Of a stretch of 64,000 bases of DNA, positions 1 to 64,000 are shown in pieces (position 1 is the stretch's first letter; the number at the start of each line of letters is the position of its first letter). The stretch covers positions 1-64,000 of the forward strand of contig NZ_BMYK01000016.1 of NCBI RefSeq assembly GCF_014652235.1, read 5' to 3'. The translations under genes and the position numbers were made by a program. The notes under the pieces are model-generated. The model had not been told where the DNA came from. It saw nothing but the letters and a program-made list of their open reading frames with translations, and ran no database searches. This DNA comes from Pseudorhodoferax aquiterrae. Its GTDB lineage: Bacteria > Pseudomonadota > Gammaproteobacteria > Burkholderiales > Burkholderiaceae_C.

Positions 1-1
1 C

Positions 2-466
2 AAGAAGGTCAAAGGCCGCAAGCGCCACCTGGTGGTCGACACGCTGGGGCTGCTGCTGGCCGTGACTGTCACTTGCGCCAGCGTGCAGGACCGCGACGGT
101 GCTACCTGCGTTGTCGCGCAAGCCTGTGCCAAGGTGACGGGCCTGAAGAGGCTTTACGCAGATTCGGCCTACGGTGGCCAGTGCGCGATGAATCCGGAGA
201 AGACCCACGGCATTGCCGTGGAGATCGTGCGCCGGCCCTCCAACCGCGTGACGGGCACCTTCGTCGCCGAGCAGCAGCAACTGTGGCCTGAGGTTCCCGC
301 CAAGGGCTTTGTCGTCCAGGCCAAACGCTGGGTCGTCGAGCGCACCCATGCCTGGAATGAGCGTGCGCGCAGGCTCATCGCTCACCATGACCGCTCCAAA
401 TGGGCGCCCGTGGCCTGGGTCTGGCTCGCCGAAGCGCGTATGCTCGCGACTAGGCTGGCTGGGTGA
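2..466 (+). CDS. IS5-family transposase, C-terminal part (cut by window edge)
   Basis: The reading frame is open from the first bases, so the gene begins upstream of the window; a GTG at 32 is only an internal codon. The visible part holds the end of a DDE (RNase H-fold) transposase of the IS5/IS4 type. A basic KGRKRHLVVD stretch is followed by LYADSAYGG, which carries the second catalytic Asp. Then VVERTHAWNERARRL holds the catalytic Glu in the usual ERxxAWxxRxRRL setting. The first Asp must lie outside the window. Such enzymes cut and rejoin the ends of their own insertion sequence. The stop TGA at 464-466 is followed at once by a likely terminal inverted repeat. The family call is firm; completeness and activity cannot be judged. 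Confidence 0.88.
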   Translation, partial: KKVKGRKRHLVVDTLGLLLAVTVTCASVQDRDGATCVVAQACAKVTGLKRLYADSAYGGQCAMNPEKTHGIAVEIVRRPSNRVTGTFVAEQQQLWPEVPAKGFVVQAKRWVVERTHAWNERARRLIAHHDRSKWAPVAWVWLAEARMLATRLAG

Positions 467-489
467 ATCATTTTAGATACACCCTCTCA
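466..489. repeat. Probable right terminal inverted repeat of the IS5-type element
   Basis: Directly after the transposase stop comes an A+T-richer stretch, TCATTTTAGATACACCCTC, unlike the surrounding G+C-rich DNA and typical in position and composition of an IS end. The left end is outside the window, so the repeat cannot be matched. The exact boundary (about 486) and the target duplication (possibly TCA at 487-489) are inference. Confidence 0.5.
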
Positions 490-642
490 GGACTGCTCGT
501 GCTGGCGCGTCGACTGCCACTCGCGGTGCTGTTGCCACAGCCGAGCCTGTTCGGCACGCCGTTCGCGGCGCCAGCGCACATACCAGACCAGCACCGCGGT
601 CGCGATTCCCGACAGGCCAAGCACCAACACCAGCAAAGACAT
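487..642 (-). CDS. Small single-span membrane protein, possibly clipped by the IS
   Basis: A 51-residue protein. Residues 2-22 form one hydrophobic span (LLVLVLGLSGIATAVLVWYV), followed by a strongly basic, then polar tail rich in Arg, Gln and Glu. I chose the ATG at 642 because an AGAGGA ribosome-binding sequence lies a few bases upstream; the longer frame to 705 has no such support. The TGA stop (487-489) sits exactly at the presumed IS boundary, so the original C-terminus may have been lost when the element inserted. I do not recognise the family. It runs in the same direction as the anmK block but more than 150 bases downstream of it. It could be an intact small membrane protein of unknown function or a remnant. 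Confidence 0.5.
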   Translation of the reverse strand: MSLLVLVLGLSGIATAVLVWYVRWRRERRAEQARLWQQHREWQSTRQHEQS

Positions 643-796
643 CGATCCTCTATCTTTCTCAAAAAACAACCGGCCAGCCGCCGGGGGGATGGCCCATGAT
701 GACACCGGCCCATGGCGGGTCCAAACCCGACGGGCTTTCTCCCGTTACAAATAAGCCTTTGTTCCCGCAAGGAAACACCGCCACCACGGCGGCGGC
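643..796. other. Intergenic gap downstream of anmK
   Basis: No gene is seen here. A short GC stem (CCGCC at 778-782, GGCGG at 788-792) read on the minus strand is followed by TGTTTCC and could act as a weak terminator for anmK. The T tract is poor, so this is tentative. Confidence 0.3.
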
Positions 797-1915
797 TCAG
801 GCGGGGTAGACCGCTCCGAGCACGCGCGCGCCGCGCGCACCCGTCACGCTGGCCAGGCTGCCGGTCTGGCCGCGCAGCGTGCGGCTGGCCAGCCAGGCGA
901 ACGCCGCCGCCTCGACCTGCTGCGGCGGCAGCCCCAGGGCCTGGGACGACACCACCTGCAACCGCGGCAGGCCGGCCTGCAGTCGGCGCATGAGGTCGCC
1001 GTTGAAGGCGCCCCCGCCGCAGACCGCCAGCCGCGCGGCCGCGGGCGCATGCGTGCGCACGGCGTCCACGCAGACCCCGGCCGTCAGCTCGGCCAGCGTG
1101 GCCTGCACGTCGGCCGGCGCCAGGCCCGGGAACGGCGCAAGCCGCGCCGCCAGCCAGTCCGCATGGAACAGGTCACGCCCCGTGCTCTTGGGGGGCGGTT
1201 GGGCGAAGAAGGGCTCGGCCCGCAGCGCGGCGAGCAGGCCGGCATGCACCCGGCCGCTGGCGGCCCAGGCGCCATCGGCGTCGTAGGGCTGGCCACGGTG
1301 GCGCTGGCACCAGAGGTCGAGCAGCGCATTGCCCGGCCCGCAGTCGAACCCGAGCACGGCCGCGTCCCGGCCCTGCGGCGGCAGCACGCTGAGATTGGAG
1401 ATGCCGCCCAGGTTCAGCACCGCGAGCACGGCATCCGGCTGGCCGAACTGCGCCTGGTGGAAGGCCGGCACCAGCGGCGCGCCCTGGCCGCCCGCGGCGA
1501 GGTCGCGGCTGCGCAGGTCGGCGACGACGGCGATGCCGCTGCGCTCGGCCAGCAGCGAAGGGTTGAGCAGTTGCAGCGTGTAGCCCACACCATCGAATGC
1601 CTGGGGCTGGTGGCGCACGGTCTGGCCATGGGCGCCGATGGCACGCACCTGGGCGGGCGCCAGGCCCGCATGCTGCAGCAGCTGCCGCACGACCTGGGCG
1701 TAGGCCTGCGCCACGCCGTTGGCAGCCAGCGCTGCGCGGTGCAGCTCGTTGTCGCCGGGCGTGTTCAGGGCCAGCAGCTCGGCGCGCAGCGCGGCGTCGA
1801 ACGGGGCCGCCACATGGGCCAGCACGCGCAGGCCCTGGCCTGCATCTTCGGCCAGCACGCCGTCCACGCCGTCCAGCGAGGTGCCGGACATCAGGCCGAT
1901 GAAGCGCTCGGCCAT
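797..1915 (-). CDS. anmK: Anhydro-N-acetylmuramic acid kinase AnmK
   Basis: AnmK phosphorylates and opens 1,6-anhydro-MurNAc, released when murein is turned over by lytic transglycosylases, giving MurNAc-6-phosphate for cytoplasmic cell-wall recycling. The 372-residue length is normal for the family. Visible motifs are the N-terminal phosphate loop GLMSGTSLDG (residues 7-16), GAHGQTVRH (94-102), VADLRSRD around residue 133 carrying the expected catalytic Asp region, NLGGISNL (168-175) and FDCGPGN (190-196). It starts 7 bases after the stop of the upstream M23 peptidase gene, so the two are almost certainly cotranscribed. That pairing fits a shared role in peptidoglycan remodelling and recovery. 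Confidence 0.96.
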   Translation of the reverse strand: MAERFIGLMSGTSLDGVDGVLAEDAGQGLRVLAHVAAPFDAALRAELLALNTPGDNELHRAALAANGVAQAYAQVVRQLLQHAGLAPAQVRAIGAHGQTVRHQPQAFDGVGYTLQLLNPSLLAERSGIAVVADLRSRDLAAGGQGAPLVPAFHQAQFGQPDAVLAVLNLGGISNLSVLPPQGRDAAVLGFDCGPGNALLDLWCQRHRGQPYDADGAWAASGRVHAGLLAALRAEPFFAQPPPKSTGRDLFHADWLAARLAPFPGLAPADVQATLAELTAGVCVDAVRTHAPAAARLAVCGGGAFNGDLMRRLQAGLPRLQVVSSQALGLPPQQVEAAAFAWLASRTLRGQTGSLASVTGARGARVLGAVYPA

Positions 1916-1922
1916 CGCCGGC

Positions 1923-3266
1923 TTACTGTGCGCTGGCCTGCTGGACTGCGCCGGCCGTCGCCAGCAGCTGGCGCATGACGGAGGCCTGACGCTCGAACGC
2001 GGCCTTGGCCGCGGCCGACACGGTACCGGCCTCGGCCTGCCGGGCCATGACCATGGGGTCCTGGTGCTCGCCGTTCACGCGGAATTCGAAGTGCAGGTGC
2101 GGGCCGGTCGCCCAGCCTGTCGCGCCGACGGCGCCGATGTGTTGGCCCTGCTCCACGCGCTCGCCCTTCTTGACGAGGATGCGCGAGAGATGGGCGTAAA
2201 CCGTCACCATGTCGTTGCGGTGCTTGACATAAATGACGTTGCCGAAGCCGTTCTGCACGCCGGCGAACTCGACCACGCCATCGCCCACGGTGCGCACGGC
2301 CGTGCCGGTGGGCGCGCCGTAGTCCACGCCCAGGTGCGCGCGCCATTGCTTGAGGATGGGATGGAAGCGGTTGGCGAAACCGCTGGTCACGCGCGAGAAC
2401 TCCATCGGCGAGGCCAGGAAGGCGCGGCGCAGGCTCTGGCCGTCCAGGCCGTAGTAGCCGCCCTTCTGGCCAGGCTCCTGGAACCACATGGACTGGAACA
2501 CCTTGCCGTTGTTGGCGAACTCGGCGCTCAGCACGCGGCCGGCGCGCAGCACCTCGCCGTCGGCCTCCAGCGTCTCGTAGACCACCGAGAAGCGGTCGCC
2601 GCGGCGCAGCGCGCTGCGGAAATCGATGTCGCCCGAGAACATCTCGGCGATCTGCGAGGCCACCGATTCGGGCAGGCCGGCGTCGTCGGTCGCAGCGAAC
2701 AGCGAGGACGTGATCACGCCGCTGGCCAGCTGGCTGCCGGCCGTGAGCGGCGCCTGCTCGATGCGGGACGTGAAGCCCTGCGGCGTGCGCTCGACCACGA
2801 GGCGCTGGAACACCGTGGCGTCGGGGCTGGTGATCCAGCGCATGCTCAGGCGTTGCAGACTGTGGTCGTCGGCGGCCTCGGCCGTGACCAGCCGGCCGGC
2901 GCGGCCCAGCAGGTTCTGGCGCACGCGCGCATCGCGGCTCAGATAGGCCACGGCAGCCGTGTCGGCGATGCCCAGGCGGTCCAGCAGCGAACGCGCGGTG
3001 TCGCTGGAGCGTGTGGTCTCGGTCCGGTAGAGGTTGAAGCGGTGCAGGTCCAGCGCCTCGATCTGCGTGTCCAGCGCCAGCGGCGTGACGCTCTGCGTGA
3101 GCTCGCGCACCGGCATGTCGGACACGTCAGGGCCGAGCGAGGCCACGGCAAAGGCGCCGCCGCCGCCGCACAGCAGCACGGCAGCCAACAAGGCAGTCAG
3201 ACGTTTGGGGTGGCGCCGCAAGAAAGGCACAACGGAATCGAGAACGGTGGCCAGCCCGTTTTTCAA
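1923..3266 (-). CDS. M23-family murein endopeptidase, membrane anchored (MepM-like)
   Basis: A 447-residue periplasmic peptidase of the LytM/M23 type. An N-terminal segment with one membrane span (about residues 24-44) follows a basic RRHPKR stretch. A middle region of about 250 residues precedes the M23 domain (about 300-400). Zinc-ligand motifs are visible: HLGVDYG (HxxxD), YAHLS and HLHFEF. The enzyme is expected to cleave peptide cross-links in murein. The start is a TTG at 3266, chosen because AGGGG lies about 9 bases upstream and no ATG is available before the membrane span. It lies just upstream of anmK and is divergent from tyrS, an arrangement I know from related Comamonadaceae. Confidence 0.92.
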   Translation of the reverse strand: MKNGLATVLDSVVPFLRRHPKRLTALLAAVLLCGGGGAFAVASLGPDVSDMPVRELTQSVTPLALDTQIEALDLHRFNLYRTETTRSSDTARSLLDRLGIADTAAVAYLSRDARVRQNLLGRAGRLVTAEAADDHSLQRLSMRWITSPDATVFQRLVVERTPQGFTSRIEQAPLTAGSQLASGVITSSLFAATDDAGLPESVASQIAEMFSGDIDFRSALRRGDRFSVVYETLEADGEVLRAGRVLSAEFANNGKVFQSMWFQEPGQKGGYYGLDGQSLRRAFLASPMEFSRVTSGFANRFHPILKQWRAHLGVDYGAPTGTAVRTVGDGVVEFAGVQNGFGNVIYVKHRNDMVTVYAHLSRILVKKGERVEQGQHIGAVGATGWATGPHLHFEFRVNGEHQDPMVMARQAEAGTVSAAAKAAFERQASVMRQLLATAGAVQQASAQ

Positions 3267-3422
3267 AAGCTTGTCCCCTGAACGAAGGAAGAAACGGAAG
3301 CGAACCCGCCGCGGCGGATTGCAAGAGATCGGGTTTTCGTCTTACAGCGCAACCTAAAATTGCACCAAAAAACCGGGCGCAGTATATCGACGTCACCGGC
3401 CTGCAACAAATGGATAACCCTA

Positions 3423-4667
3423 ATGGACACGTCTGTAGACAAAATTAACGAGAGCATTCAATCGTTGAGCGATCGTGTACAGCACGCCCTGGCAGTGACC
3501 TTGCGCGGTTGCGACGAACTCATTCCCCAGGCCGACTGGATCAGGAAACTGCAGAAGGCCGAGGCCAGCGGCCAGCCGCTGCGCATCAAGCTGGGCCTGG
3601 ACCCGACCGCGCCGGACATCCACATCGGCCACACCGTGGTGCTGAACAAGATGCGCCAGCTGCAAGATCTGGGCCACACTGTGATCTTCCTGATCGGCGA
3701 CTTCACGACCACGATCGGCGACCCATCGGGCCGCAACAGCACGCGCCCGCCGCTCACGCGCGAGCAGATCGAAGCCAACGCCCAGACCTATTACAAGCAG
3801 GCCAGCCTCGTGCTGGATCCGTCCAAGACCGAGATCCGCTACAACAGCGAGTGGAGCGACCCGCTGGGCACGCGCGGCCTGATCCAGCTGGCGGCCAAGT
3901 ACACCGTGGCGCGCATGATGGAGCGCAACGACTTCCACGACCGCTTCCGCGCCGGCACCTCGATCAGCCTGCACGAATTCCTGTACCCGCTGCTGCAGGG
4001 CTACGACTCGGTCGCGCTCAAGAGCGACCTGGAACTGGGCGGCACCGACCAGAAGTTCAACCTGCTCATGGGCCGCCACCTGCAGGCCGAGTACGGGCAG
4101 GAGCCCCAGTGCATCCTGACCATGCCGCTGCTCGAAGGGCTTGACGGCGTGGAGAAGATGTCCAAGAGCAAGAACAACTACATCGGCATCTCCGAAGCGC
4201 CCAACACCATGTTCGCCAAGGTGCTGTCGATCAGCGATGTGCTGATGTGGCGCTGGTACACGCTGCTGTCGTTCAAGAGCGAGGCCGAGATCGCCGCGCT
4301 CAAGGCCGAGGTCGACGGCGGGCGCAACCCCAAGGACGCCAAGGTCGCGCTGGCCAAGGAGATCACCGCGCGCTTCCACAGCGCCCAGGCCGCCGATGCG
4401 GCAGAGCAGGACTTCATCAACCGCAGCAAGGGCGGCGTGCCCGACGAGATCCCCGAGGTGCAGCTCAGCGGTGCGCCCATGGGCATCGGCGCCCTGCTCA
4501 AGGCGGCCGGCCTGGCGGCCTCCAGCGGCGAAGGCAACCGCCTGATCGACGGCGGCGGCGTGCGCGTGGATTCCAGCGTGGTCAGCGACAAGGGACTCAA
4601 GCTCGCGGCCGGCACCTACGTCGTGCAGGTGGGCAAGCGCAAGTTCGCGCGCGTGACGCTGGGCTGA
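3423..4667 (+). CDS. tyrS: Tyrosyl-tRNA synthetase
   Basis: Class I aminoacyl-tRNA synthetase that charges tRNA-Tyr. The 414-residue protein has the HIGH signature intact (residues 67-70, in DIHIGHTV), KMSKS (about 245-249) and a C-terminal S4 RNA-binding domain ending in [11 protein letters not shown]. The start at 3423 matches the usual length of this shorter TyrS group; upstream in-frame codons to 3360 add only non-conserved residues. It is transcribed away from the M23 peptidase gene across a 156-base intergenic region that must hold both promoters. Essential housekeeping gene; no oddities. Confidence 0.97.
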
Positions 4668-4707
4668 GTCCGACGCCACCACCGCCATCACCGCCCTCAG
4701 GCCGGCC

Positions 4708-5613
4708 ATGCTGGACGCCGCCATCGATCCGCAACGCTGGCGCGCGCTGGAGCACGCTTATATCGATGTGGCCGCCCAGGCCGTGCCCGGCGCCGTGCGG
4801 CGCTCCAGCCTGGGCCGCCCCTGGCACGGCATGGTGGTCTGGGAGCAGGCCAGCCCGGTGCAAGACCTGTACGTGCCGCCCACGGGCCAGCATTGCATCG
4901 TCATCCGGCGCGGCCCGCCCACGCGCCTCTTGCAACAGCACGGCGCGCTCGCGGCCGACACCGTCTGGCACACGGGCCAGGCCGTGCTGGTGCCCGCGGG
5001 CACCCCGACCTTCTGGCGCAGCGAGCTGCCGCGCGACAACCTGCACATCGACCTGTCGCCCGTGTGGCTGGAGCGCGCGGCCGGCGACACGGGGGCCGCC
5101 ACCCGGCGGCTGCGCAGCAGCTTCGGCCAGGCCGACGCGCTGCTGCATTCGCTCGCCGAGGTGCTGCACACCTCGCTGGACAGCAACACCTCCTTGCAGG
5201 CCGGCTTCGGCGACGCCATGGCCATGGGTCTGGCGGTGCACCTGCTGGAGCATTACAGCCATGCCGATGCGGGCCGCCGTCCGGCGGCATCTCTGAGCGG
5301 GCGCCAGCTGCGCCAGATCACCGACCTGGTCGAATCGCGCCTGGACGCGCCCTGGCCGCTGGAAACGCTGGCGGCCACGCTGGGGCTGAGCCCCTTTCAC
5401 TTCGCGCGCTGCTTCAAGGCCAGCTGCGGCCAGTCGCCCCACCAGTTCGTGACGGCACGCCGCATGCAGCACGCGCGCCACCTGCTGCTGACCGGCCGCC
5501 AGTCGGTGCTGGAGATCGCGCAGGAGACCGGCTACGCCTCGGCGGCCCACTTCGCCCAGGTGTTCCGCCGCCACTGGGGTTGCGCCCCTTCGGCCCTGCG
5601 GCGTTCGGCCTGA
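4708..5613 (+). CDS. AraC-family transcriptional regulator
   Basis: 301 residues. The N-terminal half resembles a cupin-like sensor domain. The C-terminal hundred residues carry the two AraC helix-turn-helix motifs: LETLAATLGLSPFHFARCFK and, further on, VLEIAQETGYASAAHFAQVFRRHWG. The second motif is the AraC signature helix. The gene lies 40 bases after tyrS and about 110 bases before the Bug-SDR-FAH-epimerase operon on the same strand, making it the most likely local regulator of that operon. The ligand is unknown. A perfect 9-base inverted repeat lies between it and the operon. Confidence 0.93.
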   Translation: MLDAAIDPQRWRALEHAYIDVAAQAVPGAVRRSSLGRPWHGMVVWEQASPVQDLYVPPTGQHCIVIRRGPPTRLLQQHGALAADTVWHTGQAVLVPAGTPTFWRSELPRDNLHIDLSPVWLERAAGDTGAATRRLRSSFGQADALLHSLAEVLHTSLDSNTSLQAGFGDAMAMGLAVHLLEHYSHADAGRRPAASLSGRQLRQITDLVESRLDAPWPLETLAATLGLSPFHFARCFKASCGQSPHQFVTARRMQHARHLLLTGRQSVLEIAQETGYASAAHFAQVFRRHWGCAPSALRRSA

Positions 5614-5649
5614 ACGCAGGAAACCGACAGGCTTCGCAAGATCCCGATC

Positions 5650-5669
5650 GCAGCGGCGTCCGCCGCTGC
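5650..5669. repeat. Short perfect inverted repeat between araC-type gene and Bug operon
   Basis: GCAGCGGCG and CGCCGCTGC are separated by two bases. There is no T tract, so a terminator is unlikely. It could be an operator, or simply chance in G+C-rich DNA. Confidence 0.3.
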
Positions 5670-5722
5670 CGATACTCGCGCCGCCGCGGCCACAACGCGG
5701 TGCAACCCGATGGTGGAGACCC

Positions 5723-6700
5723 ATGCATTCACGACGTTCCCTGCTGGGCGCCGCGGCAGCCCTTGCGCTGGCCCCGGCCGCCCGGGCCCAGCCCGCCCCC
5801 GCCTTCCCCGCGCGCCCGCTGAACTGGGTCGTTCCCTACCCGGCCGGCGGCTTCGGTGATGCGCTCTCGCGCCTGCTGGCGCAAAAACTCGCGGAAGGCC
5901 TGGGCCAGACGGTCATCGTGGAGAACAAGCCCGGCGCCGGTGGCCAGATCGGCGCTGCCTATGTCAAGCAGCAGCCGGCCGACGGCCACACCCTGCTCTA
6001 CGGCGACCTCGGTCCGTTCGCCATGAACGCGGGCCTGTACCCCAAGCTCAACTACGACACGCTGAAGGACTTCGCGCCGCTGACGCGCCTGCTCACGGCA
6101 CCGCTGCTGGTGGTCGTGCCCGTCACCAGCGCCATCAACAGCTGGGCCGACCTGCTGCGCGCGGCGGCCTCACCGCGCGGCCTGAATTACGGCTCCTACG
6201 GCATCGGCAGCCAGCCCCACATCTGGGGCGAAATGCTCAAGCGCCAGACCAAGGGCAACTTCACCCACGTGGCCTACAAGGGCGCCGCGCCGGCGGTGCA
6301 GGACCTGATCGGCGGGCAGATCGACATGATGCTGGACGTGGTGGCCAACAGCATCCCCATGGTGCGCGAGCGCAAGCTCCGGGCCGTGGCCCTGGTCGGC
6401 GCACGCCGCCGGCTGGCGCAGCTGCCGGACGTGCCGACGCTGACGGAGCTGGGCATGCCCGAGCTGGACGCACCGGGCTGGACCGGTGTCGTCGTGCGCC
6501 GCGGCACGCCGCAACCCGTCATCGACCGCCTGCACGCGGCCGTCGTGCAGGCCGTGCAATCGCCCGAGGTGGCGCAGCGCTACGGCGATCTCGGGCTGAC
6601 GGTCGCGCCGAGTTCGCAGGCGGAATTCGCCGAACTCGTCCGCAGCGAGACGGCCCGCTGGGGCCAGGTGATCCGCGAGGCCCATGTCACGCTCGACTGA
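5723..6700 (+). CDS. Bug/TctC-family periplasmic substrate-binding protein (1)
   Basis: 325 residues with an N-terminal signal peptide: basic RRS, then a hydrophobic run ending in AARAQP. Family hallmarks are VVPYPAGGFGD near the mature N-terminus, VIVENKPGAGGQIGA, the LNYGSYGIGSQPH loop and THVAYKGAAPAVQDLIGGQIDMM. Bug proteins bind carboxylated small molecules in the periplasm. TctAB permease genes are missing nearby, as usual for orphan Bug proteins in Burkholderiales. It is the first gene of a four-gene operon; its stop overlaps the SDR start by 17 bases. The ligand is presumably the sugar acid or related compound processed by the enzymes downstream. Confidence 0.94.
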   Translation: MHSRRSLLGAAAALALAPAARAQPAPAFPARPLNWVVPYPAGGFGDALSRLLAQKLAEGLGQTVIVENKPGAGGQIGAAYVKQQPADGHTLLYGDLGPFAMNAGLYPKLNYDTLKDFAPLTRLLTAPLLVVVPVTSAINSWADLLRAAASPRGLNYGSYGIGSQPHIWGEMLKRQTKGNFTHVAYKGAAPAVQDLIGGQIDMMLDVVANSIPMVRERKLRAVALVGARRRLAQLPDVPTLTELGMPELDAPGWTGVVVRRGTPQPVIDRLHAAVVQAVQSPEVAQRYGDLGLTVAPSSQAEFAELVRSETARWGQVIREAHVTLD

Positions 6701-7466
6701 TCTCTTCGGCCTGGCCGGCCGGGTCGCGCTGGTCACGGGCGCGGCCAGCGGCATCGGCTGGGCCATCGCCGAACTGCTCGCGCAGCAAGGTGCGGCCGTG
6801 GTGCTCGTCGACCGCGACGCGCAGGCCTGCGCACGGGCGGCGCGCACGCTGCAGACCGCGGGCGCGCAGGCCCTGGCGCTGGCCTGCGACGTGGGCGTCG
6901 CCGCCAGCGTGGCCCAGGCCGCCGAGGCCGCGCTGCAATGGCACGGACGCCTCGACGTGCTGGTCTGCAACGCCGGCATGCAGGGTCCTGCGGCGCCGCT
7001 GGCCCAGGCCGGGGACGCCGACTGGCAACGCGTGTTCGACGTCAACCTGCGCGGCGCCGCGCGCTTCGCCGACCGCTTGCTGCCGGCCATGGCCGCAGGC
7101 GGGGGCGGCAGCGTGGTGTTGATGGCCAGCATCGCCGGCCTGCGCGGCAACGGGCGCATCGGTCTGTACGGGCTCAGCAAGGCGGCGCTGGCCCAGCTGG
7201 CGCGCAACCTCGCCGTCGAGTGGGGTCCGCGCGGCGTGCGCGTGAACGCCGTGTCGCCCGGGCTGGTGCGCACCCCGCTGGCGGCGCCGCTGCTCGAGGA
7301 TGCCGCCTTCCTGCAACGCCGGCTCGCGGCCACGCCGCTGCGCCGCGTGGGCGAGCCGCACGAGGTGGCGGGCGTGGTGGCCATGCTGGCCAGCGCCGCG
7401 GGCGCCTTCGTCACCGGACAAAACATCGTCGTCGATGGCGGCACCTTGGTCTCGGACGGCAGCTAA
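6684..7466 (+). CDS. Short-chain dehydrogenase/reductase (SDR)
   Basis: 260-residue classical SDR oxidoreductase. The nucleotide-binding motif TGAASGIG is at residues 18-25, NAG at about 96-98, catalytic Ser149 lies in MASIAG, and Tyr162 and Lys166 in YGLSK. The C-terminal VDGG motif is present. It should oxidise or reduce a hydroxyl/keto group with NAD(P). It overlaps the Bug gene at its start and is followed 24 bases later by the FAH-family gene, so all belong to one transcript. The substrate is not readable from sequence; the DenD-like partner suggests a hydroxy acid. Confidence 0.94.
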   Translation: MSRSTDLFGLAGRVALVTGAASGIGWAIAELLAQQGAAVVLVDRDAQACARAARTLQTAGAQALALACDVGVAASVAQAAEAALQWHGRLDVLVCNAGMQGPAAPLAQAGDADWQRVFDVNLRGAARFADRLLPAMAAGGGGSVVLMASIAGLRGNGRIGLYGLSKAALAQLARNLAVEWGPRGVRVNAVSPGLVRTPLAAPLLEDAAFLQRRLAATPLRRVGEPHEVAGVVAMLASAAGAFVTGQNIVVDGGTLVSDGS

Positions 7467-7490
7467 GGCGGCCACTTCACTTCCATTCCC

Positions 7491-8510
7491 ATGAAACTCG
7501 CCACCTTGCGCAACGGCAGGCCCGACGGCCGCCTCGTTGTCGTCTCGCGCGATCTGCAACAGGCCGTTCCGGCCGACGCCATCACCCCCCACCTGCTGCA
7601 GGCGCTGGCCGACTGGCCGGACGCCGCGCCCCGGCTGGCCCAGCTGTCCGACCGCCTGAACGCGGGCCAGGTGCCAGATGCCACCCCGTTCGTGCCCGCG
7701 GACTGCATGGCGCCGCTGCCGCGCTGCTTCCAGTGGTGCGACGGCTCGGCCTTCCTGAACCACGGCCGCCTGATGGAGCGCGCCTTCGGCACGGCACCGA
7801 TCCCGCAGTTCGACACCGTGCCGGTGATGTACCAGGGCGCTGCCGACGATTTCCTCGGGCCTTGCGAGGACGTGCCCCTGCCCGACGAAGCCCTGGGCAT
7901 CGACTTCGAAGGCGAGTTCGGCGTCATCGTCGGCCCCGTTCCGATGGGCGTCACACCGGCCGCCGCGCTCGGCGCCGTGCGGCTGCTCGTGCAGCTCAAC
8001 GACTGGAGCCTGCGCGCGCTGGGCCCGCGCGAGATGCAATCGGGCTTCGGCTTCCTGCAGGCCAAGCCGTCCACCAGCTTCGCGCCGGTGGCCGTGACGC
8101 CCGACGAGCTGGGCCCGCACTGGCAGGATGGCCGCGTGCACCTGGAACTGGAGGTCCACTGGAACGGCGAGGCCTTCGGGCATCCGCACGGCGCGGAGAT
8201 GAACTTCCACTTCGGCGAACTGATCGCGCACGCGGCACGCACGCGGCGCCTGTCGGCGGGCACGCTGATCGGCTCGGGCACGGTCTCCAACGCGGGCCGC
8301 GCCGTCGGCTCCACCTGCATCGCGGAACGCCGCGTGATCGAGATGCTGGAGCAGGGCGCGCCGCGCACCGGCTTCATGCGCTTCGGCGACCGCGTGCGCA
8401 TGCGCGCGCGCATGGCGCCCGGCGACCAGGCGCCGTTCGGCGTGATCGACCAGCGGGTCGTGCAGGCCGCACCGGTGGCAGAGGTGGCCGACCGGACCGC
8501 TCGCCCATGA
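7491..8510 (+). CDS. Fumarylacetoacetate hydrolase (FAH) family protein
   Basis: 339 residues with an N-terminal domain and the FAH catalytic domain. The metal-binding acidic set is visible in DFEGEFG (Glu140 and Glu142) and QLNDWS (Asp near 178). GSGTVSNAG near residue 263 is the conserved glycine-rich loop. Members hydrolyse C-C bonds of beta-diketo acids or decarboxylate oxo acids, using Mg or Mn. In operons with SDRs they often act on 2-keto-3-deoxy sugar acids or ring-cleavage products. Its TGA overlaps the ATG of the next gene (ATGA), implying coupled translation. Confidence 0.92.
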   Translation: MKLATLRNGRPDGRLVVVSRDLQQAVPADAITPHLLQALADWPDAAPRLAQLSDRLNAGQVPDATPFVPADCMAPLPRCFQWCDGSAFLNHGRLMERAFGTAPIPQFDTVPVMYQGAADDFLGPCEDVPLPDEALGIDFEGEFGVIVGPVPMGVTPAAALGAVRLLVQLNDWSLRALGPREMQSGFGFLQAKPSTSFAPVAVTPDELGPHWQDGRVHLELEVHWNGEAFGHPHGAEMNFHFGELIAHAARTRRLSAGTLIGSGTVSNAGRAVGSTCIAERRVIEMLEQGAPRTGFMRFGDRVRMRARMAPGDQAPFGVIDQRVVQAAPVAEVADRTARP

Positions 8511-9451
8511 AGCGCGTGCTGGTCACGGGGGCCGGCGGCTTCGTCGGCCAGGGCCTGGTCCAGCGCCTGCTGCAACAGCCCGGGCTCGAACAACTGGTCG
8601 CCGTGGACCGGCAACTGGATGCGCAAGCGCTGCCCTGGCTGCGCGACCGGCGCGTGCGCGCCGTGGCCGGCGACTTCGCCGCGCCAGCCACGCTGCAGCA
8701 GGCGCTGGCGCAACCGCCCGATGGCGTGTTCCATCTCGCCAGCCTGCCGGGCAGCCGCGCCGAAGCCCTGCCCGATGGCGGCATGGCCGTGAACCTGTTG
8801 GCCACGGCCGCACTGTGGCAGCGGCTCGCCGAGCTGCCCGGTCCGCCGGCGCGCGTGGTGTTCGCCAGCTCGATCGCCGTGTACGGCGCGCTGCCCATGG
8901 AGCCGGCGATGCACGAGGACCAGCCCACCCAGCCGCTGCTGAGCTACGGCGCGCACAAGCGCATGGCCGAGATCCTGCTGGCCGACCTCAGCCGGCGCGG
9001 TGGGGTCGACGGCCTGTCGCTGCGCCTGCCCGGCATCGTCGCCCGGCCGCCATCGCCGACGGGCCATGGCTCGGCCTTCATGAGCGACCTGTTGCACCGG
9101 CTGAGCGCCGGCGAGGCCTATGTCTGCCCCGTCGGACCCGACGCGCGCGCCTGGTGGATGAGCCTGGCGTGCTGCGTCGACAACCTGCTGCACGCCGCCG
9201 CCATTCCGCCGGCGCGGCTGGCGCCTGCGCGTGTGGTGCAGCTGCCCGCGCTGACGGCCACGGTCGGCGAGGTGGTGCAGGCCATCGCGCAGCGGCACGG
9301 CGCGCGCGCCGGCCGCGTCGACTACCGGCCGGATGCGCAGACCGAGCAGCACTTCGGCCGCTTTCCGGTGCTGCACGCGCCGCAGGCCGAGGCGCTGGGC
9401 TTTCGCCACGACGGTGGTCTCGACGCCCTGCTGCGCAGGGCGGTGCCCTGA
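8507..9451 (+). CDS. NAD-dependent epimerase/dehydratase, D-erythronate dehydrogenase (DenD)-like
   Basis: 314-residue extended SDR. The Rossmann motif TGAGGFVGQG is at residues 7-16, with FASSIAVYG and catalytic Tyr147/Lys151 in SYGAHK. The segment LRLPGIVARP, then GEAYVCPVGPDARAWWMS, closely recalls DenD, which oxidises D-erythronate to 2-oxo-tetronate. The true substrate could be another four- or five-carbon hydroxy acid. The start ATG at 8507 overlaps the preceding stop by four bases. It is the last gene of the Bug-SDR-FAH operon and converges with the ankyrin gene 11 bases away. Specificity is inferred from motif resemblance only. Confidence 0.85.
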   Translation: MKRVLVTGAGGFVGQGLVQRLLQQPGLEQLVAVDRQLDAQALPWLRDRRVRAVAGDFAAPATLQQALAQPPDGVFHLASLPGSRAEALPDGGMAVNLLATAALWQRLAELPGPPARVVFASSIAVYGALPMEPAMHEDQPTQPLLSYGAHKRMAEILLADLSRRGGVDGLSLRLPGIVARPPSPTGHGSAFMSDLLHRLSAGEAYVCPVGPDARAWWMSLACCVDNLLHAAAIPPARLAPARVVQLPALTATVGEVVQAIAQRHGARAGRVDYRPDAQTEQHFGRFPVLHAPQAEALGFRHDGGLDALLRRAVP

Positions 9452-9462
9452 CGCCAGGCTCC

Positions 9463-10146
9463 TCAGCGCGCGCCCGCGCGTTCCAGCATCGCGACCATGG
9501 CGGTGTGGCCGCGCGCCCGGGCCAGCGCGAGCGGCGTGAGGCCCTGGCGGTCGGCTAGCTGCAGGTTGGCACCGGCCGCGATCAGCGCGGCCAGGGTGTC
9601 CTGGTGGCGCGGCCCGCCGTCGCCGAGCACCACGGCCTCGATCGCTGCCGTCCAGTGCAGGTTGTTGACATGGTCCAGCGGCGCGCCGGCTGCGATGAGC
9701 TGGCGCACCACCCCGGCATGGCCCAGGTGCGCGGCCGCGATCAGCGCGGTGCCGTCGTAACGGCTCGTGACCCGCTGGGCGCTGGCGCCGAGCGAAAGCA
9801 GCAGCCGCAGCGTGTCCTCGTCGTCGGCCACGGCGGCGATCGTGACCGCGTCGTAGCGGTCGTTCTCGAGCGCACCGAGGTCGGCACCGGCGCCAGCCAG
9901 GCGGCGGATCGCCGCATGCTGGCGCGCGAAGGTGGCCACATGCAGGGCCGTGCGGCCCTGGCCGTCGCGGACCTGCAGCGCGGCCGGCGTCAGCTGCTCC
10001 AGCGCCGCGAGGTCGCCGCGCTGCGCTGCGGCCAGCACGCCGGTGTAGCGCGCTGCCTCGGCGGCGCTGGGCGCGGTCTGGGCCAGGCCCGCGGTAGTCC
10101 AGGCCAGCGCCAGGGCCCATCCACAGGCCAGCCAGACCTTGTTCAC
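9463..10146 (-). CDS. Secreted ankyrin-repeat protein
   Basis: 227 residues with a clear Sec signal peptide (hydrophobic LACGWALALAWTTAGLAQT), so it should act in the periplasm. The mature part is built of about five ankyrin repeats, seen as repeated G-x-TALHxA / LLxxGA patterns from about residue 55 to the end. Ankyrin repeats are protein-binding scaffolds. The start is a GTG at 10146 that overlaps the stop of the upstream heme-binding-type gene (GTGA), so the two are translationally coupled. The partner is unknown; the upstream GlcG/HbpS protein is the obvious candidate. Confidence 0.88.
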   Translation of the reverse strand: MNKVWLACGWALALAWTTAGLAQTAPSAAEAARYTGVLAAAQRGDLAALEQLTPAALQVRDGQGRTALHVATFARQHAAIRRLAGAGADLGALENDRYDAVTIAAVADDEDTLRLLLSLGASAQRVTSRYDGTALIAAAHLGHAGVVRQLIAAGAPLDHVNNLHWTAAIEAVVLGDGGPRHQDTLAALIAAGANLQLADRQGLTPLALARARGHTAMVAMLERAGAR

Positions 10147-10628
10147 TTGAGCAGGTCCTGCACCTTGGCGATGGCGGCCAAAGCGCATTGCTCGTCCAGA
10201 TGCCCGCCCGGTGCGCCGCCGACGCCGACCGCTCCGATGGTCTCGTTGCCGACCTTGAGCGGCACACCGCCGCCCAGCAGCAGGAAGCCGGGCAGGTGGA
10301 CCAGGTTGGCCGCGCCGGGGTTCTTCTGCGCGCCTTCCATCATGGCCTGGGTCGGGCTTTTGGCAGATGCCGAAGTCCAGGCCTTGCGTTCGCTCGAGGC
10401 CAGCGTGTGCGGGCCGGCGTTGTCGGCGCGCTGCACGGCGCGCACGCCGCCCGCGTGGTCGACCACCGTGGCGGCCACGGCGTAGCCGTTGGCGGCGCAG
10501 GCTGACACGGCGGCGGCAGCGACCTGGTTGGCCAGGTCCAGCGAGATGTTGCGCTCGGTGCGCACGGCCTGGGCGAAGCTGGCCTGGGAAGCCATGGCCA
10601 GAAGGCTGGCGGCGACAAGAGTTCTCAT
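10143..10628 (-). CDS. Secreted GlcG/HbpS-family heme-binding-type protein
   Basis: 161 residues; residues 1-19 form a signal peptide (LVAASLLAMASQASFAQA). The mature domain is the GlcG/HbpS (DUF336) fold: LANQVAAAAVSACAANGYAV, then VVDHAGGVRAVQRAD, PGFLLLGGGVPL and GAVGVGGAPGGHLDEQCA, all typical. Some family members bind heme; others are of unknown role next to alcohol or glycolate oxidation genes. The ATG at 10628 has a GGAG about 10 bases upstream and gives a proper signal peptide, whereas the longer frame to 10685 does not. It lies just downstream of the FixJ-like regulator with a candidate binding site between them. Confidence 0.9.
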   Translation of the reverse strand: MRTLVAASLLAMASQASFAQAVRTERNISLDLANQVAAAAVSACAANGYAVAATVVDHAGGVRAVQRADNAGPHTLASSERKAWTSASAKSPTQAMMEGAQKNPGAANLVHLPGFLLLGGGVPLKVGNETIGAVGVGGAPGGHLDEQCALAAIAKVQDLLK

Positions 10629-10693
10629 GTGTGGGTCTCCGAAGAAAGAGCCGTCACTGTAGGAATGGCGCCGCCGCAGCGCCATGCGGACGG

Positions 10694-10720
10694 CTACGCC
10701 CGCACCTCCGTAGAACTACG
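10694..10720. promoter_or_regulatory. Candidate response-regulator site (CTACG/CGTAG repeats)
   Basis: CTACG at 10694-10698, CGTAG at 10709-10713 and CTACG at 10716-10720 form a short array. The last two make the perfect palindrome CGTAGAACTACG. It lies about 80-90 bases upstream of the heme-binding-type start codon and overlaps the stop codon of the regulator gene, a sensible place for an activator site. Confidence 0.45.
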
Positions 10721-11339
10721 CAGCCGCCTCGCCATCGACCAGCGCCGCGTAGCGCCGGATCAGCTGCGCGAGCGACTCGGCCCCGAGCTTGTCGAACAGG
10801 TTCGCGCGGTGCGTCTCGACCGTGCGCGGCGACAGCACGAGCGCGCGGCCGATCTCCTTGTTCGTGAGGCCCTCCACGATCAGGCCCAGCACCTCGCGCT
10901 CGCGCGGCGACAGCTGGGCGTAGCGCTCCCGCGCGGCGCGGTCGGCCTGCACGCGCTCACGCGAGCGCACGTGCTGGCGCACGGCGTTCTGCAGGGCTTC
11001 GATCAGCAGATCCTCGTCCACGGGCTTCTCGAGGAACTCGGCCGCGCCGGACTTGAACGCGCGCCGGCACAGCTCCACCGTGCCGTGGCCGGTCAGCATG
11101 ATGACGGGCTGGTCCACGCCCTCGGCCACCAGGCGCTGCAGCACCGCCAGGCCGCAGGTGCCGGGCATGCGCATGTCCAGCACGATGGCGCCGATCGCCG
11201 CGCGCTCGAAGTGCGCGAGGAAGTCCTCGGGGTCGGCCCAGGCCTGCACGCGCAGGCCGATGGTGGCGATCAAGAGCGACAAGGCCTCGCGCACGGCCGC
11301 GTCGTCGTCGATGAGCTGGACCAGCGGCGTGCTGGTCAT
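10716..11339 (-). CDS. FixJ/NarL-type two-component response regulator
   Basis: 207 residues. The N-terminal receiver domain has DDD near residues 11-13, the phospho-acceptor Asp in VLDMRMP (near residue 55), the Thr/Ser switch in MLTGHG and Lys in FLEKPVDE. The C-terminal LuxR-type HTH shows LSPREREVLGLIVEGLTNKEI and RTVETHRANLFDKLG. It is a DNA-binding activator controlled by the kinase gene immediately upstream, with which it overlaps by four bases (ATGA). Its likely target is the heme-binding/ankyrin gene pair directly downstream. Confidence 0.94.
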   Translation of the reverse strand: MTSTPLVQLIDDDAAVREALSLLIATIGLRVQAWADPEDFLAHFERAAIGAIVLDMRMPGTCGLAVLQRLVAEGVDQPVIMLTGHGTVELCRRAFKSGAAEFLEKPVDEDLLIEALQNAVRQHVRSRERVQADRAARERYAQLSPREREVLGLIVEGLTNKEIGRALVLSPRTVETHRANLFDKLGAESLAQLIRRYAALVDGEAAA

Positions 11340-12790
11340 GCGATGGCTCCGTCAGCCAGCGGCAGCCGCAGCCGGAACACGCCGCCGCGCAGCCTGGCGT
11401 TGGCCGCGCTGAGGCTGCCGCCCATGCCCTGGGCCAGGCTTTCGCACAAGGACAGGCCCAGGCCCAGCCCCCCTTCGCGCGTGCTGAAGAAGGGCTCGAA
11501 CACATGCGGCAGCACCTCGGGAGCCAGGCCCGGCCCGCTGTCCTGCACGGCCAGCACGCCCTCGGCCTGTTCGCGCGACAGCAGCAGCGCGAGCCGGCGC
11601 TCGGCCTGCGGCACCTGTTCCAGCGCCTGCAAGGCGTTGAGCAGCAGGTTGTGCACGATCTGCTCGAGGGCGACCGGGTCGGCGCGCACCCGCAGATCGG
11701 CCGCAGCACCATCCAGTTGCAGCACCACGGCGCGGCGTTGCAGCTCGGGCTCCAGCAGGTCCAGCGCGCGGCGCACCGCGGCCGGCAGGTCCACCGCCTG
11801 CAAGGCCGCGCCGAGCCCGGGCCGCTCGACCGCGCGCCGCAGCCGACCCACGACCTCGCAGGCGCGGCGCGCCTGGGCCACGGCCTGGTCCATGGCGGCG
11901 CGGGCCGTGGCGATCTCGGGTGGGTCCTCGGCCACCAGCCGGCGCGCGGCCTGCGTGCTGGCCAGCAGCGCCGTGAGCGGCTGGTTCAGCTCGTGCGCCA
12001 TGCCGGCCGCCAGTTCGCCGAGTGCGTTGAGCCGGCCCACCTGGCCCAGACGCACCAGCGCTTCGGCACGGCGCCGTGCGGCCGACTGCATGCGCAGCCA
12101 GCGCCCAGCCGCCAGCACGGCGGCGACACCGGCCGACAGCGCCAGCATCCGGCCCCAGGGCAGTTCGGACCAGCCGACGGTGCGTGTGGCGACCAGCGCG
12201 AAGGGCTGGCTGGGTGCGGCCAGCGTCTTGCGAAAGCCGTAGGCCCAGCCGTGGGCGACTGCACGCCCGGCCTGCACGGGCAGGCGCTCATCGCCCAGAA
12301 CCAGGGCCACGGCCACAGGGCTGCTGTCGCGCGCCATCGGCCATTCGTCCCAGGGCACCATGCTCGCCACGTCGATCTGCAGGGCGTAGGAAGCCGGCTG
12401 GGCCGCTTGCACGAGCCGGTAGCGGCCCCTGCCAAGATCCAGGTCGGCCAGGGCGGGCTGGCCGGTCGCACGCGAGCGCGCCTCGGCCTGGCGCAACAGG
12501 GGCTCGGCCCAGGGCGTCGGCGCACCGCTGCGCCGGATCGTGAGGATCTGCGAATACACGGAGGGCAGCCGCGCCAGCGCCGCGTCGTCGGGTTGCAACA
12601 GCGCCAGCATGGCCAGCACCGCGTCGTGCGCGACCACGCGCTGGCTCAGCAGCCGGTGGGCGATGCGCGCGTCGGTCTCGAACGCGGCCTGCTCGCGCTG
12701 CAAGGCCAGCTGCGCGAGCAGCAGCGCGCCGGCCAGGCTCAGCAGGGCCCAGGCCAGCCACCATCTCCAGGAACGCGGCATCCAGTGCAT
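11336..12790 (-). CDS. Membrane sensor histidine kinase (DctB/FixL class)
   Basis: 484 residues. One membrane span lies near residues 10-28 and a second near 222-243, with an extracytoplasmic sensor region of about 190 residues between them. The HisKA motif GMAHELNQPLTALL carries the phospho-accepting His near residue 265. The HATPase boxes follow: N box LLLNALQALEQ, G1 VQDSGPGL and G2 GGLGLGLSL. This HELNQPL type pairs with FixJ-like regulators, as encoded next. The signal sensed is unknown. Either of two nearby ATGs (MHWMPR) may be the start. Confidence 0.93.
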   Translation of the reverse strand: MHWMPRSWRWWLAWALLSLAGALLLAQLALQREQAAFETDARIAHRLLSQRVVAHDAVLAMLALLQPDDAALARLPSVYSQILTIRRSGAPTPWAEPLLRQAEARSRATGQPALADLDLGRGRYRLVQAAQPASYALQIDVASMVPWDEWPMARDSSPVAVALVLGDERLPVQAGRAVAHGWAYGFRKTLAAPSQPFALVATRTVGWSELPWGRMLALSAGVAAVLAAGRWLRMQSAARRRAEALVRLGQVGRLNALGELAAGMAHELNQPLTALLASTQAARRLVAEDPPEIATARAAMDQAVAQARRACEVVGRLRRAVERPGLGAALQAVDLPAAVRRALDLLEPELQRRAVVLQLDGAAADLRVRADPVALEQIVHNLLLNALQALEQVPQAERRLALLLSREQAEGVLAVQDSGPGLAPEVLPHVFEPFFSTREGGLGLGLSLCESLAQGMGGSLSAANARLRGGVFRLRLPLADGAIA

Positions 12791-12808
12791 GCCGCGGATT
12801 GTGGGGGC

Positions 12809-13696
12809 TCAGCCGAAGACCATGGCACGGTGCATCGCGGCGCCGGCCAGGGTGCCCGCGGCCGCGGCCTGCGCGGCATTGCTCCAGGCCATGGCCGCGT
12901 CACCGGCCGCGAATACGCCCGGCACCGAGGTCTGGCCCATCTCCACGCGGATGAAGGGGCCGGCCGGCGTGGCCTCGAAGGCGCAGCCCAGCTGCTCGGC
13001 CAGCGGGCTGGCCATGGCCACGGTGGGCGCGAGGAACAGGCCGCGCAGCGGCACCACGCGCCCGGCCAGCCGCACGCCGGCCAGCGCCGTGCCCTCGCCT
13101 TCCAACGCCAGCACCTTGCCCGGCTCGACCGCCACGCCCAAGGCCGCCATGTGGGCGCGCTCCTCGTCGCTGATGGCGTGACCGTCCAGGAACAGCGTGG
13201 TCGGCCCCCACTCGGCGATCAACTGGGCCTGGTGCAACGAAAGCGGCATGCGGTAGAGCACCCCCAGCGGCTGGCGGTCGAACTCGTAGCCATGGCAATA
13301 GGGGCAGTGGGCGACGCTCCGGCCCCAGCGCTCGGCCAGGCCGGGCAGATCGGGCAGCAGATCGCGCACACCGGTGGCCAGCAGCAGCCGCCGGCCCACG
13401 AGCCGCTCGCCGCTGTCCAGCTGCAGTGCAAAGCCCTCGCCTCGCGGCGCGGCCTCTGTCGCCTGCGCGGCCACGAAGCGCACGGTCGGGTAGGCCAGCA
13501 GTTGCTCACGCGCCTGCGCCATGAGGTCCAGTGGCGCGCGGCCATCGTGGCCGAAGAAGCCGTGCGAGGCATCCGCGAAACGGTTGCGCGGCGCACCAGC
13601 ATCCACCACGGCGATGCGGCGGCGTGCCCGCGCGAGTTGCAGGGCGGCCGAGATGCCGGCGAAGCTGCCGCCGACGACGAGGGCGTCAATGTCCAT
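12809..13696 (-). CDS. Thioredoxin-reductase-like FAD/NAD(P) oxidoreductase
   Basis: 295-residue flavoprotein. GGSFAGISAA near residues 9-18 is the FAD-binding Rossmann motif, ATGVRD the second conserved loop, and FAAGDAA near the C-terminus the typical FAD-binding TxxxVFAAGD element. CPYCHGYEF holds a CxxC pair at the place of the TrxB redox motif. The NADPH domain is less obvious than in true TrxB. The ATG at 13696 lies inside the last 11 bases of the Rrf2 gene, so the two form one transcript. A role in thiol or redox-stress response controlled by Rrf2 is inferred. The physiological electron acceptor is unknown. Confidence 0.9.
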   Translation of the reverse strand: MDIDALVVGGSFAGISAALQLARARRRIAVVDAGAPRNRFADASHGFFGHDGRAPLDLMAQAREQLLAYPTVRFVAAQATEAAPRGEGFALQLDSGERLVGRRLLLATGVRDLLPDLPGLAERWGRSVAHCPYCHGYEFDRQPLGVLYRMPLSLHQAQLIAEWGPTTLFLDGHAISDEERAHMAALGVAVEPGKVLALEGEGTALAGVRLAGRVVPLRGLFLAPTVAMASPLAEQLGCAFEATPAGPFIRVEMGQTSVPGVFAAGDAAMAWSNAAQAAAAGTLAGAAMHRAMVFG

Positions 13697-14159
13697 GTCC
13701 GATCTCCTCTGAAAAACCGTGGGGCTGGCGGCCGCTGGCCAGCATGCGGCGGTGGAAGTCGGCCGACAGCTGGGCCAGCGTGACCTCGCCCAGGCGCGCG
13801 AGCAGCAGCGCCTCGGCCTGCTGGTAGGCGCCCTGCAGGGCGGTGTTGACGGCCTGTTCCACCAGGCATTGGGGGTTTTCGCTGCGGTGGCCGACGGCCA
13901 GCAGTGCCGGTGCGCCCACCGCTTCATGGATGTCGCGCAGCGTGATGCGCTCCAGGGGGCAGCACAGCACCCAGCCGCCGCCATGGCCCTTGGCCGAGGC
14001 GACGAAGCCGGCCTCGCGCAGGCCGGCCATCAGGCGGCGCACCACCACCGGGTTGGTGGACATGGCGCGCGCCAGCGTTTCCGAAGTGGCCGGCCCCGGC
14101 ATCTCGGCCATGTGCAGCAGGGCGTGCAGCACGCCCGACAGTCGGCTGTCTTTGTTCAT
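13686..14159 (-). CDS. Rrf2-family transcriptional regulator
   Basis: 157 residues. The winged-helix region includes ATSETLARAMSTNPVVVRRLM and the wing GHGGGWVL. Cysteines are CC near residues 68-69 and one near 98; this is not the CX5CX7C-type set of NsrR/IscR, so an iron-sulphur cluster is not evident. It is more like the YwnA/thiol-sensing branch. Cotranscribed with the flavoprotein gene. A perfect dyad covers its own start codon, which suggests direct autorepression. Confidence 0.92.
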   Translation of the reverse strand: MNKDSRLSGVLHALLHMAEMPGPATSETLARAMSTNPVVVRRLMAGLREAGFVASAKGHGGGWVLCCPLERITLRDIHEAVGAPALLAVGHRSENPQCLVEQAVNTALQGAYQQAEALLLARLGEVTLAQLSADFHRRMLASGRQPHGFSEEIGHGH

Positions 14160-14181
14160 GCAACATTATGAGTTGCATGAA
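14155..14181. promoter_or_regulatory. Rrf2-type operator overlapping the rrf2 start codon
   Basis: Perfect 10-base inverted repeat: TTCATGCAAC (14155-14164), spacer ATTATGA, GTTGCATGAA (14172-14181). The ATG of the Rrf2 gene (14157-14159) lies in one arm. Its size and the ATGCA...TGCAT core resemble Rrf2-family dyads such as NsrR sites. Confidence 0.6.
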
Positions 14182-14221
14182 AAAAAAACGCCGGCCGGGG
14201 ACGCAATGCCCCCGGCCGGCG
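14180..14221 (-). terminator. Rho-independent terminator of fusA
   Basis: Perfect 12-base stem (14189-14200 with 14210-14221, CGCCGGCCGGGG) and a 9-base loop. Read on the minus strand the stem is followed by a run of nine T. It begins 14 bases after the fusA stop. Confidence 0.92.
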
Positions 14222-14234
14222 CTGGGTCACCCGA

Positions 14235-16343
<2,109 letters not shown>

Positions 16344-16364
16344 GGTGACAACTCACTGGAAGGA

Positions 16365-16395
16365 GCCGGCCCGCGTGAAAAGGAAAGCGGCCGGC
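16365..16395 (-). promoter_or_regulatory. Hairpin in the fusA leader
   Basis: GCCGGCC (16365-16371) pairs with GGCCGGC (16389-16395), close to the fusA start. A smaller stem GAGCCG/CGGCTC (16410-16415, 16424-16429) lies just after the leader ORF. Together they could form alternative leader structures; this is inference. Confidence 0.35.
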
Positions 16396-16427
16396 CCAAA
16401 GACAAGGGCGAGCCGCGCGCGCACGGC

Positions 16428-16469
16428 TCAGGGGTGGGTGAATGCGAGGGTGCGTGCGACTTGGTACAT
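16428..16469 (-). CDS. Putative 13-residue leader peptide upstream of fusA
   Basis: ATG at 16469 opens a 13-codon frame (MYQVARTLAFTHP) ending in TGA, preceded at correct spacing by GGAG. It lies about 85 bases before the fusA start and is followed by two stem-loops, the arrangement of a translation-coupled attenuator. I do not recognise the peptide, and so short a frame may be fortuitous. Confidence 0.35.
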   Translation of the reverse strand: MYQVARTLAFTHP

Positions 16470-16532
16470 CGGAATCTCCACAAAGGAAGGCGCGACTTTA
16501 GACCAAACGAGGTGATGGCGCTTGCCACGAAT

Positions 16533-17282
16533 TCAAGGGCCCAGACGCTGCGCCGCCTCCTGCAGCGCCTGGCGCAACGCATCCGCGCGCGCCTGCAGCG
16601 TCTCCAGCCGCATGCCCAGCGTCACCGCCATGGGCGGCTGGCCCGCCAGTTCGGGCAACAGCACCGCCAGCGTGGCGAAGCCCGGACGCGGGTAGTCCCG
16701 CGTCTCGGCCCAGCCGCGGGCCCGGCTCAGCCGCACCTCGTCGAGCAAGGCCGCCACGTCGACACGGTGCGCCGCCTCGGCCTGCGCATTGGCGGCGCGC
16801 GCGATGCGCTGCACGTCGCGGTCGGACTCCCGCGTCAGCAGCATCTTGCCGACCGATGACCGGCACACCGGCCGCATGACGCCGACCGGGAACTTGAGCC
16901 CATTGGCCCGCAGGCTGGGCAGCGACAGGATGAAGCGAACGTGCACGCCTTGGCGCAGCCCCACCATCACGGTCTGGCCCGTGCGCAGGCGCAGCGTGTT
17001 CATGCTGGCCAAGAGGCTGCCCTGGCCGAACAGGTCGTCGTGCATCCAGGTTCCCAGCAGCATCACGCGCAGGGTCGGGCGGAACGCGCGCGTGGCCAGG
17101 TCCTGCTGCAGGTAGCCCAGCCGCTCCAGGCTGCGCAGCAGCACCGAGGTGCTGGACAGCGGGTAGTCCAGCGCCTCGGACACCGCGGAGACCGTGGCCG
17201 GCCCGCGGCGCTCGGCGAACAGCTCCAGCACCTCCAGCACGCGGCGGGCCGACTTGATCGTGGCGGGCGTCTTCTCGTCCAT
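16533..17282 (-). CDS. IclR-family transcriptional regulator (Rieske operon)
   Basis: 249 residues. The N-terminal winged helix includes VSAVSEALDYPLSSTSVLLRSLERLGYL. The C-terminal effector domain carries the IclR features VCRSSVGKMLLT and FATLAVLLPEL. I chose the ATG at 17282 because the HTH begins shortly after it; the longer frame to 17525 would run through the divergent promoter. It is transcribed away from the Rieske oxygenase gene, with a perfect palindrome between them, so it very likely controls that operon. The effector would be the aromatic substrate or a product. Confidence 0.92.
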   Translation of the reverse strand: MDEKTPATIKSARRVLEVLELFAERRGPATVSAVSEALDYPLSSTSVLLRSLERLGYLQQDLATRAFRPTLRVMLLGTWMHDDLFGQGSLLASMNTLRLRTGQTVMVGLRQGVHVRFILSLPSLRANGLKFPVGVMRPVCRSSVGKMLLTRESDRDVQRIARAANAQAEAAHRVDVAALLDEVRLSRARGWAETRDYPRPGFATLAVLLPELAGQPPMAVTLGMRLETLQARADALRQALQEAAQRLGP

Positions 17283-17323
17283 GGTGGCCAGTGTCCCTGC
17301 ATGCGGGTGAACCCGAAACCAGA

Positions 17324-17339
17324 CTTCACATATGTGAAG
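17324..17339. promoter_or_regulatory. Perfect 16-base palindrome, candidate IclR operator
   Basis: CTTCACATATGTGAAG, centred between the divergent IclR gene (start 17282) and the Rieske oxygenase gene (start 17395). It is A+T-rich against the local background and ideally placed for control of both promoters. Confidence 0.6.
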
Positions 17340-17394
17340 CATCGGAGCGGCTGCGAATCCTACAGTTCCCGCACCCCCACGACGGAGACGACCG

Positions 17395-18408
17395 ATGATC
17401 CCCCGCAACTGCTGGTACGTGGCCGCCATGGCGCACGAACTGCTGCCCGGCGCGCTGTTCCCGCGCACGCTGCTCGATACGCCGGTGCTGCTGTTCCGGC
17501 GCCAGGACGGCAGCGCCGCCGCCATCGAAGACCGCTGCAGCCACCGCCGCGTGGCGCTGCACCTGGGCCGCCTGGTCGGCGACCGCGTGCAGTGCGGCTA
17601 CCACGGCCTGGAATTCGACGGCAGCGGCGCCTGCGTGCGCATTCCCAACCAGGAACGCATTCCGCCCAAGGCCTGCGTGCGCGCCTTCCCGCTCGTGGAG
17701 CGCGACGGCTTCCTGTGGATCTGGATGGGCGACAAGGCCCTGGCCGATGCCAGCCTGGTGCCGGATTACGCCGAGATCTGCAGCAACCCCGCCTACGTGG
17801 GCCGCCGCTCGGACGCGCTGCACGTGGCCGCGCCCTACACCTACAACCTGGAGAACGTGATGGACCTTTCGCACGTCTCCTATGCGCACCGCCAGACCGT
17901 GGGCACGCCGCTGGTGGCCGAAACCCGGCCCGAGACCCGCATCGACGGCGACACGGTGGTGGTGCGCCGCGCCTGGGACCGCATCGCCGCGCCGCCGGTG
18001 TTCCGCCGCCTGTTCGGCTGGGACGAGGTCAAGCGCACCCAGACCATCCACTTCTGGCCCGGCGCCAACATCCGGCTGGACATCACCTCCGAGCCGGTCG
18101 GCAACACCGACCCGGCCCAGGTGCGCCGCATCCGCGTGGTCGGCCCCTGCACGCCGCAGACGCGCGGTTCGCACTTCAAGTTCTCCACCATGTACCGCGA
18201 CTTCGGGCAGGACGACGAGGCGACCACCCAGCAACTGGCCGACGCCTTCCTCGTCACGCTGAACGAGGACAAGGTGCTCATGGAAGACCAGTGGCGCAAC
18301 GCCTGCACCGACGGCCCCGACGCGCCGATGTTCGACATCGCCGTGGACCAGGCGCCGCTGGCCACCCGCCGCATCCTCGCGCGCCTGGCCCAGGCCGAGG
18401 CGCAGTGA
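17395..18408 (+). CDS. Rieske non-heme iron oxygenase (VanA/TsaM-like)
   Basis: 337-residue oxygenase subunit. The Rieske [2Fe-2S] ligands are Cys48-x-His50 and Cys67-x2-His70. The mononuclear iron set is Asp157, His160 and His165 in NVMDLSHVSYAH. Length and layout match the vanillate O-demethylase/toluenesulfonate methyl-monooxygenase class, which oxidises a methoxy or methyl group and takes electrons from a single-chain FMN-ferredoxin reductase. Such a reductase is encoded three genes downstream. The operon also has a Bug protein and an aldehyde dehydrogenase. The substrate is not known; an aromatic acid with a methoxy or methyl group is likely. Confidence 0.93.
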   Translation: MIPRNCWYVAAMAHELLPGALFPRTLLDTPVLLFRRQDGSAAAIEDRCSHRRVALHLGRLVGDRVQCGYHGLEFDGSGACVRIPNQERIPPKACVRAFPLVERDGFLWIWMGDKALADASLVPDYAEICSNPAYVGRRSDALHVAAPYTYNLENVMDLSHVSYAHRQTVGTPLVAETRPETRIDGDTVVVRRAWDRIAAPPVFRRLFGWDEVKRTQTIHFWPGANIRLDITSEPVGNTDPAQVRRIRVVGPCTPQTRGSHFKFSTMYRDFGQDDEATTQQLADAFLVTLNEDKVLMEDQWRNACTDGPDAPMFDIAVDQAPLATRRILARLAQAEAQ

Positions 18409-18434
18409 ACCACTCCACCCGCCCCACGACCGCC

Positions 18435-19409
18435 ATGCCTTCTCCCTCCAGACGCCTGCTGCTGTGCGCCGCGCTCTGCGCGGCCGCCTTCGCGCACGCC
18501 GCCCCGGCCGCCACCTGGCCGACCAAGCCCGTCACCATCGTCGTGCCCTACCCGGCCGGCGGCTCGGCCGACGCCATGGTCCGCCCCATCGCCGAGAAGC
18601 TCGCCCGCCTGTGGGGCCAGCCCGTCGTGGTGGACAACCGCACCGGTGCCAACGGCATCATCGCCACGCAGCTCGTGATGCGCGCCGAGCCCGACGGCCA
18701 CACCGTGCTGCTGCACCTGACGGGCTTCATCCAGAACGCGAGCCTGTACCGCAAGCTGCCCTACGACCCGTTCAGCGACCTGGCGCCGGTGACCCAGCTC
18801 GGCACCCAGCCCATGGGCCTGGCGGTGGGCAACGCCAGCCCCTACACCTCGGTCGGCGCGCTGCTCGCGGGCTTGAAGAGCGGCACCACGCCGCCGAGCT
18901 ACGGCTCCTTCGGCGCCGGCTCCACCGGCCACATCTTCGGCGAGCTGCTCAAGGCCAGCGCCGGCGTGGACCTGCCACACGTGCCCTACCGCGGCGAAGG
19001 CCCGATGCTGATCGACCTGATCTCGGGCCGCGTGACCACGGGCTTCGTCTCCTCGGCCACGGCCGCTGCGCGGCACAAGGACCGCTCGCTGCGCATCCTC
19101 GCGGTGACCGGCCCGCACCGGCTGGCCTCGCTGCCCGAGGTGCCGACGCTCACGGAGTCGGGCCTGCCCGGCTACGAGCTGGTCGGCTGGTACGGCCTGT
19201 TCCTGCCCAAGGGCGCGCCCGCCGCCGTGGTGCAGAAGATCGCCGCCGACGCGCGCAGCGTGATCGGCCAGAGCGACATCGCGGCGCGCCTGCGCGAGCT
19301 GGAGATCGAGCCCACCGGCACCACGCCGGTCGAGTTCGCGCGGCTGCTGCGCGCCGACCACGCGCGCTGGGACGCGCTGATCAAGAAATTCCGCATCGAA
19401 CTGGAGTGA
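18435..19409 (+). CDS. Bug/TctC-family periplasmic substrate-binding protein (2)
   Basis: 324 residues with a signal peptide (RRLLLCAALCAAAFAHAAPA). Family motifs: TIVVPYPAGGSADAM, VVVDNRTGANGIIA, PSYGSFGAGSTGHIFGE and LPHVPYRGEGPMLIDLISG. It lies between the oxygenase and the aldehyde dehydrogenase genes, so its ligand is probably the aromatic acid oxidised by this operon. An in-frame GTG at 18405 overlaps the oxygenase stop and is a possible alternative start, but the ATG at 18435 gives the better signal peptide. Confidence 0.93.
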   Translation: MPSPSRRLLLCAALCAAAFAHAAPAATWPTKPVTIVVPYPAGGSADAMVRPIAEKLARLWGQPVVVDNRTGANGIIATQLVMRAEPDGHTVLLHLTGFIQNASLYRKLPYDPFSDLAPVTQLGTQPMGLAVGNASPYTSVGALLAGLKSGTTPPSYGSFGAGSTGHIFGELLKASAGVDLPHVPYRGEGPMLIDLISGRVTTGFVSSATAAARHKDRSLRILAVTGPHRLASLPEVPTLTESGLPGYELVGWYGLFLPKGAPAAVVQKIAADARSVIGQSDIAARLRELEIEPTGTTPVEFARLLRADHARWDALIKKFRIELE

Positions 19410-19414
19410 CCGCC

Positions 19415-20881
19415 ATGCCCTCTCCCCTGGTCCTGGACGACCCGCAACTGCTGCGCCAGCAGGCCCGCATCGGCGCCGCCTGGTGCGACGCCGACGACGG
19501 GGGGCACCTCATGGTGCACGACCCCGCCAGCGGCGCGCTGCTGGCCCAGGTGCCGCGGATGGGCGCGGCCGAGACCGGGCGCGCCGTCGACGCGGCCGAG
19601 GCCGCCCTGCCGGCCTGGAAGCGGCTGGACGCCGGCGCCCGTGGCGCGCTGCTGCACCAGTGGAATGCCTTGGTGCTGCAGCACGCGGAGGACCTGGCCC
19701 GGCTGCTGACGGCCGAGCAAGGCAAGCCGCTGGCCGACGCGCGCGCCGAGGTCGGCTACGCCGCCTCCTTCATCGCCTGGTACGCCGAGGAGGCGCGCCG
19801 CACCTACGGCGAGGTGATCCCCGGCCCGGCCGGCGACCGGCGCCTGCTCGCGCTGCGCGAGCCGGTCGGCGTCTGCGCCGCCATCACGCCCTGGAACTTT
19901 CCGTACGCCATGGTCACGCGCAAGGCCGCGGCGGCATTGGCGGCCGGCTGCACGCTGGTGCTCAAGCCGGCCGAGCAGACGCCGCTCTGCGCGCTGGCGC
20001 TCATGGAACTGGCGCTGCGCGCGGGCATTCCGCCCGGCGTGCTCAACGTGGTGACGGGCGACCCGGTGGCCATCGGCGGTGCGCTGACCGCGAGCCCGCG
20101 CGTGCGCAAGATCAGCTTCACGGGCTCGACCGAGGTTGGCCGGCTGCTGATGCGCCAGTCGGCGCCCACGCTCAAGAAGCTCTCGCTGGAGCTCGGTGGC
20201 AACGCGCCCTTCCTGGTGTTCGAGGACGCCGACCTGGACGCCGCCGTCGAGGGCCTGCTGACCGCCAAGTTCCGCAACGCGGGCCAGGCCTGCATCGCGG
20301 CCAACCGCATCTACGTGCACGACGCGGTCTACGACGACTTCGCGGCCCGGCTCGCGCGCGCCGCAGCGGCGCTCCAGGTCGGGCCGGGCGCGCAACCCGG
20401 CGTGCAGATCGGCCCGCTGATCGACGCCGATGCGCTGGCCAAGGTCGAACGCCACGTGGCCGATGCGCGCGCGCACGGCGCCCGCGTGCTGGCCGGTGGC
20501 GAGCGCCATGCGCTGGGCGGCACGTACTACCGCCCCACCGTGCTGGCGGACGCCGACGCGCGCATGCTGCTCGCGCGCGAGGAGACCTTCGGACCGGTAG
20601 CACCTCTGTTCCGCTTCCGCAGCGAGGAGGAGGCCATCGCCGCGGCCAACAACGTGGAATTCGGCCTGGGCGCCTACCTCTACAGCCGCGACCACGCGCG
20701 CATCTGGCGCTGCATCGATGCGCTGGAAACCGGCATGGTGGGCGTCAACAGCGGGCTGATCTCCACGGCCGTGGCACCGTTCGGCGGCATCAAGCAGTCG
20801 GGTTTCGGCCGCGAGGGCGCGCGCCAGGGCATCGAGGAGTACCTGGTCGTGAAGTACGTGTGCCTGGGCGGACTGGGCTGA
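19415..20881 (+). CDS. NAD(P)-dependent aldehyde dehydrogenase (GabD/TsaD-like)
   Basis: 488 residues. Catalytic Cys293 lies in NAGQACIAANR, general-base Glu259 in LELGG, and Asn161 in ITPWNFP. The sequence is of the succinate-semialdehyde dehydrogenase subgroup, to which p-sulfobenzaldehyde dehydrogenase TsaD also belongs. Its place between a Rieske oxygenase and its reductase suggests that it oxidises an aldehyde formed by the oxygenase from a methyl group. Its TGA overlaps the reductase ATG by one base (TGATG). Confidence 0.92.
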   Translation: MPSPLVLDDPQLLRQQARIGAAWCDADDGGHLMVHDPASGALLAQVPRMGAAETGRAVDAAEAALPAWKRLDAGARGALLHQWNALVLQHAEDLARLLTAEQGKPLADARAEVGYAASFIAWYAEEARRTYGEVIPGPAGDRRLLALREPVGVCAAITPWNFPYAMVTRKAAAALAAGCTLVLKPAEQTPLCALALMELALRAGIPPGVLNVVTGDPVAIGGALTASPRVRKISFTGSTEVGRLLMRQSAPTLKKLSLELGGNAPFLVFEDADLDAAVEGLLTAKFRNAGQACIAANRIYVHDAVYDDFAARLARAAAALQVGPGAQPGVQIGPLIDADALAKVERHVADARAHGARVLAGGERHALGGTYYRPTVLADADARMLLAREETFGPVAPLFRFRSEEEAIAAANNVEFGLGAYLYSRDHARIWRCIDALETGMVGVNSGLISTAVAPFGGIKQSGFGREGARQGIEEYLVVKYVCLGGLG

Positions 20882-21822
20882 TGGAGACCATTGTGGTCCG
20901 CGTGGAGGCCGTGCGCCGCGAGGCCCAGCACGTGCACTCCTACGAGCTGCGCCGGCCGGACGGCGCAGCGCTGCCGCCGTTCCAGGCCGGCGCCCACATC
21001 GACCTGCACCTGGCCGGCGGGCTGGTGCGCAGCTACTCGCTGACCAATGCGCAGACCGAGCGCCAGCGCTATGTGGTGGCCGTGGCACTGGATGCCGGCG
21101 GCCGCGGCGGCTCGCGCTGCGTGCACGAGCGCCTGCACGCGGGCACGCTGCTGTCCATCGGCCCGCCGCGCAACCACTTCCCGCTGCACGAGGACGCTGG
21201 CCACAGCGTGCTGATCGCGGGCGGCATCGGCATCACGCCGTTGCGCGCCATGCAGGCCCGGCTTGCGCAGCTGGGCCGGCCCTGGGAGCTGCACTACGGC
21301 GCCCGCACGCGCGCGGGCGCCGCGTTCGCGGACGAACTGCAGGCGTTGGGCGCGCAGGTGCACCTGTACTTCAGCGACGCTGCCAGCGGCCGCATGGACC
21401 TCGCACGCACCGTGCAGGCCGCACCGGCCGGCGCCCACTTCTACTGCTGCGGACCGCAGGCCATGCTGCAGGCCTTCGAGGCGGCCACGGCCGCCCTGCC
21501 GGCCGAGCGCGTGCACCTGGAACGCTTTGCCGCGCAGCAGGCGCCGGCACTGGACGGCGGCTTCGTGGTGGAACTCGCGCGTTCTGGCCGGTGCCTGCCG
21601 GTCGCGCCCGGCACGACCATCCTGGACCAGCTGCTGGCCCATGGCATCGACGCCCCGTACTCCTGCATGCAGGGCATCTGCGGCGCTTGCGAGACGCGCG
21701 TGCTGGAGGGCGTGCCCGAACACCGCGACAGCGTGCTCGGCGAGGCCGAACGCGCCGGCAACCGGACCATGATGGTCTGCTGCTCGGGCGCGCGCAGCCC
21801 GGTGCTGCGGCTCGATCTTTGA
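20881..21822 (+). CDS. VanB/PDR-type oxygenase reductase (FMN, NAD, [2Fe-2S])
   Basis: 313 residues in the class IA order. First comes an FMN-binding beta-barrel with RSYSLTNA. Next is the NAD domain with LIAGGIGITPLRAM and YCCGPQAML. Last is a C-terminal plant-type ferredoxin with Cys near 262, 267 and 270 in YSCMQGICGACE and a fourth near 300. It passes electrons from NAD(P)H to the Rieske oxygenase encoded at the head of the operon. This single-chain reductase confirms the VanAB/TsaMB architecture. Start ATG at 20881 is coupled to the preceding stop. Confidence 0.94.
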   Translation: METIVVRVEAVRREAQHVHSYELRRPDGAALPPFQAGAHIDLHLAGGLVRSYSLTNAQTERQRYVVAVALDAGGRGGSRCVHERLHAGTLLSIGPPRNHFPLHEDAGHSVLIAGGIGITPLRAMQARLAQLGRPWELHYGARTRAGAAFADELQALGAQVHLYFSDAASGRMDLARTVQAAPAGAHFYCCGPQAMLQAFEAATAALPAERVHLERFAAQQAPALDGGFVVELARSGRCLPVAPGTTILDQLLAHGIDAPYSCMQGICGACETRVLEGVPEHRDSVLGEAERAGNRTMMVCCSGARSPVLRLDL

Positions 21823-21892
21823 GCGCACCAAATCCAGGCGCGAGCACCAATTCGGACGGAACCACAGGGGCAATGAACCCATTTTGGTGCGC
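21823..21892 (+). promoter_or_regulatory. NtrC-like half-sites upstream of gdhA
   Basis: GCACCA occurs at 21825-21830 and 21844-21849, and the inverse TGGTGC at 21885-21890. The outer two extend to a perfect 10-base inverted repeat, GCGCACCAAA / TTTGGTGCGC. NtrC sites follow GCACCA-N3-TGGTGC; here only single half-sites are perfect. Confidence 0.35.
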
Positions 21893-21944
21893 AAATGCAC
21901 GAGAATGGCGCCCCTCCAACGTTATTCCATCCTTGCATCGCCTC

Positions 21945-23288
<1,344 letters not shown>

Positions 23289-23293
23289 GCCGC

Positions 23294-24676
23294 TCAGCAC
23301 GGCAGGCGGATGTCCACAGACAGGCCGCCGCCCGCACGGTTGGCCAGCCGGATCTGGCCCGCGTGGCGCTGCGCCACGCGCTGGGCGATGGCCAGGCCCA
23401 GCCCGGCACCGTCGTGGCCGCTGCTGCGCGCCGGGTCGGACTGGAAGAAGGGCGCGAACACCTGGTCCAGGTGGGCGGGCGCGATGCCTGGGCCGCGGTC
23501 GCGCACCGACAGCACGGCCAGGCCGGCCTGCATGTCCAGCGCCACGTCCACGCGCTCGCCGCGCGGCGTGAAGCGCAGCGCATTGCGCAGCACGTTCTCC
23601 AGCATGCTGGCCAGTTCGGCGGCGGCTCCGTGCACCGGCACGGGCGTGGCGGGCGGGCGCCAGGCCACGGCCTTGCCGGCGGCCTCGGCCTCGTAGGCCA
23701 CGTCGGCCACCGTGTCGGCCACCAGCGCCACGAGGTCCAGCGGCACCCGGGTGGGAGCGCGCGGCTCGCGCAGGCGCGCCAGTTGCAGCACCTGGCCCGT
23801 CAGGGCATCCAGCCGACCGCATTCGCGTTCGATGCGGTCCAGCTGTGCGGCCATGGCGGGGCCGCCGCGGCGCGCCAGCTCCAGGGCCAGCCGCAGGCGC
23901 GTGAGCGGTGAGCGCAGCTCGTGCGAGACGTCGCGCAGCAGCATCTCCTGTGCCGCCACCAGCTCTTGCAGCCGTTGCGCGGTCGCATCGAAGTCGGCCG
24001 CGAGCGCGCCGAGCTCGTCCTGGCGCCCGGCCAGGGCCGGGGCCATGCGCACGCCGAGTTCGCCGCGCGCCAGGCTGCGCAAGCCCTGCTGCACGCCCAG
24101 CACCGGCCGCATGATGTGGCGCGCCACCACCCAGCAGGCCAGGCCGCTCACGCAGACCGCGCACAGGAACAGCAGCACCAGCACATGGGACACGCCCAGC
24201 ACCTCGTAGGCCGAAGAGTCGAAGGGCAGGAACAGTGCGAAGCGCACGCCGCCACCGGCGCTCTCGATGGCGGGCACGTTCCACCAGGAATCGGGCACCG
24301 GCACGGCCGCCCGGTGTTGGGCCATGCCGCCGCCGCCTTCCCATTGCGCCACGGTCTGCGCCAGGTTGAGCTGGACCCAATCCTGCAGACGCACGGGCAG
24401 CCGCCGGCCCAGCAGTTCGCGACCGGCGCGGTCGACCAGGAACACGCGCAGCGTGGGATGCAGGGTTTCGGTCTGGCGCACCCAGCGTGCGAGCGCAGCA
24501 TCGCCGCCTTGGCCCGCATGGCGCGCGGCCTGCGTGAGCTGGGCGGAACTGACGCCATCCAGCGCATGCAGCCGCGCCGAGGTCACGGCCAAAGTCACGC
24601 CGATGCCGATGAGCAGGATCAGCACCAGCCCCGCCCAGAAGGACAGGAAGATGCGACGGAACAGCCGCGTGTTCAG
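23294..24676 (-). CDS. OmpR-partner sensor histidine kinase (PfeS-like), CTG start
   Basis: 460 residues: membrane span near 8-30, a periplasmic sensor region, a second span near 165-187, then HAMP. HisKA RDVSHELRSPLTRL has the phospho-His near 250, and HATPase boxes follow (NVLRNALRF, RDRGPGI, GAGLGLAIA). No ATG, GTG or TTG exists before the first membrane span in this frame. The best start is CTG at 24676, preceded at 7 bases by GGAGG and overlapping the regulator stop (CTGA). It forms a pair with the OmpR-type regulator and is divergent from a siderophore receptor, as in PfeRS/PfeA. Confidence 0.9.
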   Translation of the reverse strand: MNTRLFRRIFLSFWAGLVLILLIGIGVTLAVTSARLHALDGVSSAQLTQAARHAGQGGDAALARWVRQTETLHPTLRVFLVDRAGRELLGRRLPVRLQDWVQLNLAQTVAQWEGGGGMAQHRAAVPVPDSWWNVPAIESAGGGVRFALFLPFDSSAYEVLGVSHVLVLLFLCAVCVSGLACWVVARHIMRPVLGVQQGLRSLARGELGVRMAPALAGRQDELGALAADFDATAQRLQELVAAQEMLLRDVSHELRSPLTRLRLALELARRGGPAMAAQLDRIERECGRLDALTGQVLQLARLREPRAPTRVPLDLVALVADTVADVAYEAEAAGKAVAWRPPATPVPVHGAAAELASMLENVLRNALRFTPRGERVDVALDMQAGLAVLSVRDRGPGIAPAHLDQVFAPFFQSDPARSSGHDGAGLGLAIAQRVAQRHAGQIRLANRAGGGLSVDIRLPC

Positions 24677-25467
24677 GCAGGCACCTCCGCACCATCGCGT
24701 TGCGGACCGGCCGCATGCAGCACGTAGCCCACACCGCGCGCACTGCGCAGCACGGGCACGCCGCCGCGCACACCGTCCAGCCCCAGCTTGCGGCGCAGGT
24801 TGCTCACGTGCGTGTCCAGGCTGCGGTCGGCCGGCAGCAGCGCGCGGCCCAGGCCCCAGCGCGTGAGCTGGGCGCGCGAAACCGGCCGGTTCGGCGCGCG
24901 CATGAGCGCCTCCAGGATGCGCGCCTCGGCCGCGGTCAGTGCCACCGTCATCTCGCCGATGGCCGCCAGCGCCCTGCCCGGCAGCAGCCGCAGCCCATCC
25001 AGGGACAGCACCGGCTCGGGCGCCGGCGCCTCGGCCGCGGGACGCAGACCCCGCCGCAGCATGGCGAACAACCGCGCCCGCAGCTCGCGCGGGTTGAACG
25101 GCTTGGGCAGGTAGTCGTCGGCACCGGCCTCCAGGCCCATGATGCGGTCGTCCTCGGCACCGCGCGCGCTGAGCATCAGCACGGGCATGGACAGGGCTTG
25201 CGTCCGCAGGGCGTGCAGCACGGCATAGCCGTCCAGCGTGGGCAGCATCACATCGAGCAGCACCACGTCGAAGCACGCCTGCGCCAGCCGCTCGACAGCC
25301 TCGCCGCCGTCGTGCACGCAGTCCAGTTGCACGGCATCGGCCTGCAGGAACTCCTGCAGCATGCGGCACAGCTCCAGGTCGTCGTCGACGAGCAGGACGC
25401 GCGGTAGCGGGCCGCACGCTGCCGCCACCCCGGCTGCGCCGCGCCACACGGTTTGCAAAGAATTCAT
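24673..25467 (-). CDS. OmpR-family response regulator (PfeR-like)
   Basis: 264 residues. The receiver domain has VDDD (27-30), phospho-Asp72 in LLDVMLP, Ser in MLSARG and Lys in YLPKPF. The C-terminal OmpR winged helix has RSLDTHVSNLRRKLG and RSARGVGYVL. I chose the ATG at 25467; an in-frame TTG at 25479 is less likely. The divergent TonB-dependent receptor gene starts about 110 bases away, so activation of that receptor when its siderophore is present is the likely role. Confidence 0.93.
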   Translation of the reverse strand: MNSLQTVWRGAAGVAAACGPLPRVLLVDDDLELCRMLQEFLQADAVQLDCVHDGGEAVERLAQACFDVVLLDVMLPTLDGYAVLHALRTQALSMPVLMLSARGAEDDRIMGLEAGADDYLPKPFNPRELRARLFAMLRRGLRPAAEAPAPEPVLSLDGLRLLPGRALAAIGEMTVALTAAEARILEALMRAPNRPVSRAQLTRWGLGRALLPADRSLDTHVSNLRRKLGLDGVRGGVPVLRSARGVGYVLHAAGPQRDGAEVPA

Positions 25468-25510
25468 AAGAAAGATCAACGGCAGGTTTCCGATTCCTAT
25501 TATCCCCGTT

Positions 25511-25529
25511 GCGAATAAATCTCATTTGC
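25511..25529. promoter_or_regulatory. Fur-box-like sequence before the siderophore receptor
   Basis: GCGAATAAATCTCATTTGC matches the 19-base Fur consensus at 11 positions and is itself an imperfect palindrome. It lies in the divergent promoter between the regulator and the TonB receptor, as expected for iron control. Confidence 0.5.
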
Positions 25530-25575
25530 CGCACGGGTTGTTGCGGCAGAGCCCCATCCAACGAGGAATCCGAGC

Positions 25576-27627
25576 GTGCGAAACACCACCCGAGGCCTGG
25601 CCATGGCGCCCTGCCTTCTGTCCCTGGCGCTGTCCCCCGCTCTTGCGCAGGACCACGGAACTGCCCAGTCGCTGCAGACCGTCGTCGTGACGGCGTCGGG
25701 CCAGGCCGTGGACATCCAGGAGGCGCCGGCCAGCATCAGCGTGATCACGCGCGAGGACATCGAGAAAAAGCCCGTCACGAGCATCGGCGAATTACTGTCC
25801 ACCATCCCCGGCGTGACCGGCGGGACGGCCGCCACCGGCCCGCAGTCGAAGATCAAGCTGCGCGGCCTGCCCGACAAGTACACGCTGATCCTGGTCGACG
25901 GCAAGCGCCAGGGCAGCTCGGCCGGCGTGAACTACCGCGACGACCTGGGCCAGCAGGACCTGGACTGGATCACGCCCGAGATGATCGAGCGCATCGAGGT
26001 CGTGCGCGGGCCGATGTCCTCGCTGTACGGCTCGGACGCCATGGGCGGCGTGATCAACATCATCACGCGCAAGATCGGCACGCGCTGGGGCGGCTCGGTC
26101 ACGGCCAACTACTCCCGGCCCAGCGATTCGGAGCGTGGCGACCGCAAGCAGACCGGCTTCAACGTCAGCGGGTCGCTGTCCGACCGCATCGGCCTGCGCC
26201 TCGGCGGCAACTACACGGTGCGCGATGCCGATGAGTCCACGGGTGGCTTCACAGGCGGCTACCAGTCCACCGCCGGTGCGAAGAACCAGAGCCTCCACGC
26301 GCTGCTGAACTGGCAGCTCACGCCCGACCAGGTGCTGGGCTTCGAAGCCGGCCAGGGCACGCAACGCGCCACCGATTCGAAGACGGTGGATGCCGACGGC
26401 GATCCGCTGGTCGGCGCCTGGGGTCTGGCCAAGCTGGTCCACACCCACTTCGGCCTGAGCCACGACGGCAGGTGGGGCGATGTGCGCTCCAAGCTCAACC
26501 TCACGCACCACCGATACGAGGACGAGGGCAACACCGTCGGCAACAACGCGCGCGACACCACGCTGGACGGCCGCGTGGACCTGCCGCTCAAGCTGCTGGG
26601 CCTGGACCACGCGCTGACCCTGGGCGGTCAGTGGCGCCGCGAGGAACTGGAGAACCGCGACACCATCGGCCTAGCGCCGATCGACTACACCGGTGCGCCG
26701 GTCAGCGGCTCGGCCCTCGGCAACAGCACCTGGGCGCTGTTCGGCGAGGACACGCTGTTTCTGCGCGAGAACCTGGCGCTGACGCTGGGCCTGCGCATGG
26801 ACCGGCACAGGAAGTACGGCACCAACTGGAGCCCGCGCGCCTACGTGGTCTACCACCCGGCCGAGGCCTGGACCGTGCGCGGCGGCGTGTCGCGCGGCTT
26901 CCGTGCGCCGGGACTCAAGGAGAACTCGCCGAGCGCGGCCACACAGTCCGGCGGCAACGGCTGCCGCAGCCTGGTCGGCATGGGTTGGACGAGCAGCTTC
27001 CGCGACCCCGAAGGCAGGGCGGGCTGCTTCATGGTCGGCAACCCCGACCTGCAGCCCGAGACCAGCATTAACCACGAGCTGGGCCTGGGGTACGACCAGG
27101 CCGGCTGGTCGGCCGGGGCCACCTACTTCCACACCAACTTCCGCAACAAGATCGACTACCAGCCGCTGGGCTTCTTCAACGGCTACTGGTGGACGCGCAT
27201 GGAGAACGCCCAGCGCGCCCGCACGCGCGGCCTGGAGGCCTACTTGAACGTGCCGCTGGCCAAGGGCCTGGCCTGGAAGAACAACTTCACGCGCATGTTC
27301 GAGTCCAAGAACCTGACCACGGGCGCGGCCCTGCTGGCCGTGCCCCAACTGGTGGCTTACTCGGCGCTGAGCTGGCAGATCCGGCCGGACTGGAGCGCCG
27401 ACCTCAGCGCGCGCTACACCGGCAAGGAGGTGGTGGTGACGGGCACGGCGACCACCTTCGCCAAGGCCTACACCACGGTGGACCTGGCGACCAATTACCG
27501 CCTGAACGAGGCGCTGACGCTGCGCGCCGGCGTCATCAATCTGGGCGACAAGCAGACCCGCGAGACCGGCGCCAACTACGACAACGGCGGACGCATGTAC
27601 TTCGTCGGCGCGACGGCGCGCTTCTAG
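25576..27627 (+). CDS. TonB-dependent siderophore receptor (FepA/PfeA-like)
   Basis: 683-residue outer-membrane receptor. After a signal peptide (LLSLALSPALAQ) comes the TonB box SLQTVVVTASG, the plug domain (ASISVITREDIE, then KLRGLPDKYTLILVDG and VVRGPMSSLYGSDAMGGVINIITRK) and a 22-strand-type barrel ending in an aromatic residue (VGATARF). It imports a ferric siderophore using TonB energy; the plug resembles FepA/IrgA-type catecholate receptors, but the ligand is not certain. Start GTG at 25576, or the ATG nine codons on. A Fur-like box and the divergent two-component system support iron- and siderophore-dependent expression. Confidence 0.93.
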   Translation: MRNTTRGLAMAPCLLSLALSPALAQDHGTAQSLQTVVVTASGQAVDIQEAPASISVITREDIEKKPVTSIGELLSTIPGVTGGTAATGPQSKIKLRGLPDKYTLILVDGKRQGSSAGVNYRDDLGQQDLDWITPEMIERIEVVRGPMSSLYGSDAMGGVINIITRKIGTRWGGSVTANYSRPSDSERGDRKQTGFNVSGSLSDRIGLRLGGNYTVRDADESTGGFTGGYQSTAGAKNQSLHALLNWQLTPDQVLGFEAGQGTQRATDSKTVDADGDPLVGAWGLAKLVHTHFGLSHDGRWGDVRSKLNLTHHRYEDEGNTVGNNARDTTLDGRVDLPLKLLGLDHALTLGGQWRREELENRDTIGLAPIDYTGAPVSGSALGNSTWALFGEDTLFLRENLALTLGLRMDRHRKYGTNWSPRAYVVYHPAEAWTVRGGVSRGFRAPGLKENSPSAATQSGGNGCRSLVGMGWTSSFRDPEGRAGCFMVGNPDLQPETSINHELGLGYDQAGWSAGATYFHTNFRNKIDYQPLGFFNGYWWTRMENAQRARTRGLEAYLNVPLAKGLAWKNNFTRMFESKNLTTGAALLAVPQLVAYSALSWQIRPDWSADLSARYTGKEVVVTGTATTFAKAYTTVDLATNYRLNEALTLRAGVINLGDKQTRETGANYDNGGRMYFVGATARF

Positions 27628-28913
27628 TCCCGCGCAGCGGCCTGCGCGGCGCGCGCCAGCAGCAGCGCGCGCTCCGCGCCGTTGCCTGCCAGTCCGGCGG
27701 CGCGCAGCCACTCGGCCTGGGCCTCGGCGTGGCGGCCCAGCTTGCCTAGCAGATCGGCGCGCACACTGGGCAGCCACTGGTAGTTGCGCAAGGCCTTGTC
27801 GCCCTGCAGGCGGTCGACCAGCACCAGCGCCGCGGCCGGGCCCTCGGCCATGCCGACCGCCACCGCGCGGTTGAGTTCGACCACGGGCGAAGGCGCGACC
27901 TGTGCGAGCCGGCCGTACAGCGCGGCGATGCCGGCCCAGTCGGTGTCCGCCGCCGTGGGGGCGCGCGCATGGCATGCGGCGATGCCGGCCTGCAGCGCGT
28001 AGAAGCCGTCGGCCCCGCCCAGCGCAGCCGCGCGCTCCAGCGCCACGAGGCCGCGGCGGATCAGCAGCCGGTCCCAGCGGCCGCGGTCCTGGTCGGCCAG
28101 CAGCACGGGCCGGCCGGCCGCGTCCAGCCGCGCCGCAGCGCGCGAGGCCTGCAGCTCCATGAGCGCGATGAGGCCCCAGGCCTCGGGCTCGGCGGGCGCC
28201 AGGCCGCTCAGCATGCGGCCCAGGCGCAGCGCCTCCTGCACGAGTTCGGGCCGCATCCAGTCGTCGCCCGCCGTGGCCGTGTAGCCCTCGTTGAACACCA
28301 GGTAGACCACCTCCAGCACCGAGGCCAGGCGCTCGGCCAGCGCCGCGCCCTGCGGCAGCTCGAAGGCCACGCCGGCCTCGCCCAAGGTGCGCTTGGCGCG
28401 CACGATGCGCTGGGCGATGGTGGGCTCGGGCACCAGGAAGGCGCGCGCGATCTCCTGCGTGGACAGGCCGCCCAGCAGCTTGAGCGTGAGCGCCACGCGC
28501 GCGTCGGCCGACAGCACCGGGTGGCAGACCGTGAAGATCAGCCGCAGCAGGTCGTCGCCGATCTGGTCGGCACGGGCGGCGTCCAGCGCATCGACGAAGT
28601 CCGGCACGATCAAGGCCTCCTGTGCATCCAGGTCATGGCCGACCTGCTCCAGCTTCTCGGCCGCCAGCTTGTCGCGGCGCAGGTGGTCCAGCGCGCGACG
28701 CTTGGCCGTGGTCGTGAGCCAGGCGGCCGGGTTGTCGGGCACGCCATCGCGGGGCCAGTGTTCGAGCGCCGCGATCAGCGCGTCCTGCGCCAGTTCCTCG
28801 GCCACGCCGATGTCACGCGTCATGCGCGCGACCACAGCCACGATCTTGGCGGACTCGATGCGCCAGACCGCCGCGATCGCCTGGTGGGTCGCCTCGTGCG
28901 CAGCGTCGTGCAT
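27624..28913 (-). CDS. ECF42-type RNA polymerase sigma factor
   Basis: 429 residues. The N-terminal ECF part has sigma region 2 (VAEELAQDALIAALEHWP) and region 4 (LTLKLLGGLSTQEIARAFLVPEPTIAQRI). A long helical C-terminal extension of about 230 residues follows, containing TPR-like stretches (VVELNRAVAVGMAEGPAAAL). This layout with DGPF-family genes next door defines the ECF42 group, where the extension is thought to take the place of a classical anti-sigma factor. Its ATG overlaps the stop of the VOC gene by one base (TGATG). The signal and regulon are unknown; the upstream genes of this operon are likely targets. Confidence 0.92.
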   Translation of the reverse strand: MHDAAHEATHQAIAAVWRIESAKIVAVVARMTRDIGVAEELAQDALIAALEHWPRDGVPDNPAAWLTTTAKRRALDHLRRDKLAAEKLEQVGHDLDAQEALIVPDFVDALDAARADQIGDDLLRLIFTVCHPVLSADARVALTLKLLGGLSTQEIARAFLVPEPTIAQRIVRAKRTLGEAGVAFELPQGAALAERLASVLEVVYLVFNEGYTATAGDDWMRPELVQEALRLGRMLSGLAPAEPEAWGLIALMELQASRAAARLDAAGRPVLLADQDRGRWDRLLIRRGLVALERAAALGGADGFYALQAGIAACHARAPTAADTDWAGIAALYGRLAQVAPSPVVELNRAVAVGMAEGPAAALVLVDRLQGDKALRNYQWLPSVRADLLGKLGRHAEAQAEWLRAAGLAGNGAERALLLARAAQAAARD

Positions 28914-29326
28914 CAGGCCTGCGGCGGTTCGCCCGACATGTGGACCAGCTCCCAGACATGGCCGTCCAGGTCGGTGAAGCCGTGCGAATACATGAAGCCG
29001 TAGTCCTGCGGCTCGCCGGGCACGGTGGCCCCGGCCGCGCGGGCTTTGCGCACCAGGCCGTCCACCTCCTCGCGGCTGGCGCAGGACAGGCAGACCAGCA
29101 CCTCGACGCTCTGGTGCGCATCGACGATGGTTTTCTTCGTGAAGCTCTGGAAGAAGGGCTCGACCAGCAGCATGGCGAACAGGTTCTCGCCCAGCACGAG
29201 CGAGGCGCCCTGCTCGTTGGTGAACTGTGGATTGAAGTCGTAGCCCAGGCTGCGGAAGAAGGCCTGGCTGCGCGCCATGTCCTTGATCGGCAGGTTGACG
29301 AAGATCTGTGCGTGTTGCTGCGGCAT
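28913..29326 (-). CDS. VOC (glyoxalase/bleomycin-resistance fold) protein
   Basis: 137 residues with paired beta-alpha-beta-beta-beta modules of the vicinal-oxygen-chelate fold: IFVNLPIKDMARSQAFFRSLG at the start and FTDLDGHVWELVHMS at the end. The family includes dioxygenases, isomerases and resistance proteins, but the reaction here is unknown. It is cotranscribed with the YciI gene upstream and the ECF42 sigma factor downstream, a combination often seen in this module. Confidence 0.9.
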   Translation of the reverse strand: MPQQHAQIFVNLPIKDMARSQAFFRSLGYDFNPQFTNEQGASLVLGENLFAMLLVEPFFQSFTKKTIVDAHQSVEVLVCLSCASREEVDGLVRKARAAGATVPGEPQDYGFMYSHGFTDLDGHVWELVHMSGEPPQA

Positions 29327-29341
29327 GGGGGTCTCCTCTGT

Positions 29342-29770
29342 TTACAGTGTGCCGATGTTCTTGAAGCGCTCGGTGGTGTCGCCCGGCGGGAAGTCGTCCA
29401 TCTCGTAGAGCTGGCGCACCTCGATCTCGGCCGGCTGGCCGGCCCCGACCGGGTTGGGGTAGCGGCGCGCCCATTCCAGCGCTTCCTCGCGCGAGCGGAC
29501 CTGGATCAGCGTGTAGCCGGCGATGAGCTCCTTGGCTTCGGCGAAGGGGCCGTCGACGACGGTGCGCCGGTCGCCCTCCCCGTAGCGGATGCGCCAGCCG
29601 GCGGACTGGGGCTTGAGCCCGGCCGCATCCAGCAGCACGCCGGCGCGGGCCAGCTCCTCGTGGTAAGCGGCCATGGCCGCGTACATGGCGGCTTGCGCCG
29701 GATCGCCCGAGACCGGCTGGGTCTCGGCATCGAAGGCCGGCACGGACCGGACCAGAATCATGAAGCGCAT
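29342..29770 (-). CDS. YciI/DGPF-family protein (1)
   Basis: 142 residues of the YciI-like dimeric alpha-beta barrel fold with the signature VVDGPFAEAKE (DGPF at 73-76). The start at 29770 follows an AGGAG eight bases upstream. No enzymatic role is established for this branch; such proteins are genetically tied to ECF42 sigma factors. It lies 15 bases upstream of the VOC gene. Confidence 0.92.
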   Translation of the reverse strand: MRFMILVRSVPAFDAETQPVSGDPAQAAMYAAMAAYHEELARAGVLLDAAGLKPQSAGWRIRYGEGDRRTVVDGPFAEAKELIAGYTLIQVRSREEALEWARRYPNPVGAGQPAEIEVRQLYEMDDFPPGDTTERFKNIGTL

Positions 29771-29843
29771 GGTGTTCTCCTGGTGACCATGCCTGCACGA
29801 CGAAACGCCGGACCCGGATTCGACAGAGACGTCGAAAAAATTG

Positions 29844-30212
29844 TCAGGCTGGCCGGCCGTCGTCCCAGCAGGGCGCCAGGCCGCGCACTTCCACCGTGCA
29901 CCATTCGGCCGCGGGGCATTGCGCGGCGATCTGCAGCGCCTCCTCGCGCGTGGCGCAGTTGAGCAGGAAGAAGCCGCCCACCATCTCCTTGGCCTCGGCG
30001 AAGGGGCCGTCCAGCAGCTGGGTCTTGCCGCCGCGGCGCTGCACGCGCGTGGCCGCATGCTCGGAGGCCAGCGACTCGGCGGCCACCAGCAGGCCGCGCG
30101 CCTTGAGGTCGGCGCCGAAGCGCAGCATCTGGTCGTAGGCCGCGCGGCCTTCGGCCTCGCTGCGCGTGGCGCGCTGGCCGACGGGTTCGTGGATCAGCAG
30201 CAGGTAGGACAT
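29844..30212 (-). CDS. YciI/DGPF-family protein (2)
   Basis: 122 residues; second DGPF protein of the module, with LLDGPFAEAKE (DGPF at 68-71) and an ending rich in Cys and Trp (EWCTVEVRGLAPCWDD). Start at 30212 (MSYLLLIHE), since this is where the family begins. First gene of the four-gene sigma-factor operon. The two copies have clearly diverged, so this is an old duplication. Confidence 0.92.
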   Translation of the reverse strand: MSYLLLIHEPVGQRATRSEAEGRAAYDQMLRFGADLKARGLLVAAESLASEHAATRVQRRGGKTQLLDGPFAEAKEMVGGFFLLNCATREEALQIAAQCPAAEWCTVEVRGLAPCWDDGRPA

Positions 30213-30344
30213 TCGGCAGGTCCGGTGCAAGACAAGCTTCGGATCATAGAAGCAGCATGGTGTCGATCCCACGGCATCGGCCCACGGTTGCCATGCGATG
30301 CGTGTGCCGGTACAGGCCGTTCGTCGTTCACGACAGGCCTCGAT

Positions 30345-31403
30345 TCATCCATCCTGTCCGCCGTCCAGCAACAGTCCGCGCTGCGCCAACCGCTCCCGCG
30401 CCTCGACCAGTGCCTGGTGCAACTGCTGCTCCAGCTCCGCTTTCGGTGGCAGTTCGGTCCAGTACTCCGCCACCGTGATCCCGTCCTTGTGCATCTGCAG
30501 CAATTCCACCTGCTCACGGCTGGATTCGGCACACAGGATCAGGCCGATAGGCGCCTCCTCGCTGGGCTGGCGCTCGTGCTTGTCCAGCCATTGGAGATAC
30601 AGCTCCATCTGGCCCTTGTGCGCCGCCTTGAAACGGCCCAGCTTGAGTTCGATGGCCACGAGGCGGCGCAGCCGACGGTGGTAGAACAGCAGGTCGAGGT
30701 AGAAGTCGTCCCCGTCGATGACCATGCGCTTCTGGCGTTCGACGAAGGCGAAACCCGGCCCAACTCCAGGATGAAGGCTTCGAGCTGGCGCAGGATGGCG
30801 GCCTCCAGGTCGGCCTCGTCATGGCTCTGGCGCAAGCCCAGAAAGTCCAGAAAGTAGGGGTCTTTGAAGACCGGGCCGTGCGCAGCGTCGAGATCCTGGG
30901 CCGTCACCCCGAGCAGAGCGGCCGGTGCCTGGGCACTGGCAATGGTGCTGCGTTCGAAGACCTTGCGCTCAATCTGTCGGGCCAGCTCGCGCACGCTCCA
31001 GCCGTCCTGTGCCGCCTGCATGGCATAAAACTGGCGCGCCGGTTGTGTCTTGAGGCCCACGATGGCCAACCAGGTGACTCCAGCTCAATTTTGCCGACAG
31101 CGTCGACACAATCCCGGCATCCGGAAAGGCCTGTGCGAACTTGAGCATGCGGCGCAGGTTGCGCGCTTCGAAGCCGCGCCCGAACTCTTGCGACAACTGC
31201 TGGCCGAGCTGGTCCAGCAGGGCCAGGCCATAGCTGGCACGCTCGCCGCCCAACACCTGGGCATCAAGCCGCTGGCCGATGCTCCAGTAAAGACGCGTCA
31301 GCTCGGCGTTCACCGCGCCGGCCAGTCGCTGGCGACTGCTGGCGATCAGCGCGCGCAGTTCAGCGTGCAGACTGGTGGACGTGGGGGCAGGCACACCGCT
31401 CAT
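30345..31403 (-). pseudogene. DUF1016/YhcG-type PDDEXK nuclease gene with two frameshifts
   Basis: Three consecutive fragments of one gene read in order on the minus strand. The first (ATG 31403 to about 31070) gives the DUF1016 N-terminal domain ending KLSWSHLV. The second, in another frame (about 31069 to 30760), has VGLKTQPARQFYAMQAAQDG and ILRQLEAFILELG. The third (about 30757 to 30345), back in the first frame, has the nuclease core: DDFYLDLLFYH and VAIELKLG, a D...ExK signature. One extra base near 31067 and one missing base near 30758 explain the breaks. The family is a predicted nuclease of accessory regions. Either a decayed gene or two sequencing errors. Confidence 0.85.
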
Positions 31404-31558
31404 GCCGGTATCCCCTCGACGAGGCACCATCGCTGTGGCGCGCAGGCTCTGAGGACGTTGACGTTCGAGCGGATGTTCTGTTGCATGCCTACCCTCTGAC
31501 CGGTTGCGGGCAGCGACATGGTACTCAGCAGCAAGCGGCCCCTTCGGACGTGCGGTGG
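31404..31558. other. Intergenic gap
   Basis: Between the broken nuclease gene and the metallo-beta-lactamase-fold gene. I see no gene, repeat or clear terminator. Confidence 0.4.
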
Positions 31559-32665
31559 TTACCGCAACCCCTCCCACCACAGCCGGTTCTGCCGTGGCAC
31601 TCCCACCGTCAGCACCTCGCCGATCTCCGGCGTGGCCAGGTCGATGCCCGCGGCCTGGGCCAGCGCCGCCAGCTCGGCCAGCGGCGCCTGCCAGCGGTGG
31701 AAGGCCAGGTCGAAGGTGCTGTTGTGCACGCTGTAGAGCGTCTTGCCGCGCAGGTCGCCGAAGGCGCGCACGGTCTCGGCGGGCGTCATGTGCACCGAGG
31801 GCCACCAGGCGTCGTACGCGCCGTTCTCCATGAGCGCGATGTCGAAGCCGCCAAAGCGCGCGCCGATCTGCGCGAAGCCGCCGAAGTAGCCCGAGTCGCC
31901 GCTGTAGAAGATGCGCTGGCCGCCGACCTGGAGCACCCAGGACGACCACAGCGTGCTGTCGCGGTCCCACAGGCCGCGGCCCGAGAAGTGCTGCGAGGGC
32001 GTGGCCGTGAGCTGCACGCCGGCGTGCGTGGCCGCCTGCCACCAGTCGAATTCGCTGATGCGCTCGGGCGCCACGCCCATCTCCACCAGCCGGCGGCCCA
32101 CGCCCAGCGGCACGAAGTAGCGCTGCACGCGGTCTTTCAGGTACGCGATGGTCGGCACGTCCAGGTGGTCGTAGTGGTCGTGCGAGAGGATCAGGCCCTC
32201 GATGGGCGGCAGCTCCGTCAGCGCCAACGGCGGCGCATGGAAGCGCTTGGGGCCCATGAAGCTGAAGGGCGAGACGCGCTCGCCGAACACCGGGTCGATC
32301 AGCCAGTAGCGCCCCTGCAGCTTGAGCAGGTGCGAGGAATGGCCCAGGCGCACGATGTGGTTGGCGTCCGCCGGCAGTGCGGCGAGCTGGGCCTGCGTGA
32401 GCGGGCGCACGGGGATGGCGTCCACCGGCACCGTGCCCTCCTTCTTGCCGAAGAAGAAGCGGCTCCAGATGCGCCAGCCCTCCTGCGAGGGTTTGGCCTC
32501 GGGATTGACCGCATTGCGGAAGCGGCAGCCCTCGGTTTCGTACTGGGGCGAGGCCGACAGGCCGGCCTCGCAGGCGCGGGTGCTGGCGCAGCCGCCCAGC
32601 AGCAGCACGACGACCAGACCGATGGCGCGGGCCAGAAGACGCCCGTGGAAAGCAGATGCAGGCAT
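31559..32665 (-). CDS. Metallo-beta-lactamase-fold lipoprotein (UlaG/NAPE-PLD-like)
   Basis: 368 residues. A lipoprotein signal peptide ends in LLLGGC (lipidated Cys26). The metal motif HDHYDHLD lies at 162-169 (HxHxDH). Further ligands are expected at PSQHFSGRG, SGDSGYF and the C-terminal VHNST region. Resemblance is to the UlaG/NAPE-phospholipase D branch, which hydrolyses phosphodiesters or lactones. It is probably anchored in the outer membrane facing the periplasm. Divergent from the mechanosensitive channel gene. The true substrate is unknown. The ATG at 32665 begins the signal peptide; the open frame much further upstream is not coding. Confidence 0.91.
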   Translation of the reverse strand: MPASAFHGRLLARAIGLVVVLLLGGCASTRACEAGLSASPQYETEGCRFRNAVNPEAKPSQEGWRIWSRFFFGKKEGTVPVDAIPVRPLTQAQLAALPADANHIVRLGHSSHLLKLQGRYWLIDPVFGERVSPFSFMGPKRFHAPPLALTELPPIEGLILSHDHYDHLDVPTIAYLKDRVQRYFVPLGVGRRLVEMGVAPERISEFDWWQAATHAGVQLTATPSQHFSGRGLWDRDSTLWSSWVLQVGGQRIFYSGDSGYFGGFAQIGARFGGFDIALMENGAYDAWWPSVHMTPAETVRAFGDLRGKTLYSVHNSTFDLAFHRWQAPLAELAALAQAAGIDLATPEIGEVLTVGVPRQNRLWWEGLR

Positions 32666-32722
32666 GGGAAACGAACGGTGCAGCGCGAAAAGGCGCGGCG
32701 CGAGCTTACCTATGATCCGCGC

Positions 32723-35134
32723 ATGATCCGGATCCGCCTGGCCGCCCTGGCCGCTGTCTTCTCGCTGTTGCTGGCGCTGCAGGCGCAGCCCGTGCAGGCC
32801 CAGACCCCGGCGCAGCCGGCCTTGCCGGCCTCCGCGACGCCCGCCCCGGCCGAATCCCTGCCCGACGTGGCCACGCTGCGCAGCGACTTCGAGAAACTGC
32901 CCGAGACCGCCGTCGGCGCCGATGCCGTGCGCGCGCTGCAGGGCCGCTACGGCGCGCTGATCGCCAGCGCCAACAAGGTCATCGCGGCGCGCACCGGCCA
33001 GCTCAACGACCTCAACGCGCGCCTGGGCGAACTGGGCCCGGCGCCGGCGGCCGGCGCCAGCGAAGACCCCGACATCACGCGCCAGCGCCAGAGCCTCACG
33101 CGCGAGCGCAACGGCGTGGACGCCGACATCCGGCTGGCGCGCCTGGTGATCGTCGACGCCCAGCAGCGCAGCGACGACCTGCGCAACCGCCAGCGCGACC
33201 TGTTCGAGGCCCAGCTCACGGGCCGCGCGCCCTCGCCGCTGGGCAGCGTGTTCTGGCAGCAGCTGGCCGACGCCTGGCCGGAAGACCAGGCGCGCCTGGC
33301 CCCGCTGCTCGACGAACTGCAGGCCGCCGTGCGGCGCATGGGACAACCGGAGCACATCGGCCCCGTGCTGCTGGCGCTGGCGCTCGCGGTGCTGGCCATC
33401 ACGGTGGGCGACCTGCTGGCCGAGCACGGCCTGGCCCGGCTGGCACAGCGCCTGCTGCCCGGCGGGCGGCTGCGCCGCTCGCTGCTGGTGATCGCCATCG
33501 TGACCGTGAACCTGCTGGTCGTGGCCGTGGCCATGCGCGGCCTGCTGTCGCAGCTGCGCGCGCACGCCGCCTTCGGGCCGCTCAGCAGCAAGCTGGTGGC
33601 GCTGGCCGACGACTCGATGCTCTTCATCGCCTTCGTCACCGGCCTGGGCCGCGCGCTGCTGGCCAACCGGCGGCCGTCCTGGCGGCTGCCGCGCATCCCG
33701 GACGCGCTGGCGCTGCGGCTCAACCCCTATCCTTGGCTGTTCGCGCTGGTCGGTGTGCTGGTCTGGATTCCGACGCAGATCGTCGAGATCGTCGGCGCGA
33801 GCCTGGCCGCCGTGCACCTGGTGCAGATCGTGACGGCGCTGGCGCTGGCGCTGCTGATCCTGGGCGCGCTGCGGCGCCTGCACGGGCCGCAGGCGGCCAC
33901 GCCCGCGGCCGAGGGCGAGGCGGCGCCGCCCGAGGCCGGCCGCCCCCTGTGGGTGGGCCTGGCGATGGGCGCGGTGGCGCTGGCCCTGGTCGGCGTGATC
34001 GTGCTCACCGCCGCCGGCTACATGACCATCGGCAGCCTGCTGGCCTCCCAACTGGCCTGGACGGGCCTGGTGGGCGTGACCTTCTACGTGCTGTTCAAGT
34101 TCGCCGACGACCTGTGCATGGCCGTGGTGGCCTCCAAAAGCGACTTCGGCCAGCGGCTGCAGCGCGGTTTCGGCTTCGCGCCGGCCACGCTGGACCAGGC
34201 CGCCGTGGTGCTGTCGGCGCTGGCGCGGCTGGTGCTGTTCTTCTACATGGTCATCGCGCTGCTGGCGCCGCTGGGCACGCGGCCCGACGAGGTGCTGGAG
34301 CAGACCGGCCGCATCGGCAGCGGGCTCAAGATCGGCGAGTTCCAGCTGGTGCCGGCCGCGCTGTTCAGCGCCATCGCCGTGCTGGTGGGCGGCTTCGTTG
34401 CGCTGCGCGTGTTCCAGCGATGGCTGCGCGAGCGCTACCTGCCCACCACGACGATGGAGCCGGGCATGCAGAGCTCGCTGGCCACGCTGCTCAACTACGT
34501 GGGCATGGTGCTGGTGGTGGCGGCCGGCATGTCGGCGCTGGGCATCGGCGTGAACCGCATCGCCTGGATCGCCAGCGCCCTGTCGGTGGGCATCGGCTTC
34601 GGCCTGCAGGCCATCGTGCAGAACTTCATCTCGGGCCTGATCCTCTTGGCCGAGCGGCCCGTGAAGGTCGGCGACTGGGTCGTGCTGGGCACCACCGAGG
34701 GCGACATCAAGCGCATCAACGTGCGCGCCACCGAGATCCAGCTCGGCGACCGCTCCACCGTGATCGTGCCCAACTCCGAGTTCATCACCAAGACCGTGCG
34801 CAACATGACGCTCAGCAACGCCGAGGGCCGCGTGCTGATCCGCCTGCCCATGCCGCTGGCGACCGACGCGCCCAAGGTGCGCGAACTCATGCTGGCGGCC
34901 TGCGCCGCCCACCCCAAGGTGCTGCCCACGCCCGCGCCCTCGCTGTCGCTGGAGGGCGTGGAGAACGGCATGCTGGTGTTCCAGGCCATCTGCTACGTGG
35001 ACGGGCCGCGCACCGCCGGTGGCGTGCGCAGCGACCTGCTGTTCGCGATGCTGGAATCCTTCCGCGATGCCGGCCTGGCGATGGCCGCGCCGCCCACCGT
35101 GGTGGTGGCGCCGCCGCCTGCCGCGCCGGCCTGA
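32723..35134 (+). CDS. MscS-family mechanosensitive channel with DUF3772 N-terminus
   Basis: 803 residues, of the large MscK/MscM-like type. Signal peptide, then a periplasmic DUF3772 domain with coiled-coil character (about residues 50-210), about ten membrane spans (220-580), and the MscS core. The pore helix region is WIASALSVGIGFGLQAIVQNFISGL (written here in part only as GIGFGLQAIVQNF), followed by the beta domain ERPVKVGDWVVLG and a cytoplasmic alpha/beta end with a Pro/Ala-rich tail. It should release solutes on hypo-osmotic shock. The start ATG at 32723 fits the signal peptide. Divergent from the lipoprotein gene. Confidence 0.94.
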   Translation: MIRIRLAALAAVFSLLLALQAQPVQAQTPAQPALPASATPAPAESLPDVATLRSDFEKLPETAVGADAVRALQGRYGALIASANKVIAARTGQLNDLNARLGELGPAPAAGASEDPDITRQRQSLTRERNGVDADIRLARLVIVDAQQRSDDLRNRQRDLFEAQLTGRAPSPLGSVFWQQLADAWPEDQARLAPLLDELQAAVRRMGQPEHIGPVLLALALAVLAITVGDLLAEHGLARLAQRLLPGGRLRRSLLVIAIVTVNLLVVAVAMRGLLSQLRAHAAFGPLSSKLVALADDSMLFIAFVTGLGRALLANRRPSWRLPRIPDALALRLNPYPWLFALVGVLVWIPTQIVEIVGASLAAVHLVQIVTALALALLILGALRRLHGPQAATPAAEGEAAPPEAGRPLWVGLAMGAVALALVGVIVLTAAGYMTIGSLLASQLAWTGLVGVTFYVLFKFADDLCMAVVASKSDFGQRLQRGFGFAPATLDQAAVVLSALARLVLFFYMVIALLAPLGTRPDEVLEQTGRIGSGLKIGEFQLVPAALFSAIAVLVGGFVALRVFQRWLRERYLPTTTMEPGMQSSLATLLNYVGMVLVVAAGMSALGIGVNRIAWIASALSVGIGFGLQAIVQNFISGLILLAERPVKVGDWVVLGTTEGDIKRINVRATEIQLGDRSTVIVPNSEFITKTVRNMTLSNAEGRVLIRLPMPLATDAPKVRELMLAACAAHPKVLPTPAPSLSLEGVENGMLVFQAICYVDGPRTAGGVRSDLLFAMLESFRDAGLAMAAPPTVVVAPPPAAPA

Positions 35135-35252
35135 AGTCCGCAGAAACCCTGGGGGCGTCGCGCGTGCGGCGCGGTCGTCCCCCCACAATGCGCCGGCCCA
35201 GCCGCGCTGCACGGGGCACCGCGGACTGTTTCCCCAGAAGCAAGGACCTCCA

Positions 35253-36179
35253 GTGACCTTCACCGCCCAGGCTTCCCTGTCCCGCCGGCTCGCCGTGCTC
35301 TCGCTGGCCGGCCTCGCCGCCTCTGCCACTCTGGCCCAGAACAGCGGCTACGAGCCGCAGCGCGGGCAGGCCGGCAAGGACGTGATCTGGATCCCCACGC
35401 CGGACGAGACCGTCACGCGCATGCTGCAGATGGCGGAGGTCCAGCCCACGGACCGCGTGTTCGACCTCGGTTCGGGCGACGGCAAGATCGCGATTGCCGC
35501 GGCACGCGAGTTCGGCGCGCGCGCCACCGGCCTCGAATACAACCCGGACATGGTGGGCTTGTCGAACCGGCGTGCCCAGGAGGCCGGCGTGGCGGACAAG
35601 GTGCAGTTCCGCCAGGCCGACATCTTCCAGGCCGACTTCTCCAGCGCCACCGTGGTCACCATGTACCTGCTGCCCGCGCTCAACCTGCGGCTGCGCCCGC
35701 TGCTGTTCAAGATGGCGCCGGGCACGCGCGTGGTCTCGCACTCGTTCACGATGGGCGACTGGACGCCCGACGAGACCGCCCGCGCCGGCTACGGCGACGT
35801 CTATCTGTGGCACGTGCCGGCCAACGCCTCGGGCAACTGGAAGCTCACCGGCGCCGGCCTGCCCGAGGCCGCGCTGTCGATCGCACAGCGCTACCAGGTG
35901 CTCAGCGGCGACGCGGTGTTCGGCGAGCTGCGCGCCAGCCTGGTGCGCCCGCGCATCACGGGCGCGCAGATCGGCTTCGGCCTGCGCGATCCCAAGGGCC
36001 AGCTCTGGCAGTTCGAGGGCAAGGTGGATGGCGCCCGCATCACGGGCACGGCCACGCGGCCCGGCCAGGCCGGCGTGCCCTTTGAAGCGCGCCGCACCGG
36101 CGAAGCCGCGCCGATCGCGCCCACCACGGCCGCGGCGGAACAGGAAGCCAGCGCGTTCGCCGCGAGCACCGCCCGATGA
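35253..36179 (+). CDS. SAM-dependent methyltransferase with a Sec signal peptide
   Basis: 308 residues. Class I methyltransferase: motif I DLGSGDG (71-77), acidic GLEYNPDMV, then FRQADIFQADFSSATVVTMYLLP, the pattern of DOT1-like bacterial methyltransferases. Unexpectedly, residues 1-28 look like a classical signal peptide (RRLAVLSLAGLAASATLAQ), and the C-terminal 90 residues are beta-rich and typical of secreted proteins. The start is GTG at 35253 with AAGGA upstream; there is no good alternative that removes the signal. Its stop overlaps the permease ATG (ATGA). The methyl acceptor and the source of SAM outside the cytoplasm are unknown. Confidence 0.86.
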   Translation: MTFTAQASLSRRLAVLSLAGLAASATLAQNSGYEPQRGQAGKDVIWIPTPDETVTRMLQMAEVQPTDRVFDLGSGDGKIAIAAAREFGARATGLEYNPDMVGLSNRRAQEAGVADKVQFRQADIFQADFSSATVVTMYLLPALNLRLRPLLFKMAPGTRVVSHSFTMGDWTPDETARAGYGDVYLWHVPANASGNWKLTGAGLPEAALSIAQRYQVLSGDAVFGELRASLVRPRITGAQIGFGLRDPKGQLWQFEGKVDGARITGTATRPGQAGVPFEARRTGEAAPIAPTTAAAEQEASAFAASTAR

Positions 36180-37519
36180 CATCGCCGGCGGCCGCCGCGC
36201 CGCTGACCATGCGCCACGCCATCGCCATCACGGTGGGCGTGGTCATCGGAGCCGGCATCTTCAAGGCGCCGTCGCTGGTCGCCGGCAGCGTGCCCAGCGC
36301 GGGTTGGATGTTCGCGCTGTGGGTGGCGGGCGGGTTCATCGCGCTGGTCGGCGCGCTCTGCTATGCCGAGCTGGCCAGCACCTACCCGAGCGCGGGCGGC
36401 GAATACCACTTCCTCTCGCGCGCCTTCGGCCGCGGCACGGCGCTGCTGTACGCCTGGGCACGCTTCGCGGTCATCACCACGGGCTCGATCGCGCTTCTGG
36501 GCTTCGTGTTCGGCGACTACATGACGCAGCTGCTGCCGCTCGGGCCCTACAGCAGCGCGCTGTGGGCGGCCATTGCCACCGTGGTGCTCACGCTGATCAA
36601 CCTGCGCGGCATCCGCAGCGGTGCCGAGACGCAGTCCTGGCTCACGGCCGTGGAGGTCGGCGGGCTGGTGCTGATCGTCGGGGCGGCGCTGTGGTTCGCC
36701 GTGGGCGGCGGCAGCGCACCGCCGCCGGCTGCCGCGCCCGGCCCGGTTTCGCTGGCCGGTGTGGGCTTCGGCATGGTCTTCGTGCTGCTGACCTTCGGCG
36801 GCTGGAACGATGCGGCGTACATCAGCGCCGACCTCAAGGACCGGCGCGCCATCGCACGCGCGCTGCTCATCTCGGTGCTGTTCCTGACCGCGCTGTACCT
36901 GCTCGTGAACTGGGCCTACTGGTCGGTGCTGGGCCTGGCCGGCATGGCCAAGTCGCAGGCCGTGGCCACCGACGTGCTGGCGGCCGCCTTCGGCCCCGGC
37001 GCCGGCCAGCTCATCGCGGCCATGGTCGCGGCGGCCGCGCTGACCTCCATCAACGCCACCATGATCGTGGGCGCGCGCACCGCCAGCGCGCTGGGCCAGG
37101 ACTGGCCCGCGCTCCAGCTGCTGGCCGCCTGGGACGAAGAGCGCCGCGTGCCGCGCAACGCCTTGCCGATCCAGTGCGCGCTGGCGCTGGTGCTGATCGT
37201 GCTGGGCGTGGCCTTCAAGGGCGGCTTCCAGGCCATGGTGGAGTACACGGCGCCGGTGTTCTGGCTGTTCTTCCTGCTGGTGGGCATCGCGCTGTTCCGG
37301 CTGCGCGCCATCGACGGTGCGCGCGAGCGGCCCTTCCGCGTGCCGCTGTACCCGGTGCTGCCCGCGCTGTTCTGCGCCAGCAGTGCCTACATGCTGTGGT
37401 CCAGCCTGGGCTACGTGTACTCGCAGCAGCTGGGCGGCTTCAACGCGGCCTGGGTCGGCGTGGGCGTGCTGGCCAGCGGGCTGGTGGTGCTGGGGCTGAT
37501 GCGTGCATCCAGGCGCTGA
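36176..37519 (+). CDS. APC-superfamily amino acid permease
   Basis: 447 residues with about twelve membrane spans. The first span carries the family motif GVVIGAGIFKAPS; ELASTYPSAGGEYHFLSRAFG follows in TM3, the conserved E-x-YP-x2-GG pattern of APC transporters. Likely an importer or exchanger of amino acids or amines at the inner membrane. It is translationally coupled to the methyltransferase gene (four-base overlap), a link that is not explained. Its stop abuts the stop of the convergent diguanylate cyclase gene, giving TGATCA with no spacer. Confidence 0.92.
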   Translation: MTSPAAAAPLTMRHAIAITVGVVIGAGIFKAPSLVAGSVPSAGWMFALWVAGGFIALVGALCYAELASTYPSAGGEYHFLSRAFGRGTALLYAWARFAVITTGSIALLGFVFGDYMTQLLPLGPYSSALWAAIATVVLTLINLRGIRSGAETQSWLTAVEVGGLVLIVGAALWFAVGGGSAPPPAAAPGPVSLAGVGFGMVFVLLTFGGWNDAAYISADLKDRRAIARALLISVLFLTALYLLVNWAYWSVLGLAGMAKSQAVATDVLAAAFGPGAGQLIAAMVAAAALTSINATMIVGARTASALGQDWPALQLLAAWDEERRVPRNALPIQCALALVLIVLGVAFKGGFQAMVEYTAPVFWLFFLLVGIALFRLRAIDGARERPFRVPLYPVLPALFCASSAYMLWSSLGYVYSQQLGGFNAAWVGVGVLASGLVVLGLMRASRR

Positions 37520-38677
37520 TCAGGCGTCCATGGCGACGGCCACCCGGTCACGCCCCAACCGCTTGGCCTCGTAGAGCGCGGCATCGGCGCGCGCCAGCAC
37601 GGCGGCCAGGCTGGCGTCGCCATGGCGCACGCAGGCCACGCCCACGCTGACCGTGCAGGCCGGCACCTTGGCGGTGGCCGGCAGGCGCGCCACGGCCTGG
37701 CGCATGCGCTCGGCCACCATGCGGGCCTCGCCGGCACCGGTCTCGGGCAGCAGCACCAGGAACTCCTCGCCGCCGTAGCGGCCGAGCCGGTCGACGTTGC
37801 GCAGCGCATGGCCCAGCGCGTCGACCACGCGCGAGAGCACGCGGTCGCCCACGGCATGGCCGTGGCCGTCGTTGATGGACTTGAAGTGGTCCACGTCCAC
37901 CATCAGCAGCGCGAAGCCATGGTCGAAGCGCTGCCAGCGGCCGAACTCGCGCGTGCAGTCCTCCAGCACCGCGCGCCGGGCCAGCGCACCGGTCAGGCTG
38001 TCGTGGTTGGCCAGATGCTCGAACTCCGAGCGCAGCCGCTCGCTGGCCATCAGCAGCACGCCCACGCTGACCAGCAGCACCGAGAAGCTGTAAGTGGCGA
38101 TGTAGACGGACTGCATGGGCGAGGGCGCGAAGCGGTGGCTGGTGGGCGTGTCCAGCCAGAAGGTGGAGACCGCGCGCGCCAGCAGCACCAGGGTCTGCAC
38201 CGCGAGCACGCCGGCCGTGAACCGCGCTGCGAAACCGGGCCCCGCGCGCTGCAGCAGCAGCCGGATGTGCAGCACCAGCACGACGGAGAGCGTGCTGGCG
38301 AACAGGGCCAGGCGCAGACGGTAGTCCGGGTAGCCGACGAGAAAGAACACCTGCCCCATGAGCAGCAGCATGCCGACCACCGCCCAGGGCCGCCAGCCGC
38401 TGCGCAGGCCGTAGAAGCGCCGCGTGCCGAAGTAGAACAGCGCGCAGCCGCTCATGAGCAGGCCGTTGCCGAAGACGACGGTCACGAGCGGCGTGAACAG
38501 CCTCTCCAGCCCGTAGAACACGGTCGAGGAGGCTGCCACCACGGGCGCCAGGCCCCACAGCCACATGCCGCGGATCGAGCCCGGGTAGTGCCGCCGGAGC
38601 ATGAGCAGCACGAAGCCCATGGCCGCGCTGGTCATGAACGCCATCAGGGTCAGGGAACGCAGATCCAGGGCGAACAT
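37520..38677 (-). CDS. Membrane diguanylate cyclase (GGDEF domain)
   Basis: 385 residues: about six membrane spans in residues 10-210, then a GGDEF domain. The active-site loop is GGEEF near residue 302. RNVD lies exactly five residues before it and is an intact I-site (RxxD) for product inhibition by c-di-GMP. The substrate region DVDHFKSINDGHGHAVGD is also complete. The enzyme should be active and self-limiting, making c-di-GMP in response to a membrane signal. No EAL domain is present. Convergent with the APC permease gene with zero spacing. Confidence 0.95.
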   Translation of the reverse strand: MFALDLRSLTLMAFMTSAAMGFVLLMLRRHYPGSIRGMWLWGLAPVVAASSTVFYGLERLFTPLVTVVFGNGLLMSGCALFYFGTRRFYGLRSGWRPWAVVGMLLLMGQVFFLVGYPDYRLRLALFASTLSVVLVLHIRLLLQRAGPGFAARFTAGVLAVQTLVLLARAVSTFWLDTPTSHRFAPSPMQSVYIATYSFSVLLVSVGVLLMASERLRSEFEHLANHDSLTGALARRAVLEDCTREFGRWQRFDHGFALLMVDVDHFKSINDGHGHAVGDRVLSRVVDALGHALRNVDRLGRYGGEEFLVLLPETGAGEARMVAERMRQAVARLPATAKVPACTVSVGVACVRHGDASLAAVLARADAALYEAKRLGRDRVAVAMDA

Positions 38678-38776
38678 GGCGCGGAAAGCAGAACAGCCGG
38701 GACGGCCGGGCGAAAGAAAAGGCGCGAGGGTACCGTATCCGGCCCGCCGCGCCCTGCCCCGCCTGCGCGGCGGCCG

Positions 38777-41113
38777 TCAAGCGCCGCCGAGTTGCCCCAG
38801 CCGGATCAGCAACGTCTCGCCGCTGTTGGCGCCGTCGTCCACGCCGTCGTTGTCGTTCACGATGAGCCACTCGCCGTTGGCCAGGCGCGCCAGGCCCTCG
38901 ATCTTCTCGACCACGTTGCCGCCCGGCGCCTTGAGATCGGGCAGCAGGTCGCGCACCAGCGTCTTGGTCAGCACGGCGCCGTCGGCCTGGCCGGTGAGGT
39001 CGATGCGGTACAGGCGCTTGATGCGCGCGTCCGGCCCGCCCTGGTTGTCGCGCTCCACGACCATGAACTGGTTGTTGCCCATGGCCGTGATGTCCGACAG
39101 GCCGACCCAGCCACCGTTGGGCGAGGCCACGGCGTCCAGCGGGTAGAACATGAACTGCCAGGTCCGGGCCGCCAGGTCGTAGACGCCGATGCGCGGCCGC
39201 GTCTCGCCGGCCCAGGCGCGCTGGAAGGCCACGACCAGCTTGCCGTTGGATTCGGCGATGCCTTCGAAGCCGAAGCGCTGCTGCTTGGCATTGACCTCGG
39301 CCGGTAGCTGGATGATCTGCTGGATCACGCCCGTGGCCGTGAGCTTGAACACCAGGTTGGCCGACAGCACCGGACGCGCGGCCTCGCCCACCGTGCCCGC
39401 GCCTTCGGAGGCGATCCAGAAGCCGCCGTCGCTGGCCAAGGAGATGCCTTCGGGGTCCAGGTTGACCGTGCCGTCGGCATTGACCAGCGCCGCCAGGTCG
39501 GTCGCGTCGAAGGCGTTGGCGTCCTTCGCGGCGGGAAGCAGCGCGGCCAGCGCGGCGATCCTGCGGTCGGGGTCGGTGATGCGGATCTCGCGCTGCAGCT
39601 TCGCCAGCTTGCTGGCGGTGTCGATCTCAAAGATGCGGTTGCCGCGGAAGAAGCTGTCGTCGATCGCGTAGACGAGGGAGCCGCTGGGCGCAGCCGCCAG
39701 GCCCGACAGTGCGGCCCATGGAATCGGCGTGCCGTCGGCGCGGTCCGCCGACTGGATGGTCGGATAGGCCGGCGCGGCGGTCTGGTACTGGTAGATGCTG
39801 AGGCTGGAACGCACGAGGCTGGCCCGGTCGTCCGCCTCGCTGGCGACGATCAGCAGCTTGCGCGAGGGGATGGCCAGCACGCCTTCGGGCGCCAGCGCGG
39901 TCGGCAGCACCTGCTTGAAGGCCGGCACGTCGGGCCGGCTCATGTCGTAGACCGAGACCACGCTGGAGCGCTCGGAGGCCACGAACAGGTAGTCCGTGCC
40001 GTCGAAGCGGCCGAAGGCCACGTTCTCGGGCTCGTTGCCCTTGGCGTCCGAACGCTTGTCGTTGTAATGGCCCACACGCGCGACCAGGTGTTCCAGCTGG
40101 TTGCCAGCGTCCCAGACCACGTTGCCCTCGGTGTTCCACACCGTGAAGCCGCGGCTGCCGCCGTTCAGGTCGCCCTCGTTGGCGGTGGCGAAGCGGGTCT
40201 TGGACAGCCAGGTCACACCGTCGGGCTCGCGCAGGCGGCCCGCCTGGGACTGGGTGAAGCTGACCTGGTTGGGGCGCGGCGCGTCCGTCAGGTCGACCTG
40301 GGTCAGGTCGACCGTGCCGGCGCTGAAGTGCCGCGTGAGCCTGCCGCTGGCCAGGTCGACCAGCGCGATGTGGTTGTTCTCCTGCAGCGTGACGACGGCG
40401 ACGTTGTCGTCGTTGATGGCCACGTACTCGGGTTCGGGGTCGCTCGGGTACAGCGTGGCGATGCCGGTCAGGTCCACCGTGCGCGTCTTCCAGGTGCCGG
40501 GGGCGCCGGCCACGTCGACGATCACCAGGCTGCCGCCCGGCAGCTGCGGCGGCGCGCCGTCGCCCAGGTCCTCGTCGCGTTCGTTCTCGATGGCCACGGC
40601 CAGGTACTTGCCGTCCTTGCTCCGCGCGATGGAATCGGGCTGGCCCGGCAGCGCGATCTCGGCGACCACCTTGCGCGTGGCGATGTCCACCACCACCAGC
40701 TTGCCGCTGGGCGCGACGAAGCTCGGCGAGGTGTTGACGGCGACGATGGCGTGTGCGCCTAGCACGGTGACCGAGGTCGGCTCGCCGCCCATGGCCAATG
40801 CGCCCAGGCCCTTGGGGGCCTTCACGTCGGCGATGTCGACGAAGCCGATCTCGCCCTTGGGGCTGTTGCTGTAGACCAGCGTCATGCCGTCTTCGCTCGC
40901 CGCGACGATCTCGGCCGCCGTCACCGCGTCGGCTTCGCAGGACGCGCCGATCTGGCTGCAGACCGTGAAGGTCGCGGTGCGGTTGAAGAATTTGTCGGCA
41001 GCGGGGACCGACGCGGCGGGCTCGTCCTTGTCGCTGCCGCAGGCCGCCAGCGCGGCCGCCAGGGCCACGGCCGATAGGCCGCTGACCGCCAGCGACATCC
41101 AGTTCTTGTGCAA
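38777..41113 (-). CDS. Lipoprotein with beta-propeller-like region and phytase-esterase-like domain
   Basis: 778 residues, exported as a lipoprotein (lipobox LAAC near residue 25). Residues about 45-400 show repeated blades of the kind GKLVVVDIATRKVV and GSLVIVDVAGAP, typical of a beta-propeller. The C-terminal part (about 440-770) matches the esterase-like-phytase family, with DPEGISLASDGGFWIASEG and a late FGFEGIAESNGKLVVAFQRAW. Known members are poorly characterised; phosphodiesterase or phytase-like activity is suggested by the fold only. Its own promoter must lie in the short gap before the LysR gene end. Confidence 0.87.
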   Translation of the reverse strand: MHKNWMSLAVSGLSAVALAAALAACGSDKDEPAASVPAADKFFNRTATFTVCSQIGASCEADAVTAAEIVAASEDGMTLVYSNSPKGEIGFVDIADVKAPKGLGALAMGGEPTSVTVLGAHAIVAVNTSPSFVAPSGKLVVVDIATRKVVAEIALPGQPDSIARSKDGKYLAVAIENERDEDLGDGAPPQLPGGSLVIVDVAGAPGTWKTRTVDLTGIATLYPSDPEPEYVAINDDNVAVVTLQENNHIALVDLASGRLTRHFSAGTVDLTQVDLTDAPRPNQVSFTQSQAGRLREPDGVTWLSKTRFATANEGDLNGGSRGFTVWNTEGNVVWDAGNQLEHLVARVGHYNDKRSDAKGNEPENVAFGRFDGTDYLFVASERSSVVSVYDMSRPDVPAFKQVLPTALAPEGVLAIPSRKLLIVASEADDRASLVRSSLSIYQYQTAAPAYPTIQSADRADGTPIPWAALSGLAAAPSGSLVYAIDDSFFRGNRIFEIDTASKLAKLQREIRITDPDRRIAALAALLPAAKDANAFDATDLAALVNADGTVNLDPEGISLASDGGFWIASEGAGTVGEAARPVLSANLVFKLTATGVIQQIIQLPAEVNAKQQRFGFEGIAESNGKLVVAFQRAWAGETRPRIGVYDLAARTWQFMFYPLDAVASPNGGWVGLSDITAMGNNQFMVVERDNQGGPDARIKRLYRIDLTGQADGAVLTKTLVRDLLPDLKAPGGNVVEKIEGLARLANGEWLIVNDNDGVDDGANSGETLLIRLGQLGGA

Positions 41114-41202
41114 AACGCTCTCCTCGGGTTGTGGGCGAGCGGTGTTGTATGGCAGCGGCGTGACGCCGCGATGACACCGTGTGCGCCGGGCTTGCGGCCC
41201 TG

Positions 41203-42147
41203 TCAGCGCACCTTGCCGCTGAGCCAGGGGTCGCTGGGCTCGCCGCCGTAGTGCTCCACGAGGAATTCGATGAAGGCGCGCGTGCGCCGCGGCAGGTGGC
41301 TGCGGCTGGGCACGGCCGCGTAGACGCGGTAGCTGGCGGCGGCCCAGTCCGGCAGCACGCGCTGCAATGCGCCGGCCTGCAGGTCGTCGGCCACGTTCAG
41401 CGACAGCGCGCCGGCGATGCCGAAGTGGCCGCGCGCGGCCGCGATCAGCACGGCCGCGTTGTGCGCCGAGATGGCAGAGCGCTGCGGCTGCAGCGTGGCC
41501 GTCTCCGGCGTGCCGTCACGGCCGTCGGAGTGGAACAGCCAGACCTTGCGCTCGAAGGCCGATTCGGGCACGAGGATGGTGTGCTGCAGCAGGTCCTCGG
41601 GCTTGGCGATGGGCGCATGCTGGCGCAGGTACTCGGGCGTGGCGCACAGCACGACTTCGGCATGGGCGAGCAGCCGCGCGACGAAGTTCCCATCCAGCGG
41701 GTCAGGGTTGTGGATCAGGATGGTCACGTCGGCCGCGTCGTCGGGCACCGTGGCCTCGGGGCTGGACAGCAGCAGCTGGATGTTGAGCCCGGGGTGCCGC
41801 TGCGCGAAGCGCGGCACCAGCCGTGCGAGGCTGGCCGTCAGGAAGTCCTGCGGCGCCGCTACGCGCAGCTGGCCGCGGATGGTGCCGGTGGCCTCGCTGG
41901 CCTGGTTGTTGGCATCATCGATGTCCTCGAGGATGCTGCGCACGCGTTCCAGGTACTGCGCGCCGACGTCGGTCAGCGAGAGCGCGCGCGTGGTGCGGTT
42001 CAGCAGCCGCGACTTGAGCGATTCCTCGAGCTCGGCCACCGCCCGCGTGACCACCGAGTTGGCCACGTTCAACGCCCGTGCCGCGCCTGCAAAGCTGCCC
42101 TCGTCCACCACCTTGACGAAGGTGCGCATGGTCTTGAGTTCGTCCAT
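41203..42147 (-). CDS. LysR-family transcriptional regulator
   Basis: 314 residues. The N-terminal HTH is MRTFVKVVDEGSFAGAARAL followed by NSVVTRAVAELEESLKSRLLNR; the C-terminal substrate-binding domain has the usual LRVAAPQDF and PDPLDGNFVAR. It belongs to the group with a short, CrgA/DhcR-like profile. The neighbours (small membrane protein upstream, phytase-like lipoprotein downstream) give no clear target. No divergent gene is present, so autoregulation or a distant regulon is likely. Confidence 0.93.
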   Translation of the reverse strand: MDELKTMRTFVKVVDEGSFAGAARALNVANSVVTRAVAELEESLKSRLLNRTTRALSLTDVGAQYLERVRSILEDIDDANNQASEATGTIRGQLRVAAPQDFLTASLARLVPRFAQRHPGLNIQLLLSSPEATVPDDAADVTILIHNPDPLDGNFVARLLAHAEVVLCATPEYLRQHAPIAKPEDLLQHTILVPESAFERKVWLFHSDGRDGTPETATLQPQRSAISAHNAAVLIAAARGHFGIAGALSLNVADDLQAGALQRVLPDWAAASYRVYAAVPSRSHLPRRTRAFIEFLVEHYGGEPSDPWLSGKVR

Positions 42148-42169
42148 GCGCGCATTGTCTCCGCGGCGC

Positions 42170-42367
42170 TCAGGGCGGCAGCGTCATGCCGCCGACGGCG
42201 CGGAAGTCGATCGAGACCAGGTACCACAGGATCAGCGTCGGGATCACGACGGGCAGCGACAGCCCGAGGAACAGCAGCACCGTGAGCAGGAAGGTCTTCA
42301 TGTCCTCGGCCCAGCGCTTGACCAGTTCGATCAAGTCGACTTCCCAGAAACGCTGTTGCTGCTTCAT
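42170..42367 (-). CDS. Small single-span membrane protein of unknown function
   Basis: 65 residues. A charged N-terminus (RFWEVDLIELVKRWAEDMK) precedes one long hydrophobic span (TFLLTVLLFLGLSLPVVIPTLILWYLV, about residues 24-50). The start at 42367 is taken from composition; a ribosome-binding site is weak. It lies 22 bases upstream of the LysR gene on the same strand and could be cotranscribed with it. I do not recognise the family; it could be a fortuitous frame, but codon use and the neat membrane topology speak for a real gene. Confidence 0.55.
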   Translation of the reverse strand: MKQQQRFWEVDLIELVKRWAEDMKTFLLTVLLFLGLSLPVVIPTLILWYLVSIDFRAVGGMTLPP

Positions 42368-42461
42368 GGTGGGTACCGCACAAAATTGGCCACGGATGTT
42401 TGTACACCTGCGGCTCGGGCTGTGTCCATGGCGGGCCAGTGCCACCTGGCGCGCTGCGGGC

Positions 42462-43436
42462 TTACTTCGCCAGACCCAGCTTCTCGATGATCACCTTCTC
42501 GGTCTTCATGGTGTCCAGCGCGTACTGCTTGTAGGTGGCGCTGTCCATGTAGTAGGTGTCCATGTCGAACTTGGCCAGCGACTCCTTGTAGTTGGGCATC
42601 TCCATGGCCTTCTTGAAGGCGTCGTGCAGCTGCTGCGCGATCTTGGGGTCGGTGCCCTTGGGCACGACCAGGCCGAACGGCGAGGTCTGCACGAGGTTGA
42701 TGCCCACCTCCTTGAGCGTGGGCGCGTTCGGGAACTTGGCAGAGCGCTTCTCGCCCCAGGTGGACAGGAGGCGCAGGCGGCCCTGCTCCACGTAGGGGCC
42801 CCAGCCCGGCGTGTCGGCCACCGACATCACGTGGTTGCCGATCACGGCCTGCAGCGACTCGGAGTTGCCCTTGTAGGGGATGTGGTTCAGCGTGATGCCG
42901 GTCTGCATGGCGATGTTCTCCATCGTCAGGTGCAGCGTGGTGAGCGCGCCGGGCGTGCCGTAGCTGAGCTTGCCCGGGTTGGCCTTGGCGTAGGCGATGT
43001 ACTCCTGCATGGTCTTGATCGGCGAATCCGCCGGCACCACCAGGCCGAAGGAGTAGCCAGCCAGGCCGATCACGTACTGCAGGTCGGTCGCCGGGTCCCA
43101 GTTGATCTTCTGCGTGTAGGGCAGGCGGAACACCGGCAGCGGCACCTGGGCCAGCGTGTAACCGTCGGCCGGCAGGCTCTGCATCATCTGCGCCGGCAGG
43201 ATGCCGCCCGCGCCGGGCTTGTTCTCGATGATGACGGGCTGGCCGAGGATCTTCGATGCGTTCTCGGCCAGCACGCGGAACGGCACGTCCGTGGAGCCCC
43301 CCGCCGTGAAGCCGATCAGGATCTTGATCGGCTTGCTCGGGAAACGGTCGCCCTGCGCCAGGGCGGGGCCGGCCGCCAGGCCGGCGGCCAGCAGCAGCAG
43401 GGACAGGGTGAGGCGCTTCAGGAAACGTGCGTTCAT
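42462..43436 (-). CDS. Bug/TctC-family periplasmic substrate-binding protein (3)
   Basis: 324 residues with signal peptide (LKRLTLSLLLLAAGLAAGPALAQ). Motifs: KILIGFTAGGSTDV, VIIENKPGAGGILPAQM, LSYGTPGALTTLHL and LNHIPYKGNSESLQAVIG. It lies 56 bases downstream of an esterase-like lipoprotein gene and is probably cotranscribed with it. The ligand may be the acid that the esterase releases. Regulation by the divergent IclR protein is likely. Confidence 0.93.
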   Translation of the reverse strand: MNARFLKRLTLSLLLLAAGLAAGPALAQGDRFPSKPIKILIGFTAGGSTDVPFRVLAENASKILGQPVIIENKPGAGGILPAQMMQSLPADGYTLAQVPLPVFRLPYTQKINWDPATDLQYVIGLAGYSFGLVVPADSPIKTMQEYIAYAKANPGKLSYGTPGALTTLHLTMENIAMQTGITLNHIPYKGNSESLQAVIGNHVMSVADTPGWGPYVEQGRLRLLSTWGEKRSAKFPNAPTLKEVGINLVQTSPFGLVVPKGTDPKIAQQLHDAFKKAMEMPNYKESLAKFDMDTYYMDSATYKQYALDTMKTEKVIIEKLGLAK

Positions 43437-43492
43437 GGTGTCAACTTCCAGGGAAACATGGCCCGGTGCAGGCCGGGCCGTTGGGGAAAGGC

Positions 43493-44896
43493 TCAGCTGG
43501 CCGGGCAGCTGTTGGGTGTGCGCGTGGGCGAGGAGAACTTGCAGCCGTAGGCCGGGTCGGCCACGGTGGCGCGGTCGAGCACCTCGTCGCCTGCGGGCTT
43601 GACGCCGTTCTGCTCCCAGTTCGTCATCGCATCGAAGGCGGCGGTCTGCTCGTCCAGCGTGAAGTCGCAATGGCTCACGCCGCGGATGGCACGCTGCACC
43701 AGCCATTGGTCGGTGCCCTGCGCCACGGCACGGCGCTTGTAGATCTGCTCCATGCTGAACGGCACGTAGACGTCGCCCAGCGTGTGGATGGTCACGACCG
43801 GCACGCTGATGCGCGCATTCGTCTTGGGGAACCAGCGCAGGCCGTCGCGGCGCAGGCGGTTGGCTTCCGGGTCGGCCTTGAGCCGGTAGGCGGCCTGGTT
43901 GAAGGCGGCCTCGGCCGCGGTCTGCGCCGGGTCGTTGTCGAACTGGTAGACGATGCCGGTGGTGTCGTAGCCGTCCTTGTTCAGGATGCCGTTGATGGTG
44001 CCGTCGCGGCCGAAGGTGCCCCAGACGGTGGCGTTCATGCTGCCGGCGAAGCCTTCGTTGAACATCGGCCGCTCGCCGCCGGTGAGCTGCTTGACGATCT
44101 CCTTGTACTGGTCGCCCAGCGGCGTCGTGGCGCCCGGGAAGCTCGTGAACAGCGCCGAGCGCACCTGGGGCGCCAGCGTGCTCCAGTTGGCCACCGGCCA
44201 GGCCGTGACGGGCACGCCGGCGAGCTGTTGGGCGGCGATCTGCGAGGCGCCGAAGTAGTTGTAGAGCTCGGTGTCGCCGAGCACACCGCACATGGGCACG
44301 GCGCCGTGGTAGCGCAGCTTGTGGTTGGCGGTCTCCAGGGCCTCGGCGTCGACGGCCGCGGCCGCGATGTGGCCGCCCATGGAGGTGCCGATGATGTAGG
44401 TCCGCGTCGGCGCGGCCAGCGTGCGGCCGTTCTGCGCGCCGATGCGCTGGAATGCCAGCGCCAGCGCGTTGGTGTCTTCGATGCCGGCGCGCACGTCGTA
44501 GTAGTTCTTGGAGAAGCTGGACGCGGCCCAGGCATAGCCCTTGGCGATCAGGTGCGCGCGGATGGGCGCGTCGCTCACGCTGAGGGCCGCGCCCGTGCCG
44601 CCATAGCCGTGGGCGTACATGACCAGCATGCCATTCCAGTTCCTGGGCACCTCCACGCGGTAGCCGGCGCCGTCCAGCACGCCCCACCAGCGGTCGGTCT
44701 CCGGTGCGCCGGCCAGGGCGGCGAACGGCAGGCGGGTTTCGTCCACGGTGAACTGCCGGCTGTCCTGCGCCCGCGTTTCCTCCGGCTCCGGCGGGCCGTC
44801 GTCGCCGCCTCCGCAGGCGGTGAGCGCCAGGGCGCCAAGAACGGACAGGGTGGCGACCAGGCGGCCGCGCAGGGCAAAGACAGTCACGGGGTTCAT
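43493..44896 (-). CDS. Exported alpha/beta-hydrolase (esterase/tannase-like) lipoprotein
   Basis: 467 residues. Lipobox LTAC near residue 28, followed by a Gly/Asp-rich linker. The hydrolase core has YAHGYGGTG (oxyanion region), the nucleophile Ser in GTSMGGH near residue 170, an acid in TLGDVYVP and the catalytic His in RGVSHCDF near the C-terminus. It is thus a complete Ser-Asp-His set in periplasm or outer membrane. Together with the following Bug gene and the divergent IclR regulator it makes a small operon for hydrolysing an ester outside the cytoplasm and capturing the acid. The substrate is unknown. Confidence 0.9.
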   Translation of the reverse strand: MNPVTVFALRGRLVATLSVLGALALTACGGGDDGPPEPEETRAQDSRQFTVDETRLPFAALAGAPETDRWWGVLDGAGYRVEVPRNWNGMLVMYAHGYGGTGAALSVSDAPIRAHLIAKGYAWAASSFSKNYYDVRAGIEDTNALALAFQRIGAQNGRTLAAPTRTYIIGTSMGGHIAAAAVDAEALETANHKLRYHGAVPMCGVLGDTELYNYFGASQIAAQQLAGVPVTAWPVANWSTLAPQVRSALFTSFPGATTPLGDQYKEIVKQLTGGERPMFNEGFAGSMNATVWGTFGRDGTINGILNKDGYDTTGIVYQFDNDPAQTAAEAAFNQAAYRLKADPEANRLRRDGLRWFPKTNARISVPVVTIHTLGDVYVPFSMEQIYKRRAVAQGTDQWLVQRAIRGVSHCDFTLDEQTAAFDAMTNWEQNGVKPAGDEVLDRATVADPAYGCKFSSPTRTPNSCPAS

Positions 44897-45040
44897 CTCC
44901 TTGGGGTGGTTATGGGCCGTGTTTCTCTCAGCGGAATTATTCTCGACCGGTCAAAACAGGAGAATTTCAGTATCCACCTCGTATGGAAAGCGATTACCTA
45001 GGGAAATCCATGACACAGGATTCGGCAAGGCCACTCGAAT

Positions 45041-45059
45041 AATTCCGCATAGCAGAATT
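45041..45059. promoter_or_regulatory. Candidate IclR operator
   Basis: AATTCCGCATAGCAGAATT, an imperfect dyad (AATTCCGC / GCAGAATT) placed 15 bases before the start of the IclR gene. A half-site GCGGAATTA also occurs at 44931-44939 near the esterase promoter. Confidence 0.5.
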
Positions 45060-45073
45060 AATCCAAGGCCGCC

Positions 45074-45877
45074 ATGGGAAGGACCAGCCAGATCGATTTC
45101 GACGAGGGAGCGGACAGCCGCCGCTTCGTGACCGCGCTGGCGCGCGGCCTGGACGTGCTGGCCGCGTTCCAGGTCGACGAGAAGTGGCTCAGCAACAGCG
45201 AGATCGCCGCGCGCACCGGCCTGCCCAAGCCCACCGTGGTGCGCCTGGCCTACACGCTGTGCGTGCAGGGCTACCTGCGGCACTCGCGCGAAAGCGGCAA
45301 GTACGCGCTGGGCGACAGCACGGCCGCGCTGGGCATCACCATGGTCTCCAACCTCAAGCTGCGGCGCATCGCGCGGCCCTACATGCAGGACCTGGCAGAG
45401 CGCTACGACATCTCGGTGTCGCTGGGCATCCGGCACGGCCTGTCGGTGCTGTACCTGGAGAACTGCCGCTCGGGCGCCCCGCTCTCGCTCGGGTTGGACA
45501 TCGGCTCGCGCATCCCGATCGCCGACACCGCCATGGGCCACGCGCTGCTGGCCGTCATGGAGCCCCGCGAGCGCGAGCGCCTGCTGGCCGAGATCCGCCA
45601 GGCCGAGGGCGAACGCTGGCCCCAGGTGCGCGAGGCCATCGCGGCCGGCTGTGCGCACTGGCAGGCGCGCGGCTTCACGGTGGTGGTGCGCGACTGGCAG
45701 AGCGACATCGCCGGCGTGGCCGCGGCCATCCGCCAGCCCGACGGCCGCGTCGTCACGCTCAACGCGGGCGGTCAGGCCAGCAAGTTCCCGCGCGAACTGC
45801 TGGAGCAGGAGATCGGCCCGCAACTCGCGCGCATGGTCAAGGGCCTGGAGTCCTTCGTGCGCAGCGAGGAGGTGTAG
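45074..45877 (+). CDS. IclR-family transcriptional regulator (esterase-Bug operon)
   Basis: 267 residues. Winged helix LSNSEIAARTGLPKPTVVRLAYTL near the N-terminus; effector domain with RIPIADTAMGHALLAV and VVTLNAGGQASKFP. The ATG at 45074 is divergent from the esterase gene (start 44896), with a TTCCGC/GCGGAA-type dyad between them. It most likely regulates that esterase-Bug pair in response to the released acid. The stop at 45875-45877 is 5 bases before the inverted-repeat element. Confidence 0.93.
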   Translation: MGRTSQIDFDEGADSRRFVTALARGLDVLAAFQVDEKWLSNSEIAARTGLPKPTVVRLAYTLCVQGYLRHSRESGKYALGDSTAALGITMVSNLKLRRIARPYMQDLAERYDISVSLGIRHGLSVLYLENCRSGAPLSLGLDIGSRIPIADTAMGHALLAVMEPRERERLLAEIRQAEGERWPQVREAIAAGCAHWQARGFTVVVRDWQSDIAGVAAAIRQPDGRVVTLNAGGQASKFPRELLEQEIGPQLARMVKGLESFVRSEEV

Positions 45878-45882
45878 GTCAG

Positions 45883-46116
45883 GCGCTCAGAACGGGTGAA
45901 TGAACCGATCGCGCCCACGACGGGGCGCGGCGGGCCGCAGGCGTAGGCGCGGGCCGCCGCCCGGGCTCGTGCCCGGGCAAGGACCGCAACGCCCGCATGC
46001 GGCCTGGCGCGCCCCGGCCCGAAGGGCGAGGCCCCGAGCGCAACGAACATGATGGAAACGGCTGCTCATCGGGGCCTCGCGTGGGTGTGAGCGGTTCGTT
46101 CACACGTTCTCAGTGC
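45883..46116. repeat. Inverted-repeat-bounded element (MITE-like) between convergent genes
   Basis: The ends 45883-45919 and 46080-46116 are inverted copies matching at 30 of 37 bases (core GTGAAYGAACCG). Inside is a perfect 11-base pair, GCGAGGCCCCG (46026-46036) and CGGGGCCTCGC (46070-46080). There is no convincing gene inside; short frames on both strands are low-quality. The right end covers the stop codon of the MFS gene. It may be a non-autonomous repeat or a bidirectional terminator-like structure. Confidence 0.5.
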
Positions 46117-47636
46117 TGCGGCGCAGCCGAGAGGTCCACGCCGCGCAGCATGCGCGCGACCAGCCAGGCGGCGCCGGCCACCATCACCGCGCCGGCCAGC
46201 GCGATGGCCTGCAAGGCATTGGTGAAGCTAGCGTGCGCCGTCTGCAGCAGCGCCGCCGCGGTGGCCGCGGGCAGGCCCTCGGCCAGGTGCACGGCGCCGC
46301 CCAGGGAAGCACCGGCGGCCGGCAGCAACTCCCGCTCCAGGCCGGCCGGCCAGCCGGCGCCCAGCCCATGGCGGTAGACCACCATGCCGGCACTGCCCAG
46401 CAGCGCGATGCCGAGCGCGCCGCTGAATTCCGAGGCCGTCTCCGACAGCGCCGAGGCCGCACCCGCGCGCTCGGGCGGCGCCGTGGTGATGATGATCTCG
46501 TTGCCGATCGTGAACACCGGCGCCATGCCCAGCGCCATGACGACGGTGGCCGGCACCAGTGTCCACAGGCCCTGCCCGGCCGCGAGCAGGCCGAAACCCA
46601 GCGCCGCAGCGACCAGGCCCACGACGATCACACGGGCCCGCGGCCAGCGCGCCGCCAGCCGCGGCGCCGCCAGCGAACCCACGACGAAGGACAGCGCCCA
46701 GGGCAGCGTGGCGATGCCGGCCGCAAGCGGCGTGAGCTCCAGCACCAGCTGCAGGTACTGCGTCATGAAAATGTAGACGCCGAACATCGCCAGGCAGGTC
46801 AGCCCATAGGCTGCCAGTGCGGCGCAGAACGGCGCATGCCGGAACAGCCGCAGGTCCAGCAGCGGGTAGGCGATGCGGCCCTGGCGGCGCAGGAACAGCG
46901 CACCCACGGCCAGGCCCAGCAGCGTGGTGGCCCAGGACGCCAGGGCGGAGCCATGCTCGGCGAGCTGCTTGAGGCCGTAGATCGTGAGCAGCACGGCCGC
47001 CAGCGACAGCACCACGCTGGCCAGGTCGAGCCGGCCCGCCTGCGGGTCGCGGTACTCGGGCAGCAGGCGCGGGCCCAGCACCAGCGTCAGCGCCATCACG
47101 GGCACGTTGAGCCAGAACACCGAACCCCAGTGGAAGAACTCCAGCAGCACGCCGCCCACCAGCGGGCCGATGGCGCTGCCCAGCGAGAAGGCGGCGATCC
47201 AGATGCCGATCGCGAACTGGCGCTGTCCGGCGTCGTGGAACATGTTGCGGATCAGCGCCATGGTCGAGGGCGCGATCGTGGCGCCGGCCAGGCCCAGCAG
47301 CGCGCGCGCCGCGACCAGCAGCTCGGCCGTATGGGCCAGGGCCGCCAGTGCCGAGGCGCCCGCGAAGAAGGCCGCGCCCAGCAGCAGCAAGCGGCGCCGG
47401 CCGATGCGGTCGCCCAGCGTGCCCATGGTGATCAGGAAGCCCGCGACGAAGAAGCCGTAGATGTCCAGGATCCAGAGCAGCTGGGCGCTGGAGGGTTGCA
47501 GCTCGCGGCTCAGCACGGGCAGCGCGAGGTTCAGCACGGTGAGGTCCATGGCGTAGACCAGGCAGGGCAGAGCCAGCACGGCCAGGCCGGTCCATTCGCG
47601 CGCCGTGGCGCGCGTGGCAGAGGTAGCAGAAGACAT
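46110..47636 (-). CDS. MFS transporter of the DHA2 (14-span) drug-exporter family
   Basis: 508 residues with fourteen membrane spans. Motif A-like GTLGDRIGRRRLLLLG sits between spans 2 and 3 and motif C-like GPLVGGVLLEFF follows span 5, both typical of proton-driven multidrug exporters such as SmvA/QacA. It begins MSSATSATRATAREW, cytoplasmic. No regulator gene is adjacent and no membrane-fusion partner is present, so it acts alone at the inner membrane. The substrate cannot be read from sequence. Confidence 0.93.
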   Translation of the reverse strand: MSSATSATRATAREWTGLAVLALPCLVYAMDLTVLNLALPVLSRELQPSSAQLLWILDIYGFFVAGFLITMGTLGDRIGRRRLLLLGAAFFAGASALAALAHTAELLVAARALLGLAGATIAPSTMALIRNMFHDAGQRQFAIGIWIAAFSLGSAIGPLVGGVLLEFFHWGSVFWLNVPVMALTLVLGPRLLPEYRDPQAGRLDLASVVLSLAAVLLTIYGLKQLAEHGSALASWATTLLGLAVGALFLRRQGRIAYPLLDLRLFRHAPFCAALAAYGLTCLAMFGVYIFMTQYLQLVLELTPLAAGIATLPWALSFVVGSLAAPRLAARWPRARVIVVGLVAAALGFGLLAAGQGLWTLVPATVVMALGMAPVFTIGNEIIITTAPPERAGAASALSETASEFSGALGIALLGSAGMVVYRHGLGAGWPAGLERELLPAAGASLGGAVHLAEGLPAATAAALLQTAHASFTNALQAIALAGAVMVAGAAWLVARMLRGVDLSAAPQH

Positions 47637-47706
47637 CGCCGGAATCTACAGGCTGCGGATGTCCTCTCGACGAAGCAGGCGTGCCAGGATCGACACGCGC
47701 CGAAGC

Positions 47707-49503
47707 TCAGGCTGCGTCGCCCCCCTCGTCCACATACCACCGGTCCTTGCCCAGCATCACGCGGTGGTGGCCCGCGCCGGCCGGCATCATCGGGAAGCAG
47801 TTCTCCTGCGCCGCGACCTGCACGTCGAGGAAGAACGGTCCATCCCAGGCCAGGCATTCGGTGAGTGCCGCGTCGAGCTCGGCCGGGTCGGACACGCGCC
47901 GCGCGCCCCAGCCGAAGGCCTTGGCCAGCGCCACGAAGTCGGGCAGCGCCGCGTTCCAGCTGTGCGACAACCGGTTGCCGTGGATCAGCTCCTGCCACTG
48001 CCGCACCATGCCCATGTAGCCGTTGTTGGACAGCACGAGCTTGACGGGCGTGGCGTGCTGCACGGCCGTGGACAGCTCCTGGATGTTCATGAGCACCGAG
48101 GCGTCGCCGCTCACGCAGACGACCAGCGCGTCCGGGTGCGCCACCTGCGCGCCGATCGCGGCCGGCAGGCCGTAGCCCATGGTGCCGGCGCCGCCCGAGG
48201 TCAGCCAGCGCCGCGGCCGCTCGAAGCGCAGGTACTGCGCGGCCCACATCTGGTGCTGGCCCACGTCGGTGGAGACGATGGCCTCGCGTCCGGCGATCTG
48301 CGCCTGCAGGCTGGCCATGAGCTGCTGCGGCAGGATGGCCTCGGCCTGCGGCGCGAAGTCCAGGCAGCGCTGGGCACGCCAGCGCTCCACGCGCTGCCAC
48401 CAGGGCGCCAGCCGCGCCGGGTCCAGGCCGCGCAGCTCGGGCAGGGCCAGCAGCGCATCGAGCACGGCGCCGCAGTCGCCGACGATGGGCACGTCGACCT
48501 GCACGGTGCGGTGGATGGCGCTGGGGTCGATGTCGATGTGGATCTTGCGCGCGTGCGGGCAGAACTCGTCGAGCTTGCCGGTCACGCGGTCGTCGAAGCG
48601 CGCGCCCACGTTGATGACGAGGTCGGCCTCGTGCATGGCCAGGTTGGCTTCCAGCGTGCCGTGCATGCCCAGCATGCCGACGAAAGCGGGATCGGACGCC
48701 GGGAACGCGCCCAGCCCCATCAGCGTGAGCGTGCAGGGCCCGCCGACCTGGCGCACCAGTTGCGCGAAGGCCGCGCAAGCCGCCGGGCCCGCGTTGACGA
48801 GGCCGCCGCCGCCGTAGAACACGGGCCGGCGCGCGGTGGAGATCAGGTCGGCCGCGCGCTGCAGGCTGCCGCGCGGCAGGCTGCCACCGGGCGCGGCGCG
48901 CAGCGGCCGCGCCACCACGGGCTGGCCCACGGGCGCGAGCTGCACGTCCTTGGGCACGTCGAGCAGCACCGGGCCGGGCCGGCCGCTGGCGGCGATGCTG
49001 AGCGCGCGTCGCACCGCGTCGGGCACCTGGGCCGCGCTGCGCGGCTGGAAGTTCCACTTGGTCACGGGCCGCGACATGCCCAGCGCATCGCTTTCCTGGA
49101 AGGCCTGGGTGCCGATCACGGCCGTGGCCACCTGGCCGCTGATGCACAGCACGGGGACGGAATCGCTCATCGCGTCCAGCAGGCCCGTGATGGTGTTGCC
49201 CACGCCGGGGCCGGAGGTGACCAGCACCACGCCAACCTTGCCCGTGCTGCGCGCATAGCCCTCGGCCGCGTGCACGGCGGCCTGCTCGTGGCGCACGAGG
49301 ATGTGGCGCAGCCGCGGCTCGCCGTGCAGCGCGTCGTAGAGCGGCAGCGCGGCACCGCCGGGGTAGCCGAACAGCGTGTCGACGCCGCCTTCGATCAGGG
49401 CGTGCAGCAGCGCCTGGGCGCCGTTGCGCGGAGCGGCGGGCGCCACCGGGGAGACGGTGGCGGGCAGGGCATCGAGGACGTCGGAGGTTTTCATGCCCTC
49501 CAT
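47707..49503 (-). CDS. Acetolactate-synthase-type TPP enzyme, catalytic subunit
   Basis: 598 residues. The TPP-activating Glu73 lies in [15 protein letters not shown] and [16 protein letters not shown] are typical of AHAS. The TPP-binding motif is [15 protein letters not shown]...NNGYMGMV. The C-terminal [10 protein letters not shown] motif is AHAS-specific. No regulatory subunit (ilvN) follows, so this is probably a second, stand-alone copy of IlvB. A divergent Lrp-type regulator sits 80 bases away, suggesting amino-acid-linked control. A start three codons downstream (MKTSDVL) is also possible. It could condense other oxo acids than pyruvate. Confidence 0.9.
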
Positions 49504-49543
49504 TTTTTCGGCGATGGCGCAGAATAGGCTTCCGATTCTTCGA

Positions 49544-49560
49544 AGTTCATGCCTTGAACT
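49544..49560. promoter_or_regulatory. Candidate Lrp-type operator
   Basis: AGTTCA (49544-49549) and TGAACT (49555-49560) form a perfect 6-base dyad within the 80-base divergent promoter of the acetolactate-synthase-like and lrp-like genes. Confidence 0.42.
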
Positions 49561-49583
49561 CCGAATTTCATCCGGAGAATTAG

Positions 49584-50051
49584 GTGTCCGACGGAAAAAT
49601 CTTCGACAAGACCGATCTTGCCATCCTGCGCATCCTGCTGCAGGACGCGCGCCGCACGCTGCAGGAGATCGGTGCCGAGGTGGGCCTGTCGCCCACCAGT
49701 TGCTGGAGCCGCATCAAGCGGCTGCAGGACGAGGGCGTGATCAAGCGCTACACGGTGGAGGTGGACCCGGCCAGCCTGGGCTACCAGGACACCGTGATCG
49801 TGCAGCTCACGCTGGAGAGCCACACCGAGGACACGCTCTACGCCTTCGGCCAGGTGCTGGCGACCATCCCCGAGATCCTGGAGGCCTACCTGGTCTCGGG
49901 CGACTACGACTACTACATCCGCATCGCCGTGCGCGACACGCGCGACTACGAACGGCTGTTGCGCGAGAAGCTCTACAAGATCCCCGGCATTCGGCACAGC
50001 AAGTCGCACTTCGTGCTGCGCGTGCTCAAGCAATCCACGGTGCCGGTGTAG
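49584..50051 (+). CDS. Lrp/AsnC-family transcriptional regulator
   Basis: 155 residues. [23 protein letters not shown] then [19 protein letters not shown]-terminal RAM domain with [19 protein letters not shown]. The start is GTG at 49584. It is divergent from the acetolactate-synthase-like gene and is its likely regulator, sensing a branched-chain or other amino acid. A dyad centred in the promoter may be its site. Confidence 0.94.
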
Positions 50052-50123
50052 GCCACAGCGCACAGGCCGGCGGCTTGCAGGCCGACGGCGACACAGGCGG
50101 CTGGCCATGTCACCGCCCCGAAT

Positions 50124-50143
50124 TTGCACATGATCATGCGCAA
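50124..50143. promoter_or_regulatory. 20-base near-perfect palindrome before the outer-membrane gene
   Basis: TTGCACATGATCATGCGCAA has only one mismatched pair and lies 45-64 bases upstream of the barrel protein's ATG. It is probably an operator; no regulator gene is adjacent to name it. Confidence 0.48.
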
Positions 50144-50187
50144 ATGCGCCGCAAGTTGCGCACATTCCACGCACAGAAAGGCAGACC

Positions 50188-51024
50188 ATGCGCAGCAGTC
50201 GGCGGCTTCCCACCCAGGGTCTTGCGGCGGCGGCCGCGTTGGCCTGCAGCAGCGGGGCGCTGGCCCAGGGCCTGACGGTCGCGCAGGACCAACGCGTGTG
50301 GCTGCAGGTCTCGGCCTTCCGGCCCAACATGGATTCGCGCGTGCGGCTGGACGAGACCGACAGCGTGCTGCAGGGCACGCCACTGGACGGCGAGACCGAC
50401 TTCGGCCTGGCGCGCCGCAAGACCGTGCCGGCCGTGCTGCTGGGCGGGCGGCTGTCGGAGCGCTGGCGCGCCGAGTTCGAGTACTTCTCGCTGGACCGCA
50501 GCGGCAGCGCCACGACCGATGGCATCCGCTTCGGCGACGGCCAGTTCGTGGCCGACATCGACACGCGCATGCGCACGCAGACCTACCGGCTCAGCGCGGG
50601 CTACTCCTTCCTCAAGCAGCCGGACCGCGAGGCCGGCGTGCTGCTCGGCGCGCATGTGACCGACGCCCTGCTGCGCGTGCAGGGAGCCGCCATCGTCAAC
50701 GGCCAGGCCGTGGGTGCCTTCACCGAACGGCGCTCGGAGACCGTGCCCGCGCCCACGGTGGGCGTGTACGGCAGCTGGCGGCCCGGCGCCGGGCGCTGGG
50801 AGCTGAGTGGGCGCGTCGACCTGTTCAAGCTGCACATCGGCGACTACGACGGCCGCCTCGTGAACCTGCAGGCCAACGCGATGTACAGGCTCACGCCCCA
50901 TGTGGGACTGGGCCTGGGCTGGCGCTACCACGACCTGCGCGTGGACGCCGATGCGCGCAATTTCTCGGGCGAGATCAAGTACCGCATGAACGGCCCGCAG
51001 CTGTTCCTTCAGGCCGGGTTCTGA
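50188..51024 (+). CDS. Outer-membrane beta-barrel protein, unknown function
   Basis: 278 residues. Signal peptide ends in SGALAQ near residue 27. The rest alternates polar and hydrophobic residues in short strands (VWLQVSAF, WRAEFEYFSLD, RLSAGYSF, LGLGWRYHDL, GPQLFLQAGF), ending in a C-terminal aromatic residue as the barrel-assembly signal. It looks like an 8- to 12-stranded barrel with no TonB box. I do not recognise a named family. A palindrome upstream suggests regulated expression. Preceded by the Lrp-type gene, but with a 136-base gap. Confidence 0.83.
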   Translation: MRSSRRLPTQGLAAAAALACSSGALAQGLTVAQDQRVWLQVSAFRPNMDSRVRLDETDSVLQGTPLDGETDFGLARRKTVPAVLLGGRLSERWRAEFEYFSLDRSGSATTDGIRFGDGQFVADIDTRMRTQTYRLSAGYSFLKQPDREAGVLLGAHVTDALLRVQGAAIVNGQAVGAFTERRSETVPAPTVGVYGSWRPGAGRWELSGRVDLFKLHIGDYDGRLVNLQANAMYRLTPHVGLGLGWRYHDLRVDADARNFSGEIKYRMNGPQLFLQAGF

Positions 51025-51039
51025 ACCAGGCCGCTGGGG

Positions 51040-51612
51040 TCAGGAGGCCTTCCAGAAGATGTAGTCGGCCTGGTAGGGCACCGTCACGCGCTGGCCCTTG
51101 CTGGCCATGGTGCACGGCATGCTGGCCGGGGCCACGCCGCCCTGCAGCGCCACGCGCTGGATGTAGGTCACGCCGCTCATCGCCCCGCTGCCCATGGCCG
51201 GGTTCGCCTTGACGAGCTGGTAGGGCAGGCTGGACGGCCCCGACGGCGCGACGGCCAGCTGCGTGGCGGTGAGCTTGGACCCGTCGCTCGCCTCCCAGGT
51301 CGCCGGCGGGCCGTAGTAGCGGCCCACCTGCTTGCCACTGCGGTCCATGAGGCGGGCCTCGGGGCCGACGAAGGTCCATTCCGTCTGGCCCGGCATGTTG
51401 GCCTTGTCGCGGCATTCGTACAGGATCTCTCCCTTGCCCACGGTTTCCAGGGCCACGCGGTTGCCGGCGGGCACCTGGATGCTGGCGGGCAGGCTGGCCT
51501 GCGAGAAACCCATGCCGCCGGCGCCCGGCATGGCGCCGCAGGCGGCCAGCAGCACGGTGGCGGACAAGGCAGCGCCCAGGGCTGCGCGGTGGGTCAGGGT
51601 CGAAGAGGTCAT
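51040..51612 (-). CDS. DUF3455 lipoprotein
   Basis: 190 residues. Lipobox LLAAC near residue 25. The mature part matches DUF3455: ILYECRDKANMPGQTEWTFVGPEARL, GRYYGPPATWEASDGSKLTA and GVTYIQRVALQGGVAP. Proteins of this family are predicted to be exported; function unknown. It converges with the barrel gene and lies 119 bases downstream of the Bug gene of the acyl-CoA operon, probably with its own promoter. Confidence 0.88.
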   Translation of the reverse strand: MTSSTLTHRAALGAALSATVLLAACGAMPGAGGMGFSQASLPASIQVPAGNRVALETVGKGEILYECRDKANMPGQTEWTFVGPEARLMDRSGKQVGRYYGPPATWEASDGSKLTATQLAVAPSGPSSLPYQLVKANPAMGSGAMSGVTYIQRVALQGGVAPASMPCTMASKGQRVTVPYQADYIFWKAS

Positions 51613-51731
51613 ACGGGAGGCTCCGGCTTGTTGAAGGTGCTGCCACTACGGGCGAGGCGCCTGGCCGGATGCAGCGGCCCTCGAAACAATTTGTAAACGC
51701 CCCTGCCCCTCTGCACCGCTGCCGCGAGCGG

Positions 51732-52739
51732 CTACATCTTGGCGTCGGTGACGCCCAGCGTCTCCCCCAGCGACCGGTACAACTCGTACTGCTGGCGCAC
51801 GAACTCGCGCGTCTCCTCGGGCGACTTCACGGAGGGAACGGAGGCGGTCTGCGCAGTTGCCGCGCGCCATTGCGGATCCTTGGCGATGGTCTGCATGGCA
51901 GCCACCAGGCGCGTGCGCACGTCCGAGGGCAGGCCGGGCGGTGCCAGCACCGCGCTCCATCCGACGATGCCTTCCATGGCCTCGTAGCCCAGTTCACGCG
52001 CGGTCGGCACCTCGGGCAGCTCGGCCATGCGCTCGGCCGAGGTGACCATCAGCGCGCGCAGGCTTCCGGCCCGGATGTGGGCCAGGAACGAGCCCAGGCT
52101 GCCGCACGAGAACTCCGTCTGGCCGGCCAGCAGCGAGGTCACGGCCTCGCCGGTGCCCTTGTAGGGAATTTGGGTCGGCGTCTGCTCCGTGAGCTTGAGC
52201 AGGCGGAACAGCTGGCGCGGCCCCATGTCGTTGGTGGTCAGCACGCCGGCCGTGCCGTAGTTGAGCGCCTTGCCGCGCGTCTTCATGCCCTGCACCAGTT
52301 CGCCGAAGGTCTTGTAGGGCGATCTGGCGTTGACGACGCAGCCGTAGGGATTGAGCTCCAGCGTGCCGATGAAGGTGTAGTCGTCCCACTTGTACCGGGT
52401 GGAGGTCGGCATGATGGCCGGCAGGATGGCTTGCGAACCCGTGCGTGCGAGCAACAGCGTGTAGCCGTCCGGCGGCGCGGCGATGACCTGGGCCGAGCCG
52501 ATCACGCCGCTGGCGCCGACCTTGTTCAGCACCACCACCGGCTGGCCCAGCGCGCGCGTGGCGGCGGCCGCGAAGGTCCGCGCTGCCAGGTCGGCGTCGC
52601 CGCCGGCGCTGTAGGGCGCCACCACGGTGATGGCGCGGTCGGGGTAGCCGCCCTGGGCCGCTGCCAGGCGGGCCAGCAGCAGCAGGCCGGCGCCGAGCAG
52701 CCGCCGCGCCCGGCACCGCAGGAATGAACGCGTGTGCAT
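51732..52739 (-). CDS. Bug/TctC-family periplasmic substrate-binding protein (4)
   Basis: 335 residues; signal peptide with RRLLGAGLLLLARLAAAQ. Motifs: TVVAPYSAGGDADLAARTF, VVVLNKVGASGVIGS, LNYGTAGVLTTNDMG and TQIPYKGTGEAVTSLLAG. Last gene of the acyl-CoA operon, 59 bases after the ADP-forming ligase gene. Its ligand is therefore probably a carboxylic acid activated by that ligase and processed by the acyl-CoA dehydrogenase and the thiolase-like protein. Confidence 0.92.
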   Translation of the reverse strand: MHTRSFLRCRARRLLGAGLLLLARLAAAQGGYPDRAITVVAPYSAGGDADLAARTFAAAATRALGQPVVVLNKVGASGVIGSAQVIAAPPDGYTLLLARTGSQAILPAIMPTSTRYKWDDYTFIGTLELNPYGCVVNARSPYKTFGELVQGMKTRGKALNYGTAGVLTTNDMGPRQLFRLLKLTEQTPTQIPYKGTGEAVTSLLAGQTEFSCGSLGSFLAHIRAGSLRALMVTSAERMAELPEVPTARELGYEAMEGIVGWSAVLAPPGLPSDVRTRLVAAMQTIAKDPQWRAATAQTASVPSVKSPEETREFVRQQYELYRSLGETLGVTDAKM

Positions 52740-52798
52740 GGTCTTGTCTCCTTGCTTGTTGGTCGTGGGATGCGCCGCAGGCCGGGCGCGGGCGAAAC

Positions 52799-54916
52799 TC
52801 AGGCGGGCGGGTCGCGCAGCACCATCACGCAGTCGACGGCGACCGGCCCCTCGGCTCCGACGCGCACAGGATTGAGGTCCAGCTCGGCCAGCCGGGGCGT
52901 GGCCGCGGCCCAGCGCGACAGATCGGCCAGCAGCCCGGCAATGGCGCGGCGGTCCACGGCCGGCTGGCCGCGCACGCCGTCCAGCAGCGCGCCCATGCGC
53001 AGTTCGGCCAACATGGCCATGCCCTCGTCGGGGCCGAACGGCGCGCGGCGGAACGCCACGTCCTTGAGCACCTCGACCAGCACGCCGCCGCTGCCCACCA
53101 TGACCACCATGCCGAACACCGGGTCGCGCTGCACGCCGACCACCAGTTCGACATGGCCGGCCGCCATGGGCTGCACCAGGACACCGTCGATGCGCGCGTG
53201 CGGCGCATGGCGCGCGGCATTGGCCCGCAGCGTGGCGACGGCGGCGCGCACGGCGTCCTCGTCGTCGAGCCGCAGCAGCACGCCGCCGACCTCGGTCTTG
53301 TGGGCGATGTCGGGCGATTCGATCTTCAACGCCACCGGCCCGCCGAAGCGGCGCCAGGCGGCCACGGCGGCGTCGGCATCGGGCGCGAGCACCACCGGGG
53401 CCATGGGCAGGCCGGCCGCCTGCAGCCAGGCCGTGGCCTGCACGCTCGGCACCATGCCCTCCAGCTCGGCCGCCCCGGCGGGCGCGGCCATGGCGGCCAG
53501 CCCTGCGCCGGGCGGCGGACTGCGCAGGCCGGCGTGGTGCCGCGCCAGCGCCGCGGCGGCCTCCACCGCGCGCTCGCCCGCGCCATACACCACGATGCCC
53601 AGCGCCCGCAAGCGCTGCAGCGCCGCCGCCGGCGCGGCCACCCAGCAGACGAAGAAGGGCTTGGTGGTGCGCGCCTGGATCTCCTCGAAGATGCCGACCA
53701 GCTTGTCCACATGCGCCGTCATGAGCTGCAGCCAGACGATGCCCACGTGCACCTGTGGATCGTCCAGCAGCGTGACCACCGCTTCGCGCAGCAGCTCGGG
53801 CCGGGCGACGAACTGGCCCGTCACGTCCACCGGGTTGCCGGCCGCGCCGAAGGCCGGCATCACCCGGGCCAGGCGCTGCTGCGTGGCGGCGCCCAGTTCG
53901 GGCACGGCCAGGCCCATCTCCTCGGCCCGGTCGGCCATCATCACGCCGGCACCGCCGGACTGCGTGGCGATGCCCAGGCCGAAGCCGGCGCAGGCGCGCG
54001 GCTGCGCCAGCGCCTCCAGCATGTCCAGCATCTGCTCCTCGTTGCGCGCGCGCAGCACGCCGTGCTGGCGGACCACGGCATCGAACACCGCATCCTCCAC
54101 GGCCAGCGCGCCGGTGTGCGAAGCCGCTGCACGGGCGCCGCTGGACATGCGCCCGACCTTGGTCAGCACCAGCGGCTTGCCCAGTTCGCGGCAGCGCTGC
54201 GCCAGCCGCATCAGGCCCTCGCCATCGCTCAGGCCTTCCAGGTAGCCGGCCGCCACGCGGATGCGCGGATCCTCCACCACGGCCAGCATCAGTTCGGCGA
54301 ACTGCAGGTCGGCCTCGTTGCCGGTGTTGATGAAGTAGCCCAGCCCCAGGCCGCGCTGGCGCACCAGCGCCGCGATGGCCGTGCCGAAGGCGCCGGACTG
54401 CGTGACGAAGGCGATCGGCCCCGGCCCGGTCTCGCCGTCGGCGTACTGGCTGAAGGTGGCGTAGACGCTGTCGAACGCGTTGATGAAGCCCAGGCAGTTG
54501 GGGCCGCACAGCAGCACGCCGGCGCGCCGGGCCGTGTCGGCCAGGCGCTGTTCCAGCGCGCGGCCGGCCGCGCCCATCTCGCCGAAGCCCGAGCTGAACA
54601 CCACGGCGGCGGGCACGCCGCGCGCGCCCAGCGCCGCGATGCTGTCCACGACCTCGCTGGCCGGCACGGCGACGATGGCCAGGTCCACAGCTTCGGGCAG
54701 GCTGGCGATGTCGGGCAGGCAGGCCAGGCCGGCGATCTCGCGGTACTTGGGATTGACCGGCAGGATGCGCCCGCGAAAGCCCTTGTCGATCAGGTGCTTG
54801 AGCGGGCGGCCGTTGACCTTGGCCAGGTCGGCCGAGGCGCCGACCACGGCGATGCTGCGCGGGTGCAGCAGGCGCGCGATGGCCTGAGCGCGGGGGGAGG
54901 TGTCGGTGGGGTTCAT
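52799..54916 (-). CDS. ADP-forming acyl-CoA synthetase (acetate-CoA ligase type)
   Basis: 705 residues, a fusion of the alpha and beta parts of NDP-forming acyl-CoA synthetase. The CoA-binding domain begins [16 protein letters not shown]; the succinyl-CoA-synthetase-like domain holds the phospho-His in SHTGALA near residue 267. The C-terminal ATP-grasp part has [17 protein letters not shown] and ELDLNPV. It makes acyl-CoA from a free acid, ATP and CoA, giving ADP and phosphate. Its start overlaps the stop of the acyl-CoA dehydrogenase gene (ATGA). The acid is unknown; dicarboxylic or branched acids are plausible. Confidence 0.93.
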
Positions 54917-56136
54917 GCGAATGCCGAGATGCCGGTCTGGGCGCGGCCGAGGACCAGCGCGTGGATGTCGTTGGTGCCTTCCAGCGTGTTGACGGTTTCC
55001 ATGTTCAGCACGTGGCGGATCACGTGGTAGCCGTCGGAGATGCCGTTGCCGCCATGGATGTCGCGCGCCTGCCGCGCGATCTCCAGCGCCTTGCCGGCGC
55101 AGTTGCGCTTCATGAGCGAGACCATCTCCGGGCTGGCGCGGCCCGCGTCGCGCAGGCGGCTGAGCTGCAGGCAGGCGTGCAGCCCCAGTGCGATCTCGGT
55201 CTGCATGTCGGCCAGCTTCTTCTGCACCAGCTGGTTGGCCGCCAGCGGCCGGCCGAACTGCCGGCGGTCCAGCGCGTACTGCCGCGCCGCATGCCAGCAG
55301 AACTCGGCCGCGCCCATGGCGCCCCAGCAGATGCCGAAGCGCGCGTTGTTCAGGCACGCGAACGGCGCGCCGATGCCCTGGGCACCGGGCAGGCGCTGCG
55401 CCTCGGGCACGAACACCTCGTCCATCAGGATCTGCCCGGTGGGCGAGGCGCGCACGGAGAACTTGCCCTCGATCTTGCTGGTGGCCAGGCCCTGCATGCC
55501 GCGCTCCAGGATGAAGCCGCGCACCTCGTCTTCGTCGTCCTTGGCCCAGACCACCATGAGGTCGGCGATGGGCGCATGCGTGATCCAGGTCTTGGTGCCC
55601 GACAGGCGCCAGCCGCCTGCGACCTGGCGTGCGCGCGCCCCCATGGAGCCAGGGTCCGAACCGTGGTCGGGCTCGGTCAAGCCGAAGCAGCCGAGTCGCT
55701 CGGCCCTGGCCATGGCCGGCAGGTAGCGCTCGCGCTGGGCCTGGCTGCCGAACAGGTAGATGGGCATCATCGACAGCGTGCTCTGTACGCCCAGCGCCGA
55801 GCGGAAGGCCGTGTCCACGCGCTCGAACTCGCGGGCGATCAGGCCATAGCCCACATAGCTGATGCCGGCGCAGCCGAAGCCCTCGATGGTCGCGCCCAGG
55901 AAACCCAGCTCGCCCATCTCGCGCATGACGTCCAGGTCGAACTCTTCGTGGCGGTGCGCCATCAGGATGCGCGGCATGAGCCGCTCTTGCGCATAGGCGC
56001 GTGCGCTGTCGCGCACCATGCGCTCCTCCGCGCTGAGCAGCGCATCCAGGCACAGCGGGTCCTGCCAGTCGAAGGCCACGCCCTGCATGGCGGCGCGGCG
56101 CAGGGTCTGGCGGTCGGGTTCGTCCGTGCGCGTCAT
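54913..56136 (-). CDS. Acyl-CoA dehydrogenase, glutaryl-CoA dehydrogenase-like
   Basis: 407-residue FAD enzyme. [13 protein letters not shown] is the FAD/substrate motif of the glutaryl-CoA dehydrogenase group, and [20 protein letters not shown] near residue 380 carries the catalytic Glu in the same place as in GCDH. The start at 56136 overlaps the DUF35 gene stop by four bases. GCDH itself oxidises and decarboxylates glutaryl-CoA, but a related dicarboxyl-CoA could be the substrate. It fits between activation by the ADP-forming ligase and cleavage by the thiolase-like protein. Confidence 0.93.
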
Positions 56137-56564
56137 AGCGGATGGAACTTGGGAATGCCGGCCTCTTCTGAGATGGCCTCGAAGTGCACCCCGACCCGCA
56201 TGCCGACGCGCACGTCCTCGGGCCTGCAATCGGTCAGCTGGGCGTACAGCCGCGCACCATCGTCCAGGTCGATCAGGCACAGCACGATCGGCAGGTCGGC
56301 CTGCCAGCCGGGGTAGTTCATGGCCACCGAGCGCGACACGGTGTGCGCGTAGACGGTGCCGGTGGGGCGCGCGTCGGCCCACTGCAGTTCGCGCGCGCCG
56401 CATTCGATGCACCAGGGTTTGGGATGGAAGTTGAAGGTGGCGCAGCGCCCGCATTTCTGCAGCACCAGGCGCCCCTCCCTGGCGGCGGTCCAGAACGGGC
56501 GGGTCTGGTCGGTGAGCGTGGGCAGCGGCTTGTGCAAGCTGGCGTCGGACATGGTGGAGCTCAT
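56133..56564 (-). CDS. DUF35 OB-fold/zinc-ribbon protein
   Basis: 143 residues. A rubredoxin-like zinc ribbon has CGRC (Cys38, Cys41) and CIEC (Cys52, Cys55), followed by an OB-fold ([12 protein letters not shown], then [11 protein letters not shown]). DUF35 proteins bind acyl-CoA and partner thiolase-fold enzymes, as in the Ltp2-ChsH2 aldolase. The gene overlaps the thiolase-like gene by four bases at its start and the dehydrogenase gene at its end. It is almost certainly the partner subunit of the upstream thiolase-like protein. Confidence 0.93.
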
Positions 56565-57769
56565 TCGTTGGACAGGACGATGGACACGCAGCTGCGGCCG
56601 GGGCGTCCATAGGGGATGCCGCCGAAGCCGCAGGCCGCGCCGATGCGCGCGTTCTTCACCTGGCGCGCGCCGGCTTCGCCGCGCAGCTGCGCCACCGCCT
56701 CGACCAGTGGCATGAAGCCGCCGATGGCCCCGCCGGGCTGGCCGCCCGAGAGCTGGCCGCCGTCGGTGGAGAGCGGGAAGTCGCCGTCGAAGCGCAGGTC
56801 ACGCTCCTCGATGAAGCGCGCGCCCTCGCCCTTCCTGCAAAAGCCCCAGTCCTCCACCGTCAGCATCGAGATGAAGGGGTAGTCGTCGTAGGGCTGGAAG
56901 AAGTCGATGTCGGCATGCGCGACGCCAGCCATCGCCAGCGCTGCCGGGCCGGCGACGGCGAAGCCCGTGGTGGTGATGTCGGGCAGCGCGCGCGGCCCTT
57001 GGTAGTAGTTGTTGGCTTCGCCGAAGCCGCGCAGCCACACCGGCCGGTCGGTCAGGCTGCGCGCGGTGGCGCCCGAGGTGACCACATAGGCCAGGCCGCC
57101 GTTGACGATGGGGACGCAGTCGAGCAGGCGGATCGGGTCGGACAGCATGCGCGAGGCCATGTAGTCGTCCACGCTGAAGGGCTGGCGGTAGATCGCGCCC
57201 TCGTGCAGCGAGGCGTGGAAGCGGTTGCTCGCGGCGATCTTGCCCAGCGTCTCGAAACGCAGGCCCGGGAACTGGTGCATGTAGCGGGTGAGCACCAGCG
57301 CGAACTGCGCGGTGGCGCCCATCACGCCGAAGGGCCCCTGGAAATCCCAGTAGACGCCGCGCGTGCGCTCGGGCGACAGCGGCAGCCCCGGCGCCGCGGA
57401 CGGGATGTTCAGCGGCGTGTCGGCCCCCACCACGAGCACGCGGTCGACGATGCCGGCGCGGATCATGCCGGCCGCGCGCACCAGCATGGCCGCCGCCGAG
57501 GCGCCGCCCTGGTCCGCGCGCAGCAGGATCTGCGGGCTCAGCCCCAGGTTCTCGGCCGTCGCGGCCGACCAGTTCACCGTGTGCGCGGTCTCGGCATGGG
57601 CCACGCCCAGGCCCTGGCCGTCGAAGTCGTTCTTGGACAGGCCGGCCTGTTGCAGCGCCAGGTCGGCCGCCCAGGCGATGTATTCGTCGACCGTGTAGAG
57701 CGTCTCGCCGGGTTTGGCGCGGCTGTAGGGCGTGCGGCCATAGCCGACGATGGCAACGTCTTGGAGCAT
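56561..57769 (-). CDS. Thiolase-fold (SCP2/lipid-transfer type) protein lacking catalytic Cys and His
   Basis: 402 residues of the thiolase superfamily: [13 protein letters not shown] at the N-terminus, [22 protein letters not shown] where the nucleophilic Cys of thiolases normally sits, and [15 protein letters not shown] where GHP is usual. No Cys stands at the nucleophile position, and Gln replaces the His of the GHP motif. This recalls the Ltp2-like aldolases and other non-thiolase members that work with a DUF35 partner, encoded next. C-C bond cleavage of a beta-hydroxy-acyl-CoA is thus more likely than thiolysis. First gene of the five-gene operon. Confidence 0.88.
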
Positions 57770-57860
57770 CGATTGCGTCCTCTGGTGGGAGTGGAAGGTT
57801 CAGCGGCCGGTCGCGGCCGGCGCACCTTGGTCCGTTCGCCCCATTCTCAAAACGGCGCGA

Positions 57861-57881
57861 CTATTCGACAACTTTTGATAG
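57861..57881. promoter_or_regulatory. Candidate LysR binding site
   Basis: CTAT and ATAG bracket a 13-base spacer in the divergent promoter, 39-59 bases before the lysR start codon. It fits the loose LysR rule of a short dyad with a T-N11-A core. Confidence 0.38.
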
Positions 57882-57919
57882 CAAATGCAGAATATTCAGA
57901 TTCCAAATAGAGGAGACGC

Positions 57920-58825
57920 ATGAACCTGCGCACGCTGGACCTGAACCTGCTGCTGGTGTTCGACGCGGTCTATACCGAGCGCAGCATCTCGCGCGCCGCC
58001 TTCAAACTGCACCTGTCGCAGCCCACGGTCAGCAACGCACTGGCGCGCCTGCGCGAGCGCCTGGGCGACGCGCTGTTCGAGCGCAGCGCCCAGGGCATGG
58101 CGCCGACGCCGCGCGCCAAGACGCTGGCCGAACCGATCCGCCAGGCGCTGGCCCTGCTCGAGCGCGGGCTGCGCGGCGGCGACGACTTCGACTACGCACA
58201 CGCCGAACGCGAGTTCGTCGTGGCGGCCGAGGACTACGGCGAGACCGTGGTGCTGCCGCGCTTCATCGACTGGCTGGGGCAGGTCGCACCCGGCATCCGC
58301 ATCCGCATCCGGCCCGAGCCCGGCGCGCAGCTGCAGGCCGAGCTGCGCGAAGGCACGGTGGACCTCGCGCTCGACTACTTCGCCCCACAGGACCCCGCGG
58401 TGCTCAGCAGCTGCGTGCTGACCGAGAGCCTGCTCACGCTGGCCCGGCGCGACCACCCGCTGGTGGGCGAACGCCTGGGCCTGGAGACCTACCTCGCGCT
58501 GCGCCACGTGGTGCTGGCGCACCAGGGCCATTCGCGCCCCATGATCGACCTGGCGCTGGCCAAGCGCGGGCTGTCGCGCCACATCGCGGTGACGGTGCCG
58601 CACTTCCTGTCGATGCCGCTGCTGGTGCAGACCAGCGACCTGGTCTGCACGCTGCCGCGCCGCATGGGCCAGCTCTACGCCGACCATTTCCGGCTCAAGG
58701 CGCATGCGGTGCCGCTGCGCACGCCGCAGTTCCCGGTCTACCTGCTGTGGCACCGCAACGCCGAGCAGGACACCGGGCACCGCTGGTTCCGCGAGCACCT
58801 GGTGGAGTTCTGCCAGCGGCTGTGA
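57920..58825 (+). CDS. LysR-family transcriptional regulator (acyl-CoA operon)
   Basis: 301 residues. HTH: LLLVFDAVYTERSISRAAFKLHLSQPTVSNALARLRERLGDALFER (in part), then a NodD/LinR-like effector domain with VDLALDYFAPQDP. The start ATG has GAGGAG five bases upstream. It is divergent from the thiolase-like operon across 150 bases and is the obvious regulator of that operon. The effector could be the acid or acyl-CoA intermediate. Confidence 0.94.
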   Translation: MNLRTLDLNLLLVFDAVYTERSISRAAFKLHLSQPTVSNALARLRERLGDALFERSAQGMAPTPRAKTLAEPIRQALALLERGLRGGDDFDYAHAEREFVVAAEDYGETVVLPRFIDWLGQVAPGIRIRIRPEPGAQLQAELREGTVDLALDYFAPQDPAVLSSCVLTESLLTLARRDHPLVGERLGLETYLALRHVVLAHQGHSRPMIDLALAKRGLSRHIAVTVPHFLSMPLLVQTSDLVCTLPRRMGQLYADHFRLKAHAVPLRTPQFPVYLLWHRNAEQDTGHRWFREHLVEFCQRL

Positions 58826-58936
58826 CGCCGTGCGGCGCGCGGCGCACCCTGGCGGCTGCGGCCGGCAGGCCGGACGCCGGATTGGGGTAGAAAGCCCTCC
58901 CCGCGGCCCGCTGCCGCGCCCTCCCACAAGGTCCCC

Positions 58937-60565
58937 ATGCTCGGAGCCCAGCTCATCGTCCGCGCGCTCGCGCGCCAGGGCGTCACCACCGTCTTCAGCC
59001 TGCCCGGCAACCAGATCATGCCGGTCTACGACGCCTGCCTGGACGCCGGCCTCCGCATCGTCCACGTGCGCCACGAGGCCGCGGCCGTGGCCATGGCCGA
59101 CGCCTGGGCCCAGGTCACGGGCCATGTCGGCGTCGCCCTGCTGACGGCCGGCCCGGGCCTGGCCAACGGCCTGGCGCCGCTGATGTCGGCGCTGCACGCC
59201 GAAAGCCCGGTGCTGCTGCTGTCCGGCGACACGCCGCTGGCCGAGGACGGCCTGGGCGCGTTCCAGGAACTCGACCAGGCCGGCATGACCCGGCCCGTCA
59301 CCAAGGCGGCCCGCCGCGTGCGCACGCTGGACGAGCTGGCCGGCGCCATCGACACCGCCATGGCGCAGGCGCTGGCGCCGCGCCGCGGCCCGGTGCATCT
59401 GGCGCTGCCGTTCGACCTGCTGACGGCCAGGACGGGCCTGGCCGACCTGCCGCCCCTGCCCGCGGCCGCGGCCGCACCGGCCGCGGACGGCGCCACCACC
59501 GACACGCTGGCCGCGCTGCTGGCCCAGGCACAGCGCCCGCTGCTGCTGGCCGGCCCCAGCGCGGCCCGCGTGCACCAGCGCGCCGCCTGGCAGGCACGCA
59601 GCGAGGCCCTGGCCACCCCGCTGCTATGTCTGGAGAGCCCGCGCGGCCTGCGCGATCCTTCGCTGGGCGCGGCCGCCGAATGCCTGGCCGGCGCCGACCT
59701 GCTGGTGCTGGCCGGCAAGCCGCTGGACTTCACGCTGGGCTTCGGCCGCAGCAGCGTGTTCGGGCCGCAGGCCCGCGTCGTCGTGCTGGACCCGGACCCA
59801 GCGCTGGTCGCACGTGCGCGCCGACAGCTCGGCGACCGGCTGGCCCTGGCCTGCGTCTGCGAGAGCGGCGCGGCGCTGGACGCGGCCATCGCCCGCGCCA
59901 TGCCCCCGCCCGACCGCAGCGACTGGCGGCGCACCGTGGCCACCGCGCTGCAAACGCGCAGCCAGCCCAAGCCGGCGCCCGTGGCGCCCGGCCGCATGGG
60001 CTCGCGCGCGCTGTGCGAGCAGGTGCAGCAGTTCCTGGCCAGCGCGCACGCGCCCATCGTGGTCTGCGATGGCGGCGAGTTCGGCCAGTGGGCGCAGGCC
60101 TTCTGCCAGGCCCCGGTGCGCATCGTCAACGGCGTGGCGGGCGCCATCGGCGGCGGGCTGCCCCAGGCCATCGCGGCCAAGATCGCGCGGCCCGAGGCCA
60201 CGGTGGTCGTGCTGATGGGCGACGGCACGGCGGGCTTTCACCTCATGGAGCTGGACACGGCCGTGCGCGAGGCCGCGCCCGTGATTGCCGTCATCGGCAA
60301 CGACCTGCGCTGGAACACCGAGCACCAGATCCAGCTGCGCAACTACGGGCCGCAGCGCCTGGTCGGCTGCCAGCTGGCCGAAAGCGCGCGCTACCACGCG
60401 GTGGCGCAGGCGCTGGGCGGCTTCGGCGCTGCGGTGCACGCGGAAGCGGACCTCGCCACCGCCCTGCGCCAGGCCCAGGCCAGCGGGCTGCCGGCCTGCA
60501 TCGACGTGGCCATCGACGGCCAACCCGCGCCGGTGTTCGGCGCAGCGCAGACCACTGGACACTGA
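58937..60565 (+). CDS. TPP-dependent enzyme (acetolactate synthase/2-hydroxyacyl-CoA lyase superfamily)
   Basis: 542 residues. The catalytic Glu lies in VRHEAAAVAMADAWA near residue 48-50, LTAGPGLANG follows, and the TPP/Mg motif GDGTAGFHLMELDTAVREAAP is complete, with GNDLRWNTEHQIQ. It lacks the AHAS C-terminal signature of the other copy in this window. Could be a 2-hydroxyacyl-CoA lyase, sulfoacetaldehyde-type or other 2-oxoacid decarboxylase; specificity is not readable. The downstream GNAT gene starts 5 bases after its stop. Confidence 0.88.
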   Translation: MLGAQLIVRALARQGVTTVFSLPGNQIMPVYDACLDAGLRIVHVRHEAAAVAMADAWAQVTGHVGVALLTAGPGLANGLAPLMSALHAESPVLLLSGDTPLAEDGLGAFQELDQAGMTRPVTKAARRVRTLDELAGAIDTAMAQALAPRRGPVHLALPFDLLTARTGLADLPPLPAAAAAPAADGATTDTLAALLAQAQRPLLLAGPSAARVHQRAAWQARSEALATPLLCLESPRGLRDPSLGAAAECLAGADLLVLAGKPLDFTLGFGRSSVFGPQARVVVLDPDPALVARARRQLGDRLALACVCESGAALDAAIARAMPPPDRSDWRRTVATALQTRSQPKPAPVAPGRMGSRALCEQVQQFLASAHAPIVVCDGGEFGQWAQAFCQAPVRIVNGVAGAIGGGLPQAIAAKIARPEATVVVLMGDGTAGFHLMELDTAVREAAPVIAVIGNDLRWNTEHQIQLRNYGPQRLVGCQLAESARYHAVAQALGGFGAAVHAEADLATALRQAQASGLPACIDVAIDGQPAPVFGAAQTTGH

Positions 60566-60570
60566 GCGCC

Positions 60571-60987
60571 ATGCAGATCCGTCCCTACCTGGAGGCCGAC
60601 GAGGCCGCCGTCGTCGCGCTCTGGCAGGCCTGCGGCCTGACCCGCCCCTGGAACGACCCGCACAAGGACATCGCGCGCAAGCTCACGGTGCAGCGCGAGC
60701 TGTTCCTGGTCGGCGAACGCGACGCCCGCATCGTCGCCAGCGTGATGGCCGGCTACGAGGGCCACCGCGGCTGGGTCAACTACCTGGCCGTAGCGCCCGA
60801 ACTGCGGGGCCAGGGCCATGGCGCCGCGCTGATGCAGCACGTCGAGCAGGCGCTGCGCGCGCGCGGCTGCCCCAAGATCAGCCTGCTCGTGCGCTCGAGC
60901 AACAGCGCCGTGCTGGCCTTCTACCGCCGCCTGGGCTATGCGGTGGACGAGGCCGTGCCCCTGGGCAAGCGGCTGATTCCGGACTGA
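60571..60987 (+). CDS. GNAT-family N-acetyltransferase (YpeA-like)
   Basis: 138 residues. The acetyl-CoA-binding motif A reads YLAVAPELRGQGHGAALM; the end SNSAVLAFYRRLGYAVDE is the usual motif B. The ATG at 60571 is 5 bases after the TPP-enzyme stop. It resembles YpeA; the acetyl acceptor is unknown. Followed by an EamA permease gene 23 bases later, so these three may form one transcript. Confidence 0.92.
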   Translation: MQIRPYLEADEAAVVALWQACGLTRPWNDPHKDIARKLTVQRELFLVGERDARIVASVMAGYEGHRGWVNYLAVAPELRGQGHGAALMQHVEQALRARGCPKISLLVRSSNSAVLAFYRRLGYAVDEAVPLGKRLIPD

Positions 60988-61010
60988 CCAGGGGGCACAA
61001 TCCGCGCCCC

Positions 61011-61925
61011 ATGCCCGCACCCGCACTGCTTCCCCGCCCGACCGCCCTGCTGCTGCTGTCGGCCATCGCCTGCTGCTTCGCCGGCAACCACGTGGCCGCG
61101 CGGCTCGCGTTCGACGACGGCGCCGGCGTGCTGACGGCCGTGCTGTGCCGCGCCGGCACCGCGCTGCTGGTGCTCGGCACGCTGGTGCTGGTGCGGCATG
61201 AGCGGCTGGCGTTGCCGGCCGCCACGCGCCGCTGGCAGCTGCTGCTGGGCTTGTTGATCGCCGTGCAGAGCCTGTGCCTGTACTCGGCTGTGGCGCGCAT
61301 CCCGGTGGCGTTGGCGCTGCTGCTGGGCAATACCTTCCCGGTGCTGCTGGCGCTGCTGAACTGGGCCAGCGGCGGCCAGCCGCCGACGCGGCGCGCCTGC
61401 GCGGTCATGGGCGTGGTGCTGCTGGGCCTGCTGCTCGCGCTGAACGTGCCGGCGCGCCTGGAGGAGGCGCGCACCGGCACGGGCGGCATCGCCTGGGGCG
61501 CCGGCGTGGCCTTCGCGCTGACGGCGGCCTCGGTGTTCGCCTGCGCGCTGTGGGTCACCGACCGCAAGCTCGCCGCGCTGCCGGGCACGGTGCGCAGCTT
61601 CTACACCATGCTCACGGTCTGCTGCAGCCTGGCCATCGCCGGCGCGGCCGGCGCCATTCCTGGCGGCATGGCCTGGCCCCAGCACAGCCAGGGCTGGGCC
61701 GGCCTGGTGGTGCTGATGCTGCTCTACACCACGGGCTTCACGCTGCTGTTCGTGACGGTGCCGCGGCTGGACATGGCGCGCAACGCGCCCATGATGAACG
61801 TGGAGCCCATCGCCACGCTGTTCATCGGCTGGGCCGTGCTGGGCCAGTGGCTGGCGCCGATCCAGATCGCGGGCACGCTGGTGGTGCTGGCCGGCATCGT
61901 GCTGCTCTCGCGCGATCGGCGTTGA
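61011..61925 (+). CDS. EamA-family (DMT superfamily) transporter
   Basis: 304 residues with ten membrane spans in two EamA repeats; the second ends with MMNVEPIATLFIGWAVLGQWLAP, a standard EamA feature. DMT proteins export or exchange small metabolites such as amino acids at the inner membrane. Start ATG at 61011. The substrate is unknown. Follows the GNAT gene and precedes the trehalase gene, 43 bases away. Confidence 0.93.
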   Translation: MPAPALLPRPTALLLLSAIACCFAGNHVAARLAFDDGAGVLTAVLCRAGTALLVLGTLVLVRHERLALPAATRRWQLLLGLLIAVQSLCLYSAVARIPVALALLLGNTFPVLLALLNWASGGQPPTRRACAVMGVVLLGLLLALNVPARLEEARTGTGGIAWGAGVAFALTAASVFACALWVTDRKLAALPGTVRSFYTMLTVCCSLAIAGAAGAIPGGMAWPQHSQGWAGLVVLMLLYTTGFTLLFVTVPRLDMARNAPMMNVEPIATLFIGWAVLGQWLAPIQIAGTLVVLAGIVLLSRDRR

Positions 61926-61968
61926 CCGACAGCGTGCGGCGGCCGAAGCGGGCAAGATCGGCGCGTCC

Positions 61969-63564
61969 ATGCACCCCGCACCGCCCGCCCCCCGCGGCAT
62001 CCACACCGAGCCCGCCACACGCCACGCCGCGGCCCAACGCCACCCGCCGCCGGACACGCTGACACCGGCCGACCGCTACGCGGAACTCTTCGAGGCGGTG
62101 CAGCGCGCAGGTGTGTTCGCCGACAGCAAGACCTTTCCCGACTGCGCGCCGCGCGGTGCGCCCGAACAGATCCTCGCGGCCTACCGCCGAGACTGCACGG
62201 CGCCGGGCTTCGACCTCGCCGCCTTCGTGGCCGCGCATTTCGAGCCCCAGCGGCCGGCGCTGGCCAGCCATGCCGGCGCGCCGGCGCAGGACCTGCGCGG
62301 CCACATCGACGCACTGTGGGACGCGCTGACGCGCCACCCCGACCGGCACCCGCACCGCGGCTCGCTGCTGGCGCTGCCGCATCCCTACGTGGTGCCGGGC
62401 GGGCGCTTCGTCGAGATGTACTACTGGGATTCGTACTTCACCATGCTGGGCCTGGCGGCCAGCGGCCGCACGCAGCTGCTGCATGCGATGACCGACAACT
62501 TCGCCTACCTGATCGAGCGCTTCGGCCATGTGCCCAACGGCACGCGCACCTACTACCTGAGCCGCTCGCAGCCGCCGCTGTTCGCCTGCATGGCCGAGCT
62601 CTGCGAGGGCTGCGGCGGCCAGGGCGCGCTGCGCTACCTGCCCCAGCTGCTGCGCGAACACGCCTTCTGGATGGACGGCGCCGACCGGCTGGCCCCGGGC
62701 CAGGCCCACCGGCGCGTGGTGCGGCTGGCCGATGGCACGCTGCTCAACCGCTACTGGGACGACCGCGACCAGCCGCGCGAGGAGGCCTGGCGCGAGGACG
62801 TGGCCACCGCCGCGGCGGCGCCGCAGCGGCCGGCGGCCGAGGTGTTCCGCGACCTGCGCGCCGCCGCCGAGTCGGGCTGGGACTTCAGCAGCCGCTGGCT
62901 GGACGCCCCGGCGCCCGGCAGCGACCGGCTGCAGGCCCTGGCCAGCATCCGCACCACACGCATCCTGCCGGTGGACCTCAATGCGCTGCTGCACAAGCTG
63001 GAAAGCCGCATCGCCCACCTGGCCGCGCAGGCCGGCGACCACGCCACGGCGCGCGGGCACCAGGCCCTGGCCGACGCGCGCCACGCGGCCATGGACCGCT
63101 GGCTCTGGAACGAGGACGCAGGCGCCTGGCTCGACCTGGACTGGCCCGCGCAGCGGCCGCGCCCGGCCCTCAATGCCGCCACCGCCACACCGCTGTTCAC
63201 GCGCACGGCCAGTGCCGCGCAGGCGCGCCGGCTGGCCGACACGCTGGCGCGCCGCCTGCTCGTGCCAGGCGGCCTGGCCACGACCGAGCAATGCAGCGCC
63301 GAGCAATGGGACCGGCCCAACGGCTGGGCGCCGCTGCAATGGATCGCCGTCGAAGGCCTGGCCGCCTACGGCCTGGACGCACTGGCCGGCGAGATCCGCA
63401 CGCGCTGGCTGCGCACCGTGCAAGCGGTGTACGGCCGCGAGCACCGGCTGGTCGAGAAGTACGCGCTGCGGGCCCATCCCGAGGCCCAGGGCGGCAGCGG
63501 CGGCGAGTACCCGCTGCAGGACGGCTTCGGCTGGACCAATGGCGTCACGCGCCAATGGCTTTGA
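61969..63564 (+). CDS. Alpha,alpha-trehalase (GH37)
   Basis: 531 residues. GH37 signatures are clear: PGGRFVEMYYWDSY (about 143-156) and QWDRPNGWAPLQW near residue 445. It hydrolyses trehalose to two glucose. The N-terminal 40 residues are Pro/His-rich with no hydrophobic core, so no signal peptide is seen and a cytoplasmic TreF-type enzyme is likely. Both catalytic acids appear present (Asp in the SGWDFSSRW region and Glu in GEYPLQDGFGWTNG). Transcribed with the EamA gene and followed 23 bases later by the NYN gene. Confidence 0.93.
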   Translation: MHPAPPAPRGIHTEPATRHAAAQRHPPPDTLTPADRYAELFEAVQRAGVFADSKTFPDCAPRGAPEQILAAYRRDCTAPGFDLAAFVAAHFEPQRPALASHAGAPAQDLRGHIDALWDALTRHPDRHPHRGSLLALPHPYVVPGGRFVEMYYWDSYFTMLGLAASGRTQLLHAMTDNFAYLIERFGHVPNGTRTYYLSRSQPPLFACMAELCEGCGGQGALRYLPQLLREHAFWMDGADRLAPGQAHRRVVRLADGTLLNRYWDDRDQPREEAWREDVATAAAAPQRPAAEVFRDLRAAAESGWDFSSRWLDAPAPGSDRLQALASIRTTRILPVDLNALLHKLESRIAHLAAQAGDHATARGHQALADARHAAMDRWLWNEDAGAWLDLDWPAQRPRPALNAATATPLFTRTASAAQARRLADTLARRLLVPGGLATTEQCSAEQWDRPNGWAPLQWIAVEGLAAYGLDALAGEIRTRWLRTVQAVYGREHRLVEKYALRAHPEAQGGSGGEYPLQDGFGWTNGVTRQWL

Positions 63565-63587
63565 GGCCGCGGCTACGATCGCGGCCC

Positions 63588-64000
63588 ATGCCGCATTCCC
63601 ATGAACCGCCCTGCGTCGCCCTGTACTGGGATTTCGAGAACCTGCACGCCGGCCTGGTCGAGGCCCGCGCGGGCGAAGGCCACTATGCCAAACCCGACGT
63701 GCGCTTCAAGCTGCAGGAGCCGCTCGTGGACGTGGCGGCCGTCACCGCTGCGGCCACCACGCAGGGCCCGCTGGCCATCCACCGCGCCTACTGCAACTGG
63801 CAGTTCTTCAGCCGCTACCGCGACGCGCTGATGCAGGCCGGCATGGACTTGGTGCAGATGTTCCCGCCCGGCGGCGCGGCCAAGAACGGCGCCGACATCC
63901 GGCTCAGCCTGGACGTGCTGGAGGACCTCGGGCGCTTCCCGCACATCCGCACCGTGGTGGTGGTGGGCGGCGACAGCGACTTCCTGCCGCTGGCGCAGAA
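63588..64000 (+). CDS. NYN-domain (PIN-like, LabA/DUF88) protein, truncated by window edge
   Basis: 137 codons are visible, the start ATG at 63588 being internal to no other gene. The NYN nuclease fold is seen from Asp15 and Asn18 in YWDFENLH, the acidic KNGADIRLSLD and the VVVVGGDSDFLPLA end. These are three of the acidic positions expected for metal binding. The family includes RNases and regulators such as LabA. The C-terminus, which would tell whether an OST-HTH domain follows, is outside the window. Confidence 0.88.
   Translation, partial: MPHSHEPPCVALYWDFENLHAGLVEARAGEGHYAKPDVRFKLQEPLVDVAAVTAAATTQGPLAIHRAYCNWQFFSRYRDALMQAGMDLVQMFPPGGAAKNGADIRLSLDVLEDLGRFPHIRTVVVVGGDSDFLPLAQ

Follow-up and report, generated by a model that had tools for sequence, protein, structure and literature searches.

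SAM is generally regarded as a cofactor of the cytosol. The solved domain closest to the methyltransferase described here, from Salinibacter ruber (5bxy; E value of 1e-49, 53% over 154 aligned residues), was crystallized as a one-domain chain of 158 residues and is titled 'RNA methyltransferase.' aKMT of Sulfolobus (5fa8, 5fad, and 5jwj; NF041081) is also alike in its methyltransferase domain (E value of 2e-29, 39–40% identity), and the two enzymes share a VPYVPTP-like start and a DLGxGDG motif. Unlike the protein in the window, aKMT chains are ~160 aa long and have neither a signal peptide nor a C-terminal beta domain. FAM173A (ANT-KMT) and FAM173B (ATPSc-KMT), human relatives of aKMT, target ANT and ATP synthase subunit c, respectively, according to two reports (PMC9006661, PMC5828452). 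Both are mitochondrial and membrane-anchored; they are likened to the enzyme here by description.

SLC25A26 is described as trading SAM against SAH at the mitochondrial membrane (PMC9239748). This is like the job that we propose for a permease encoded beside the methyltransferase, which would bring SAM in exchange for SAH into the methylating compartment. The carrier family of SLC25A26 is presumably unrelated to this permease. SAM importers of intracellular bacteria (Rickettsia and Chlamydia) move SAM across the inner membrane; we take them to belong to another transporter family than the permease, and the likeness is one of description only. In fold, the permease resembles the BasC/SLC7 LAT exchangers, BasC ranking first with a Z score of 47.4 and 26% identity. 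Among the matches listed in the freely licensed literature, we found no bacterial SAM methyltransferase of this type in the periplasm and no SAM exporter; of those matches, the nearest published case was the membrane enzyme PilD.

The window (the whole stretch of 64,000 nucleotides analyzed here) contains on its + strand a gene for a signal-bearing, aKMT-like class I SAM-dependent methyltransferase (35253..36179; 308 aa, GTG start, TGA stop), assigned from its open reading frame, family, and model. A gene for a LAT-fold, amino-acid-permease-like transporter (36176..37519, + strand; 447 aa), a candidate SAM/SAH carrier, adjoins it, and ATGA is read from the sequence at 36176..36179 (+ strand), where the permease start lies over the methyltransferase stop. 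The initial annotation, which concerned the methyltransferase, offered three readings of its signal-like N-terminus: SAM is used in the periplasm in some unknown way, the fold has been adapted to another ligand, or the hydrophobic segment is only an anchor. Our computations revealed export signals throughout the family, a strictly kept SAM site, and repeated linkage of the permease subfamily to signal-bearing SAM methyltransferases of several families.

The methyltransferase and its SAM site

The methyltransferase gene is preceded by AAGGA (35242..35246, + strand), a ribosome-binding-site-like sequence read directly 6 nt 5' of the GTG start. A promoter scan, which was uninformative, gave no sigma-70-like site in 35000-37800. 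The protein begins with MTFTAQASLSRRLAVLSLAGLAASATLAQ. Residues 1–28 (35253..35336, + strand) would form the signal peptide; cleavage between TLA and QN fits the family, and the best site of our scan lay between AASA and TLA. Compared with the Tat signal consensus, S/T-R-R-x-F-L-K, its SRRLAV stretch is only weakly Tat-like. Two more signal-bearing relatives (L002 and L003) are encoded elsewhere in the host genome, and the signal of the paralogue L002 contains a classical-looking RRSFLG. The host belongs to the Comamonadaceae, close to Pseudorhodoferax and Variovorax, with named relatives at 89–97%.

Alignment with relatives defined a conserved mature N-terminal segment, EPQRGQAGKD (residues 34–43; 35352..35381, + strand), in which P35, Q39, G41, K42, and D43 were invariant across 45 aligned relatives. 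The seven-beta-strand methyltransferase domain follows at residues 44–190 (35382..35822, + strand), as judged from alignment, model, and structure match. In Pfam, the protein matched Methyltransf_25, Methyltransf_31, and, weakly, DOT1. The top curated model was that of the archaeal protein-lysine methyltransferase (NF041081); since the score of 104 bits is below the cut-off of 200, the enzyme stands outside the curated aKMT equivalog, and the cut-off was passed by none of the three family members of the host genome. The AlphaFold model had a mean pLDDT of 89.6; L047 was omitted from its alignment because it contains a stop. The solved domains nearest to the modeled domain were SAM/SAH complexes, 5bxy with SAH (Z score of 26.2, rmsd of 1.3 over 154 residues) and then aKMT (5fad, Z score of 25.3). 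By fold, motif, and nearest similarity, the enzyme is probably an aKMT/FAM173-like seven-beta-strand methyltransferase and may methylate lysine in proteins.

The SAM site was compared in an alignment of 139 rows, consisting of 137 members and the fragments of 5bxy and aKMT. In motif I, D71-L-G-S-G-D-G77 (VFDLGSGDG; 35463..35483, + strand), D71, L72, G73, G75, and D76 were identical in all 139 rows and G77 in 138. The end of strand 2 carries the acidic E95 (35535..35537, + strand; E in 120 rows and D in 19), which we take to be the ribose-binding position of class I methyltransferases. D123 was replaced by N in four rows, and positions 134–139 (VVTMYL) and 162–167 closely match aKMT and 5bxy. 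The class I motifs are thus as intact as the initial annotation had stated, with D-L-G-x-G-D the same in every row, and for this reason a repurposed fold is unlikely. Its suggestion of another ligand is further disfavored by the acidic residue at 95 and by the SAM/SAH complexes among the nearest structures. SAM-site conservation and superposition of the model both point to a functional SAM enzyme rather than to one that binds a new ligand.

Residues 194–282 (35832..36098, + strand) form a further domain of nine predicted strands. In the model it is beta-rich and separate, with pLDDT mostly >95; its columns were filled in ~85% of the aligned rows, and it is absent from short members such as L026. 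Pfam gave no match over these residues. Structure searches with the whole model gave no solved fold for this domain, the matches listed being to the methyltransferase domain, and the beta domain may yet have a known fold. The annotation had called the C-terminal domain 'secreted-type.' A separate beta-rich domain was borne out, and because Pfam has no match over it, the term describes the domain and does not name a family.

Export signals in the methyltransferase family

Relatives were collected from 150 genomes of the family (25, including the host genome, matched at an E value of 1e-30 or better), named genome contigs (best 80 of 214), 398 genomes of the phylum (9 at 1e-20, host included), 274 genomes of the class (6 at 1e-15, host included), 148 genomes of another phylum (7 at 1e-15, centre genome included), and 72,556 plasmid records (methyltransferase in 5). 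The 151 matches of the loci script were reduced to 139 distinct ones by merging those with identical first 120 residues. N-termini were examined with a home-made scan that accepted every in-frame start and sought either n-, h-, and c-regions or a lipobox.

A Sec, Tat-like, or lipoprotein signal was found in 130 of the 139 distinct matches: 96 plain, 29 of RR type by a loose rule, and 5 lipoprotein-like. A stricter RR rule retained 16 of the 130 signal-bearing members. Among control genes from eight neighboring gene groups, seven of which we take to be usually cytosolic families (the eighth is unnamed), 1 of 78 was positive. TctC-type periplasmic proteins, used as a positive control, scored in 17 of 24 cases, and shuffled N-termini in 308 of 2740 (11%). 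Nine rows were scan-negative. L030 lies outside the family, L029 is a fusion-like open reading frame that has no usable start, and L096_1 has its 5' end cut off. By eye, L025, L048, and L049_0 seem to carry signals that the scan overlooked, whereas L121, L122, and L146 are members apparently without a signal.

In the family, an A-x-A-type site usually follows the hydrophobic stretch just before the conserved mature N-terminus, which in the main clade reads E-P-x-x-G-Q-x-G-K-D; a lipobox-like or RR-type signal replaces the plain one in some members. Signal kinds were intermingled on the tree of the methyltransferase domain, as expected if export is conserved and not one route. Cys is absent from 109 of the 130 exported cores, which speaks weakly for export; the cytosolic controls DnaB and PhoH are likewise Cys-poor there. 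Export thus appears close to a family rule. These results agree with the signal peptide that the initial annotation placed on the methyltransferase: the reading frame is exact, and the signal stands well above the controls (130/139 versus 1/78). The annotation had asked whether such signals are conserved in the family, which for the same 130 matches they are, and these matches do not start after the hydrophobic segment, a start that the annotation had named as grounds for refutation. A mere anchor is disfavored for the family because of the A-x-A-type site before the conserved mature N-terminus and the lipobox-like and RR-type versions.

Linkage of the methyltransferase to a permease

Linkage was counted for 137 members in 130 loci, L029 and L030 having been dropped. 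A LAT-fold permease was present at the locus of 65 members (61 loci), always on the strand of the enzyme (65/65), and lay downstream in 54 cases and upstream in 11. Estimated gaps fell within -19 to 220 bases for 58 of the 65; three estimates are clearly wrong (-1353, -914, and -843), and in four linked rows another methyltransferase copy stands between enzyme and permease. The match in L133 is weak (36%) and forms a long branch in the permease tree. For 60 members, no permease was found although the flank reached 1.2 kb or more on each side, and in 12 the flank was too short to judge. Among the 72,556 plasmid records, four of the five with the methyltransferase also held a close permease, and these were the only four with one: Chelatococcus, with the permease downstream, and Agrobacterium and two near-identical plasmids of the cyanobacterium Leptolyngbya (one judged by coordinates only), with the permease upstream. 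A Gloeothece plasmid carried the enzyme alone. Clustering of neighbor genes gave no third conserved neighbor that accompanies the pair throughout. In another clade, the enzyme gene lies between phoH-like and dnaB-like genes, without a permease.

The host genome has one such permease at an E value of 0.001 versus three enzymes. Of 24 genomes with an enzyme copy without an adjacent permease (G096, with L029, left out; named-contig loci represented only by L073, L096, L098, and L105), 22 had no close permease at an E value of 1e-60. The other two had one beside another enzyme copy (G543) and beside an O-methyltransferase (G576); G600 gave a weak match of 36%. Thirty family genomes picked for lacking the enzyme included three with the permease. 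Thus, the permease as an obligatory partner was rejected, and the enzyme can manage without it, since 22 of the 24 genomes have no close permease.

Next, linkage was counted from the permease, a search that avoids choosing loci by the enzyme. Samples of 299, 297, and 357 genomes were used, with the subfamily defined by at least 38% identity and our own window excluded; the groups for the samples of 297 and 357 genomes were chosen via genomes known to hold the enzyme or the pair. Neighbors were judged by tblastn, motif pattern, and eye, with Pfam for likely methyltransferases only. Fifteen of 23 distinct subfamily loci (3/9, 8/10, and 4/4 new by sample) adjoined a SAM methyltransferase that bears a signal and shares the strand of the permease, and eight had no recognized methyltransferase neighbor. 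The count is 14 of 22 when the genome of L175 (G576) is left out, this genome being the centre of the second sample and picked earlier for its enzyme. Permeases L172–L174, from genomes lacking the enzyme, and L171, from one holding it, are not among the 23. Remoter permeases (≤37%) adjoined such a methyltransferase in 0 of 11 cases (Fisher P = 0.0005 with or without G576, a guide only because the rows are related by descent and not independent).

The 15 linked neighbors belong to four families. Eleven are aKMT-like, two are PIMT (L181 and L182; TIGR00080 above its cut-off), one is TIGR00027/LCM (L183, also above the cut-off; its signal, SRRDFL, is Tat-like), and one is an O-methyltransferase of PF01596 (L175). 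The N-termini of all four non-aKMT partners were signal-like in the scan; the LCM reading frame lacks any ATG, GTG, or TTG upstream of the Tat motif and was scanned with M added. Three of the non-aKMT rows, the two PIMT and the LCM, cluster in the permease tree with four aKMT-linked rows in a supported clade of seven. Another clade consists of nine unlinked permeases; two others, L180 and L184, lie elsewhere, L184 beside L175.

Residues of the permease

The permease belongs to AA_permease_2, and both sequence and fold place it nearest to the LAT-type exchangers; it scored 164 bits against the LAT model TIGR00911, below the cut-off of 702. LATs are described as exchangers in the BasC paper (PMC6472337). 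Overall, the TM1 and TM6 substrate segments and BasC Tyr236 are largely kept. G25-A26-G27 (36248..36256, + strand) aligns with the unwound TM1 segment, which in BasC holds the substrate carboxylate, and in the 61 linked permeases G25 was found in 61, A26 in 54, and G27 in 60. Y241 (36896..36898, + strand), aligned with the carboxylate contact Tyr236 of BasC, was kept in 59 of 61. T206 (36791..36793, + strand) aligns with BasC Ala200, part of the substrate-contacting TM6 backbone, and is A in 6/6 unlinked sister permeases. Comparison of linked permeases with six of the nine unlinked ones revealed differences in TM1/TM6 residues at 32, 206, 211, and 215.

By contrast with the LATs, the site of their diagnostic TM5 lysine (BasC Lys154) aligns with E160 in the window permease (36653..36655, + strand). 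Among the 61 linked permeases, this site is E in 53, T in 4, and D, V, and Q in one each, with one gap and no K, whereas the remoter permeases have K in 10 of 10. As a cationic amino acid, SAM might be a cargo to which glutamate in place of lysine is suited. The arginine/agmatine exchanger AdiC likewise has no positive residue at the site of the LAT lysine, as stated in the BasC paper (PMC6472337). The permease also has positive charges at K30 (TM1b) and R96 (TM3), which do not favor a cationic cargo. K30 is the only column in which lysine exceeds 60% (K in 50 and R in 9 of the 61 linked permeases), and it is also present in four of six unlinked sisters.

A possible supply of SAM outside the cytoplasm

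As the best explanation, with a probability a little below even, we propose that the exported methyltransferase acts in the periplasm and that the overlapping permease serves it as an exchanger, with SAM going out and SAH coming back. An aKMT-like seven-beta-strand SAM methyltransferase would be exported through the inner membrane, its signal peptide would be removed, and its substrate in the periplasm would probably be a protein. The adjoining permease would, most likely, exchange SAM moving out for the product SAH moving back. Because the four enzyme families share SAM and SAH and are expected to differ in their acceptors, these two compounds would be the most economical cargo. We infer the cleavage, location, catalytic activity, and acceptor of the enzyme and, most of all, what the permease carries and in which direction, the cargo from gene linkage and the kept BasC contacts for the alpha-amino acid. 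On a wider scale, a dedicated extracytoplasmic methylation system, in which a subfamily of LAT-fold SAM/SAH exchangers would work with exported methyltransferases of at least four families, is possible at somewhat less than an even chance. Against supply by the permease stand the 22 of 24 genomes that have the enzyme without a close permease, where the route of SAM is unexplained, the 60 members with ample flank and no permease, the three genomes with the permease but not the enzyme, the eight subfamily loci with no recognized methyltransferase neighbor, and the charges of K30 and R96. Among the readings of the initial annotation, the use of SAM in the periplasm is now the best supported, with the adjoining permease as a candidate supply route and with enzyme activity and transport as its predicted parts.

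An exported, active enzyme is also compatible with a permease whose cargo is not SAM but the methyl acceptor or the product of methylation, in either case an amino acid or a small molecule. Most of the amino-acid-binding contacts of BasC are kept, as this would require, but the same permease subfamily lies beside methyltransferases known to act on different acceptors (PIMT on isoaspartyl residues and aKMT on lysine), and we consider such a cargo rather unlikely. That an exported, active enzyme methylates the permease itself, in the way that FAM173A methylates ANT, seems quite unlikely. Inner-membrane proteins, including one exchanger, are indeed methylated by FAM173A and FAM173B (PMC9006661). 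However, the search for conserved lysines gave only K30, the sole widely conserved one and common to unlinked sisters, and the place of the partner is taken by other methyltransferase families; these partner swaps and the want of a specific conserved lysine weaken the idea, and the permease as a lysine target was not favored.

Export of the folded enzyme by Tat with its own bound SAM, the permease having another role, would explain RR-type signals (29/139 by the loose rule and 16/130 by the stricter one). Most members have signals without RR, though, strict RR is not commoner without the permease (5/66) than with it (11/64), and a single bound SAM would mean a single turnover; we rejected this as a general answer and regard it as very improbable. 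The fold may alternatively have lost catalysis and serve, outside the cytoplasm, to bind SAM, SAH, or a look-alike. No activity report for an exported member was found among the matches listed in the freely licensed literature, which would fit a binder, but motif I, the acidic residue after strand 2, and the segments at 134–139 and 162–167 are those of aKMT and 5bxy, and a binder is clearly improbable. Extremely improbable is a protein that is not exported, its hydrophobic stretch being a wrong start or an anchor facing the cytoplasm. The GTG start, the one in-frame GTG at residue 44, and the signal codons of three near relatives, in which changes of meaning equal or outnumber silent ones (silent/changed 2/2, 7/7, and 3/7), could point that way; against it, the conserved residues 34–43 lie upstream of the GTG at residue 44, and the signal is family-wide and includes lipoprotein-like and RR versions.

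Since export is near the family rule and a permease is often linked, the methyltransferase is more notable than the initial annotation said. Should SAM and SAH prove to be its cargo, the permease would play in bacteria the part that the SAM carrier plays in mitochondria, and a class of modifications of envelope proteins could be tested directly. Even with another cargo, a widespread family of signal-bearing methyltransferases with an intact SAM site needs explaining, and the permease gives a handle toward this.

Neighboring genes and related loci

Upstream of the methyltransferase gene, 31481-35134 (+ strand) encodes a large MscS-type channel that matches the MscK/MscM models. Its listed TTG start seems too early; by eye, a start at MIRIRLAALAAVFSLLLALQAQPVQAQ, which is also signal-like, is likelier. 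The convergent gene at 37520-38677 (- strand) looks by eye like one for a membrane-bound GGDEF protein (RYGGEEFLVLLPE).

Tandem methyltransferase pairs were observed in L042, L049, L056, L062, and L069; a permease follows the pair in L042, L056, L062, and L069, and none was found in L049. One genome bin (G543, locus L096) contained 11 family matches at an E value of 1e-15. The bins of L072, L096, and L109 are labeled Akkermansia, Klebsiella, and Bordetella, respectively; their enzymes group with Burkholderiales-type loci, and the titles are probably wrong.

The PIMT genes beside the permease, at L181:2844-3629 and L182:2878-3627, have N-terminal signal-like segments, and exported PIMT, if true, would mean protein repair in the envelope. 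Spermidine synthase uses decarboxylated SAM, and in L158, L159, and L160 unlinked subfamily permeases are convergent to an apparent gene for this enzyme ~0.5 kb away, as judged by eye.
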